Of a stretch of DNA of 64,000 bases, positions 1-64,000 are shown piece after piece. This DNA comes from Dipteronia dyeriana (taxonomy: Eukaryota > Streptophyta > Magnoliopsida > Sapindales > Sapindaceae), in the NCBI GenBank assembly GCA_032871835.1, contig CM065302.1, positions 2,355,094 to 2,419,093 on the forward strand. Direction: 5' to 3'. The notes below the pieces were generated by a model that was not told the origin of the DNA, searched no databases, and saw only the letters and a program-made list of their open reading frames with translations. How positions within the stretch are numbered: the first letter of the stretch is position 1; each line of letters starts with the position of its first letter. Made by a program: the position numbers and the translations under genes.

Positions 1-1200
1 TACATGGTCGGGACATTCAAGCACACACACATGGCATGGGAAGTGTTTGGTTCATTTATAGTGACTAACACACATGGCCTACATCATTTCTAAAGGCATA
101 GGTCAAGCAAGCAAGCGAAAGTACTAACTACGAAGATGCTCTTAAAATGTCGTTCTTTAATGCCCAAAGAAGTGAAATAAGGTCCTTCATACTTAAGCTT
201 GTTTAACTACAAGAAGAGTGTTTAGGAGTTGACAAACAAAAACACTCAAAAGGACGCTATTTAGGCTATGGCCTCACATGGGTAGTCTCCACTAATGATC
301 TAGACATCTTAAGGGCGATACCCCTTCACTAAGACACCTTAGAGTCTAGTAAGGTGCGTGAAAGCAATGTGGTATAGCTTTAACTAGCACAACCTTTGCC
401 TAGACTCAGAGGGACAGAGCATACAAAGATTGCCCCTAAAGGCTCAACCCATGTGCATCTCATTAAGCAATAAAATGCTCCAAATTTTGGCAAAGCAAGA
501 GAATGGACAAAGAACGACTCTACAAGCACGCCATCTTGCAAGAATTGAATATGCAAGCAAGCCAAGTCATTCATACAAAAACATAAAACACAACATGGTC
601 ACTTGGATGGCTACACCCCCGAACCCAAACGAAACATTGTCCCCAATGTTTGCACAATAGTGGATTGGACAATATAAGCTCATGAGCGGGAGGGAAGTCA
701 AAAGCAACCCTACACGAACATTAAAAGTTTTAACAACTATACATAGAAAACACTACACTCTGAGACTAAACACAAAGTAAAGAAAAAAGAACAATATTAA
801 GGCAAAATAAAATCCTTCAAGTTCCAACAACAGTAAAAAAAAAAATTAAGGGTAGCACAATAATCGCAGCAATGAAGTCAAGAAATATAATACACGAAGT
901 TATCATCACAGAAAAGTACTAAATAAAAAAAAAAGTTCTGAAGGCAACTAGAAATAAATATCAGTATCGGTGGTGTGTGTAGACAATCTTCATGGAAACT
1001 GGTGGGGTATGTTGGGGTCCTGATGTTCCTGCTAAGATGATCCCCCTGAGTCTCCGGTTGTAGGATCAATAGGTCTGGGGGCCATAAACTGATTTGGGAT
1101 GCCCGCATCTAACACTCCTCTCTAGAAAACATCCATCCTATCGTGTATATATGTGAATTGCCTCATGTAGATCTAATGATTGCGATCCATCTGTAGGTGC
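1..1200 (-). other. 3' untranslated part of element A
   Basis: No coding frame is supported. At 622-650 the minus strand carries a CATTGGGGACAATGT motif followed by a G-rich GGGTTCGGGGGTGTAG run. Both are commonly found in Athila/Tat elements between the last ORF and the 3' LTR. The equivalent motif of element B is at 17797-17810. The rest is simple A-rich sequence. Confidence 0.6.
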
Positions 1201-1202
1201 AT

Positions 1203-2178
1203 CTATTTCAGGTTATCGACCACCTCAGTCAGCTTGTTCTGCACCACTGGCTCTGCATCTACATCATCTTCAAAGTCCTGTTCTTTAAAATCTGGATCAT
1301 CTTCATCGTTCTCATTGTCCTCCTCATCTGACATATCCCCAAGTACTCTGAGCCCTCTACGTTTGGCTAGATCATTGTACACTCTTCTTCCCATGTCGAC
1401 CATAGGAGGGAACATAGTCCATGCTCCTCCATTCACATTAATTCCAGCCATCTCACAAAAGTGTGTAATTAGGCAAGGAAATGGTAATGGTCCTTTTGAT
1501 GAGTGCCCAGCTCTAAAAATGTGGTTCATGATGATCTGACCTATACCCCAGATCTGTACGGTGAGTGGTCGGTGCTAAGGAGAACGAAAAGAATACATAC
1601 CAAAATCCTGCATCCAGATTGAGCTGGTTGTGTTGTAGAGAGTGCCGGTAGTCGTTCCAGGCTGGGTCACTGTTCATCCGTAAATTGGCTGCCAACATCG
1701 CATTGTATGGCTCAAAATGCTCATGCTCCGGGAGGCCATCAACTAAGGCACCTAGGTCCCTAGGAGTGTTGAACTAGTGATTAATTAACTCGGCTGTGAT
1801 CCGGACTAGTCTCCCCTGAACCATCACTGGAGCCCCCTAAAAGAACTGAAACGGGACCATGGCATAGTAGAATTCTCTAACCAATTCAAGTGCTGCCATA
1901 TTGGGAGTCCTAACATATCTATTCCATCCCATCGCGTTTACCACTCCCAGGACGAACGTATTACCAAACACTGGCAGGTTGATTCCCCATTTTCGGCCAA
2001 ATCCTCCAACTCCCAAAGAGAGCCCACCTTTCGGGTCCTCCGGGTTTGGGATATGTGTAATTGTGTCCCCTTTTCCCTTGCCCTTTATCGGCGGCTTTGC
2101 CGGAGGTTGTTTCCTCTTCTTGGATTGCCTTCCACCATCCTTAACCATTTTTTTTCCATTATTACTCCCACCAGCCAT
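1203..2178 (-). pseudogene. Env-position ORF of Athila element A (putative plant transposon protein domain), broken
   Basis: Starts MAGGSNNGKKMVKDGGRQSK, a basic N-terminus, at 2178. A segment NMAALELVREFYYAMVP follows, then NHIFRAGHSSKGPLPFPCLI. These match the plant-restricted family usually called putative plant transposon protein (Pfam PF20167), found downstream of integrase in Athila elements. The C-terminus is acidic (DEEDNENDEDDPDF). Stops near 1837 and 1767 and a frame change near 1520 break it into three pieces. The function of the family is unknown. It is recognised from memory of the family, not by search. Confidence 0.65.
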
Positions 2179-2589
2179 TTCTCTTTTCTTTGTTAACCAA
2201 ACTTACCAAATTAACACCTTCACACAAAGAATTCAAAGGAAGTGTCCACACCACTAACTTCTTTAGCAATGATTTATCAATCAAATTTCAAACCACCCTT
2301 AGTTCTAGCAATGCATAACAATTCAAACACAAATACCCTTAGAACTACACCTAAACACTATGATTCAAACAAGTTCGACCACAAACACAGTTTCTCAACA
2401 ACTAATCCTCAAACATTCTTAAATAACCTCTCATGGCAATAAATCCGAAAAGAAACTAAGATTTTATATCCTAGACAATCAATTAAGCATGAATGGAGAA
2501 GATGGAGCTAGGATTACATTTGGAGGAGAGAAAACCCTTTGTTGAACCCTTGAGAGTGTTTTCTTTGGGAATGAAAAGTGAATGTTGTT

Positions 2590-2880
2590 GCCCCCCTCGA
2601 CCTAGGGTTTTAACCCTGATTTCGCACAGAAGTGACTTTTAGGCGACTTGGGGGTCACTTTATTCAAGTCGCTTTTAACCAAAACGACGCTGCTTTCTTT
2701 AGTGGCCAGACATAGAAGCGACATGGAAGTCGCTAAGCTTTGTTTTGTTGAGGTCGCCCTGAGGTCACATTCGTCCCGGGTTCTGGTTTTCCAAATGCAA
2801 TTGCGACTTCCAAGCGACCTGTAGTATGGTCGCCCTGGGGTCGCTTTCTCCTCTATTTTGTGGTTTTCCTCTTGGTGAAG
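2590..2880. repeat. GCGAC-rich block upstream of the 3' ORF of element A
   Basis: Repeats of GCGACTT, GTCGCCCTGAGG and GGTCGCTTT in the same orientation as in LTR A. The block lies between integrase and the env-position ORF, upstream of that ORF. The surrounding 2190-3060 stretch has no credible coding frame and may be an internal promoter region or a fragment of a related LTR. Confidence 0.6.
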
Positions 2881-3163
2881 CTTGTAACTTCATAACTTGC
2901 ACACAACATGAAATACCCCTAGAACTAACATTTAATTCTCAGCTATGTGTGCGAACATGAACTCTTGAATAACTAAAGGATAAAAAGATCACTATTGTTG
3001 GATTTGAAAAGAAAACAAAAACATAAAATAAAAGAAATTTTAGTTCTACTATATACAAAGATGGTATCTCCATTTCCATGATTCGGGCTTAGATTGGTTC
3101 TTGGAAGCAAAACACTTCCTTGAACTCTTCTTCGTTATGCTCCCAATAAACCTTCACCCTTTG

Positions 3164-4260
3164 CTAATTTACTTTGAAGCGCTCTCCCTTTTCATTTTCC
3201 AATTCAATAGCTCCATGAGGAAAAACTTCTGTGACCGTGAAAGGAGCTATCCACCGGCTCTTGAGCTTACCCGGGAATAACTTCAGTCTTGAGCTAAAAA
3301 GGAGTACTTTATGACCAACCTTGATTTCTTTGAATGCCAATCTCCTATCATGCCACCGCTTACTCTTTTCCTTAAAAATTATAGAGTTTTCATATGATTC
3401 CATCCTTAACTCTTCCAGTTCACTCAATTAGAGGTACCTCTTCTTTCCAGCTTCTGTCATATTCATGTTGAGTTGTTGGATTGCCCACCATGCTTTGTGC
3501 TCGAGCTCAAATGGCAGATGACAAGCCTTTCCATAGACTAGCCGGAAGGGAGACATACCGATAGGAGATTTATATGTCGTACGATATGCCCATAATGCAT
3601 CATCTAGCTTCTTGGATCAATCCTTTCTTGTGATTCCCACTGTTTTCTCCAATATGCATTTGATTTCCCTATTAGATACGTCGGCTTGTCTGTTGGCTTA
3701 AGGATGATAGGGGGTGGTGACTTTATGCTTTACGCCATATTTTTTCAACAGTGCTTCAAAATTTTTGTTTCAGAAATGAGATCCTCCATCACTCACTACA
3801 GCCCTTGGTGTACCAAATCGACAGAAAATATACTTATTCAAAAACTTGGTTACTTCTTTTCCCTTACATGTTGGGGTAGCTATTGCCTCAATCCACTTCG
3901 ATACGTAGTCCACAGCAACTAATATGTACCTATTCCCGTATGAGACTGTGAATAATGGCCTCATGAAGTCTATGCCCTACACATCAAAGAGCTCTACTTC
4001 TTGCATGATGTTCATAGGCATTTCATCTCTCTTTGTTATGGTAACGGTCATTTGACACCGGTCACATGCTTCTACAAAACTTCTCGAGTCTTTGAATAGT
4101 GTTGGCCACCAAAAACCGGATTAAAGGACTTTCTTTGCCATTCTTGAAGCACCAAAATGGCCACCACACTCCTTATAGTGACAATGCATCAAAATATCCC
4201 CCATCTCTTCATTGGGCACGTACCGACGGATTACTCCATCTCCACATGTTCTGAATAAGA
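3164..4260 (-). pseudogene. Integrase of Athila element A, broken
   Basis: The zinc-binding N-terminus is visible as HCHYKECGGHF...CDRCQM (about 4190-4050). The catalytic core has the first Asp in GIDFM and the second in VVSDGGSHF. The third acidic position reads ADVSNREIK, Asp where Glu is usual. The C-terminal part (3427-3164) has the [20 protein letters not shown] segment typical of Athila/Tat integrases. At least six in-frame stops are scattered through it. Confidence 0.83.
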
Positions 4261-4454
4261 GTGGCTCATCCTAAAAGTAGAACTTCAATTCAGCTAGAAA
4301 TTTTCTCTATTGGTGTACATTCATGTTGGGTATTAATTCCCCACTTGCTAGGTAGTTCACCACATCCGCAAACCATGGCACTGAATGATCTTGTAGTTCA
4401 AAAAGCTGCTCATTTGGGAATTCTTCTCTTATGGGTACATCCACGCGCCAATTA

Positions 4455-6141
4455 TCATTTTTTCCAATCTAGAAAGGTGGTCCGCAACCAAATTCTCGGA
4501 CCCTTGTTTATCTCTGATCTCGAGGTCAAACTCTTGAATAAGTAGTATCCATCAGATGAGTCTCGGCTTGGCATTTTCTTTGGCATAAGGTATTTGATGG
4601 CTGCATGGTCCGTGTAGACAATCACCTTGGACCCAACTAAATAAGACCGAAACTTGTCAAAGGCAAACACAATTGCCAACAATTCCTTTTCTGCGGTTTC
4701 ATAGTTGACTTGTGCTTCATTCAATGTTTGACTTGCATAGTAGATGACATGTTGACCCTTCTCCTTTCTTTGACCAAATATTGTCCCCACCGCATAGTCA
4801 CTTGTGTCACACATCAATTCAAAAGGTAGGTCTCAATCTGGAGCTTTCATAATTGGGGATGAGATGAGTTCCTTCTTCAGCAACTCGAATGCCCTCCTAC
4901 ATTCTTCATTAAACACAAACTTCACATCCTTCATCAAAAGGGAACACAAAGGCTTTGTAATCTTTGAGAAGTCCTTAATAAATCTTTTATAAAAACCTGC
5001 ATGTCCCAAAAAACTACAGACTCCCTTCACTGAAATCGGAGGTGGTAACTTTTCAATCACTTCTATTTTGGTTCTATCCACCTCTATTCCTTAAGAAGAT
5101 ATTCTATGGCCTAGAACAATCCCCTCATTCACCATGAAATGACATTTTTCCCAATTTAGTACGAGGTTGGTATCATCGCATCTTTCAAGCACCGTCCCTA
5201 AGTTGTTCAAACACCTATCAAAAGATGACCCAAACACGGAGAAGTCATCCATGAAGACTTCTATAAAACGTTCCACCATGCCGGAAAAGATTGTCATCAT
5301 ACATCTCTGAAATGTGGTCGGGGCGTTGCATAACCCAAACGGCATCCTCCTATAAGTAAAAGTTCCATATGGGCAAGTAAAAGTCGTCTTCTCTTGATCC
5401 GCTGGGTCTATTGGTATTTCATTGTATCCGGAGTAACCATCTAAAAATCAATAGTAATCATGCCCTGCTAACCTCTACAACATTTGATCTATAAATGTCA
5501 AAGGAAAGTGATCTTTTCTTGTTGCATTGTTGAGTTTCCTATAATCAATACACATTCTCCACCCTGTGACGGTTCATGTTGGAATTAGCTCATTGTTCTC
5601 ATTTGAGATGACCGTCATCCCACCTTTCTTGGGTACATCTTGTACCGGACTCACCCAAGAGCTATCTGAAATAGAGTAGATTATACCCTCATCTAAAAGC
5701 TTTATTACCTCAGCTCTCACTACTTCTTTCATATTTGGATTCAACCTCCTTTGATGTTCCACTGTGGCTCTGAACTCATCCTCCATCCGGATCTTGTGCA
5801 TGCAAAGTGAAGGGCTCAATCCCTTGATGTCTGAAATAGACCATCATATCGCCTTCTAATTTATACAATGAAGTTGAAATTATAACCGGAAGAGATTTTG
5901 ATTCACCTAAGAAAGCATACCTCAAATGCTCGGGTAATTGCTTTAATTCAAGCTTGGGAGGTTCTTCAATAGATTATAGACTTCTTGGCTTCCTTTATCC
6001 CAAATCTTCATACTTCTTCCGTCCCCAAAAGTTTACTACCGGTAGAGCGTTCAATTGTACAGCACACTCAGCGACCACTACGCCTTCATCCTCTTCAGTC
6101 GCTCCAAGAATGACACAAGCTTTCATTGGCTTCTTAAAAGT
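4455..6141 (-). pseudogene. Reverse transcriptase and RNase H of Athila element A, broken
   Basis: The pol continuation. The RT palm is recognisable from about 5800, with a KLLDEGIIYSISDSSWVSPV segment, then [20 protein letters not shown] and MPFGLCNAPTTFQRCM. The active site is FMDDFSVFG (the Athila form of YxDD), near 5250. RNase H follows (MCDTSDYAVG, YYASQTLNEAQVNYETAEKE, YTDHAAIKYL). The reading is interrupted by stops at about 5572, 5420, 5090 and 4830 and by frame changes. Confidence 0.85.
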
Positions 6142-7173
6142 TTACTTCCTAACTAACTCTTCCACTATTGGTTCAAACACCTCCACCCTCAGACAGTTAT
6201 CCACCTCTAACGCCCTCTTTCCCGCCTTGGACATGTCAAAAACAACTTGCCCATCGCCTACCCTCAATGTCATCTTGTCGTTCCTTACATCAATCAATGC
6301 TCCTGCTGTCATCAAGAATGGTCTACCAAGAAACAAGGGTATTTCTACATCCTTCTTCATCTCGAGTACCACAAAATCCACTGGAAAATACAAATTTTCA
6401 ACCTTAACTAAAACATCTTCCATGACTCCCTTCAGATACTTGATTGGCCTATCCGCTAGTTGTAGGATGACATGTGTGGGGTTTACTTCTCCAGCACCTA
6501 ATTTCTGAAAAACCGAGTATGGCATTAAGTTGATGCTCGCCCTTGAATCGATCAACACTTTCCCGAAGTCTAATGTGCCAATAGTGCATGGAATGGTGAA
6601 CTTCCCCGGATCATTCAACTTGGGTGGGAGTTTGTTTTGCAAGATTGCACTGCATTCTTCTGTCAAAGCAACTGTCTCAAATTCTTCCAATTTTCTAGTA
6701 TTAGAAAGTAACTCCTTGAGGAATCTCACATAAGTAGGCATTTGGGAAAGTGCTTCTGCAAACGAGATGTTGATGTGAAGTTTCTTAAATATCTCCAAGA
6801 ACTTGGCAAAATTATGAGCATCTTTGTGTTTCTTGAGTCTTTGTGGGTAAGGTATGGGAGGAACATAGGCTTTAACTTGAGATGGTGGAGGTAGTTCATA
6901 AGTTGTATTGAGCATGTCTTTCGTAACTGCTTTCCCCTTCTCTTCCTTAACCTTGCTTTCTTCTATACCCTCTTCTTCTTCTTCTTCTTCTTCTTCTTCT
7001 TCTTCACCTATTACTTTACTCCTGCTAGAACTCGTAGGTGCTTCAACCTCCCTTCCACTTCTCAATGTTATGGCCTTACAATGTTCTTTCGGGTTTATCA
7101 CTGTGTCACTTGGTAGAGAGCCTTGTTGTCTTCCTTGTTGTTCTCTAGCCAATTGATTGATCTGCATCTTCAA
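6142..7173 (-). pseudogene. Aspartic protease region of Athila element A
   Basis: A 343-codon open stretch. The N-terminal half is a linker with an ITLRSGRE motif and a run of 12 glutamates, encoded by (GAA)n near 6971-7004. The C-terminal half is a retropepsin-like domain. The active site reads LIDSRASINLMP, so the Gly usual after Asp-Ser/Thr is replaced by Arg. A GRPFLMTAGALIDV segment follows, matching the conserved flap and C-terminal part. It is the longest open frame of element A but is one piece of a broken pol. The lost Gly makes activity doubtful. Confidence 0.8.
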
Positions 7174-7365
7174 GTTTTAAATTGAAGCATGGGAATTTTG
7201 AGCTACTTGGTCGATCTTAGTGTCCAGCTTTCTCAAGGCCAAGTCTTGAGACTCCATTCTCACATCAAGCTTGTTCATGTATTTAGAGAAAAGGTCTTCT
7301 AAAGTAGATTTCCTTTCTCCTAGGTTTTGGAATCCAAGAGATTGGTTATGAAAATTTTGTTGTTG

Positions 7366-8575
7366 TTAGGGTTGTTGGAATCCGGGTGGTTGTCTTTGGT
7401 TGAGATTTTGTTGAGGTTGGGGTTGATTATCCTCCCACAAGAAGTTGGGATGATTTCTCCATCCTGAGCTATAGGTGTTTGAGTAAGGGTTATTGTTTAG
7501 GATGGGAAAATGATTGTTGTTGTAAGGGACATTCCGGTTGTAGTTGACAAAGGAAATTTGCTCCGTGGATCCAGATGCAAATGGGTTTCCCACTTGGCCC
7601 TGAACATAAATCATAATTCTGTATATTCACTTGGGCTGCACTAGAGCTTTCCAACTTGCTAACTTTGTTGGATAACGCTTCTATTTGAGCTTGCAGTACA
7701 GTAATTTGGTCGACTGCCAACACACCGGATGCTTTCGTTGGTGGTTTCCGGTCATCCCCCCAAAGGCTATCTGTAACCGACATTTCTTCAATCAAATCAT
7801 ATGCCTCATCCACTTGCTTGTTCATCAAAGAACCACCAGCCGAAGCATCCACAAATTGGCGAGTGTTTAAGTTCATACCTCGGTGGAATTTTCGTATAGC
7901 TGACCATTTCGGCATCCCATGACAAGGACATTTCCTCAACAACTCCTTGTATCTCTCTCATGCCTCGTACAGTGACTCCGACTCGAATTGAGAAAACTCA
8001 TGTATTCCATTCATTAATTGAGTTGCTCGCCCCGGTGGGAAATATTTGCTGAGAAAAGCTTGAGCCAAGACATCCCATAATGCAATTGATACCGGAGCCA
8101 ATGAATCATACCAGGCCTTGGATCGATCCTTTAACGAAAATGGGAAGATCCTCAAACGGATTGCATTGTCAGTAGCTCCATTAATTCTGAATGTGGAGCA
8201 TATTTGATCAAAACTCCTCAAATGTACATTTGGGTCTTCGTTGGGCATTCCACCAAGCTGTCCCATCATGGTCAACATCTGAAATACATGCCCCTTGATT
8301 TCAAAGTTGTTTGCTACTATCGTCGGGAGTTGGATTGGAGACATGTTTTGATCCACCCTAGGCATGATGTAATCTCTCATGGCTCTGACATCTACCCCAT
8401 TCTGCTCATTTCACTCATTTTGCCCCTCCTGGGTCACAGCCAGATTCGGGTCTTGATTCACCGGATCCTTATCCATGGCTCGTCTTCGATTCCTTCTGTT
8501 TCTCCGGGCTGTTCCCTCGATATCCGGGTCGAACCTCAATTCCCTTAAGTTGTTACTCCTTGTACTATGATGCAT
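7366..8575 (-). pseudogene. gag of Athila element A, broken
   Basis: A gag capsid and nucleocapsid polyprotein coding region. The first methionine that fits is at 8575, followed by an Arg-rich start (residues RRNRRNRRR). Frame is held to about 7620 but is cut by stops at 8411-8413 and 7958-7960. The second stop sits where a Trp is expected in the conserved YEAxERYKELL segment of the Retrotrans_gag domain. Near 7615 the reading moves to another frame, which continues through an Asn/Gln/Pro-rich tail (7614-7366) typical of Athila gag just before the nucleocapsid end. No clear CCHC knuckle was seen. A full Gag cannot be made from it. Confidence 0.82.
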
Positions 8576-8687
8576 ACAAAAGCAGACTGCCTGAAAAAGA
8601 GAACAAACGAAGTCAAAATTAAGAAACAAAAGAAAACGTTCAAATTAGTAACAAACCAACTAGTATCAATATCAACGTTTCGCTCAA

Positions 8688-8705
8688 TCCCTGGCAATGG
8701 CGCCA
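8688..8705 (-). other. Primer binding site of element A (tRNA-Asp type)
   Basis: The sense-strand sequence TGGCGCCATTGCCAGGGA lies five bases inside the 5' LTR. It is nearly complementary to the 3' end of plant tRNA-Asp(GUC), the usual primer of Athila and Tat elements, with two substitutions from the consensus. Confidence 0.85.
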
Positions 8706-8710
8706 AAAAT

Positions 8711-10048
8711 TGACTCACTCCAAAGTGGGCGCTCGCAAGTGTACGAGGCCGGAGTGTGGTACAATAATAAATAAAGTTTGTTCCCACGGTGATTGAGGAG
8801 TTGATTACTGAAATTGATCGATTTAACTACTATTTGAACAATGATTTAGAAAATGTGATTTTTATGACTCTAGCTATTATAATTTACCACTAAGCAAGTT
8901 TTATCTAAAAATTAGAAAATGAATTCATTAAGAGCTTGGTACACAAACAAGGTTCTATATACTAGCCTTGCATATCTCTACCTTACTAGTCATATATAGA
9001 GAACATTTTATCAAACACGTGAAGTGTGTCACCCCTCGGTTCATAACACGCAACAATAAATCAATCACAAGTTAATCTATCTCATGAAAGCATTAAGCAC
9101 TCAAAAATATCCATACAAGATACTAGCATACATGGGCAAAATAAAAAGTCTATATCATTAAATTAGAGGATTTGGTTTCATCCAGCCTTAGCAAAGGACA
9201 ATTAGTTCATACTATAAATTAGAGCCATATACAACATATATGAAATTAAAGACATGGCTCTACACAATGATAAAAGATAAAGAGATTAGAGAAGACTATC
9301 TTGGGAGCCTTCTCTAGTGTTCATTCTTCTTCTCCTTCAAGCACTCTTCAGCTTCCTTTTTTGCTCCAGAATATGAAATGAAGATGGATGTGTGTAGTGG
9401 GTATTGTAGATGTTTGGATATTTAGGGAAAGTTGGTGGCTTGGTTGATTCTCTTCAAAGTTGGTTTTGTGATGTAATGGTAGTTCCAAAGATGAGTTTTT
9501 TTCTAGATTTCTGGTTCACCCCCCATCCCTTTTTAGGTCTCAAAATAGTAATGTTATATATATGGGAAAGAATTAGGTATGGGGCAAAAAGAGTATTTCC
9601 TTGAATTTGTAGCTTTTCTGGGATAAGGAGGGACCATAGAGCGACTTGAGATATGGTCGCCCTGAGGTCGCTATTGCGCCTGGTGCAGGGGTCCAAAACA
9701 GAGAAGATTGCGACTTCATAGCGACTAAGAGAGTGGTCGCCCTAGGGTCGCTTTTGTCTCTAGTTGGGAAGTCTTGAGCCGAGAAGATTGCGACCTCCAG
9801 GCGATAAATACTGAGGTCGCCCTGGGGTCTCTTTTGCCTCTGGTTGGGAAGTCTTGAGCCGAGAAAATTGTGACCTCCAGGCGATAAATACTGAGGTCCC
9901 CCAGGGGTCGCTTCTGCGTCTGGTTGGCCATATGTACATCTTTCACTTCCCATTTAGTTCTATCTAACACTTTTGGGTCTCAAAACCAAACTAAACATGC
10001 ACGCTTGTAAAAAGTGTTAAAAACTCAGTTTTACCCGAGGAACGAACA
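8711..10048 (-). repeat. 5' LTR of Athila element A
   Basis: On the plus strand it opens with TGACTCACTCC beside the primer site and closes with CGAACA. On the sense strand it therefore starts TG and ends CA. The sense start, TGTTCGTTCCTCGGGTAAAA, resembles the start of LTR D at 25899. Length is about 1.34 kb, usual for Athila. A weak TATA-like run lies near 9553-9563 (minus), with a tandem GCGAC-rich array immediately upstream. Confidence 0.8.
9625..9930. repeat. GCGAC-rich tandem repeat inside LTR A
   Basis: About four imperfect units of roughly 80 bp. Each contains a GCGAC...GTCGCCC...GGTCGC core followed by a CTGGTTGGGAAGTCTTGAG-like tail. The clearest unit starts are near 9705, 9782 and 9862. 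The array sits upstream of the putative LTR promoter. Confidence 0.75.
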
Positions 10049-10301
10049 TGAATCTGATACAAGTTTTGGGCTACATTATATATAGAAATGAACCAATCAC
10101 ACCACAAGCCAAACAAAAAAGGTTCTCCTAAATCTCTACTTTTCTTTTCATCAAACCCACCGAGTTCAAAACCGCTTTCAAGATGTATCTCCTTTGCTAA
10201 ACCATACTAGGCGATCATCATCATCATCATCCCGATTACCACCAAGTCCTTCATACAATCTCCCGTAAAGACTTGTAAAAAATGTCATCGTCGAACCATA
10301 C

Positions 10302-10313
10302 GCTATGGTACCA
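10302..10313 (-). other. Primer binding site of element E (degenerate initiator tRNA-Met type)
   Basis: The sense strand reads TGGTACCATAGC beside the LTR end. The Copia consensus is TGGTATCAGAGC. Element F keeps the consensus at the equivalent place. Confidence 0.65.
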
Positions 10314-10315
10314 AT

Positions 10316-11135
10316 TGTTGTGGATGATTTCTGGAACCGATGATCGCGGAATCGTCGTGCATAATATATGCCTATAACTCATAGCAATTAATAATGTCAA
10401 TAGCAGAAAAAATAGATGAGAGAGAGTAAACCAATCACAACACAAGATTTACGTGGAAAACCCAAATCGGATAAAAAACCACGGGCTGTCAGGACGACAG
10501 AGAAAATTCCAATATATGATAAATTGTTACAACCATATATTCCTGGATTCTCTCTCACACCCAAACCTCAAATCATGCTCACAAGATCCTTACCAAGAAC
10601 CCCACAATACCCCTGAATATCACCCATGGATCTCTAACTTGATCCACTGATATTCCCTTAGATCCCTCCACGGATATTCTCACGGGTCTCTCAACCAGAT
10701 CTCTCCACTCTCTAATGTTACATGGTGTTCTTTTTACTCCATCCAAAATAACCTAGATACAATGTCTATTTATACTAGTTATAGAGAGTTAGTATAAAAG
10801 GAAATCCTACTTCTAAACATACAAGAATTACTTGTTCCACATAAATACTATTTCCTATTTATGACAAGTCTTCTTGTTAAGGAGAAATCTTTTTCCTTCA
10901 AGTACATGACTTTCCTATTCTTCATGAAGACAAACTCTTTCCTTTTCTGATTAGTACAAGAACTTCCAGAAGAAAACACATTTCTTATTTTCATATGTTC
11001 TTTCAGTCTTCAGGCCTCCCTCAAACACCATCTTCAACTTCCAAACGTTATCCCACGTCTCTAGAAAGCTCCATATCAGTTGAGTCTTGTTTGGTTAACA
11101 TTGGTTCACTTGAGAATACGAGCCACAACCTAACA
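10316..11135 (-). repeat. 5' LTR of Copia element E
   Basis: The sense strand starts TGTTAGGTTGTGGCTCG at 11135 and ends CCACAACA at 10316, with TG...CA termini. It is about 820 bp and clearly homologous to the two LTRs of element F (839 and 786 bp). Confidence 0.82.
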
Positions 11136-11999
11136 TGTAACTCAAGCATAGCCAAAACCTTATGTTTTATATTACTTATAATTGAATAATTACATTTTTT
11201 TTTAGTTTAATCCAATGAAAAATAAATAATTACATCTATTCAAATGCTGAAACTCAACTGATCTGGGCCTTTCTTCATTACTTATTTCAATATGTGTTTT
11301 ATTTGCAATTCAAGGACTGGTTTAGGTACAATACAGTAACAGTAAATGGTTGGCGTGACGAGTAAGATAATTTGAGGCTAAGCCCATCCGGATTCAGTGT
11401 GTAAAAAATGAGCCTCAACTCACTATCTGAGCTACCCTTCAATATTTTCTATTGGGTCGGTTGTCTTTTTGTTTATTTGTTTTGTTTTGTTTTGTTTTTT
11501 ATTTGTTCATTAAATGAAAAAAGAAATAGAAAAAAATAATAATGTGATACATCCCTAAATAGTATCTATACATTACCTCTTAGTGGAGATGATAGTGTAC
11601 ATCTCTTCAACAATTGGTGGTTAGGGGCTCGAATCTCAACATACACGTTTTTCAAGCATGTGTGAGAAGTTTTCTTCCAATTGGTGGGAGTAATTATCTA
11701 GACCCTATGAGCATGTTTGGTATGTCGTACTGTACCGCACTGTACTTATTAGATTGGACTGAATCGTATTGGACTATATTGACTATTGTGTTATTACTAT
11801 ATTTAGTATAAGATTATATAATTCCATCAGTACGAACTGAAAAGAAAATGACTATATACATGTATAACTGAAAGGGAAAAGAAAAAGATAGGAGATGAAA
11901 CAAGTTAGGCCCATTTAGCTACATTAAGGGGTTGTTTTAAGTGCAGGTGACGTTTTGTTTAGATTTCAAGGCATGTTTCGACACATTGTTTTAATGGAT
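11136..11999. other. Intergenic AT-rich stretch
   Basis: No coding frame, RNA gene or clear repeat boundary was recognised. The largest open frame (11614-11811) has no family resemblance. Confidence 0.4.
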
Positions 12000-12530
12000 A
12001 AAATGAAGCACCGGATTAATTAATCTGGTTGATTTTTTTTTTGTAATACAGTCCAGTACTATATAACAAACATGCCCTATATGGATTCTCTAATCTTTGT
12101 AGGTCTCGATTCTATATATATATATAATTACTTTAAACTTGAAGAATTGAAACAAAAAAAAAGAAAAAAAATCTATAAATTGGGTGCTAACACTTCGGCT
12201 AGCTTAAACGGTGATTGGGCTTGTTGGGCTTAAAAATAATGGATCCGCTAAAACTGCGGGACGATGTGGTCAAGGCATAAATGCAGTGTAGCCGAAGAAT
12301 CTGTTGTCATCATGGAGGGTGTAGTCCACATCTGAGTCGGAAGACGGCCTGGTGGTTGAAGAGGGGAGGACTCAAATCAACAACCTCGTGGTGTAGACGT
12401 GGGGGTATACCATTGAACCAGCCTCATCTCGTTACATGAGTCTCATTTAATTGTTAATATTTTTGGTTTAAAAAGCTAATTGAATAATTTAAGAGGCTTA
12501 GGAGCAATTTATTAACCAATAATAATTGAC
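12000..12530 (+). repeat. Left arm of a ~550-bp inverted repeat (partner 26030-26610)
   Basis: Read forwards this segment matches the reverse complement of 26030-26610. Shared landmarks are TTTAAACTTGAAGAATTGAAAC, ATGGATCCGCTAAAACTGC, GGAGGGTGTAGTCCACATC and CATCTCGTTACATGAGT, in the same order. The match ends near 12530 and 26030, about 120-130 bp before the LTR sequences on each side. It could be an old transposon copy or the arms of an inverted duplication. Confidence 0.72.
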
Positions 12531-12691
12531 AATTGACCGGACGATATTTATACCTATTCGAGGTTCCCATTACCTATCGTTTGTTCTTGTTTTCGAGCAT
12601 ACTTTTATATATAATGTGTTTGTTGAGCCTTGTGTAGGTACATATTCCTTACATATAGTATTTGAATGACAATTGAGAAGCTAAATTTTGG

Positions 12692-13045
12692 GTCCATATC
12701 TCCCTCCTCAAAATGAACTGGATTTCATACCACCTATTTTTTGAAAGCCCCATAAGTCTTCTTTCCAGTGGTTTTTACAGATTGTAATTCCGGGTTTTCA
12801 GGAGGGAGATATGTGTGTTTTCGTAACGGTGTGCAAGGTTGGAAACAGGACAGCGGCAGAGAGTTTCACGCAGAACACCCAACTTTCGAGGACAATATCT
12901 CCCTCCTCATATTGAAATAGATTTTATACCATATATTTTTAGAAATCCCCAGAAGTCTTCTTTCCATTTGTTTTTACGGATTTCAATTCTGGATTTTCTA
13001 GAGGGAGATATGAGCGTATTCGTAACGGTGTGCAAGACTGAAAAC
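12692..13045. repeat. 200-bp direct tandem duplication in LTR C
   Basis: Two diverged units start near 12692 and 12892. Each runs from an ATCTCCCTCCTCA start through AAGTCTTCTTTCCA to GGGAGATATG and CGTAACGGTGTGCAAG. Each unit itself begins and ends with a complementary pair (ATATCTCCCTC / GAGGGAGATAT), so each can fold into a large hairpin. Confidence 0.75.
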
Positions 13046-13214
13046 TGGTGTCGCGACCGCGACACTAAGTCACGAAAATCATTGTCGTCTGGTGTGTCGT
13101 CTTGCAAGACCGCGACACACCTAATTCTCGACCACGACATTTCAGTTTTAGGCCATTTTTAGAGGGGTAATTATGTCTTTTTGCACCCCAATTAGTCCTC
13201 AAACTTTCCCTAAC

Positions 13215-13223
13215 TATAAATAC
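13215..13223 (+). promoter_or_regulatory. TATA box of LTR C
   Basis: TATAAATAC, 75 bp downstream of the GCGAC block and followed by a pyrimidine/CA-rich leader (CTTCCCTTCACACAACAAC), as at plant transcription starts. The same nonamer is in LTR D and in front of the LOG copy. Confidence 0.6.
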
Positions 13224-13936
13224 ACCATTTTCTCCTCTTCCCTTCACACAACAACACAACAAAGACAAGAAGTACCCATATTTTCTTCATCTTCTTTACA
13301 AATCAAGAGAGAGAGAAGCTTCCAAAGCTCCCATGGAGGAGGACCACCCATTTCTACTCATCCTCCACCACTTTTGAGAGTTGATTGCAAGAAGATAGGA
13401 GTTATCTATGACCAATTTCGAGCTAGGGTTCATGGAGCTCTTGGAGGGATTTCTTCAAGGGTTGTCTCCTTTAAACTCATTCTCTTTGTATTTCATATTT
13501 TCTTTATTATGTAAACTTCACTTGGGAAATATTGTAAACCTTATTTGTGCTCAATATATGTTGGTTCTTTTTGTATTCATTTGGGTTTTGATTTGTTCTT
13601 GCTATTATTAATTAATCTCTTATCTTGATATGCTTGTGTGTGGAGATTTAAAATTGATATGTGTTCATGGATAGGATTAGGAGTAGATTAATGTAATTGT
13701 AGGAGTAGTTATAATCAAATATCCCATTTGTGTGTGTATGTCTTTGGAAGGTCGAAATGCCATGTATGGATGGGTATTGAGTGTTTGTGGGTTTTTGGTT
13801 GTGCCTAGGAGAACCAATCCGAGTATAATCTTAACCAATTAGCTCTAAAGAATGAATGAAACTTGTTCTATGCAAGACCTTGCTAGAGTAGGTTTTGGTT
13901 TATGTTCATATGCTTAATGGTAGATACTTAAGGCAT

Positions 13937-14068
13937 AATTACTTCACCGAGACCTTGGGGAGTGATTCGTGTCTCGAATCCCTTAGTTGAGATGACAAAC
14001 ACAATTACTTCACCGAGACCTTGGGGACTGATTTGAGTTTGTAAATCTCTCAATTGAGAGAACAAGCC
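13937..14068. repeat. 66-bp tandem duplication in LTR C
   Basis: Two units start at 13937 and 14003, sharing AATTACTTCACCGAGACCTT. The second halves have diverged. No coding sense is evident. Confidence 0.7.
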
Positions 14069-14129
14069 CTTAGCTTGAATTGAATGTCCTTAATTGAGGG
14101 GGGTTATACATTCATGAGATTAGAGAACG

Positions 14130-14202
14130 CCGTAGTCGTCCAGTGGTAAGGACATCTCGGATTGACACCCGAGAAGACCCGGTGTTCGATTCCCGATTAC
14201 GG
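14130..14202 (+). other. tRNA-Glu-like pseudogene
   Basis: The 7-bp acceptor arms CCGTAGT / ATTACGG pair fully, with one G-T. The D arm (TCC...GGA) and the anticodon stem (CTCGG/CCGAG) also form. The A box GTCCAGTGGTAAGGA and B box GTTCGATTCC are recognisable. The anticodon loop has eight bases and the T arm has one extra base that spoils its stem, so it is not a working tRNA. The closest wording is plant tRNA-Glu. It lies inside LTR C and may be the head of a SINE or a stray tRNA copy. Confidence 0.6.
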
Positions 14203-14707
14203 ATGAGGGGTCTCTTTTCTATCCATTTTGTATTCTTTCCTTATATCTTGAATTGGATGTCCTTAATGCTTAACAACCACTATTTGTGCACTTATGTATG
14301 GTGAGCTTTATGAACCTTCTATAATCATTCTCATGCATCTCTCCTATCCACCATTTTATTATTTGTCACTTTAATCACCATTCTCACCTCTCCATATTCC
14401 TTTTATTTATTTTGCATTCTTTTTATTTGCATTCCTGCACAGACAAACACACACACACACACATGCACACAACGTAAAATTCTTACACTTCACACACACC
14501 ACTCTCACCCTTGCCATGTTCTTATTTACATTGCTTTCAATAAACACTAGAACTTGAGACGGTCGGCGAAAACCACCTCCCTGTGGACAATACCCTCGCC
14601 TACCGCTTTACTAGTTTTTAAAACTTTAGAGCACTTTACGTAGGAATTACTAGAAATATCTTTTGATAATCGTAATTTGGTAACGACACAAAACGCGAGT
14701 ATCAAAA

Positions 14708-14725
14708 TGGCACCGCCGCCGGGGA
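14708..14725 (+). other. Primer binding site of element C (tRNA-Asp type)
   Basis: TGGCACCGCCGCCGGGGA, three bases after the LTR end, matching the tRNA-Asp-complementary Athila/Tat primer site except for a few substitutions. Confidence 0.82.
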
Positions 14726-15196
14726 GATACTTATTCGTTGGTTGTTTCCAATTTTAGCTTTAGTTCTGTAGATATTTAGATTTAATTGCTTTGAGAATAT
14801 ATATGTATGCGGTTAGGATTTTTGTTTTTATTATTTTCTTTTTATTTATAGCATATGCGTTTAATGTTATTTGAGTTGTGGTGTACTAAGAAGGGCAATT
14901 TTCAGGTCGGATGGACCACACAACTCTTGGAACATCGTAAGAGTGCGTTTATCGCACCTAACAACCCCCAAGTGAAACGTCGATGCTTTAACAAACGTGT
15001 TGGCTGCAGTCACAAGAGGTATCTTCTAAATTTTGTGCTTAAATGGTGTGCTTGTGGATAGTTGTTGATTTGGGATAGAAATTGCCCTTTGTGATGATTG
15101 TGTTCTTATCTCTTAAATCTTGCTAAGCATTGTCCATTTTTTATGAGTTGAGCAACATTGAAGACAATGTTGAGTTTAAGTTTGGGGGTGTGGACA
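14726..15196 (+). mobile_element. Short internal remnant of element C
   Basis: Only about 470 bp separate the primer site from an ACATTGAAGACAATGTTGAG motif and the polypurine-like TTTGGGGGTG (15157-15190), which normally mark the far 3' end of the internal region. The whole coding part is therefore missing. A 68-codon open frame (14855-15061) is not recognised. C is either a LARD/TRIM-like non-autonomous element or a deletion product. Confidence 0.6.
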
Positions 15197-15600
15197 CTTT
15201 CATTTTTTTGTTTTTGTTACGTTTAGAAAATATTTAAATCTCTGCACAAACCGATCAATTTTGAATTATTTTTTTTATAAATAATGTCCAATTTTGTTGA
15301 GTTGTTTTTCTTTATGTGCCGGTAGAGACATATCATGTACGCTTTTAGCTCCATGCATCACTTTAAATATGCTTGTACAGTGTCAATCTTTTGATGTTGT
15401 CGTGGATTAGACCTCTATTCTTGTTTAGCTTTAAAAAATTGTGGAGACTACCTGATTAACACTGAAATGTGTATGTTTATTAAGGGATAATATCATTATT
15501 TTACACTTCCAATATGATTAATTCCCCAATTTAGACATAATTTCGTTCGTTCGCTTAAATAAATGTGTTATGTAGTAATCAATATATTTTTCTTAGTATT
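15197..15600. other. Unassigned stretch between element C and the plus-strand B-type LTR
   Basis: AT-rich, with no coding frame or recognised motif. It is probably the 3' part of element C or the start of the next LTR, but no boundary is visible. Confidence 0.35.
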
Positions 15601-15726
15601 TCAGAGCTAATTCGATCAGTTCAGAATCATGGAGAAGTCAGATGGCAAAACAAACATCGTTTTCAAGTTTAGAACGTCAAAAAACCTTAAGAAAACCACG
15701 AAGGGTATTTTTCGTAATTTTGAGTA

Positions 15727-15965
15727 TTCACTGTTCACAGTTGACTTTCACTGTTTACTGTTTACTGTTTACTGTTACTGTTCACTGTTCACCGTTCACT
15801 GTTCACTGTTGACTTTCACTGTTCACTGTTGACTTTTCACTGTTCACAGTGACTTTTACTGTTTGCAGTTGACTTTTACTGTTCACTCTCGGATGCGTTA
15901 CTGTTCACTCTCGGATGCATTACTGTTCACTCATGGATGGGTTACTGTTCACTGTCACTGTTCAC
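15727..15965. repeat. ACTGTTC short tandem array
   Basis: Dense degenerate repetition of TTCACTG, ACTGTTTACTG and GTTGACTTT words over 240 bp. It ends about 70 bp before a strong TATA box. The array position matches the GCGAC arrays of the other LTRs. Confidence 0.8.
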
Positions 15966-16034
15966 TGATGACGTGGCGAAATCTGGACTCTCCATTCTAA
16001 ATTCATCCGATGGTCAATTTTCATCCGTATTTTG

Positions 16035-16043
16035 TATAAATAG
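16035..16043 (+). promoter_or_regulatory. TATA box of the plus-strand B-type LTR
   Basis: TATAAATAG followed by a G-run and pyrimidine-rich leader. It lies about 70 bp downstream of the ACTGTTC array and some 680 bp before the LTR end, a plausible U3/R border. Confidence 0.65.
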
Positions 16044-16733
16044 GGGGCCTCTCCCCCCTAATTTTGATGTTCTGAATCTAAATCTGATATTAGATTTATG
16101 AAATTCTCTCTCTTTTGTTTTCAAATTCTCAATTTAAATAAAATAGTTATTTTCTAGTTAAATTATGTCTAGTTAATTTTATATAGCTGGGGCCAAAGGT
16201 GATACTGTTGGTATGGAAACTATGATCCAATTTGGGTAAGTTTATTATTTTTATGCTTTCTCCCCACTGATCTTTGTGGATTTTTTGACTCACTGTAGAT
16301 AGACAGATATTGTCTAGCACAGTGAGTACTTTTACCCATATCTATCAGAGAGGTTTATCTCCTCTAATATTTATGGAGTTTTTGACTCACTATAGACAGA
16401 TAGACATTGTCTGGCACAGTGAGTATTTTTACCCACATCTATTAGAGAGTGGTCAGTGGAATGGAATACCATCCCATTAATCTGGACAAAATATTAATTA
16501 TTGGATCATATTCGAATTACCAACAGCGGATCCCTTAGCCCCAGTATTAATTTTAATTGATTTTCATTTTATAACATGCTTAGTAATTAATCTAGATAAT
16601 TAATTCTACAAGGAAAAGTGAACAACCTCCCTGTGGTTCGACCCGGTCTTACCGGTTAATTTATTACTATGACACTCTTATACTTGAGAGTAGGAACACT
16701 TCTTTAGGACGTATCAAGTTTTTCACCCCCCAC

Positions 16734-17949
16734 AACCAGCTTATTGCTAGTCCCTAACAATTAAAGCAAAAATAGTAAAAACTCAAATTCAAATCTCTAA
16801 ACTACCAAATAGACAAACTCTCTCAAACCTCTTTTCTCACCCTTTGACAACCAGTCATCGTTGAGTTATCAATCAAACTTTATTGTGCTCAATAAAGATC
16901 AACACGATAACTATGAGATTCAATTGAAATCAAACAACATTTTCATTCCGAAATCTCACCAGGGCTTTTTCCTTAGGTAGCAGTTTTATTCTTTTTTTTT
17001 AATACAACAAAATTCGAAACAAACATTCCATCTTTAATCCATGTAGCGAGCTTTAGGCCAATGACTCCCAAACCAGTTGGCTTTAGGGCATTAAGTGTTA
17101 AAACACTCATACGAGCTTAATTACTCGGATTGCAGATGTTTTTTTTTTAGTACAATTCCCTTAAGCTTTCTCTTTAACCCGTGTAACGAGCTTTGGGTCA
17201 ATGACTCCCAAACCAGTTGGTCTTAGGGCATTAGGTGTTAAAGCACCCCTCGGACTTAATTGCTCGAGTTAAAGAGGCTATGGAACTGCACTTTATTCTT
17301 AGCCAGACTCCATCATTTTACGCGAACACTCTATGCTTACTGAGGCATGAGGCCCGGCTACTAAGTAAGAATTTTGGTCACAACACACAAAATTATTATT
17401 ATTATTATTATTATTATATAAATTTTTAAACAAGACCACTACCTTTAGTTGTTACCCTTGAATGATGTTTCAGAACTCAATATCGTAAAATCTCAACTTA
17501 CTGCACATAATCACGTGTCAATGTGCGTGTGTGTCTAGACTAGTTCGAAAAATTTCTCAAAATGACTTGATGAACAAAAGGATTAGTCAATGATATCACA
17601 ATGGAGAGTTTATAAATTTGAATAGTCAGAAGAGAGGAAAAAAAATGCATCAGAACTACAAAGATGCATCTCAGAAGTATATAAAAGATCCCCTTACTCG
17701 ACCATATTTACAAAACAATATGGTCAAAAGTTGTTTTTTTTTTTTGAAAAACAAAAGTTATTGAACCAACTATCCCCTCCCCCGAACCAGAATGAGACAT
17801 TGTCCCCAATATCTTTAGAAAGAGTTAAGGTTTATAAGACATCACCTGAACAACTTGAAAGACAACAAAATCCTGCAAAACAACAAAAGAAATACAAAAT
17901 AAAGGAAAATAAAATGCATAAAAACCATGGGACAATCACAAACTAAGAT
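16734..17949 (-). other. 3' untranslated part of element B
   Basis: Non-coding. Two diverged copies of an ~85-bp unit (AACGAGCTTTGGGTCAATG, TCCCAAACCAGTTGG, GGGCATTAGGTGTTAAA) start near 17041 and 17179. The GGGGACAATGT motif is at 17797-17810 (minus), and an (ATT)n run lies at 17391-17415. The polypurine tract, GTGGGGGGTG on the minus strand, is at 16724-16733. Confidence 0.6.
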
Positions 17950-18588
17950 TCAGATCAATTCTGCGTTTCTTGTTCTCTTCATCAGTGACCAATCAAATTT
18001 GGAGGTTGAAGGATCTGGCACATAATTGAAACCTTGTAACTGGTCAATCAGCTCATGAGGACTTGAAGCAGATATAAAGATTTTTCGGATTGAAGGTGGA
18101 ATATAATAATTTTTCTGAGCATGATCAAGAAATGAAAGCAAACCATCATAAAATTTATTAACATTCAACAAACTGATGGGTTTCTCATGGATGTGTAGTT
18201 GCGCCCAGAATGCCATTGTAAAAATTTCTTCTAAGGTTCCAAAACCACCTGGCAAAGCTATAAACGCATCAGCATGATGTAACATAGCAGTCAATCTTTC
18301 AGGCATACCTGAAACAACTAGCTCTTCGTCATTTGTCTTTCCAATGATGTCTGTTGCGGCCATAGGTTTTTGGACAATACCCAGAACTTGACTACCTCCG
18401 TCTCGTGCAGCTCGTGAAACACACCCCATTAATCCCAAGTTACCTCCTCCATACACTAGGTGTATTTTTCGCTCAGCCAAAACCTTACCAAGATGAGTTG
18501 CATCATCAACAAACTCTCTGTATTTCCCATAATTGGTGCCACCAAACACACAAATGTTTGTGAATCGTTTAGTTGAAGGTGACGCCAT
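17950..18588 (-). CDS. LOG-like cytokinin riboside 5'-monophosphate phosphoribohydrolase
   Basis: LOG enzymes release active cytokinin bases from cytokinin nucleotides in the cytosol and nucleus. This 212-codon frame is uninterrupted, close to the family length of about 215. Visible motifs are ICVFGGTNYGKY near the start, HLVYGGGNLGLMG (nucleotide-binding turn), SGMPERLTAML (the conserved Arg kept, but the usual MHxRK reads MPERL) and ALPGGFGTLEE, the PGGxGTxxE signature. The start at 18588 aligns with the family; an upstream in-frame Met at 18687 adds an unlikely hydrophobic extension. Family genes have several introns and this has none, so it is probably a retrocopy carried by element B. 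Its own TATA box lies 70 bp upstream. The MPERL variant suggests a divergent LOG10-like subgroup (inference). Confidence 0.85.
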   Translation of the reverse strand: MASPSTKRFTNICVFGGTNYGKYREFVDDATHLGKVLAERKIHLVYGGGNLGLMGCVSRAARDGGSQVLGIVQKPMAATDIIGKTNDEELVVSGMPERLTAMLHHADAFIALPGGFGTLEEIFTMAFWAQLHIHEKPISLLNVNKFYDGLLSFLDHAQKNYYIPPSIRKIFISASSPHELIDQLQGFNYVPDPSTSKFDWSLMKRTRNAELI

Positions 18589-18657
18589 TAATGCACTATC
18601 TAAATTTTTCTTTTGAATGTTTATGAGTACTTGAAGCAAAAAAGAAAACAAATACTT

Positions 18658-18666
18658 GTATTTATA
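18658..18666 (-). promoter_or_regulatory. TATA box upstream of the LOG-like gene
   Basis: The minus strand reads GGATCTATAAATACAAG. The box lies 70 bp before the LOG start codon, leaving a leader of about 40 bases (CTTTTTTGCTTCAAG...). This is good plant core-promoter spacing. A processed mRNA copy would not normally carry its own TATA box, so either it arose by chance or the element supplies it. Confidence 0.55.
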
Positions 18667-19029
18667 GATCCTGAAAAGGTAACACAATGATACACCTATA
18701 TGTATAGGGCGGCGTGTTTGTCAATGATAATAGATCCAAATGGTTCAAAAATCAAAAGTAAACAACAATAATTACAAAAGACATTAAATGCGGAAGGAAA
18801 AAGATAATAAAAATAAAAGGATAATTATTGGTAGTTGTGATTGTGGCTCACATCTTCCCCTGGTTTTACGTCCAGAAACGGCTTCAACGCCCTCTATGGG
18901 TCGGGGATATGCTTCCCATCCAATTTTCGTATAAATTGGCAAACAGGGTCTTTTTAAGTCAGATTCCCATGACTATATTGTGCATATTCTTTTTGAAATT
19001 GTGGCTATAATCGGTCAATTTCCATTTGC

Positions 19030-19440
19030 ACATATCCACTAGGATGTGCATCAAGAGTCGTTAGGATATTATCCAGTGACTCCTTACGTAAACTATGCCT
19101 AATGAATAAAAGTTTATCTTCCCGATTATTAGACACCATTCCTAAAGAACGACAACGTGTGTTGCAAGTTGTACGTGCACATTTGTGACAAGTAACCCCT
19201 AACTTCTTAGCTCTTCATTTTTTTGCAAGGTTACTTCTTCCTAAACCAGACATGTAAGATATAAATGAATCAGCAGACTCACCTGCTAGACGTACCTTAG
19301 CTTCGATCAACCAGCGAATTTCAACAGGAATGTTGTTTATCATCAATAAACGTGATCTTTCGGAACGTGCTTTGTAAATCTTTTTCAGAGCACTTTATGG
19401 CAATGATGGAAAATGTTTTCGCAGGTTTTTGAAAATTTCG
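19030..19440 (-). pseudogene. Degenerate Cys-containing ORF downstream of integrase in element B
   Basis: Minus-strand translation gives INNIPVEIRWLIEAKVRLAG then FISYMSGLGRSNLAKK, a stop, and RAKKLGVTCHKCARTTCNTR before SLGMVSNNREDKLLFIRHSL. The CxxC...CxxxC pattern hints at metal binding. Frames like this occur after integrase in some Athila-like elements. It has no name I am sure of. It is too broken for a product. Confidence 0.5.
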
Positions 19441-19744
19441 TCCATGCCTTATTTTGGGGATCAGTTATTTGGAAAACTAAATTAAACCGACTTGAATTGT
19501 CACGGAATACCGTTATCTGCCACTTAACCGGGGTTATATATCAAAACACACCAAGCAAAAATTGAACCTATAAATTAACTCTGCAAAAATTCAAAACGTA
19601 AAAGCGAACAAAAACAAAAATAATAATTGCAAACACATATAAAGTCAAAAGCAAAAGATTTGTTTACTCACTTTGGTAATAAGGGTCAAAAAGAACGACA
19701 GAGTCTTTTTTAAAATCTGTATTTTCTTAGAATGGTTTCACACG

Positions 19745-20875
19745 TTATCCATTTACTTTAAACACATTACCATTCCTAGGATTCTCAATTTCAAGGGCAC
19801 CATATGGATACACGTGTTTCACAACAAATGGACCACTCCATTTCGATTTCAATTTACTAGGAAATAAATGAAGTCGAGAATTATAAAGCAAAACCTTTTG
19901 ACCAACTTCAAATGATCTTCTTAAAATTCGTCTGTCATGAAAGGTTTTAGATTTTTCTCTAAGAATTTTTGCATTTTCATATGCATCATTTCTTAATTCT
20001 TCAAGTTCATTTAATTGCAACTTGCGCAATTCGCCAGCATCATTTAGGTTAGAATTGAAAGCTTTAATGGCCCAATATGTTTTTTTCTCAAGTTCAACAG
20101 GTAAGTGGCTAGGTTTTCCATAAACTAAACGATAAGGAGACATACCCAAAGATGTTTGGAATGCAGTGCGGTAAGCCCAAATTGCATCATTTAGTCTAAG
20201 AGACCAATCTTTTCGATCAGGGTTAACCATTTTTTGTAAGATATGTTTTATCTCCCTATTTGCTAACTCAACTTGACCACTTGTTTGAGAGTGATATGGT
20301 GTGGCAATTTTGTGTGTGACTCCATATTTCTTCATTAAAGACTCAAAAGGTTTGTTACAAAAGTGTTTGCCTCCATCACTGATAATGGCTCGAGGGATTC
20401 CAAATCGACTCAAAAGATTTTCCCTTAAAAACTTAATCACTGTTTTGTGATCATTATTTCGACAATGAATTGCCTCAACCCATTTTGACACATAATCAAC
20501 GGCAACTAAAATGTACAAAAATTCAACTAAAATGTATAAAAATCCAAATGACGGTGGAAATGGACCCATAATATCAATTCCCCAACAATCAAATATTTCA
20601 ATGACAAGAATGGGGTTTAAAGGCATCATGTTTCACATGAAAATGGATCCTAACTTTTGGCATTTTTCATAGGTTTTACAGAATGCATGTGCATCTTCAA
20701 ACAAGATAGGCCAATAAAATCTACACTGCAAGATTTTTACAGCCGTTTTCTTTGACGAAAAATGACCACCACATGCTTCAGAATGACAAAATTCAATGAC
20801 ACTACTTACCTCATTGCCTGGGATACACCGTCGAACAATTTGATCGGGACAATACTTGAATAAGTACGGGGTCAT
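19745..20875 (-). pseudogene. Integrase of Athila element B, nearly intact core
   Basis: The catalytic core is open for 294 codons (20629-19745). It has Asp in [10 protein letters not shown], Asp in IISDGGKHF and Glu in [12 protein letters not shown], the DDE triad. The C-terminal part carries [21 protein letters not shown] short in-frame duplication ([13 protein letters not shown]) lies between core residues 30 and 45. The zinc-binding N-terminus (20875-20633) has HSEACGGHF...KTYEKCQKLG, with Tyr where the first Cys of the CxxC pair is usual. It is split from the core by one stop at about 20630. Confidence 0.85.
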
Positions 20876-21485
20876 CCCAGTAAAAACGTTTGACCTCGGT
20901 CAAAAATTTCTTTATGTTCTGTGCATTCCAATCGAGTGGCATCATTCCTGTAGCAAGATAATTAACAATGTCAGCATACCAAGGAAAAGTTGTGATAGAG
21001 AGTAAAAGATTATCAGGAAAAGAATCATTGATGGGTGTTTTTTCTTCTGACTCGTCATCTTTCCGTTCCAATTCTTCAAAATCTAAAGTGTCTCTTTCTT
21101 TTTCTGCAACCTGCAAACAATTATCAAGATATGAATGTGAGCTTGACTCAGGTGAATTGATCAAACAAATTTTAGATGAGTTAAAAGAATCTTTTTGAAC
21201 ATGATCTTCAACAATGGTTTCAATGATGTCTACATCTATATCTTCATTTTCATCATCAAATGGTTCATTAGACATGTTGAAAACATTAAGCTTAAATTTC
21301 ATATTTCCAAAAGACATGCTCATTATTCCATTCCTGCAATTAATCAAGACATTAGCAGTAGCCAAAAATGATCGGCCCAATATAATAGGAATTGAATTGT
21401 GCTCATTAACAATAGGTTGTGTTTCCAAGATAATAAAATCTATTGGGTAGATAAATTTATCGACTTGTACTAACGCATCTTCCAC
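20811..21485 (-). pseudogene. Protease C-terminus fused in frame to the RNase H tail, element B
   Basis: A 224-codon frame that begins within a retropepsin-like domain (FIILETQPIV, IILGRSFLATANVLI). It passes an acidic linker and then reads DNLLLSITTFPWYADIVNYL and WNAQNIKKFLTEVKRFYWDD, which in Athila elements lies after RNase H and before integrase. The whole RT and most or all of RNase H are missing, with no frameshift at the join, which lies somewhere in the acidic linker (about 21120-21030). The protease active-site region lies upstream (21486-21900) in broken sequence. Confidence 0.78.
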
Positions 21486-21909
21486 TATTCCTTTTGGTAT
21501 TTTAATTGACCTATCAACAAGACAAAGTGTGGTTGAAGTCGGTAAATTGCTGATAAAATGAGTATGGGAGCAAATTTACACTAGCACCTAGGTTAAGTAA
21601 AGCATGCTCAATTTTACAGTTACCAATTGTGCAGGAAATAGTGGGACAGCCAGGATCTTTATATTTCAAAACATTTTTATTGGAAAGAATGGAATTACCT
21701 GTTCAGCCATAAAGGCTTTCTTTCTTACCTGATGCTTCCATTTCACAGTGTACAGATCCTTCAAAAATTTGGCATAAGAAGGTACCTGTTTGATTGCGTT
21801 CAACAAAGGGATATTGATCTTTACCTGTTTGAATATTTCAAAAATCTCTGGGGAATGCTTCGATTTCTGTGAATTTTTAAGAGCTTGAGGATATGGGAGT
21901 GTATGTGGG

Positions 21910-23543
21910 GATTCAATTATTTATTTGTCAACGGTGGTTTAATCAACCCCTTCTTTACCCTTAGAAAGTGACTCATCATCATTTTTACCAGATTCAAGAA
22001 TAGGTTTTTCGATGACCTTACCACTACGAAGAGTGATAATTGATTTGACTTGATCTGGGTGTTGGTTATTATCATAGGAACTTGACTGACTCTTGGGATT
22101 TGGTTGTGGTTGAGATGGAAACTTACCTTTTTTGTGTGTGGTGAGTATAGAAGCAATCTTTACCAAAGTATCTTTAACATCTGTCAAGGTTTGTGCAGTT
22201 TGACTGTTAATGGATTCTTGCTTCTCAATGAATGAGTGCAAAGTGTCTTCAAGGTTTTTCCTAGATGGTGGGACATAAGGCGTATAACCTTGAGGGTTTT
22301 AGAAATTCTGGTGTGTTTGTGGATGTGATAGACCCGGTGGTTATGAAGACTGGGCTTGATTGTTGTTCCTCCAACTAAAGTTTGGGTGATTTCTCCAACC
22401 AAGATTGTAGGTTTGTGAATATGGGTTGGAATTTGGCTTGTTGAAAATGTGCAAAACATTGGCTTGTTCATGAAGGCAATCTTTTATGACCGGTAAAGTT
22501 AGGCAACTATGAGTGAAATGATCATCAGAACCACATACATGGCATGCAATTTCTTATACAGGTTTTACATGTTCACTCTTTTTAGTTTCTAAAGCTTCAA
22601 CTTTCCTAGCTAGGGATACGAATCTAGCTTGAAGGTCATGATCTTCCCTAAGATTGTAAATGCCTCCACTAGATGGAGATGGTTGTGGTTTGCTTATGGA
22701 CTCATAAGAACCAATGGTGTCCCAATTTTGAGCACTTTCGGCGATATGGTCAAGGTATTCAAGTGCTTCTTCAGAATTTTTGTCACTGAACTCCCCATTA
22801 CACATCATTTCAATGATTTGTCTACCTTGGGGTGTGAGTTCCTCATAGAAATGTGACACTATCCTTCATGTTTCAAAACCATGATGTGGACAGACATTTA
22901 ACAACTCTTTGAACCTATCCCAACATTGGTAAAGTGTTTCCCCAGGTTTTGGGGCAAATGAAGTGATTTGCCTCTTAAGAGAGTTTGTTCTATAAGGTGG
23001 GGAAAATTTCTTTAAGAACTGTTGTTGCATATCATTCCAAGTTTGGATTGATCCTGACCTAAGGTTTTGTAACCAAGTTTTAGCTTTATCTTTTAAGGAA
23101 AAAGGGAAAAACTTAAGCTTGATTATATCTATGCTAACATTTTGGTCAGTGCAAGTGTTACAGACTTCCTCAAACTCTCTAAGATGCAAATATGGATTTT
23201 CAGATTCAAGACCGTGAAAATTGGGTAAAAGTTGAATGATTCCTAGTTTAAAATTAAAGTGTGTTGCATTTGGTGGGAAAGCTATGCATGAAGGTGCTCT
23301 AGTACGTGTGAGATTCATGTAGTCTCTAAGAGTTCTATGTGGATTTGGGTTAATGTGTTGGTCATGGTCAACATAAGACGGATGGTTGCTGTGTTGAGAC
23401 ACGTTGTCAAGGTTGTCTAAAAGGTTTTCGGCTTGGTTTCCTGTTGGATGTCTATATGGGTTTTCAGCTATGTTGTTAGTGAATGTGTGTGATTGTGATC
23501 TCCTAATTAATCTACCACTAGATGTTCGAGACCAACGTCTCAT
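21910..23543 (-). pseudogene. gag of Athila element B, broken
   Basis: Starts MRRWSRTSSGRLIRRSQSHT at 23543. The Retrotrans_gag region includes LKFFPFSLKDKAKTWLQNLR, QFLKKFSPPYRTNSLKRQI and LYQCWDRFKELLNVCPHHGF. A stop at 22866-22868 replaces an expected Trp, after which the same frame continues to 22554. A zinc knuckle CHVCGSDDHFTHSC (CX2CX4HX4C) follows near 22545-22500. Further downstream are SIITLRSGKVIEKP and several more stops. Gag is therefore truncated, though its wording is well preserved. Confidence 0.83.
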
Positions 23544-23994
23544 ACAAATTTAATGAGGGTTCATGGAGTTGAAATACACACAAATGAAGAAAATAAAAGA
23601 AAAAGTGATAAAAATAACAAGATGCAAAATTCTAGGGGTATAAATGCAAATATGTACAAGTATTTGGGTAAAAGTGCAAATAATTAAAAATAAAGGGACT
23701 AAAGTGAAAATATGATAATTACAGTGACTGATATGCAAAAATGAAAAATAAAATGACCTATATGCAAATGCAAACTAGATCTAAGCTAAAATGCAAATAA
23801 AAAGTACAATGACTAAAATGCAAAAATGTGATTAAAGATAACAAGTTTTTTTTTTAAAGGGATGAAGTTTATGATTGAGATGAGTGTTGCAAAATTAAAT
23901 ACAAAATAAAAATAAAGAAGATAGAAAAAAAATAGCAAAACTAAAATAAAATTAAAAAAAGAAATTACTACTACAAAGAAAATGCGGACTTACC

Positions 23995-24012
23995 TCCCCG
24001 GCAGCGGAACCA
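23995..24012 (-). other. Primer binding site of element B (tRNA-Asp type)
   Basis: The sense strand reads TGGTTCCGCTGCCGGGGA, separated from the LTR end by the usual AGTTTTT-like spacer. Confidence 0.82.
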
Positions 24013-24018
24013 AAAACT

Positions 24019-24691
24019 TGACACGTCCTAAAGAAGTGTTCATACTCTCAAGTATAAGAGTGTCATAGTAATAAATTAACCGATAAGACCGGGTCGAACC
24101 ACAGGGAGGTTGTTCACTTGTCCTTGTAGAATTAATTATCTAGATTAATTACTAAGCTTATAAAATGAAAATCAATTAAAATTAACACTGGGGCTAAGAG
24201 ATCCACTGTTGGTATTTCGAATATGATCAAATAATTAATATTTAGTCCAGATTAATGGGATGGTATTCCACTACACTGACCACTCTCTAATAGATGTGGG
24301 TAAAAGTACTCACTGTGCCTGACAATATCTGTCTATCTACAGTGAGTCAAAAACTCCACAAAAATTAGAGGGGATAAACCACTCTCTGATAGATATGGGT
24401 AAAAGTACACACTGTACTAGACAATATCTTTGTATTTCCATGCACATACATAACGACATCAGACAACCCTATTGTCTTGCCTTTTTACCATACACATGTA
24501 TCCAATGCACGTACTATATATATATATATATATATATTAGAATAAAACTGCTCATGCAGTTATACAAGTTGGTACATGGGCTTTGCATGTATTGGGCTAG
24601 GTTGCTTGGGCTTTGCATATATGTCATGGGCTTGGGTTTGGTCCACTTGGGTGTATAATGGGTCTCCAACCCATACCCAAATATATCAACA
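24019..24691 (-). repeat. 5' LTR of Athila element B
   Basis: The sense strand starts TGTTGATATATTTGGGTATG at 24691 and ends CTTTAGGACGTGTCA at 24019, 673 bp with TG...CA ends. The last ~415 bp match the inverted LTR at 16301-16716. The first ~260 bp, which include an (AT)n run at 24517-24538, have no match there. Confidence 0.75.
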
Positions 24692-25417
24692 GTATTCTAC
24701 TAGCATGTAAGAATGTAATAAACTAAATAACACAAACGCTCACACGAAAATATGAATATTAGAAAAATGCTAGGGAATCAATACAACATAATTAAACTAC
24801 TCAATGTAATTCATAAGTCTCATTAAAACACTTAAATCCAATTGATAGGGTTTGTTTCATGAAGTACCTAATCTTTCCTATTACTCACACACGGTCATGT
24901 AATGAGCAATGGCTAGAATTAGTTTTTAATTAAAACTCTAAACCAAATCACACATAGCATGATCATGCATATGGAAATTTTCTAAATTATTAAGCTTGTA
25001 ATTAAAGACTAAATGAGATGGTCACCCACATCTAACCCTCAACATCATAAATAAACTAATCCTAATACAAACATTATTGAGGTCTCATTTGAATATAAGT
25101 GAAGGAATTAGAGACTACAAATGTATTTAATTAATAACCATTAGACTATAGGATTACAAAAAGTTGTTCAACCGGTTTACATTAATCCCCTAACTTAGAA
25201 ATTAGTTACACATTAAGGAAGAGAAATAAAACAAAGAAGAGTTAAAGAAGAAACCCAAGTTGGTCATTTGAGGTTCCTTGATTTGTAAGCTTCCTCTTCT
25301 TGTTTTCCAAGGTTCCAAGATGAATAGAGGAATGAAAGTGTCCAAGGATGGTGATGGAAGGGTGAAAGTGTCCAAAAGTTCGTGTGGCTAATGTTACATC
25401 ACCAAAATATAAGATAG

Positions 25418-25426
25418 GTATTTATA
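25418..25426 (-). promoter_or_regulatory. TATA box of LTR D
   Basis: The minus strand reads CCATATAAATACC about 65 bp downstream of the GCGAC-rich block, the same arrangement as in LTR C. Confidence 0.6.
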
Positions 25427-25489
25427 TGGATCCAAAAATAGGTCATGAATCAACCTAGAAACGCGTGCTGGTGGATTGTCACCTCCCTG

Positions 25490-25760
25490 AATGTCGCGGT
25501 CGTTCATGACAGAATTCATGACCACGACACCTCACTTCTTTGTTCCGCGTCTTATTTTCAGGCGACACCTCGAGTGACATTGGCTAGAAAAGTTGATGTC
25601 GCATGTTCTGTCGCGGTCTCCCATGACAATACTTAGACCGTAACATGTCGCTTTCTTCAATTTCGTGCATGCTCTCCAAACGACTCTTAAAACAAGTTGT
25701 TGTCGCCTATCATGTCGCGGTCTACGATGACGATGTACCATGACCGCAACAGCTCGTGCC
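25490..25760. repeat. GCGAC-rich block of LTR D
   Basis: Repeated GTCGCGGTC, CATGACCGCGAC, GGCGACACC and ATGTCGC words over 270 bp upstream of the LTR TATA box. It is related in wording to 13048-13140 in LTR C. Confidence 0.65.
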
Positions 25761-25966
25761 TTTTTATCCAAGTTGCCAATTTCTAGCATTTTTTGTTCCC
25801 AACTTCACTCATATCTCTCATATGATGCCCATAATATAAAATCCTGCAAAAACACTCAATCAAGCCATTAAACACTTGATTTTACCCGAGAATTAAGCAA
25901 TACGTATATAAAGGAAGACTCGAAATTTAGTGTTATCATGGCTCGATCAGTAGAACACCCAATATT

Positions 25967-26004
<38 letters not shown>

Positions 26005-26029
26005 TATTTATCACTTTTAATATTGTTAA

Positions 26030-26610
26030 TTATCATTAGTTAATACCTTCTTCCTAAGCTTCTTTCATTATTTAATTAGCTTTTTAAATCAAAAATATTA
26101 ATATTTAAATGAAACTCATGTAACGAGATGAGACTAATTCGCTGGTATACCTCCGTACTTACACCACGATGTTGTTGATTCGAGTTCTCACCCCTCCCAC
26201 CACTAGGCTACTTTCTGACTCCGATGTGGACTACACCCTCCAAGACGACAGCAGATTGATCGGGCCCTGCTAAACTGCAGATTCTGTGTACCCAAGATAT
26301 ACCCTGACCACATCGTCCTGCAGTTTTAGCGGATCCATTGTTTTAAAGCCCAACAAGCCCAATCACCGTCTAAACAATCCTAAGTGTTAGCACCCAAATA
26401 CCCAATTCATAATTTTTGTGTTTTCCGTTTTTCGTTTCAATTCTTCAAGTTTAAAGTATATATATATATATATTCTCGACCACCAAAATTAGAGAATCAA
26501 TATAGCCATATAGGGTATGTTTGTTTCACAGTACTAGGCTGTAAAACTGGGCTGGACAGTACTAATTTAGTGCTGTCATTTGTTAGGCAAAAAAATTCAA
26601 TTGGATTAAT
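26030..26610 (-). repeat. Right arm of the ~550-bp inverted repeat (partner 12000-12530)
   Basis: The reverse complement follows 12000-12530 with moderate divergence and a few indels. Its outer end runs into the start of duplicated segment copy 1. An (AT)n run lies just outside it at 25971-26000. Confidence 0.72.
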
Positions 26611-27139
26611 TAATGAACGATGATAATGATATTTACATCCTTTTTATAATTATATCTATTAGAATTTTTAAAAAATCTCTATTTTATAAATAAATCCCAA
26701 TTAATATCAAAAATATCATTTCTTTTATTGTATTGTCGTAAGTACACACCAACTATAACTCTTATTATGTAATTTAATAAACTTTATTATTATTTAAAAA
26801 AAATGTTACTTTTAATTTTCTTACTACTCTTTCTCTTCCCTACTATTTTTCTCTTTTTGACTTTTTCAAAATCAAACTCTATTTTTCATTAAAAATCATT
26901 TTCGTTAAACAATTCATCTTAAAATTTTTGTATTGAAGAACAACTTTCTATTTGAGAGAGTTATAGGAATGTAAAATTTGTAACATGTTCCAGCTGATAT
27001 GAAAGTATATACATGTTAAATGACATTTCATAAAAAAAAAAAAAAAAAGTGTTCGTTGAAATTGAAAAACATATATTTTTTTTTATCAAAAAAGAACATC
27101 TAATATTGAAAAATAAAAAAAGTTTTTAGTTTAAACATA

Positions 27140-27570
27140 TAATTGTAAAGCTATTTCTTGTTCTTGAACAAAATATATATTATGAGACATGATCAGTAGC
27201 TCTTCCTATACATTATTATGATAATATATTATAATATAATTAGATAAATATACTTTAAGAAGTCTTTTCTCTAGTCAATGTGTTATGATTTTAACAAAAT
27301 TAGTACCACATTAATCTATAATAATAATCAAAATTTTCACAAGTTATGATGAGTATGTTTTTAACGTCGATCAATACCTTTAAGGTCGTGAAAATTTTAG
27401 TAATTAAATTAAACATTCACCTAATTGATCAAGACGTACGGTATGGCTTGTAAAAAATTCAGATAATATACCGACCTAATAATTTCCTAATAACTCACCC
27501 TAGTTTTGGCCGGGTTTTTATAATGCCCATTAGAGTTTGAAATTGAATTATTAAAATATGGAAACTTTTT
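27140..27570. repeat. Direct repeat within copy 1, left unit (partner 29366-29760)
   Basis: About 430 bp with strong similarity to 29366-29760: GAGACATGATCAGTAGCTC, CTTTAAGAAGTCTTTT and TAATTTCCTAATAAC shared in order. A shorter third piece lies at 28515-28690. A unit of AT-rich sequence has therefore been amplified in front of CBP60 copy 1. Confidence 0.75.
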
Positions 27571-28149
27571 TTTATCAAACAATTGGCTTTAATAACTAGA
27601 ACTTAAAAGTTATTTTTTTTTTATAATATCAACATTTCATATAATGATATAATGAACAATCAAATATTATCTTTTTGAGTAATGTTAGACTTTTTAATTT
27701 TTAAAAGAAAAAATTCTCCCAAATGGTATTGTTTGTATTGTTACGTGAGGTATTAACATATCGTAAATCATGAGATTATATGATGTTGACATTTATGTGT
27801 CAACAACATTTGAAAAATAAAATTGATTTTTTTTAAGAAGCCTTACATTACTCTTATCTTTTTTTCAATACAAATCAATAAAATTCTATTCAATTTCTTG
27901 TAATTATGTATAAAAGTCGAACAAGCTCCATATAAAATTTTGACAAAATACATATGGAATCTGTGAAGTCCATCAAAATCTATCACTTAAAATAAATTTA
28001 TCTAACTCCAAACAACTCTAAAATGTGGACATAAAATATACAGGATAAACTTTTTGTGTTTTAAATCTTTTTTCAAATGGCTTGTTACTCTCTTAATAGG
28101 TCCATGATAATGACTATGTAGGGAAGAAAAAAAGATGTAATACGAGGGC

Positions 28150-28335
28150 AGGGGAGGAGGTAGAGGAGGATTGATGGGGCCATGGCCCCCTCCCTCCGTA
28201 AAAAAACTCTGAAGTTCTTTTTAATATAATTATAAAGCACATGAAAATTTTAATTTTTACTCATTTTGGCCCCTTTAATATTTTTTGTTTTTACATATTA
28301 ATTTCTCCAATCTTGAATTTCTGACTTCGTCCCTG
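28150..28335. mobile_element. hAT-type MITE, 186 bp
   Basis: The ends are (C)AGGGGAGGAGG and CTTCGTCCCTG, imperfect inverted termini of the common plant hAT form. Both sides carry the octamer ACGAGGGC (28142-28149 and 28336-28343). Paralogous places at 28815, 29850 and 52285 show the uninterrupted target. There is no coding capacity. Confidence 0.7.
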
Positions 28336-29365
28336 ACGAGGGCATTCATATATCACATGCGGTGTCCTAGTGTAAATTTAAGTGAAATTTATTTTCAATT
28401 AAAGGTTCAAATCTAGACTACACAATTAAAGTTGTATAACTTGTATTTACATTTTAGTGTGCAATCCATCGTGTCACGATTATATTTGTTAAAACACCTG
28501 TGAGTGTTGCCCATTACGTAAACATTCACATAATTGATCAAGATGAACGGTATGGATTGTAAAAAAAATCAGACAATATACTGAACCAATAATTTCCTAA
28601 TAACTCACCCTAGTTTTGGCTGGGTTTTTATATTGCACATTAGAGCTTGAAATTGAATTATTAAAATATGGAAAGTTGGAAACTTTATCTTTCGGTATGA
28701 ATGATTATAATATATTAAAATTAATCAAACAATTGGCCTTAATAACTGGAATTTAAAAGTTATTATTATTTTTCTTTCGTCTGACTTTATGCAGGGAAGA
28801 AAAAAAGTATGTAATACGTGGACATTTATATACCATATGTGGTGTCCTTGTGTAAATTCCGGTGAAATCTACTTTCGAGTTTCGATTAGAGCAGCTTCAA
28901 TAGAGAGTGCTGGTGTCAATATATGTAATTGACACAAACATCAGCATGTACATTTTCTTTTACAATTTTCAAATATCTCAAATGCGAGCAGATATATTTG
29001 AATTTTAATTACAAAATGAAAATTATAATAAAAATCAATCAATAACTCATAATTTTGTTTCTGTTTTTCTTAAGTGTTGATATCAAATGAATTTTTTTTT
29101 TCTTATTTTCATTTAATTTAATATATTTAATTAAAAACAGATGACTCCCATAATTTTTTTCTCCTTAATTCTTTCCTTTCTCCGATCAATAATAATAATA
29201 AAAAGTTTCTGCTGTCACGGTATCCGTTCCAAAAATAAAGAAAAAAGTTACTAAATTAAATGAAACAATACACTAATTAATTAATTTCAAAAATAATTAA
29301 ATTAAAAATCTCAGTCACCCCTTGTCGAAAGACGCATTTCTTGCTGGCATGTTCTACTTTTAATT

Positions 29366-29760
29366 AATTGTAAGGCTATTTCTTGTTTTTCGGAACAACA
29401 TATATATTATGAGACATGATCAGTAGCTCCTTCCTATACATTATTATGTTAATATATTATAATATAATTAGATAAATATACTTTAAGAAGTCTTTTTTCT
29501 AGTCAATGTGTTATGATTTTAACAAAATTAGTTCCACATTAATATATAATAATAATAATAAAAATTCAAGTTTTTAATGTTGATCAATCACTTTAAGGTC
29601 GTGAAAATTTTGATAATTAAATTAAATATTCACAAAATTTATCAAGACGGTATGGATTGTAAAAAATTCAGACAATATACCTACCTAATAATTTCCTAAT
29701 AACCCACCCCAGTTTTGGGACATTAGAGAGAAATTGAATTATTAAATTATGGAAACTTTA
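29366..29760. repeat. Direct repeat within copy 1, right unit
   Basis: Partner of 27140-27570. It is the unit that lies closest to the CBP60 start and corresponds to the join in copy 2. Confidence 0.72.
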
Positions 29761-29985
29761 TCTTTTGGCCGGGTTTTTTATTCTTTTTTCATCTGGCTTG
29801 TTACTCTCTTAATAGGTCCATGATTATGTAGGGAAGAAACAAAGACGTAATATTTGGGTATTCATATACCACATGCCGACGTAATATGTGGGTATTCAAT
29901 TAAAGGTTCGCTACACAATGAACGTTGTATAACTTGTATTTATATTTTGGTGTGACTGTTTGATCAAGCTATTGTCTAAATCGAT

Positions 29986-29987
<2 letters not shown>

Positions 29988-30031
<44 letters not shown>
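29988..30031. repeat. (AT)n microsatellite in the CBP60 copy 1 leader
   Basis: About 22 AT dinucleotides, some 120 bp before the start codon. Copy 2 has only a short TATATAT run at the same place (about 52608-52620). Confidence 0.9.
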
Positions 30032-30038
<7 letters not shown>

Positions 30039-30150
30039 TCAGTTTAGGTGGTGTTGTGCTTGAAATTTCTATAAGAATACAAGTTATCAAGTTAGTTTTC
30101 ATAATTAGCGTTTTTTCTGGAAGTGGTGTTTTCTTTTTTCCGGCGCTCTT

Positions 30151-31881
30151 ATGGACGTTGTGACGAGGAAATTGATGAAAGATACGGTCTCTGTAGTTCG
30201 AAAAGAGGTAATATACTAATATAGTAATATGAGCTTTTTTGGCTTGTGTTTTTGTCGGTTTGATTATCAGAGTGTTAATTTTATAAATTTGTGACTTCAT
30301 ACTCCACAATCATTAATCATTTTTAGGTACGAGCGGAGATGAAACGAGAGATGAAAGGTGCCCTGAATCGTGTGTGGGAACGAGTGTGGGAACGTATGAA
30401 ACCAGTGATGGAAGAAGAGACAAAAAAAGAGATGAAACGAACAATGAAATCAGGGATGAGAGTGTGGAAACAAGAGATGGAACGTCTGGCGATGGAGCCG
30501 GTGAAGATGCAACCAGCTAATGAACGAGCGAAGAAAAAACGAGCAATGGAATCAACCTTCAGTACACAGGATGTACCACCTGAACGGAACTTCAATCAGA
30601 GGTTAGTTGCATTGATTCTTTTGTTTCCTAAAAATTTCATCTGTATTATCAATTATGGCAGTAGCTGTCTGATTTTGGTTTTCTTGTTGATTTTGTTGTA
30701 GAACCTCACTTGATCATCAGATTAAGAAATCAGAACAAGTAGAATTCCAATTGCAGTTCATTAATAACAAATTACCAGATGAGATTTATACCAATGACGA
30801 GATAAAACATGACAGTGATGGATCTGTTGAAATTAAATTAATTGATACTATCAGTAGGGAGACGGTAGAATTGGATCCTCATTCTTCGATAGTGATAGAG
30901 ATTGTTGTTCTTGATGGTGATTTTGATTCCGACGGCCATGAAAACTGGACTGAAGAGCAATTCAATGCCAAAATTTTAACTAAACGGCAATTGGTGAATG
31001 GTACTGTAAGGCTATTGGTGAAAGGGAAGCAGCATATTACGTTGACAGATGGAGTTGGTACCATCCAGGAGTTACGGTTCATTGAAAATTCTAGCTGGTT
31101 ACTACCATGTAAAAAGTACAGGCTAGGAGCAAGAGTTTTACAAAGCAACAGTAATAGGGGTCAAGTGAGAATCAAGGAAGCAATAACCGAACCTTTTCGA
31201 GTGTTGGACTATCGTGGAAGAAGTAAGTTTAAAAGCTTTACTCCATTGATCTATATGTTCTTATCAATTAAAAGATGTTAATTAGATTTAGATATATGTT
31301 CCTTTAACTGCTTTATAAATTAATATGTTTGTTTCTGTATCATAATATTGTCTTTGACATATTCTTTTAGAGTACAAGAAACACTATCTTCCATCATTGG
31401 ACGATGAAGTATGGCATTTGAAGAGGATAAGAAAAGATTGTAAATTTCATATACGGTTGATAGATAACAATATTCATACAATCAGGGACTTCAAGCAGGC
31501 GTACAAAACCAATGCCGGTGAACTAAAAGAGGTAATTAAGGACGACCATGATGATGCTTTATCTTGTTCTTGTTTGATGAGTATTAATTATACATGTCGA
31601 TGAATAATCCATCTTAAATTTCTGGACTGCAGATACTAAAAGATTGCTCAGAATCGAATTGGGAAAAGATTGTAAAACATGCTGATAGTGTTGTAGATGA
31701 TGAAAAGCTAAATGCTTCCTCTCAAGGGAAACACGACTTTCGTTTCGAAAATCTCCCTGGACAGAATTCATCTCAAGGATCTAGTGAACTCCCTTTGTTT
31801 CCAATGACAGTCTTCTCAACTCAACCCTGGACGGCACCCACATATTTCCAGCGTACAAGACCCGAATGCTTTGGAAGCTGA
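30151..31881 (+). CDS. CBP60-like calmodulin-binding protein, copy 1 (C-terminally short)
   Basis: Exons 30151-30207, 30327-30601, 30702-31222, 31371-31531 and 31633-31881 join in frame with GT-AG borders and give 420 residues. The start MDVVTRKLMKDTVSVVRKE is followed by a Met/Lys/Arg/Glu-rich stretch. The family domain follows: LQFINNKLPDEIY, FIENSSWLLPCKKYRLGARV and FRVLDYRGR, then YLPSLDDEVWHLKRI. CBP60 proteins are plant transcription regulators that bind calmodulin; members such as CBP60g and SARD1 drive salicylate synthesis. The last ~25 codons appear out of frame: another frame reads HISSVQDPNALEADPNPDVE, so the end is probably frameshifted. The usual long C-terminus is missing. Expression and function are unproven. 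Confidence 0.75.
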
Positions 31882-31905
31882 CCCAAACCCTGATGTAGAA
31901 CAAGT

Positions 31906-32534
31906 AGGTGATTCTTATAAGGCTTTAAGGGACTGTCCTAAATTCAATGCTAAGTGACTTCACCTTAAGTGAATTGGCGAGATCTTTTCAAGTCATCGCA
32001 ATTGGCGGTGTGACACATCCTTTTTCGGTCAAATTTCATCGTTTAGACCCTGTAATTATTGTTTTGCCATTTTAGGAAAGTTTCGTTTTAGTCATAAGTT
32101 GAGTTTGACAAGTTAGAATCGTCTGCCGTCAATTCTGGTTTGGTTATGGTAGTTAGTAGTATTTATTTATGCAATTATCTCAATTTTGCTATTTTTAATA
32201 GTTTTTGTTAATTAACCCCGTTTATTGTTCAATAAGGATTAGGATTAGGGTTAGAGTTTATTAGCTTTAAATAAAGTTGTAAGAAAGGCTCATTATCATA
32301 TTATTCAATAAAAAATCAGAATTCGTTTTTAAAGAGTTTTCTCTTGTTTTTGGAGGATTCCAGATTATTACGGGATACACACATTGATCTTATTCCTTTT
32401 ATATTTTCCGTTACATCAGTAGCTCACTCATATGACAGTCCAGCACCAGGTCTACCGCATTCTCAGTACACAAATCCTAACCAAGGTATACAAATTCTAC
32501 CATACATATATATATATAAAAGAAAGTCCAAGAT
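31906..32534 (+). other. Stretch between CBP60 copy 1 and the MULE; possible CBP60 exon remnant
   Basis: Mostly non-coding and unrecognised. At 32415-32490 the plus strand reads AHSYDSPAPGLPHSQYTNPN, a low-complexity Ser/Pro/Gln/Asn wording like a CBP60 C-terminal half. It ends at AACCAAG/GTATAC, a possible splice donor. A short GGATTAGGGTTAG run at 32238 looks telomere-like but is not an array. Confidence 0.35.
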
Positions 32535-32929
32535 GGGGAAATTGTGAGATATATCACCTTTTTTAAGGTCTGTTGTGATGATGTCACCATTTTAATAACT
32601 TAAGTTTAAAATGCACCTATTATGGTGAACTGCCCAAATTACCCCTAAACTTTAATTTTTTTAAACGCCCTTTCTGAACTCGTTGGTATCTCCCCAAAAA
32701 AGTTATCTGAAAAACTTGACTCTTTCTCCAGATTCTGCAGTAGAAGGTGACAAATATTTATGATCTTCACTTAAATTTCTTTTATTCATTTCAGATATTT
32801 TGCATTCATTTATGTATGGGTTAACAATGTATTCATTCCTCGATATCAATGTATCAATTTCAGATTCTGCACTAGAATGTATGAAAATGGAAAACATCCG
32901 TGCTTTTTTCTTGTGTGACCGAGAATAGT

Positions 32930-33640
32930 TAAAGATGAATCGAGTTTTTGTTTAGTTTGAAAAAAGCTCCATAATTTGAAAAAAAATGCTCGATCCCTTA
33001 GGAAAAGTTCTCGATAATTTGACAAATAATCTCGATCCCTTAAAAGAATTCTCGATCCCTTAAAAAATTTATGGAACCCTTAGAAATAGTTCTCGGTACA
33101 TTAGAAAAAGTTCTCGGTCCTTTAAAAATATTCTCAATCCCTTAAAAAAAGTTCTCGTTCTCTTGTTAAAAGTTCTCGATCCCTTAGAAAAAGTTCTCGA
33201 TCCCTTGTTAAAAGGTCTCGATCCCTTGTTAAAAGCTCTCCATTCTTTGATAAAAGTTCTCGATCTCTTTAAAAAGTTCTAGAACCTTTAGAAATGTTCT
33301 CGATCCCTTAGAACAAGTTCTCGTTCCCATGTTAAAAGTTATCGATCCCTTGATAAAAGTTATCGATCCCTTTAAAAAGTTCTCGAACCGTTAGAAATGT
33401 CATCGATCCCTTAGAAAAAGTTCACGTTCCCTTGTAAAAAGTTCTCGTTCCCTTGTTAAAAGTTCTCGAACCATTATAAAAAGTTTTCGATAATTTGAAA
33501 AATATTCTCGATAAAAGTTCTCGAATCGAACCTTTTTAAAAGTTCTCGATCATTTGTAAATTATTCTCGAACCCTTGAAAAAGTTCTCGATCCATTTTAA
33601 ATTTTTGTAACTGTTAGTAATTGTTAGTAATTGTAAATGT
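32930..33640. repeat. Minisatellite, ~20-21 bp unit, left end of the MULE
   Basis: About thirty or more degenerate units of the type TTCTCGATCCCTTAGAAAAAG. It lies between the left terminal repeat and the transposase start. A TTTTCACAG acceptor-like sequence follows at 33680-33688, directly before GACAATGGATCG, so the array may sit in a 5' leader intron. Confidence 0.9.
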
Positions 33641-33691
33641 AATTTATTTTATCTGTTAATAATTGATTGTGATGATGATTTTCACAGGACA

Positions 33692-36360
33692 ATGGATCGG
33701 GTTAGATTAGTAATATCTTACAATGGTCGATGGGAGCAATTACCTTATGGAAGTCAGAGGTTTCTTGGTTTCGATAACCAAGGAATGTATGTGTCCAGAA
33801 ATATTATTTACGAAGAGCTGGTGTCGATCGTACAAACCATTGTGAAGTACGATGTGAACAAATACATTGCTGATCTACAATCTATATCAATCGTTCCCGG
33901 GACAACATGTCGCACATTTATAAGAAATGATGACAATGTTTTGTTTATGCTAGGGGAAGATAGGGTAATCCCTCAAGTATGTGTCAGTTTAATTGAGAGG
34001 GCTGCAAGAGTTGTCATCGGTGAAGAAATGCCTCCTTATGATAACACCCAATAATTTCTATCTTCAGGCGGAAGCAACCAGTTGTTCACAGAAAGAAGTG
34101 AGATTGACGGTAGGGAAAACCTATGTGGTGTCCCACCGGAAGTAGCCGACCATGGTGATATAGTTGGAGCTCAATTGGACGATGATTTCGGTTGTCAAAT
34201 TGAAATGAACGTTGGGCAGTACAACCACCAATACAATGAGATGTACAATGAGCGGAACAATGAACCTCATAACTTACCAATCCATGAGGTGGCTAATGAG
34301 GCAAATTTGTAAATACCGAATAAGGAAGAAGATGAAGAACCATTCGAAACGGAAAGATGTGCAAGACGTGAACACAGATATAGTTCCACTGCAGTAGATA
34401 TAGCTGGGACATCTGAGGTCTGACTTGATGTAACTCCAGGTGATTCTGATAATGCTAGAACGTGGGTTATTCCAGAAGCAGAATCATACTCGTTTGGTAT
34501 GGGTGGAAGCAGAAACTTGGTAGAAGATGAACCTACCGGCATGATATATAAAGGTCGATTTTTTCCTACTAAAAAGGATTTGAAGAGATTGACTGGCCAT
34601 TTTGCAATGCGGCACAACTTCGAGTGGAAGGTGAAAAGGTAGAATAAAACAACATTACATCTCGTTTGTTTGATGGACAACTGTATATGGAAGTTAAGAG
34701 CGGTTATGAGAGATGAAGCGATATACTTTCAAGTACGAAGTTTTATCAACGAACACACTTGTCCGTTGGAGAAGATTCATCACCGCCATCGTCAAGCTAG
34801 TGCAGTCATAATTGGAGAAGTGGTTGCACCTAGATTGCAGCAACAGAATGGTCGACTAATGCGTCCGAAGGACATAATCACCGACATGAAAACAATGTAT
34901 GGCATCCAAATAATGTACAGTAAGGCACATCAAGCCCTTGATTACGCATTGTCACTTACCTATGGAACGCATGAGGAAAGCTTCCAACTGCTATCATCAT
35001 TCGGTTACGTGTTGGAACAACAAAATCCCGAAACGATTACTGACTTACAGTGCGATGAAAATGGTAAATTCCTATACTTTTTCATGTCATTAGGTGCCTC
35101 ACTCAGAGGATTCCAGAGGTGTATGCGTTCAGTTATTACCGTTGATGGTACCTATTTAAAGGGTAGATTTGGGGGAACAATGTTTGTTACAACTGCACAA
35201 GATGGGAATGAACAGGTTTATCTAATTGCTTTTAGGTACGGTGACTCGAAAAACAACCTATCATGGGAGTGGTTTTTGGATTGCTTGAAAGGTGCCCTTG
35301 GCCATATAGATGATTTGGTTTTAATTTTTGATCGACATGCAAGCATTGAAGTAGGGATTTCTAAAATGATCCCTTATGCTACTCATACCATATGTTGTTG
35401 GCACTTTTATAAAAATATTAAGAAAAGATATCATAGAAAGGATGTGGCCGCAATAATGGATAAAGCAGCCCGAGCGTACACCGAGTTGCAATATAACCGG
35501 CACATGGAAGAGTTACGCAACTTGCACCCGAATGCATATGAATATGTAATTGATGCCGGTCCACACAAGTGGTCCCGTGTTCACTGCCCCGATAAAAGGT
35601 ATAGGGTGATGACAACAAATGTTGCAGAATACATTAATACATGCCTTAAATTTGCACGACAACTGCCTATGTTGACATTTACAGAGTTTATTAGGAATAT
35701 GCTACAGCGTTGATTTCACGATCGTCATAGGGCTGTACAATCCATGCATCATCAGTTGACCGACGCAACACATATTGTGATCCTGAAACGTGTTGAAAAG
35801 TACAATTTTATGGCCGTTAATCCTGTTGACTGGAATATATTTTCGGTGAAACGGGCTGGAAAACAGTGGACCGTTGACTTAGCCCAGAAGACCTGCATAT
35901 GTAACAAATTCCAAATGGACCATCTTCCATGTTCTCACGCTCTCACTGCTGCAAGGTACATCTTACAATTTTGTGTACGGTTAATATTACTTTAACATCA
36001 TACAATTTTATCATCGTTTTCAATGTTTGTACAGGGACCGAAACATGGATTTCACATCCCTCTGTGCGGACTACTATAAGCGATAAACACTTATTGATGC
36101 GTACTCAGTTCCTATTATGCCGGTTGGACATCCTTCCACTTGGATTTTGCCATCTGACAAAGCTGAGAGAGTCATTTTGAATCCAAGCTCCAGGAGACAA
36201 GCAGGCAGGCCGAGGGCTTCACGTCGTATCTCGTCTTCAGGTAGAACATCCTCACAGAACTGCAGACAATGTCGACAACCAAGGCATAATTCGAGGAGAT
36301 GTTCTAACCCAGCTTTTACTGATAAAGATCCGAGCAGAGTCATTCCTGAGGATACAGACG
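33692..36360 (+). pseudogene. MURA-type (MuDR family) transposase, broken
   Basis: A single reading frame runs from MDRVRLVISYNGRW at 33692 to 35955, then an 80-bp GT-AG intron (35956-36034) and a last exon to about 36360. Domains in order: a PB1-like N-terminus; the MuDR DNA-binding region (YKGRFFPTKKDLKRLTGHFA, FINEHTCPLE); the MULE catalytic domain with ITVDGTYLKGRFGGT (first Asp) and LVLIFDRHASIEVGI (second Asp); a SWIM zinc finger CICNKFQMDHLPCSH; and in the last exon a knuckle CRQCRQPRHNSRRC. In-frame stops near 34052, 34310, 34422, 34640, 35711 and 36085 kill it, although the frame itself is never shifted. Confidence 0.87.
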
Positions 36361-36519
36361 TAAGTGTAGTATCTATCATACTGTTTGTCACAACAGACAG
36401 ACATGTCCTACTAGAGACGGTGGGACCGTGGAATGAATTGAGGCGTTATCATGATGACATTGTTATAATTTGTTTTCGTATGACTTGTTAAGTAACTGAA
36501 ATGCAATTGTATTTAAATA

Positions 36520-36658
36520 TGATTTGTATATATACAAATGTAAAAAAATTATACAAAAGAATTGGTAAATATACAAAACTGTTCGCACATATACAAAAAA
36601 AATTGTAACTATACAAAGTAATTGGAACGTATACAAAAGAATTTGGTACGTATACACA
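36520..36658. repeat. Third ~20-bp array, between the two convergent MULE genes
   Basis: Six or so degenerate units of the form ATACAAAAGAATTGGTA in a very AT-rich stretch between the end of the transposase (plus) and the end of the ULP gene (minus). Period is 19-22 bp. It may serve as the shared 3' end region. Confidence 0.65.
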
Positions 36659-36675
36659 TGAATTACTATAGAAAT

Positions 36676-39600
36676 CTATACGGGCTTGGAGTTTGCAAAT
36701 ATTTCAACCGTCATCTTCTCCCGAATGATCCCCATATCGTCTTCAGACCAATCGAAATCATTTTTGTTAGTCAGTATATACTCGATAAATCTCAACGTAT
36801 GGGGACCATAGTTACCCCTGCAGTTGGACACATTAACAAGCGTTAATAAAACATTAGGTTTATACTAATACAATCTTAAAGTGACTGTTACGTAATGTCT
36901 TACGATTGCTTCTACTGGGAGACATGTTTTCCCGACACGACGCTGACATCAATGGCTTACTTGTCTTCTCAAATTTCAACAGTCCAGCCGCTCGTTTAGT
37001 ATGAAACCTGGCCTGATGCAACATCGAGGGCACAAAGTAGCGCAACGGGACTACCTGCTGCTTCTGGATATGAGATGTTACCTCCTGTCTCAAGGGGTCG
37101 ACTATTAACATCTTCCAGTATGTAAGGTCCACAGTCACCAACAGCCAATGTTGGCGACCAATGTTACACTGTATCAGAACCTGTAAACGTCAACATCACA
37201 GAATTGTAGGGATGTACAAAGACATTTATATATACAATTGCAAACCATGTCAAGTAACACTTACCATGCAAACCTCGTGCCACGGACGACATCCATTCGG
37301 GGCACCCCCAAAGACCGTCGTAAGGTCATCATCCTTCCACCAAGACCTCAAAAGATTCCAATGGCTTGGGGTGATCTGCCCGCGAGAATCGCGAGGCATC
37401 ATTTTCCTGTACTGGTGCTCTAGATAGGACTGTAGAAAAAATAACTCAAATTTAATAATGTTTGCCATGCAAACCTAAAAGCTTGCGTAATCATTACTAA
37501 TTTCAGTACTTACAAAAAATTACGAGTCCAATATGTTAACCATCTGACTATACACATTCGGGAAAGCCCGTTGATGCTTTCGAAGAATATGAAGGTACGC
37601 GTCCATATGCTAGAAATATAAACAAGTTAAGATATGTTATGATGCTTACACATCTAAAACAAATAGTAAAATCTAGATTTACGGTCCCACATACCTCATC
37701 ATTAACATCCATGAAGTTGATCTGCAACCGATGGAACCATGCAGCATCAACAAACTCCAGCAAATCGATATCACGTCTGCATTAATGTTCCATCAGCTAC
37801 ACATTTATATAATGCATTACAAGAAAAGCAAAAACCTAAAGGACAATGAATTTTACTTACAGTTTCGCGTTTACGTTCTTCTTGAAGGCTCGGTACGCCT
37901 TCAACTAGGTATCGTCACCAGTCCCTGGGGATTAAATACGTGGTGGTCAGGTCCCTCTACTATTACCCTCACCCTCTTAGGTCGCGCGGATCTGTGTACG
38001 GGCTAACCAACTGCCAACCGCGCTTCAGTACATGTCTGTGCTTTCGAACTCCACCCGATGGGGTATGCTCAGATGAGGATGAGGGAGGGGGAGCCTGCTG
38101 CTGGAGGGGAGGTAGAGTGGGAGCCTGCTCCTCGGTCGGAGGTGAAAGGGGAAGGGGAGTCTGCTACTCGATCGGAGGTGGAGGTGGAGGTGGAGGTAGA
38201 GGTGGAGGGGGGGCCTGCTTCTCAGTCGAAGGGGGAGGGGGAGGGGGAGGGGGAGGGGGAGCCTGCTGCTCGGACGGAGGTGGAGGGGGAGGGGGATCCT
38301 GTTTCTCGAACGTCGGTGGCGGGGGAGCCTGCTGTTCGCTAGGAGGTGTGGGAGGAACCTAGGAATCTCTCTAAGCGGGAGGGGAAGCCTGTGAATCTCT
38401 CTGATCTGAAGGGGGAGCCTGCGAATCGCTCTGACAGGGAGGGGGGCCGACTGCTCGCTCAGATGGGAAGAGGAAGGGGGAGGGGGAGACTGAGCCCCAC
38501 TATCCAGAAATGCCCCTCCGATATGTGGATCCTCTGTATGGGTCCTACAGCCCTGAAGGCCCCCGATCAATGCAAGCAACTCCCTATGTTATTGCTGTCG
38601 ATCCTCCTCGCTCTTCCGAAACAAATAGAGCAACTCTCGGTGCTGTTGTTGTCGATCCTCCTCACTCTTCCGGAGGGCTTCACACAACTCCTTCAAGTTA
38701 TGTTCTTAACGGGCCTGAAATCATGCAACTGTGTTAATACGGAAACAATTTACAACTCCTGTTAATAAAAAGAAAACTACCATCTCCACTTACCTCCCCA
38801 TCAAGTTGAACGCCTGCACGGGAATCTCCTGTAGCGGAACCAGTTTCTGGGGTGGTAAACCGAACCTGTCTCACTCGCCAGTGAGACAGCTGAGATTCGC
38901 CAGTGTCCATGCCTCTGAATTCTGGACCTGTAGGGTCTGAAACCTCCGTCTCTGAACACCTCCCACCCTCATCCTTCTCCTCGGGATGAACTGCACTTAT
39001 AGTCGGCTCAGGGACAGTAGGAAGGTGAACCCTGTCGTCCTGCACATAAGGGCTCTCTCTTTCACTTAGGCCTGCAAAGTACGGGGCCACTGCCTCAGCT
39101 GCTGTGGGCAAGATTTCCATCCTCGCCGACATTTGAAAGCGTATTTAGATGAATGTCATTATTACTTATCGTAAGTAAAAAAAATTACTTAACAAAAAAA
39201 TAAATTATCCTAGCACTAAAAATATTCTCCAGCTTCTTCCCTCTAGGTTGTTTGGTCAACTCCCACTTCAACAATGGAGGGGAAAGGTCTGTAACCCTTG
39301 GAGTCCCGAAAACGACGACCAGTTAGGGGATCACCTCAAAAGAAAATATCTGCATCAAAGATACATATAGTTAGAATCCAAAACAATTTTTGAGTCAAAA
39401 TTAAATGTACATGTTGGAAATCAAATTTCTTACCAAAAGGGCGTGTGATAGACCGTAGATGTTGTACCCCTTCATAGAATGTCCAACATCGCCCTGTGAC
39501 TGTTGCCGTCTATCCTCACGACGTCATGGTAAGGCATGCTTGAATGAAAATATAGAATGCCTATAGACGTGGGCACCCCACGGGAATGCATCGAAGGCAT

Positions 39601-41221
39601 TGAGGTCATCTACCAACCAAAACTGCTATACTGGAATCTTCAATCTCTCGTCCACCCCCATCAGTATCCAGTTCAACATGTAAATGAGGCACAACTTCAC
39701 AGCATCGTACGCCTGTTGAAACTCTCCCTGGGTAAGAACAACCCTCAAGGCATCCAACGATACCTCATCTTGTCCAGGAAAGTACCGTTGATGTATGTCA
39801 TTCTCAACTGCAACATACATACTCGTGTCTGGTACGACTCCAAAACGTAATCCGGTGATGAGGCTAAATTCTACCTTCGAAAACCTCACCACATGGTTCC
39901 CTAACAAGAACCGAATCTCATCTGTCGGCCCGTCATGGTCCAACTCCCGCAACAGCAGCTGATAAATAACACCACCTGAAAACTTCATCTCCCGGTGCAT
40001 CGACATGAAATGCCCGAAATAGAAGGCCATGAACCGACGCCAAGCCTCAACAACAAACTCTTCAGGGACCCAATTAAGTGCATCATTTATACGGGTAAGG
40101 GTTTCAAAATGGTCGTGTCTGGTCAATTTTCCCTTGAACCAATCTCCCTCTGTAGTTTTAAGCAATTCCTTCATGTTGCTCTTCATCTGCAATGTCACAG
40201 AAACAGTACATCAGTAAACTGCACAAAAACTAAAAAATATTCTCGATCGTTTGAAACCAATTCTCGATACTTTTAAAATATTCTTGATCCTTTGAAAAAG
40301 TTCTCAATTTGTCTAAAAAGTTCTCGATCCTTTGCAAATAGGCTCGATCCTTTGAAATTAGTCTCGATCCTTTGTAAAACCTCTCGATTAATTGAAAAAT
40401 ATTCTCGATCATTTGAAAAAGTTCTCGACCCTTTGAAAAACATTCTCGATCGTTATAAAACTATTATTGATTCTTTGAAAATACTCTCGATCCTTTGAAA
40501 AACCTCTCGATTCTTTGAAAATGTTATCGATAAATTTAAAAAATCTCGACCCTTTGAAAATATTATTGAACCTTTGAAAATAGTCTCAATCCTTTGAAAA
40601 ACCTCTCGATCCTTTGAAAAATCTTCTCGGTCATTTTATAAAATCTGAACCCTTTGAAAAATATTTTCGATTGTTTGAAAACATTCTCAATCCTTTGAAA
40701 ATAGTCTCGACACTTTGACAAACATCTCGATTCTTTGAAAAATATTCTCGATTAGATGATAAATCTTTTCGATTCGATCATTTAAAAAAATCTCGATCAT
40801 TTGAAAAACATTCTCGATCGTTATCAAAATTTTCTCGATCCTTTCAAAATAGTCTGGATCCTTTGAAAAACCTTTCGATTCTTTGAAAAATATTCTCGAT
40901 CATTTAACAAAAGCTCGATCACTTTGAAAAACATTCTCGATCACTTTCAAAAACCTCTCGAATCTTTCTAAAAAATTTCCTCAATCTCGCTTGAAATATT
41001 CTCGATTTATTTCTATTTAAAAACAAAAATTCCTCGATACCAGAACATTCAACCTCATTTCAAACCCAAACCCAAACCCAAACCAAAACCAAAACCACAA
41101 CCAGTCTCAACCCTAATCTACAATTTCAATCAACAGAACAACTCTAATATGCAATAATAAGTTATGAACAACATATCGATAAATAAAACAAACTGAACTT
41201 ACCTCTGTCATCACTGCGAAA
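36676..41221 (-). pseudogene. ULP-like (DUF1985 plus C48 peptidase) gene of the MULE, broken
   Basis: A plausible first coding exon is only MTE (41221-41213), followed by a GTAAGT donor and a 1.0-kb intron holding a minisatellite. Exon 2 (40186-39434) starts MKSNMKELLKTTEGDWFKGK and contains the DUF1985 segment FSKVEFSLITGLRFGVVPDT. Stops lie at 39626-39628 and 39524-39526. The next exon starts near 39349, with another stop. A proline-rich hinge is encoded at 38500-38056. The C48 peptidase part shows HMDAYLHILRKHQRAFPNVY, then RQHWLLVTVDLTYWKMLIVD (His and Asp of the triad) and GNYGPHTLRFIEY, where the catalytic Cys is expected but Tyr is read. The end is at 36676. ULP enzymes process SUMO; this copy should be inactive. 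Confidence 0.72.
40235..41010. repeat. Minisatellite, ~20 bp unit, right end of the MULE, in the ULP first intron
   Basis: Around 35-40 units of the type TTCTCGATCCTTTGAAAAA. The core TCTCGATCC is shared with the left array and points the same way on the plus strand, so relative to the element ends the two arrays are direct, not inverted. Confidence 0.9.
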
Positions 41222-41419
41222 TGTACTATATTGCCGTTTCGGTCAATAAACTGTCGATTTGCTCGCCGTCGGTTTCTTTCTCAGTGTTGCTTTTCTCAGA
41301 CTCACAAAACGATAACTTTTCTCTCTTTTTCAATTTTATGGGGGTATTCTCGTCTCTTTAGTTTAAATTGTGCATTTTAAATTTACATTACTAAACTGGT
41401 GATATTTGCACAACACCCC

Positions 41420-42419
41420 TCTCAAATAGTACCATTTATTTATTGAGCCCAGTTCAAGATTCTAGTAATTTCATGATAAATTATTCTCAAAACGACAATG
41501 GACTGCTCGAACAAAATACAGATATGACTCATGATGTCCATTTCTAGGATGACCGTCCCCCACTGGAATCTTAGGTCATATTCCAAAAAAGGGAAGGTAA
41601 GTTTCAAGATTTTATTGTTCATATACTTTAATTTCTTTTTGAAGAGGTGTGTTTGAGGTGTGTTTTGGATGTTAGGGTTTAGTTTATGTGAATTTAAGTT
41701 TTTTATTTAACATGTACCTTATTTATCATTATTATTTATTATTATTACTTTTAGTTTTTACATATCTTGGTTTTCAAATATTAAAGGCTGCCAAAATTAT
41801 TTATTTCAGTAAAACAGTTTTAATTTGCAGATTTTTTTTTCGACAATCTATCCTCAAAAATCTCTGAAATTTAATCTGAAAATGTTTTTTTTTTATGTAT
41901 TCTAATATCCTGGATACAGTGGTTTTATTAAATTCCAAACAATGTATGAATTATTTTATATTTTTAAATGCAATTGACTCACCGTTGAAAATAACTTGAC
42001 ATAAGTACATAACTGTTGTTATCTAAAAATAGACTATTTATAAATGGATTTTTAATGTAAAACATTCTCCTTATTTATCTGTAGGAACCCTATGTGTCAG
42101 CTTTAACCCCACAAAAAATAGGGACCTTATGTTAAGGAATTAATTTTTAAAAATTGACTGATGCTTGTTCAATTTCAAACTTGTCACTGCTATGCTTCTA
42201 TTCTAAATTTTAAATTTTGTTTTATTATGACAATGACTTTTTCAGCCTAGCAAAATTGATATTTACATGCTTGTAAAAATACCGCAAAAACCTTTTTACA
42301 GTATTTAGTAGAATGTCATTAAAGGAAGTCACAAAAGAATGTCAATCTACTATGGCATGTCCCCAATACCACAAAAAATACCTGTTTTGAAACAATAAAT
42401 AAAATGCCGAATAAAAAAT
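41420..42419 (+). other. Stretch between the MULE and LINE 1; possible exon fragment
   Basis: At 41445-41598 one plus frame reads PVQDSSNFMINYSQNDNGLL and on to FQKREG, with two stops, ending at a GGAAG/GTAAGT donor. This could be the CBP60 exon interrupted by the MULE (inference only). From 41600 to 42419 the sequence is AT-rich and I see nothing in it. Confidence 0.3.
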
Positions 42420-42557
42420 GTACTTATTGGAGAAGTCCCTACGGAAGATCGCTCCTTCGGAAGGAGAACTTTTGTGGAAGCTCTGACAGGAAATCACGGA
42501 AGGCAAAAAGAGGAAGTTCTAACCATGACTTGGAACATTAACAACGGAGATACATAG

Positions 42558-44190
42558 TGGTTAAGCAAGAGTGCGGTTGGCATCTTGAAATCATTCTCTA
42601 GGATAGATTTAGTTAACGAGAGACTGAGTAGCAGGGGTTTCTCATTTTCAGCAAATTACATGGGTGATAAGAATGTACAATGGCTCTTTGAGACGGAAAT
42701 GGAGAAGGAAGGGTTTATCAAAAATAGATTCTTTTGGGATGATTGTTTTGAATCTATGTACAACTGGTCAGATGCCTTCAACTCACAATCTAGAGCTGTC
42801 TGGATACATTGTACGAGAATTCCCCTACGTTTATGGTGTGACTCCTTCTTCACCAAACTAGAGTGGATGTTCAAGGAACCATTGTTGATAGATGAAGACA
42901 CCTCCAATAAGAAAAGACTAGACAGAGGAAGGCTTCTAGTCCTGGTGAGCACAGAGGATATAGTCTCTGCAAAGATCTCAGTAAAGGTGGGGAACAATTC
43001 TTTTCCGATCATTGTTAAAGAGAGTAGTCCGGTTGATACGCCTTGGGTGGAAAGATTCCTAGGCTTGTCAAAGATTTCTAGTTCTGGGTTTTCAAATTTG
43101 CCATCAAAGAAGACAGACGTACGTGAAGAAGAAGAAGGAGATACAGGGGATCCACACTCTTCACCAGAGCTACATTGGGAAGAGGAAAAGGAAAAGGATG
43201 ATCACAAGCACTCTTTCCTAAACAAAAAAGAATGGTTGTAAGTGTAGGTTGCATACTGGAGGGAGGGTTGCAAACCCTGTCAATCAAGAACATCTCCTGA
43301 TAGAAAATGTTCTGACCCCTACGAATGGTCCTGAAAAGGCTATGACAGAAGATGGGATAGGGAAGGAGAAGGGGAAGGAAAAGTGGATATATAGTTCGAA
43401 ATCGAGTTTTAAACAAAAGCTGAATGGAAAGTTGGTTATTGGGAAAAATCAAAACAGATATGGAATGATAGAGAACAACAAAGCTGACAGCTTTTCCTCA
43501 TCAGATAGCTTCTCAAAAAAGAGGTTGTTATACAATATTGAAGAATAGAAGGGTGAATGCTCAAAAAGTAGCTTGAAAAGAAGAAGGGACAAGGAAAATC
43601 TTTCTTCTGGCACATCTTTGGAAAGCCCATTATTAGTTGTAAACTCTTCTCATTGCACATCACTGGAAAGCCCATTATTACCACATTTAAATGACCTGGA
43701 GCAGGCATTTGTGAAGGCTAATACTGAAATTATGACGGGTAGTGAGGGAGAAGGTTTGAAATCTAACGAGGGCTTTATAAACCCATCCCGTTGCACATCT
43801 TTGGAAAGCCCATTATTAGCCCATCTGAATGATCTGGAGATAGCTTTTGTGAAGGACAATTCGGGTATTGAAGTAGAAGCTCAATCGGACAATACTTTAC
43901 TGTGCAATAAAGTCCTAGCTCCTGGATCAGATAAAAACAGTGACAGAGCAATAGATCCCAGCAATGAAGAAGACGGATTTGTTGAAGCTGAAGACTATGA
44001 TATAACCTCATCTAAGGAAGAGGGTGTCATCGAGGAAGTTAAAAATGGGAGACAGAAAAGCAAAAAGAGCAGCTACCCAGCTAAGAAATATGGTACTAAA
44101 AACAGGAACCAACAGATTATGGAGGGAGAAATTCCGATCACTAGAAAGAATAAGATTCGGATGGCAAAGGCCAAATCCACCAAAAATTGA
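42558..44190 (+). pseudogene. ORF1 of LINE 1 (DUF4283-like), broken
   Basis: The frame enters from 42558 (WLSKSAVGILKSFSRID), just after a stop. It shows the plant ORF1 wording SRGFSFSANYMGDKNVQWLF, FIKNRFFWDDCF and AVWIHCTRIPLRLWCDSFF. A stop at 43239 and others split the hydrophilic C-terminal half. A phrase CTSLESPLL is repeated three times (about 43610-43830), each preceded by a Ser/His or Arg residue. No CCHC knuckle is seen. ORF1 proteins of this kind bind RNA in the transposition particle. Confidence 0.7.
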
Positions 44191-44379
44191 ATCATAGATG
44201 CAGAGGTGGCCAAGGTAATCGAGACTAGTATTGCCTTGGGGGTAGACTTCAACGATAATGAAGAGGAAATAACAGTGATTATAGCCGATAGAGAAATAGA
44301 AGATGAAGAAAGGATAAAGCCGAAAAGGGGTAAGTAATTTTTCTCTGATAGTGTTTGCGAGTGGGTCTCTTCTCTTTTA

Positions 44380-47300
44380 ATGTTAGCAGTTTCTTGGAAT
44401 ATAAGAGGTATCAAGGGAAGTGAGAAAAGAAGAGTAGCCAGGTCCTTAGTGTCAAAGTTCAAACCAATAGTCCTTTTACTTCAAGAGTCCAAATTGACCA
44501 ATTTCGACAATTCAGTTATCAGTTCGCTAGGCGAACACTGGTTTTCTAGAGGCATGAGAGTAGAAGCAGTTGGCTCTGCGGGAAGCTTGATTACTCTCTG
44601 GAATAAGGATGATTTCTTGGTTAAAGTCTGCATTAAGTCTGATAGTTATATTGCCTTGGCTGGGGAGCTGATAAAACTTAGAAAAGATATTGTTTTTTGC
44701 AATGTCTATGGAATTTCATCATTCAAGCTCAACTTTTGTTTCCCTTTCCTTGGTGCATTGGTGGTGACTTTAATACTGTGTTATCATCTACGGAAAGGAT
44801 TGGGGCTTCTTGTGATTTGAACTCGGTCAGAAACTTCAACTCTTTTATCCTTCATGCTAAGGTAGTTGATATTCCTTTACATGGAATTTCTTTCACATGG
44901 TCTAATAATAGAGAACAAGTATCTTGGGCTAGGTTGGACAGATTCTTAGTGTCTCAAACTATTCTCTATTGGTTCCCTAAGCTAGTCCAAAAAGGAATGC
45001 CTAGAAGCATCTCTGACCACTACGCAATTATGATCGGAGAACCTAACGTGGGTTGGGGCCCTACCCCTTTTCGATTCTTTAATAACTAGCTTGAGGAGGG
45101 AGATTTAATGAAAAAGGTTGTGGATGAATGGAAGAAAAGCAAGGCTAAAGGTTCCAATGGCCGAATTCTATTCACAAAATTAAAGGGGACCAAATCCTTG
45201 ATAAAGAACTGGCAGTTATCAAAGAAGTTAGATTCAAATTCTATTAAGGATATTGAAGACCGTCTTAAGGCTATAGATGTTAAAGCAGTAAGTGACGGCT
45301 GGTCTGAAGCTTTGAGGAGGGAGATATCTAGATATTTAGTTAAATTATGGAGTGCATTAAGAAGGGATGATCAACAGTGGAGACAGAAATCCAGGGTAAA
45401 ATGGCTTAAGGTGGGAGACAAGAATTCAAAATTCTTTCACAACATAGCCAACGGAAGGAGAAGACACAACTTCATAGGTGATTTGATAATTAGAGAGGAT
45501 AGAATTTCTGATCCAAAACTTCTCAAAGAAGGTTTTTACAACTTCTTTAAAAATCAGTATAAGAGAGTCCAGTGGCAACGCCCTAAGATCTCAGTTTTAG
45601 GGCTCAACTTTCTACCTGAAATGAAAGAATTTTGCACGACAAACCTTTTAGCAAATAAGAGGTGTTGGAAGCCCTTAGCAACTGTGCCAGGAACAAAGCC
45701 CAGGCCCAGACGGTTTCAGCATCAATTTCCTTAAAGCTAACTTAGAAGTGATAGAGTAGGATTTTCTTAATTTTATTCATGGCTTTCACAAAGATGAGAC
45801 AATGATTTCAAAATTAAATAGCACTTTCATAGCACTCATACCCAAATGTGGGAGACCGGAAACTTTTAGAGATTTCAGACCCATCATTCTAATCGGCTCT
45901 ATGTATAAGATCCTAGCAAAGGTGCTCACCAATCGGTTGAAAAGGGTTATGGATCTTCACATTAGGGAAACTCATATGGCATTTGTGAAGAATCGCCAAA
46001 TCCTTGACAGTTTCGTCATCGCAGAAGAAATTATTCATCGGTGGAGATTGGAAGACGAATGAGGGCTTTTAGTCAAGTTAGACTTTGAAAAAGCTTACGA
46101 TTGTGTAGATCATGAGTTTTTAGATAATATGATGAAAGAGATGGGTTTTGGAGTGAAATTGAGGCTGCGGATTAAAAGTTGTATCTCAACTCCAAAAATT
46201 TCAGTTTTGGTAAATGGAAACCCAACTCCCCAATTCGACCTGGAAAGAGGCTTGCGCTAAGGTGACCCTCTCTCACCTTTTTTGTTCAATATTGTCACAG
46301 AAGCCTTAAGATGTTTATTTAGGAAAGCTGCTGACATAGGATTGCTGCTGACATAGGAATGTTGAGAGGGGTGTCTTTTGGTAACAACTCAGTCCATATC
46401 ACGCATCTCCAATTTACAGACGATACGATCCTTTTCCTCAAACCTAACCAGGTGTATCTGAACAATGCTAAGAGAATTCTAAGGTGCTTCGAACTGGCTA
46501 CCAGTTTAAGGATTAACTTCCATAAATCTTGTGTGGTTAGAGTGGCAAAGACTGAATTACCAGATAAAGGGTGGGCTGAATCCTTTAGGTGCATGAAAGA
46601 TTGTCTCCCAATCACATACTTAGGCTTGCCTCTTGGTGGAAGACCGAGACTTAGGAGTTTTTGGCATCCTCTCCTGTTTCGGATTCAGAGTCGCCTAGCT
46701 CCTTGGAAGAGGAAATTTTTGAACAAGGGTGGGAGGTTGGTCCTAGTTAATTCGGTCCTTTCAAGTCTACCTATTTACTTCATGCCAGTTCATAGGCTCC
46801 CAATTTCAGTGGCCAAAGACATTGAGAAGCTTCAACGCTCTTTTTTTTGGGGAGATAGAGTGGAGAAAAGAAAACTTCAAGCAGTAGACTGGGAGTTGGT
46901 GTGTCGAATCAAAAGCAAAGGAGGGTGAGGTATTGGTAGAATGGGAGATAAAAATAAAAGTCTCTTGGCTAAATGGGTTTGGAGATTCTGTTCAGATAAA
47001 TCTTCCTCGTGACGAAAAGTCATCTGTGCGAAGTACAATCTAAATACGGATAGGCTTACGTGGGAGTGGAAGAAGTCTTCGAAAGCCTCGTTCTTTGTTA
47101 AGGCAGTGGGCAGCCTTTTTAATTTCGGGAAGGCTGAAAGGATTCTCAAATAATGCCTGAGAGTGATTGTTGGCGATGGTAAAAGAGCTTAATTTTGGTC
47201 TGATTTAGGTGACAGAGATAGGCCTCTAAATTTAGCTTGCCCTCAAATTTTTGATTTAATCAGGATCAATTAATGAGTTTGGGAGGTGGCTAGGAACAAA

Positions 47301-48440
47301 GTGGGTCTGGGATATCCCTTTAAGGAGGCCCCTTTTTGATTGGGAAAAGGATCAGATGATGGCTTTCACTTGCATTTTAAATCGCATTAAGATGCGCAAA
47401 TCGTTCCGTGATAGGATGGTGTGGTCTTTTTGTCCTGATGGTAGATTTTCAGTGTCCTCTTTCCGTAGGTGTTTGGAAGACAGTTTGGTAGATCTGAACT
47501 CAGACCACAAGTTCGTTTGACAAGGAGTCTGTCCTCCGAAGGTAGAGATGTTTGTTTGGCAACTCCTAAGAGGTAGAGTGATGATTAAACAAGTAATGCA
47601 CATGTTCGGTTTTACTCAAGCTTTTACTATGGACTGTTTTATATGCAACTTGGAGGTCAAATCTATCGACCACTTGTTTATCCATTGTGCTTGGTCTCAA
47701 CAGTTATGGCACACTTGTATGAATTGGTGGGGTGTTAGTTTTTGTGTCACTAGTTCTTTAAAAGATTGGGCTTCTAGGTGGTCTAATATGTGTCATATGG
47801 CAAAATTTGATAGAGCTTAGAACACTTTGTTCTTCACCTTAGTTTGGACTGTTTGGGAAAGTAGGAATAATCTGGTTTTCAAAGGCAACAGGATGCTCAT
47901 TTCTCAACTGCAGAGGTGGTAACACTAAGGGTGGCCTGGTGGTTCAAATACCATGGTAAAGGATCAACTGACCTTATCACTCTTCTGATGTTGAATCTAA
48001 AAGATTACTGCACTGATTCTTACAATACAAAGCCCCATATGTTGTACGAATGGTGTCCCCCGCCGACTGGTTCTTACAAGTTCAATATGGATGAATCTTC
48101 TAAGGAAACCCAGGTAATGCTGGCATTGGAGGGGTGTTGAGAGACTCCTCAGGCAAGGTAAGGGGCTCTTTCTCCTATTTCATAGGATTTTGTGATTCTA
48201 TTTCAGCTGAAATATTAGTCATACACAAAGTTGCTGATCTATGTGCCAAAAATCTAGCCTTGCATGGAAATCAGATTCTTCTTGTTAGTGACTCAAAGAC
48301 CGATGTGTCCTGGATAAATGGAGAAGGAATAGGAAGTTTGAAGCATGTCAAACACATTTTGGTATTCGTGAATGGCTTGATTTTCTAGGAAACGTTACGG
48401 TGATTTTCAATTCAAGGTCTTCGAATTCCTCAGCAGATGC
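44380..48440 (+). pseudogene. ORF2 of LINE 1 (endonuclease, RT, RNase H), broken
   Basis: APE-type endonuclease: AVSWNIRGIKGSEKRR, LLLQESKL, GGDFNTVLSS and SISDHYAIM. RT: FIALIPKCGRPETFRDFRPI, FVKNRQILDSFVIAEEI, KLDFEKAYDCVDHEFL and the active site LQFTDDTILFLKPNQ near 46415. zf-RVT: VEMFVWQLLRGRV...CFICN...IDHLFIHC at 47540-47720. RNase H: FNMDES, SAEILVIHKVADLC and VSDSKTDVSW at 48080-48320. At least five frame changes and several stops break it (for example near 44750, 45735, 46060, 46258 and 46926). Confidence 0.83.
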
Positions 48441-48869
48441 TTTGGCAAGACAAGGGTCTAGTTCTGGTGAGAATTCCTTGGTTTGGGATTTTCCTTAAGT
48501 TTGGTCCTGTGATGCTCTTCTGGTCAGGCTGGTTTTGTTTGGTTTTTGATTTTGTTTTCGTTTTCGTGTGGTCCTGTTCTGGGTTGTGTTTTGATTGCTT
48601 TGTGCAGTTCTTGTTCTGGTTTTGTTTTGATGGCTCTTGCTCTGTTTCTAGCTGATTTTGCTTTGTACTTCTAGCCTTTTTTGGCTCTAAAATATAACTG
48701 TTCAAAAAAAAAAAAAAAACTTACTTATAATGCCATACAAATATAATAGTTGCTATATATATATATATATATTAATAGCAAAATTTGGACATTACTAATT
48801 AGGCGAAAAATTTCAATCGGATTAATTAATGAATGACGATAATGACACACCTTAAATATTGTATTTACA

Positions 48870-49082
48870 TAGACATGACCACGGTACGGTTCAAATCGTG
48901 AAACCAAACCGGAACCGTGTGAAATGAACCGGAACCGAAACCGCGAGGCTGAAGGTTTGGTTCTAGTTCTAGAACCGACGGTTCCAGAATATATATATTT
49001 TTATTTTTCTTATGCTAAATTGTAAAAAAAAAAAAAACCAAACCGACGGAACCGGAACCGGCCCGAATCGTGGGCATGCCTA
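48870..49082. mobile_element. hAT-type MITE, 213 bp
   Basis: Terminal inverted repeats TAGACATGACCACGG and TAGGCATGCCCACGA (reverse complement of the right end). Both sides have the octamer TATTTACA (48862-48869 and 49083-49090). The interior is rich in GGTTCCGGTT-type words. Copy 1 lacks it (near 26630), which fixes the insertion as later than the duplication. Confidence 0.82.
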
Positions 49083-49975
49083 TATTTACATCCATCAAAT
49101 TTTTTAAAAATTCTCTAATTTATAAATAAAGCCCACTTAATACCAAAAATATCATTTCTTTAATTATATTGTATTTATTGTTGTAAGTACACACCACCTA
49201 TTACTCTTATTATGTAATTTAATAAACTTTATTATTATTTCAAAAAATATATATTACTTTTAATTCTCTTACTATTCTTTCTCTTCCCTATTACTTTTCT
49301 CTTTTTGGCTTTTTCAAAAACAAAATTTATTTTTCGTTAAAAATCACTTTAGTTAAACAATTCATCTTAAGATTTTTTTTTATTGGAAAAACACTTTCTA
49401 TTTGAGAGAGTTGTAGGAATGCAAGATTTGTAACATGTCCCAATTGATATGGAAGTATATACGTGTTAAATGATATTTCATAAAAAAAAAGTGTTCGATA
49501 AAATTGAAAAACATATAATTTTTGTTATAGAAAAAGAACATATAATATTGAAAAATAAAAAAATCTTTAGTTTAAACATATAATTGTAAAGCTATTTCTT
49601 GTTCTTCGGAACAAATATATATTATGAGACATGATCAGTAGCTATTCCTATACATTATTATGATAATATATTATTATATAATTAGTTAAATATACTTTAA
49701 GAAGTCTTTTGTCAAGTCAATGTGTTATGATTTTAACAAAATTAGTACCACATTAATCTATAATAATAATCAAAATTTTCACAAGTTATGATGGGTATGT
49801 TTTTAACGTTGATCAATACCTAAGTTAGTGAAAATTTTAATAATTAAATTAAACATTCACATAATTGATCAATACGTACAGTATGGATTGTAAAAAATTC
49901 AGACAATATACAGACCTAATAATTTCCTAATAACTCACCCTAGTTTTGGCCGGGTTTTTATAATGCACGTTAGAG

Positions 49976-51180
49976 TCTCCCTAAAACGGAGTTTTTCATG
50001 TGGCAATTATGGAAAGTTAGAGTGTTAGTGAGAGCTGTGATGTTTAAATTAGGCATGGATTTTTATCTTCCTTAGATTGTCCTTTTTGTAGAGAGGAGGT
50101 TGAGACTATTGATCATTTATTCATGAGATGCTCATGGTCACGTTCTTTGTGGTTATTGTGCATGGATTGGTGGGGGGTCCATTGTTGCATGAATAACTCA
50201 ATTAATGAGTGGATGGAAGCTTGGAAGGGTGTATGTCCTCAGAGGAATATTGAGAGATTTTGGAATTCCCTGTTTTGTGTTATTGTTTGGACAATATGGG
50301 AGTTTAGAAATCGTCTCGTTTTTGAAGGAAAGGAACCGTGTATGGTGAAGGCTGGCGATTTGATTAAGTTTAGGATTGTTTGGTGGTTTAAAAATTTAGG
50401 GAAGGGATCTCGGGACTCAATCCAATCCCTTTTACTTAATTTTAAACATCTTTGTATCGAATTCAAAAAGACTAAGAAGAGTTGTATCCTGGATTGGCTT
50501 CCTCCAAGTGGTGATAATCAGAAATTCAATGTAGACGACTCTGTCTTTGGAAAGCCAGGCCCAACAGGTATCGGAGGAGTGTTGAGGCCTTGAGGAACGT
50601 TACTGGTAAGATCCTGTGTCTTTTTTCCTTTTTTTATGGGGATCCTATACTCAAACACATTCAAATTGTGGGCAGTTAAAAGAGCAGCGGAACTATGCCT
50701 CTCCAACGTTAATTTAAGGGATAGATTTATTTCTATCGTCAGTGACTCTAAGGTTGCTGTCTCTTGGGCGAATAATGGGGATTTTGGGAACATTAATTGT
50801 GTTAATTCCATCTACGACATTCGAGGTATCATGAGCTCTTTAGGAGGTCTGGAGGTTGTGCATGATTCTAGAGCTTTCAACTCCTTCGCGGATAGTTTGG
50901 CGAAGATGGGATCTAACAACTGTGACGATTTCGTGGAATGGTGGGATTTCTAATGTTTTTTTTTCTGTTGTTTCTGGCGCTTTTGTGGTGGTGTGGTAGT
51001 GTTGTTGTAGTGTTCTCTTTTGTTTGGCTTCCTTGTGTTTAGCTTTGCTCTGTTTGGTTTGTTTAGGCCAGGTGTGGCTACTGGTTTGTTGGGTTCGGTT
51101 GCTCTGTATTGTCCCTCTTAGGCTGTTAGCCTTTTGCCCCTTGTGGCTGTTTCCTTAATAAAGTTTGCTGCTTCAAAAAA
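49976..51180 (+). mobile_element. LINE 2: 5'-truncated L1-type fragment with perfect borders
   Basis: 1205 bp flanked by ATAATGCACGTTAGAG (49960-49975) and ATAATGCACATTAGAG (51181-51196), a 16-bp target duplication with one mismatch. It ends AATAAAG...CTTCAAAAAA. It carries only the zf-RVT end and RNase H: CPFCREEVETIDHLFMRCSW, then FNVDDSVFGKPGPTGIGGVL, and VSDSKVAVSWANN. One stop lies after GGVLRP. The empty site is present in copy 1. Confidence 0.9.
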
Positions 51181-51230
51181 ATAATGCACATTAGAGCTTG
51201 AAATTGAATTATTAAAATATGGAAACATTA

Positions 51231-52190
51231 GGCCCCCTGCAGCTGTTTTCCATTCCGTTTTCGTTTTTATTTTTTAAAAACGATTTCGGAAACATGTTCG
51301 TTAACCGTTTTTCATTTTATTTTCGAAAAACAAAAAAAAAACATGAAAAACAAAATCAGTGTTAAAAGTGAAAGATTTGAAAAACACAAAATACTTGTTT
51401 TTCGTTTTTCGTTTTTCGTTTTTGTTTTTCATTTTATTTTTCAATTTTTTATATTAAAAAAAATCTTAAACTATTAATTGTATTATTATGCGTTTGATAT
51501 GAATAGGAACAAGATTTTTAAATTACCAAAGTGCCCCTTATATATATATACATATATTCCAAAATATATTTATAATATATTTAAATATTACATATTATTA
51601 TAATTATATAATATTATAACTATATTATATATATATATATAATATCAAATATTATATATTTATATAGGATATAATGTGATATATTATGTATTATTATATA
51701 TAAAAATATAATAATATTTCATATATAAAAAATGTAACAATATTTAATATATTATTGTAATAAGTATATATATAATAATAATATATTTGTATATATTATA
51801 ATTATTTATTTATAATTTAAGAGTTTAGTTTTGATTAATTCATTTTTTTGATATGTTTTTTTGAATTAATTTTTGATGTGTTACTTATGTTTAATATAAA
51901 AATTACAATACAAAAATTATATTGGTTAATTATTTAATCAATTTGGTTATAGTTGTAATAATAATAAACAAAATACTAAAATTGATATTTCAATTTTTTT
52001 GATAGTTTTCGGTTAACCTACCAAACGCTTTTTTTCTGTTTTCATTTTCAAAATACAGCTTTCAGTATTTGCTACCAGACGCGTTTTCATAATTCGAAAA
52101 TGAAACCAAAAATACTGTTTTCATTTTCGTTTTCATTTTCATTTTCATTTTCGAAAAACAGCAACTGAAAAACGCTTACAGGACGGACCC
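51231..52190. mobile_element. Harbinger-like non-autonomous element, 960 bp
   Basis: Present in copy 2 and absent at the matching point of copy 1 (GGAAACTTTATC near 29750). It is flanked by TTA (51228-51230 and 52191-52193). The left end GGCCCCCTGCAGCTGTTTTC and the reverse-complemented right end GGGTCCGTCCTGTAAGCG are loosely similar. Both subterminal parts are rich in TTTTCGTTTTTCATTTTC. A TTA duplication and GG-starting ends suggest PIF/Harbinger. No transposase frame is present. Confidence 0.6.
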
Positions 52191-52731
52191 TTATCTTTCT
52201 GCTGGGTTTTTTTTATTCCTTTTTCATCTGACTTGTTACTCTGTTAATAAGTCTATGATTATGTAGGGAAGAAAAAAAGATGTAACACGTGGCCACGTGG
52301 TTATTCATATACCATATGCTTGTGTAAATTTAAGTGAAATTTACGTTCAGGTTCAAATATAGACTATACAATTTAAGTTGTATAACTTGTATTTATATTT
52401 TGGTGTGAGTCCCCCGTGTAGAGAATATATTTTTTAAAACACGTGAAAAGATAAAGATAGGTTACTCGTGTTGGTAACCGTCTCAAAAGTTTGCTTAGGG
52501 AAATTGTGGAAAGTTTGTTCTCCAGGAGTTGAGAGTAGCTTGATTGTGTGAGTGTTGCCCAAAGGTTGCGTAGGCAGTTTAGTTGACTGTTTGATTAAGC
52601 TACTGTTTATATATATATATTCAGTATAGGTGTTGTTGTGCTTGAAATTTCTATAAGAATACAAGTTATCAAGTTAGTTTTCATAATTAGCGTTTTTCTA
52701 GAAGTGGTGTTTTCTTTTTTCCGGCGCTCTT

Positions 52732-54330
52732 ATGGACATTATGCTGAGGAAATTGATGAAAGATACGGTCTCTGTAGTTCGAAAAGAGGTAATATACTAA
52801 TATAGTAATATGAGCTTTTTTGGCTTGTGTTTTTGTCGGTTTGATTATCAGAGTGTTAATTTTATAAATTTGTGACTTCATACTCCACAATCATTAATTG
52901 ACAATGGAGCCGGTGAAGATGAAACCGGCTAATGAACGAGTGAAGAAGAAACGAGCAATGAAATCAACATTCAGTACACAGGATGCGCAACCTGAACGGA
53001 ACGTCAATCAGAGGTTAGTTGCATTGATTCTTTCGTTTCCTGAAAATTTCATCTATATTATCAATTATGGCAGTAGCTGTCTGATTTTGGTTTTCTTGTT
53101 GATTTTGTTGTAGAACCTCACTTGATCTTCAGATTAAGAATTCAGAACAAGTAGCATTGCAGTTGCAGTTCATTAATAACAAATTACCAGATAAGATTTA
53201 TAAGAATGATGAGATAAAAGATGACAGTGATGGATCTGTTGAAATTAAATTAATAAGTATTACCAGCGGGGAGACAATAGAACAAGGTCCTCTTTCTTCT
53301 ATGAAGATACAGATTGTTGTTCTTGATGGTGATTTTGGTCTCGGCGACTATGAAAACTGGACTGAAGAGGAATTCAAGGACAAAATTTTAACTAAAAGGC
53401 AATTGTTGAATGGCACTGTGAGGCTATTGGTGAAAGGGAAGTAGCAGATTACGTTGACAGATGGAGTTGGTACCATCCAGGACTTACGTTTCATTGAAAA
53501 TTCTAGCCGGAGACCACCATGTAAAAAGTACAGACTAGGAGCAACAGTTTTACAAAGCAACAGTAATAGGGGTCACGTGAGAATCAAGGAAGCAATAACC
53601 AAACCTTTTCGAGTGTTGGACTATAGTGGAAGAAGTAAGATTAAAAGCTTGACTCCTTTGATCTATATGTTCTTATCAATTAAAAGATGTTAATTAGATT
53701 TAGATATATGTTCCTTTAACTGCTTTATAAATTAATATGTTTGTGTTATGTATCATACTATTGTCTTTGACATATTCATTTAGAGTACAAGAAACACGAT
53801 CTTCCATCATTGGACAATGAAGTATGGCATTTGAAGAGGATAAAACAAGATCGTAAATTTCATATGCGGTTGATAAATAACAATATTCATACAATCAGGG
53901 ACTTCAAGCAGATGTACAAAACCAATCCCGTCAAACTAAAAGAGGTAATTAAGGACGACCATGATGATGTTTTATCATGTTCTTGTTTGATGAGTATTAA
54001 TTATACATGTCGATGAATAATCTATCTTAAATTTCTGGACCACAGATACTTAAAGATTGTTCATAATTAATTGGGAAAAAATTATAAAACATGCTGATAG
54101 TGTTGTAGATGATGAGAAGCTAAATGCTTCCTCTCAAGGGAAAATTGACTTTTGTTTCGAAAATCTCCCAGGACAGATTTCATCTTAAGGATCGAGTGAA
54201 CTCCCTTTGTTTCCAATGACAGTCTTCTCAACTCAACCCTGTACCTCACCCACATATCTCCGATGTTCAAGACCCGAATGCTTTAGAAGCCGACTCAAAC
54301 CCCGATGTAAAACAAGTAGCTAAATAATCA
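52732..54330 (+). pseudogene. CBP60-like gene, copy 2, broken
   Basis: Exon 1 (52732-52788, MDIMLRKLMKDTVSVVRKE) is intact. The acceptor and the first ~150 bp of exon 2 are deleted, so intron 1 runs directly into MEPVKMKPANERVKKK (52904). The exon 3 equivalent has a TAG at 53443-53445 after LLVKGK, and exon 5 a TAA soon after ILKDCS. The remaining wording follows copy 1 closely (FRVLDYSGR, LPSLDNEVWHLKRI). The late-exon frameshift of copy 1 is shared. Confidence 0.85.
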
Positions 54331-55342
54331 TTTTAGTTAAATAAAAATTCATTATAAAAAAAAATACAAAATAAGAAAAAATTAATGGTTTTTTATTATT
54401 TATTTAAGATTTTTTTATAATCTATTTATTTAATATTTTATTATTGTGAATTTTCTTATTTATTATTTTAATTTAAAGCTAATATAATAATTTTAGTTAA
54501 ATTAAATAGCAATAAGGGTAAAAATTTACTTTTATATGTTTTAAAATAGTTGATTTTCAAATATTTAGTCAAGTGGAGTAAATTGATGAGTTTTGTAAAA
54601 AATAAGGACTCAAGTGATGAATATGAAAAAATATTTATAAAAGTGACAAATTATATATATAAAAAAAAAAGTGGGACTTTTGTCAGTATCATGATTATCA
54701 TCCCTTTTTTTTTATAATCCAACAATATACATTAAAGAATGCTAGTGAAAGGATATTCTTAGTATTTTAAATCAAGATTCACTACACGTGCAAGGAATGT
54801 TGGTATCATATACTGATATACAACATGCAAAAACATGTAATACAGAGGTTATTCATATACAACATGCGGGGGTTCTTGTGTAAATTCAAGTTAAATTTAC
54901 TTTCAATCTACACCATTGACCACACAATTAAAACTGTGTTACTTGTATTTGGTGTGCAATCCCTGGTGCATGTCACGAATATATGTCACGAATAATCAAA
55001 TAGAACAAAAAGGAGGCAATGGAGGTGATTCATGAAGAGAACAATGTATAAAAAAATCTCTACAAGTTCTCAGAGGATGTACATGAATTTCGAGTGGTTA
55101 TTTTGTTTTTATTTATTTTTAAGTAATAGACTTTTCCAATATTTTTTGGGTTTTAGGGTCAACCTTGTTTGTGTATTGTGGGCTTGTGAGTTGTGGCCTT
55201 GTGAGTTGTGGCCTTGTGGGACAGTTGTCTTTACTCAGTGGATTTTGTATATGGATATCTATCTATCCCAATATATTTAATATAATTTTATTTAAAGAAA
55301 TAAATATAAAAATCGTGTTATAGATGTGACGAATGTCACGAA
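54331..55342. other. AT-rich intergenic stretch
   Basis: No coding frame or RNA. At 54850-54960 it repeats a phrase also found in front of both CBP60 copies (TTCATATAC-ACATGCGG, TGTGTAAATTCAAGT), so it holds another piece of that local repeat family. Confidence 0.45.
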
Positions 55343-55347
55343 CCCTC

Positions 55348-56186
55348 TATTAGGTTTTGACTCGCATTCTCAAGTAAACCCAATATTAACCAAATAAAAC
55401 TCAATTAATATGGAACTTCCTAGAGACGTGGGATAACGTTTGGAAGTTGAAGATGGTGTTTGAGGGAGGTTTGAAGACGAAGACGAAGACGAAGACGAAT
55501 AAGAATAGGAAAGTGTTTTCTTCTGGAAGTTCTTGTGCTAATCGGAAAAGGAAAGTGTTTGTCTTCATGAAGAATATGAAAGTCCTATACTTGAAGGAAA
55601 ATGATTTCTCCTTAACAAGAAGACTTGTCATAAATAGGAAATAGTATTTATGTGGAACAAGTAATTATTGTACGTTTAGGAGTAGGATTTCCTCTTATAT
55701 TAAACTCCTTATAACTAGTATAAATAGATATTGTAATTAGGTTATTTTGTGTGTGGGGCTAAAAGAACACCATGTAACATCAGAGAGTGGAGAGATCCGT
55801 GTGAGAGACCCGTGGAAATATCCGGGGAGAGATCAAAGGGAATATCAGTGGATCAAGTTTGAGATCCGTGTGTGATATTCAGGGGAGACCTAGGGGATAT
55901 TGTGGGGTTCTTGATTAGAATCTTGTGAGCGTGGTTTTGGGTTTAGGTGTGAGCGAGAATCCTGGAATATATAGTTGTAAAAATTTATCATATAGTGGAA
56001 TTTTTTCTGTCGTCCTGACAGCCCGTGGTTTTTTACTCGATTTTCGTTTTCCACGTATATCTTGTGTTGTGATTGGTTTATTTTCTATCAACTATTTTTT
56101 CTGCTATTGATGTTATTAATTGCTATGAGTTATGGACATATATTAGGCACGACGATTCCACGATCATCGATCCAAAATCTCCAACA
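55348..56186 (+). repeat. 5' LTR of Copia element F
   Basis: 839 bp, starting TATTAGGTTTTG (the TG start mutated to TA) and ending TCTCCAACA. It keeps about 50 bp (GTTTTCTTCTGGAAGTTCTTG...) lacking in the 3' LTR, and a longer (GAAGAC)n run. Confidence 0.88.
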
Positions 56187-56954
56187 ATTGGTATCAGAGC
56201 CTTGGTTTGGCGATGGCATTTTTTTTTAAGTCTTTACGAAAGATCGTATAGAGGACTTTGTGGTATTGGGATGATGATGATGGTTGCCTAGTATAGTTTA
56301 GCAAAGAAGATACGTCTTGAAAACGGTTTTGAACTCGGTGGGTTTGATGAAAAGAAAAAATAGAGATGGAGGAGAACTTTTTTTTTAGCTTGTGGTGGCA
56401 GGTAAAAGTCATGGAGATCTAATCTGGGTTACACAAGGCGCTAATTGAATATTAAAAAAAATTAACGCTCGAAGTCTCTAGTTGTTGTGGGGCTTATCTA
56501 GCAAAGCACTCCCCGTACTGGTAGCAAGTATTTCACCAGGTATGTGATGCAAGGACGGAAAGTCTTTCACATGATTAGGTGATGTAAGGACAAGTTTATC
56601 CTTTTGGCAGTTTTCCCCACTAGCCATGGAAGAGGATATGTTGTTGCTCGTAGTCTATAATTGTGCACAAGGCATTGGTCAGAAAGTGATGCACAGTGTA
56701 TGGTGGACAAGGATGTCGATGGCTGACGAACTCCCTGGTAATCTGACGTGAGGAGTTGCATCACAATTTCAGCAGGTTATTTTTCGACATAGTGTCAGAA
56801 CAACGAACACAAAGCAAAAGGAAGAAGAAAAAAAAAATCTTATGATGGTTGGTTCCTAAGTGGTTATACATTTGTGGTGGGGTATGTTGATTCTTGGTGA
56901 TGAGAATCGTGGTTGTGGACAAAGGTCTTGAGAATTCAAGTCAAAGGGGAGAAT

Positions 56955-57740
56955 TGTTAGGTTTTGGCTCATATTCTCAAGTGAACCCAATGTTAACCAA
57001 ACATGACTCAATTGATGTGGAACTTCCTGGAGACGTGGGATAACGTTTGGAAGTTGAAGATGGTATTTGAGAGAGGTTTGAAGACGAAGACGAAGAAGAA
57101 TAGGAAAGTGTTTGTCTTCATGAAGAATAGAAAAATCCTATACTTGAAGGAACATGATTTCTCCTTAACAAGAAGATTTGTTATAAATAAGAGATAGTAT
57201 TTATGTGGAAAAAGTAATTTTTGTACGTTTAGGAGTAGAATTTCATCTTATATTAAACTCCCTGTAACTAATATAAATAGACCTTGTAATTAGGTTATTT
57301 TGTGTGTGGGGCTAAAAGAACACCATGTAACATTAGAGAGTGGAGAGATCCGGGTGAGAGACCCGTGGGAATATTCGAGGAGGGATCAAAGGGAATCTCA
57401 GTGGATCAAGTTAGAGATCCGTGAATGATATTCATGGGAGACCTAGGGGATATTGTGAGGTTCTTGATGAGAATCTTGTGAGCGTGGTTTAGAGTTTGGG
57501 TGTGAGAGAGAATCGTGGAATATATGGTTGTAACAATTTATCATATAGTGGAATTTTCTTTATCGTCCTGACAGCCCGTGGTTTTTTACCCCGATTTGGG
57601 TTTTCCACGTATACCTTGTATTGTGATTTATTTATTTTCTCTCATCTATTTTTTCTGCTATTGACGTTATTAATTGTTATGAGTTATGAGCATATATTAG
57701 TCATGACGATTCCGCGATCATCGATCCAAAATCTCCAACA
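56955..57740 (+). repeat. 3' LTR of Copia element F
   Basis: 786 bp, starting TGTTAGGTTTTGGCTC and ending TCTCCAACA. It is diverged from the 5' LTR by many substitutions and one larger deletion near 57105, so the insertion is not recent. Confidence 0.88.
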
Positions 57741-57964
57741 CCCTCTTAATTGAATTGATTATATTTTCTTTTTTAATTTGACTGATGAAGAGTAGAATTT
57801 CATATTACTCATAAAAGGCAAAGCATTAAGAGTCAAGAGACATCTTCTTTATTGTAGGAATAGTTATCTAATCGTTTAGAAACCTTTTTTATAATATTTT
57901 ATTTAAATGGGTTTCATTCCATAAAGATCATAACCATATATGAAACCTTAATCCTAATTCGGTG

Positions 57965-58903
57965 TCAATCCTTTGGCACAGCTCCGGGTTGAATCTTGTT
58001 AAGAACATTGCAAGGGACTATTCCTCTTCTCAATGCAAGCCTGAACTCTTCTTTTGAAGGTTGGGCTGGCAAATCGTTACCTCCAACAACTCCAACTGTC
58101 CTACTTAACCACATAGCCGCTTCATATCTTCTCAATGCTGCAAAACCATTTTATCAAATTTTAGTTTTCTTTACTCAGTGTAGATCTCTCAAGGAGAAAA
58201 AAAAGAAGCTGAATCTTTTATAAATCACTGGAAAAAAACTGACATCAATAATCTCCAAATGCTTTGCAATAATAATTAATCAAATAATGGATTTGATTCT
58301 CAAAACTCCTACATCAAAAGCTGAAAACAAATTCCAAAAACCTGATTACAAGTAAAACTATTTGCCCAAGCAGAAAATAACAAGAAATTATTAGAAAGGC
58401 AAAAAAAAAAAAAAAAAAATCTTCCATAGCCAAATAAATTGTCACGTAAAAACGGTTTCTATGATAATCTATGAATAAATCAATGGAAAGATTGAATCTC
58501 CAATGCCCAAACAAGAGCTTCTTCGACGATATCGTAAGTTTTAAATACAATCTACAATTCAAGAACCCTTGGCATAGAATTGCATCAGCATGAACATCCA
58601 AAAAAACATAAAATCTTCAACTCTCAACTCTCAATGCATCAAACCATTACCAAACACATAACTCACAAAATTCAATAGCCAACAAATTCACAAGAAAATG
58701 GAACCTCACAAAATAATATTAAAAGAACAAGAAATGAAGCTCAAAACTAAGCCAAAAAAGAATTGTAAAAATGATGATCATACCAGCTTCCTCAGCATTT
58801 CTTTAAAAGCCAAATCAATATCCCTCGATGGAGTACCGTTTGGTTGAAGAACTTCCTCCAACTCATAAGCAACATAGAATGATTAAACCTCCTCTGTTGC
58901 CAT
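57965..58903 (-). pseudogene. KIN-14 kinesin (calponin-homology type) N-terminal gene fragment
   Basis: Exon 1 (58903-58784) starts MATEEV, then a stop, then VLQPNGTPSRDIDLAFK and, after a one-base shift, NAEEA. An intron (58783-58138) has GT-AG borders. Exon 2 (58137-57965) reads LRRYEAAMWLSRTVGVVGGN and on to FRLALRRGIVPCNVLNKIQP, stopping at GAVPKD. This is the wording of plant KIN-14 kinesins around the start of their actin-binding CH domain. Motor and most of CH are absent. The retained intron shows a DNA-level copy, not a retrocopy. Confidence 0.72.
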
Positions 58904-59274
58904 TTCTTCAACAACACCACCAACAAAAAAAAATCTCAGCTGTTCAAAAACAACAACCCCACAAAAGAAAAACGCTCAAGTTCATGAAACTCAATGCAAA
59001 GTTCAAAATTTTCCCATCAAGATCCAAACTTTCTCCAGAACCAAACAGAATGCTCAAACACAGAAACTAAAACAAAGCATGGATAAAAAGTAGCCACATA
59101 TGTTCTTAAAATGCTGCCAAGGTCTTATTTACATAGCCTATTTTTTTCATTTACATTTCCTTAAAGTAAACAAAAGGAAGACAAGGTCGCAGCGCCTTGC
59201 CTTAGTACACCAAATGAAAAACAGGGATATGTGTTCCCTGATACAAAAAATATTTAAAAAGCGTTCCAAATTTC

Positions 59275-59951
59275 CTAGCTTTCATCACACTCGGACTCTT
59301 CTTCCTCATCTTCTCCTCCATCTTCTTCATCTTCATCTTCTTCATCATCACTATCCGCAGGACCCAAGGAATGTAATCAAGCCAAGGCGAATCAGGTTGT
59401 GGAGACCCGTAAGTAGTCCGAGGATCTGCTGATAGATTCACGTGCATAGGTAAAATTGGAAGCCCGTTACTCTTACAGTCAGTGCACCACTCATCTACTT
59501 GGGCCTTCAATTTTTTGTTACCATCTTTTATGGCCAAATTTAGTGCGGCATCGACTACTCCGGCAGCTTTAACCTCACCACAAAGAAACAAGAAATCCCG
59601 ACATGCCTCGACTCCCTTCACAAAGTGAGCAAAGGTTAAAGCATTAAATGCAGGAGATTGCTTGAAAAGATCTACTGCTCGGATCTCTATATCATGCTTA
59701 ATCCTCGCCAAATTCTCAGTATATTTGGCAAGGTCTCGCTACAGGACCGCAATTTTATTCGGGGCCTCTTGGAGCCCTTTATTTGCCTCATCCCGGGCAA
59801 TCACAACCTTGTGATAGTCTTCCTTGACCCGGGCAAGCTCCTCTCTCAAACTCTTACACTCGGACAAAGCATTGTCTCGCTCCGATGTCAGCTTTGCAAT
59901 CTGACCAGAAAGAGCATCCCTCTCTTGGGAAATTTGAACACAGCTCTCCAT
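59275..59951 (-). pseudogene. Unrecognised coiled-coil protein gene, one nonsense codon
   Basis: The start MESCVQISQERDALSGQIAK at 59951 follows a splice acceptor (TTCTTCAG) by three bases. The first ~90 residues are a heptad-rich coiled coil (LTSERDNALSECKSLREELA). A TAG at 59739-59741 interrupts an otherwise single frame that continues DLAKYTENLARIKHDIEI and AFNALTFAHFVKGVEACRDF, with Cys at WCTDCKSNG. Near the end a one-base shift hides an acidic tail (ADSDDEEDEDEEDGGEDEEE) ending at 59275. Proteins of this build occur in plant mobile-element families, but I cannot name it. Confidence 0.55.
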
Positions 59952-60088
59952 AAGCTGAAGAAAAAACACAAGAAAAATCGGCCTATGCACAAAACGAGAA
60001 ATTTATCCACCTAATTGAACAAGTTTGGAAATCAAAGCTTTGAATCCTCTTCAGAAGAAAGCCCAAAAACTCCCCGAAGAAAACTCAC

Positions 60089-60210
60089 CGAAAATAGTGA
60101 TGAAGCCAACAACTGGAAACGCCGAGATGAAATCGGAAGTTCTGAATTTTGAAAAAAAAAAATCTAGGGTTTCTTTTACAAAAGACAACTTTGGGGATTG
60201 GGATATGAAA
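60089..60210 (-). other. Leader exon of the coiled-coil gene (5' untranslated)
   Basis: It lies downstream of the TATA box at 60236-60244 and contains the AAACCCTAG word common in plant leaders. It ends ATTTTCG/GTGAGT at 60088. The intron (60088-59955) is about 134 bp. The start is estimated from TATA spacing. Confidence 0.5.
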
Positions 60211-60235
60211 GGGCAGAAAGCGGGAAAAAAACCCA

Positions 60236-60244
60236 CTATTTATA
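60236..60244 (-). promoter_or_regulatory. TATA box of the coiled-coil gene
   Basis: The minus strand reads GGATATAAATAGT, about 30 bp before the presumed leader start. Together with leader, intron and acceptor it makes a full plant gene front end. Confidence 0.6.
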
Positions 60245-60249
60245 TCCTA

Positions 60250-60910
60250 CGAACTTCCCATCTCAACCGTTGGATCAAGTAAAGATCTAATAGCTCCAGG
60301 AAAAAGGGGAATCGTGCCAATCTTTATACTTTATAGATAGAAAAGGAGATTGTAGATTACGGTTGAAACGATCAATCAATCCGTACCAAAAATTTCATAT
60401 CAGAAAGTTATTCATTATAACACATTAAATGTGCACACGTTAGATAGCAGTTAAAACAATTATCTACAAACTAAAAGAGTAAAAGTAAACGTCTTTAAGG
60501 ACACGATAAAATTATGCCACTTGAATGTTAGTAAATTAGTCAAAACTTATTTCTTAAAATAGTCTGACACTAATCGGGTCTAGGATATGCAAACGTCTGA
60601 AGAGATAACTATAAGGAGTGGTCCCTCCACATATCGTGATTCTATAGTTAAACGTGGTATTATTGACATTTCAACAACACCATACCGATAAAGTCTCTCC
60701 CTATAGTTCTTTGAACTACCGGTGAAAATATTCTGGACTGTGTTTTTCTGCTTCCTTGTCTCCCCTTGGGCTCTTTGTTTCATTCTTAGTTTTTAAGTTT
60801 TACTACTCTGCTCATGTTCGGCGCCCTTGTGTCTAGCATTTTCTATGTGTGGAGAGATTTAAACCGTTAACTTCGTAATTTTGTGTCTTGTGTTTTGTGG
60901 CGATCTCACC
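60250..60910. other. Intergenic stretch and leader of LINE 3
   Basis: 60250-60670 holds nothing recognised. From about 60680 the pyrimidine-rich sequence leading to the ATG at 60911 is probably the 5' untranslated region of LINE 3, without a defined start. Confidence 0.4.
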
Positions 60911-62152
60911 ATGAATATGGAGGACATTGCCTCACTTTGCAATGCCCTTTCTCTGGATGGGAAAGAGGATCCGGCTCAGTTTCTGGAAGGAAATTTAAGA
61001 GACAAAGAAAGTCTAAGATTGGAGTGTCGTCTAGTTGGGAAAGTGTTATCTAGCAAACCTGTCAACGTTGGAGCCCTCACGGAAGTGTTTACTAACGTAT
61101 ATGGCATGTGAATGGTGGAGTGGATATTAAACCAGTGAATGGTAACATATTTGCATTTTATTTTGTCAAATGTTGATGCGATGGCCAGAGTCTCAGCGGG
61201 GTTGGGCTGACACTCTGGTAAGGCAATCATCATTCTGGTAAAATCTTTAGGGCAAGGAGAGGGTGCAAATTCATAACCTTCCTCTTCTATGCATGTCAAG
61301 AGATATTGGTGTTTTTTTAGGAAACATGATTTGGAAAGTTAGAGATATTGATTTAGAAACCAGGGGGGGTGACAATCTGGTAGGGTAATCATTGTTCTAG
61401 TAAAATTATCGAGGCTAGGAGAGGGTGCGAATTCATAACCTTCCTCTTCTATGCATGTCAAGAGATATTGGTGTTTTTTTGGGGAAACATGATTGGGGAA
61501 GTTAGAGATGTTGATTTAGAAACTGGCATGGGAGAGGCCGGTCGTTTTATTCGTGTTTGAGTAAGTATTAAAATAAATGAACCCTTAATAATCCAGAACT
61601 GTTACTACCATGCTCCTTAGATATGAGAGACTACAAGATTACTGTTTCAAATGTGGGAAACTTGGTCATTCTTTTATGGAGTGTTCTGAAGTTGGTGTAA
61701 CTCGTGACGTCAAGTCCGACAAATGTCTTAGATTATGTGCTTGGCTACGGACTAATAGCCCTCCCAAGAGACCATTTTATGGTAATAGCAAGCAAGAGCT
61801 TCTGATTTGGGGGGGGGGGGGGGGAGGGGGGGAAGGTGTTAGTGGTTCTAGCCACGGCAACAGGATGTCTGACAGGTCTGTCAGAGAATGGAGGGAGAAC
61901 AAATTGATTACCCAAAGCATAAGGTTAGGTGGAAGAAAGGTGAAAGGTTATCAATCACCTAGGGTACTGAAGAAGGATGATTACCCCGAGAGAGCATGTA
62001 TGGAGATTGATACTAAGAAGGTGGCTGAAAGCGGGAACGTCGTGGGTGCAAATATCAAAGGAGGCGCACAAAGGTTATTGGCCATCAATAATACGTCATG
62101 TATGTGTGAGGATAATCATGTTGGGTCTGTTTTGGATGGGCCAAAACAGTAA
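60911..62152 (+). pseudogene. ORF1 of LINE 3 (DUF4283-like plus CCHC knuckle), broken
   Basis: Begins MNMEDIASLCNALSLDGKED in a good start context (CACCATGA) and stops first at 61109. The middle part is frame-broken and carries a 162-bp tandem duplication. From 61610 it reads LLRYERLQDYCFKCGKLGHS, the CX2CX4HX4C knuckle (ending HSFMEC) typical of this ORF1 family. A Gly-rich run at 61810-61835 is encoded by a 14-base G run. The protein would bind element RNA; this copy cannot make it. Confidence 0.75.
61208..61530 (+). repeat. 162-bp tandem duplication inside LINE 3 ORF1
   Basis: Units start near 61208 and 61370. They share GAGAGGGTGC, AATTCATAACCTTCCTCTTC and TATGCATGTCAAGAGATATT, then GAAACATGAT. 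The period is a multiple of three (54 codons). Confidence 0.85.
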
Positions 62153-62739
62153 AGAATACAATAGATGTTAAAGATGGCTAAGTGGAATTGAGAGGTGGAC
62201 CAGGTCAGGTATCAAGGAATAATTTAAAGCCAATAGTTCGAAAAAAAAAATTAATAGATTGGGCCCTATACACAACTCTGAATGTAAGGGGCCCGGGTCT
62301 TGGAAGCAGATCAACCCAAAAAATAGAACCCTCTCGAATGTGATGGAGAAAGATATTATCCATGGGGAATGCAATTTCAATCTGGACGAGAGTGAGGCTC
62401 CCTCGATAGTAAAAATAGCAAAAATCGACGTTCTCTTTGGAACTAAACAAAACTACGATGGAAGGTATGGGGAACTGCAAGAAGGAAGTCAAAGGTTAGA
62501 TATAGGATGAGGATACGAAGTCAAAGGTCTCAACACAGTCGAAGGATAAAAACCAAGAATGGGCTGTTATTGAAGGATCCATGTCTGACTCTGAGAAGGT
62601 GGTTTTCCAGATGAACCATTTAACAGGCGAGGCAAATACGGTTTCCAAGTTTGCTGACGAGATTACTCTTGATGGGGTTTTCAACTCAGCTTTTAAAAGA
62701 AGAGGATTTATCGACTGACTGGTCCATACCGGTCTATCG

Positions 62740-64000
62740 AGCCCAAAAAAGATCTTTGTATGGAATGCTCGGGGACTGTGTAGTCTCCAAGCATTCAATT
62801 GCATGCGTGTTCAAAAGTAGGAAGTGAAGCCAGAAGTGATGTTCATCATGGAATCCAAGTGTAGAGAGGAAAAAATGGAACAATTGAGAGTGAAATTGGG
62901 ATATGATGGAAAGTTTGTGGTTAATTGTGTAAGGATGGCTGGGGGACTGGCTTTTTTTTGGGAGAATAACGTTAATGTCACCTTGTTGTCCTACTCTATA
63001 GGCCACATTGATGTTAGCATCAAAATTGGCAGTAGTCGGAAATAGAGGTTTCCCAGATTTTATGGTAACCCAGACCATAATCAAAGATGTCATTCCTGAA
63101 ACCTTTCGAGGTGCCTAGCAGGTATGTATAGTCTTCCTTGGCTTTGTATGAATGATTTCAATGAGGTCTTAAAGGACTCAGAGAGGAAGGAGGGTCTGAT
63201 AAAAAACTGGAGGGTTATTTCTGATTTTAGAGAGGCAGTGGATGACTATAACCTTGTCGATATGGGGTTACTGAGCCAAAATTTACCTGGTCCAATAGAC
63301 GAGATGGATCAGACAGGATTATTGAAAGATTAGATAAGAGTTTCTACAATAATGATTGGAGGGGCTTGTTCCCAGATTCTCTGGTTAAACATTTAGATTT
63401 CTAGGGATCAGACCATAAGCCGCTTTTACTGGATTGTGGAGAGGATGTGAGGAGTATCAGAAGAGGGATTATGAGGAGTTCTAGACAATTCTTTTATGAG
63501 GAATGTTGGAGTGATAATATTGAATGTAAAGACATCGTTACGCCTTCTTGGGTTGGGTCGAATGCTATGGATCATACGTTTAGATCAATGTTATACAAAA
63601 TTTATTGTTGTACTGACAGGTTGGGGAAATGGAATTACAGGAAAATGATGGAGCATAAAAAAGAGCTTAATAAATGGAGGAATGAGCTAAGAGTGGCTAG
63701 CAATAGTGATAATCCAACATCTTGGAAAAAGATTCCCTACATTGAAGAAAAGCTGGGTGCTGCTCTGGATACAGATGAAAGATATTAGAGACAGAGGGCA
63801 AAGTTGGAGTTGTTTAAAAATTGCGATAAGAACTCGTGGTTTTTTTCATTTGAAAGCCTCAGTTTGGAAAGCAAGGAACAGAATCAGGGGCCTCAGAGAT
63901 GATGCGGGCATCTGGAAAGACAATGACGCTGATATTGAAGGAATCATATCTAGCTATTTCACAAAGCTCTTTACTTCCAGTGAACTTGCTAAGGACACTA
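62740..64000 (+). pseudogene. ORF2 endonuclease and linker of LINE 3, broken and partial
   Basis: Reads KKIFVWNARGLCSLQAFNCM (endonuclease start), then VMFIMESKCREEKMEQLRVK, GGLAFFWENNVNVTLLSYS and WLCMNDFNEVLKDSERKEG. That last one is the NDFN metal-site segment, usually GDFN. From 63420 it passes into the linker before RT (MEHKKELNKWRNELRV). Stops at 62818, 63043, 63117 and 63331 and frame changes are seen. RT itself lies off the right edge. Confidence 0.75.

Follow-up and report, generated by a model that had tools for sequence, protein, structure and literature searches.

A decayed copy of a LOG-derived gene in an Athila-like LTR retrotransposon family of Dipteronia dyeriana, and its putatively remodelled relatives in other eudicots

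The stretch of Dipteronia dyeriana DNA analysed here (64 kb, positions 2,355,094 to 2,419,093 of contig CM065302.1; hereafter the window) carries on its minus strand a reading frame of 212 codons that runs from an ATG at 18588 to a TGA at 17950. An earlier note, drawn up from the letters alone, had described it as an intact, intron-less gene of the LOG (cytokinin-activating) type, lodged where Athila elements carry their extra ORF, in an element that is itself broken. The length of the frame, the lack of introns, the position and the signature PGGxGTxxE, which here reads PGGFGTLEE, were all borne out. The ORF matches PF03641 (Pfam profile search, E=2.3e-36) and TIGR00730 (E=7.6e-46), in both cases above the curated cut-off. 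Its closest solved structure is that of Arabidopsis At2g37210 (E=7.3e-53), the catalytic residues Arg99 and Glu122 (CgLOG numbers) are both kept, and the predicted structure has the LOG fold and matches AtLOG3, at middling confidence (pLDDT 72.4). With the NCBIfam LOG equivalog model the ORF reaches a score of 106.7, below the cut-off of 300, which is possibly strict for plant proteins. Because the same frame recurs in many copies in the genome, a chance ORF is excluded. What did not stand is the word intact: the C-terminus reads ...KRTRNAELI, as in one other copy (L009), and the tail characteristic of the family has been lost through a frame difference. Overall, the observation made in the earlier note is partly confirmed and its interpretation partly supported.

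The features of the surrounding element are collected in Table 1. Gag and integrase lie upstream of the LOG-like ORF in the same sense. In the element family the LTRs are about 1.3 kb long, begin with TGTGATTAACAC and finish with TTTAGGACGTGTCA; the 5' LTR is followed by the primer binding site (PBS), and a purine tract stands directly before the 3' LTR. The PBS, TGGCGCCGCTGCCGGGGA, agrees in 17 of 18 letters with what we take to be the 3' end of plant tRNA-Asp. The Athila-type features (LTR, PBS, purine tract, gag-pol, and integrase after RT-RNase H) are present in sister copies; the window copy itself has no RT-RNase H and has an inverted 3' LTR. The ORF had been placed between integrase and a GGGGACAATGT/polypurine end. 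Its position between integrase and the 3' LTR holds. GGGGACAATGT lies about 140 nt past the stop codon, but the LTR of sister copies begins farther on, some 1.2 kb beyond the ORF, and is preceded by a GGTTGGGGGG tract of its own. Nor does every neighbouring element frame contain stops, as had been claimed: the integrase frame is open over 295 codons, and so are further element frames, 103-254 codons in length.

Table 1. Features of the element surrounding the LOG-like ORF (letters of the 64-kb window)
Feature	Position	Strand	Remarks
LTR on 3' side	15453..16723	+	orientation opposite to that of the 3' LTR in the sister copies compared
Purine tract adjoining 3' LTR position	16726..16737	-	
LOG-like ORF	17950..18588	-	212 codons + stop; C-terminal end frame-shifted relative to sister copies
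Upstream stretch with TATAAATA and possible splice acceptor TTTTCAG	18589..18700	-	neither above background conservation
Integrase ORF (rve)	19745..20632	-	PF00665, E=7e-16; 295 codons
Pol fragment upstream of integrase	20811..21575	-	protease by eye, no Pfam match; holds RT-RNase H deletion junction
RT-RNase H deletion junction, approximate	21035..21045	-	short microhomology; identical in 12/17 copies
Gag ORF fragment	22866..23549	-	PF03732, E=1e-17
Primer binding site, mutated in the window	23995..24012	-	tRNA-Asp-like; followed by GAG|GTAAGT, possible splice donor
5' LTR remnant, expected orientation	24019..24435	-	

The two LTRs of the window are mutually inverted, and at the 3' junction the purine tract runs into an LTR end in reverse together with the PBS spacer, an arrangement that resembles an inversion or a self-integration-like event. 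Elsewhere in the window, a 1.4-kb direct repeat (30492-31907 and 52904-54319; 91% identical, 22 kb apart) may represent LTRs or a duplicated segment. Two tandem arrays (32981-33512 and 40234-40952) are built from related units of ~20 bp, AAAAAGTTCTCGATCCCTTAG and AAAATATTCTCGATCCTTTG, and a 356-codon frame at 34643-35713 resembles, by eye, a transposase of the MULE type.

Candidate expression signals of the LOG-like gene are conserved to varying degrees. The TATA box said to stand upstream is indeed present, its 8-mer TATAAATA being exact in 28 of 32 copies, but this conservation is not exceptional, since 97 of the 393 8-mers found there are conserved equally well or better. An internal promoter based on the TATA box finds no support beyond background conservation. 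A spliced subgenomic mRNA may exist: its possible donor is kept in 12 of 14 copies, but its possible acceptor in only 20 of 32, and conservation sets neither apart.

A protein search of the 914-Mb D. dyeriana genome returned 1074 first-look candidates, of which 150 were scored. All 150 match at E<=6.2e-114 and, the window's own copy excluded, with 85-93% identity. Gene capture as a single event at this locus is not compatible with so many close copies in the genome and with the relatives found in other eudicots; a one-off capture is ruled out. The copies studied number 52 (from 63 loci, 11 of which repeated a place); they were chosen by LOG protein score and, in 20 cases, for the absence of stops. 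The frame is open through to the tail in 28 of the 52, a share inflated by this selection, and broken within the gene in the other 24. The C-terminus is readable in 30 copies, 28 of which carry the tail, mostly in a form like KKRRIDLNLSL; the exceptions are the window copy and L009.

Twenty copies were fetched together with roughly 6 kb of upstream and 3 kb of downstream sequence. Integrase sequence was found upstream and in the same sense in 16 of them and the start of a 3' LTR downstream in 19, which rules out an ordinary host gene. RT-RNase H, both parts of which were identified in copy L015, is retained in five of 17 testable copies, and one deletion with the same junction accounts for the remaining 12, so that the deletion seen in the window is common to 11 of the 16 other testable copies. 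The window copy is a member of a non-autonomous subfamily that has shed RT-RNase H and must presumably have used the RT of another element. With 12 of 17 testable copies, this non-autonomous subfamily appears to have had a success of its own. In copy L018 the 3' LTR is immediately followed by a further stretch (9435-9965) that matches the sequence downstream of the LOG-like gene, as a tandem or nested insertion would leave. Searches for host LOG exons in this genome, with AtLOG3 pieces and a D. sinensis LOG as queries, recovered no recognisable host exons among the best 150 matches, because element copies fill these lists.

The D. dyeriana copies are not very old, judged by the divergence of their LTRs (K2P; median 0.062, range 0.027-0.072 in 12 copies), the median of which corresponds to about 4 million years at a substitution rate of 7e-9 per site and year. 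Among the 28 intact copies a GY codon model gave an omega of 0.92 (kappa 5.2), which is near neutral. Omegas based on variants, for which the mutation spectrum was taken from noncoding spacer, were 0.83 for single-copy and 0.89 for shared variants in all 52 copies, and 0.86 and 0.79, respectively, in the 28 intact ones. Pooled Nei-Gojobori values were lower (28 intact copies, 0.68; all 52, 0.63; 24 broken, 0.59) and, within the intact copies, the core stood at 0.65 and the final 14 codons at 1.26; we trust them less because the method ignores transition bias. When genes were compared by shared variants, all on small counts, omega was 0.46-0.55 for integrase (16 copies), 0.29 for RT (five copies), 0.69 for gag (17 copies), and 0.42 and 1.22 for two further fragments of the pol region (17 copies each). 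LOG stood at 0.71 (21 copies) and, when read one base off, at 0.82. On these small counts integrase and RT seem to be under tighter constraint than the LOG gene, with one pol fragment standing at 1.22. Sampling by LOG score biases omega downward, not upward. By these values the LOG-like gene, tail included, decays almost freely in this genome, where selection on it is weak or absent. The maintenance proposed for the gene, against which a dN/dS near 1 had been named in advance as evidence, is thus not seen within the genome.

Relatives in other plants were drawn from the best 120 of 6385 and the best 120 of 7815 protein matches. Those listed come from Dipteronia, Xanthoceras and Melia (Sapindales), Populus (Malpighiales), Reevesia and Diplodiscus (Malvales), and Rehmannia and Paulownia (Lamiales). 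A tree of 59 selected proteins separates 49 element-like rows from 10 host LOGs with support of 100/100; its tailed branch comprises 44 rows (99/94), 43 of which group without protein P0083 (99/90). The corresponding values in a tree of 78 rows are 99/93 for a group of 49, 100/94 for 41 and 98/88 for 40. By these trees the relatives from Sapindales, Malvales, Malpighiales and Lamiales are one clade, apart from the host LOGs compared, which were LOG3-like proteins and AtLOG8 only, so that another host LOG subfamily could be nearer. We infer that the relatives in other hosts lie in elements, given their copy number (at least 45 separate Reevesia clusters among the best 120 matches listed) and, for Citrus and Populus, the gypsy elements described in PMC9289625. 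Some relatives are annotated as single genes, LOGL10 of Populus among them; tail-bearing genes annotated as LOG or LOGL10 in Populus and other genomes are probably element genes. Among IMG/VR contigs, three different queries found no relatives.

The tail sets these proteins apart from host LOGs: an LxLxL motif lies within the last 12 residues of 93 of 120 relatives and of none of 120 host LOGs. From 178 pocket-changed, full-length proteins, 38 non-redundant members (<80% identity) were chosen regardless of the tail. LxLxL is present in 34 of them, whereas 2000 shuffles gave 2.6 on average and never more than 8, and a basic cluster (at least three K/R within six residues) precedes the LxLxL position in 36. 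The three leucines are invariant in the 34 members ending in LxLxL and the residues between them vary. In D. dyeriana, 24 of 28 intact copies keep the motif, which is absent from the window copy. In plant repressors, EAR motifs (LxLxL or DLNxxP) recruit TOPLESS-type co-repressors, and the basic run resembles a nuclear entry signal. On the strength of these two likenesses, the protein is probably nuclear and would bring a co-repressor to its targets.

The second departure from host LOGs concerns the nucleotide/prenyl pocket. According to the study of CgLOG (PMC4979012), catalysis is proposed to rest on Arg99 and Glu122, adenine is held by Met96, Lys100 and Glu121, and the prenyl group is proposed to be held by Met96, His97, Lys100, Glu125 and Trp129. 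When the AMP-binding and catalytic residues were changed to alanine, nearly all activity was lost, S19A excepted (PMC4979012). We counted pocket residues in 206 relatives (166 tailed, 40 untailed), with 120 host LOGs as reference, in every one of which R99, E121, E122, W129, K100, E125 and H97 are all found. The tailed relatives largely keep R99 (157), E121 (162), E122 (161) and W129 (162), and keep H97 in 58, K100 in two and E125 in only one. The 38 non-redundant members likewise retain R99 (38), E121 (38), E122 (36) and W129 (38). In the window the positions of H97, K100 and E125 are occupied by P96, L99 and T124. The replacement of MHxRK by MPERL, pointed out early on, is common to the family (Pro in 27 and Leu in 28 of the 28 intact copies), and the suggestion that it marks a divergent subgroup agrees with pocket changes that are family-wide and clade-wide.

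The distribution of pocket and tail across the tree hints at their order. Basal rows of the Xanthoceras type keep all seven residues (nine of nine examined) and are without the LxLxL tail, and P0083, which is basal within the tailed branch, combines the tail with K100 and E125, so that the tail probably preceded the pocket change. P0083 is a single protein, and a possible intermediate between the unchanged pocket and the tailed, pocket-changed state. Among the 40 untailed rows K100 is kept in 13 and changed in 27, many of the latter being cut short or one leucine off. Plain hormone activation, the function first attributed to the gene, is doubtful because K100 and E125 are replaced in almost every tailed relative; judged from the residues, cytokinin activation is probably changed or lost in the tailed protein.

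How, then, is the gene best explained? The tail and pocket suggest that the protein is probably an old accessory protein of the element, remodelled from LOG, nuclear and co-repressor-binding. For the reading as a whole, in which the window holds a decayed accessory-gene copy of an Athila-like LTR family, LOG-derived, with a tail and a changed pocket, and with a nuclear co-repressor role that would serve the element, we see an even chance. The passenger explanation, by which the gene is now functionless and its apparent integrity a matter of youth and sampling, draws on the near-neutral omega among intact copies, the value of 1.26 over the tail codons, the 24 broken copies among 52 sampled and the low LTR divergence. 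It has to contend with the retention of catalytic residues and tail across the 38 members of less than 80% identity and across rosids and asterids, a conservation unlike neutral drift. The passenger explanation may therefore fit the copies of this genome and not the lineage, and as a general account we hold it to be unlikely.

Equally unlikely, in our estimate, is that the element carries a working LOG which raises active cytokinin and so favours dividing or meristem cells for transposition and inheritance. An enzyme of this kind would account for the retention of Arg99 and Glu122 in the tailed proteins, for the match of the predicted fold to AtLOG3, for the whole pocket of the tailless basal branch and for P0083 with both tail and K100/E125. 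Against it stand the near absence of K100 and E125 from tailed proteins, neither being found in the window, compared with their presence in all host LOGs, the near inactivity of the CgLOG alanine mutants (S19A excepted; PMC4979012), and the equivalog score below its possibly strict cut-off. That a tailed host gene family was captured more than once, some annotated proteins being host genes, would explain single-gene annotations such as Populus LOGL10. The Reevesia clusters (at least 45 in the best 120 listed) and the 150 scored copies here look like elements, however, and PMC9289625 reports YgdH/LOG domains from Citrus and P. trichocarpa gypsy consensuses, which makes such a host family improbable.

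We propose the following course of events for the remodelled accessory protein. The element lineage would have acquired a spliced LOG mRNA once, long ago, and the protein would then have gained a tail for nuclear entry and TOPLESS binding (EAR-type), with the prenyl-group pocket altered thereafter. The LOG core, as a nucleotide-binding or nucleotide-cleaving dimer whose site has changed its taste, would serve the element in the nucleus, and the co-repressor may be brought to something the element wants quiet, for example a host stress or cytokinin-response programme. The protein could be made from a spliced or an internally started mRNA. In D. dyeriana most of the testable copies, that of the window included, fall into the non-autonomous subfamily without RT-RNase H, inside which the gene appears to be decaying. 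The further-reaching idea of a rosid and asterid LTR lineage with a nuclear, LOG-derived accessory protein that has a re-tooled pocket and an EAR tail and quiets host transcription is put forward tentatively, as a possibility we would not bet on; if true, such a protein would be the plant analogue of retroviral accessory factors.

To our knowledge, the function of the extra ORFs of plant retrotransposons is mostly not known. The LOG-derived extra ORF brings together a clear parent enzyme, a precise pocket change, a co-repressor-type tail and conservation between rosids and asterids, and with one protein the role of such ORFs for the element becomes directly testable. There is also a warning for annotation: some of the LOGL10-like genes listed as cytokinin-activating in tree genomes probably belong to elements and may not encode cytokinin enzymes, and tailed LOG or LOGL10 entries are a likely source of wrong hormone-gene counts.

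LOG-type domains in gypsy elements of Citrus and Populus are already in print. In PMC9289625, YgdH/LOG domains were found in Ty3/gypsy consensuses of Citrus sinensis and C. clementina and, with a looser filter, of Populus trichocarpa, and Steinbauerova et al. 2011 are credited with YgdH/LOG domains in gypsy elements. Extra ORFs were counted only from 250 codons up in PMC6317226, so that ORFs of 217 codons would be missed there. Searches of open-access full texts turned up neither the tail nor the pocket change, and neither the RT-less subfamily nor the wide spread. The Citrus and Populus elements resemble ours in having a LOG-type domain in a plant gypsy LTR element, in Sapindales and Malpighiales; that report, in the part consulted, gives domain presence only, whereas the present analysis adds tail, pocket, selection, the RT-less subfamily, and Malvales and Lamiales. 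With AtLOG3 (At2g37210) and AtLOG8 (At5g11950) the protein shares the fold, PGGxGTxxE, the catalytic Arg and Glu and a size of ~215 residues. It differs in that the gene is element-borne and without introns, K100 and E125 (often also H97) are changed, and a basic plus LxLxL tail is present. Like the env-like and other sense extra ORFs of Athila elements (PMC7264820, PMC6317226), the ORF lies on the sense strand between integrase and the 3' LTR; unlike them, it has a LOG-derived fold and is neither env-like nor PF03078. The 2-oxoglutarate dioxygenase (m6A demethylase) domain in gypsy elements of Phalaenopsis (PMC9289625) is a further example of a host enzyme domain that was acquired and amplified. 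There the enzyme is a different one and the case is recent and was found in two species, whereas here an old clade combines a remodelled pocket with an added tail.
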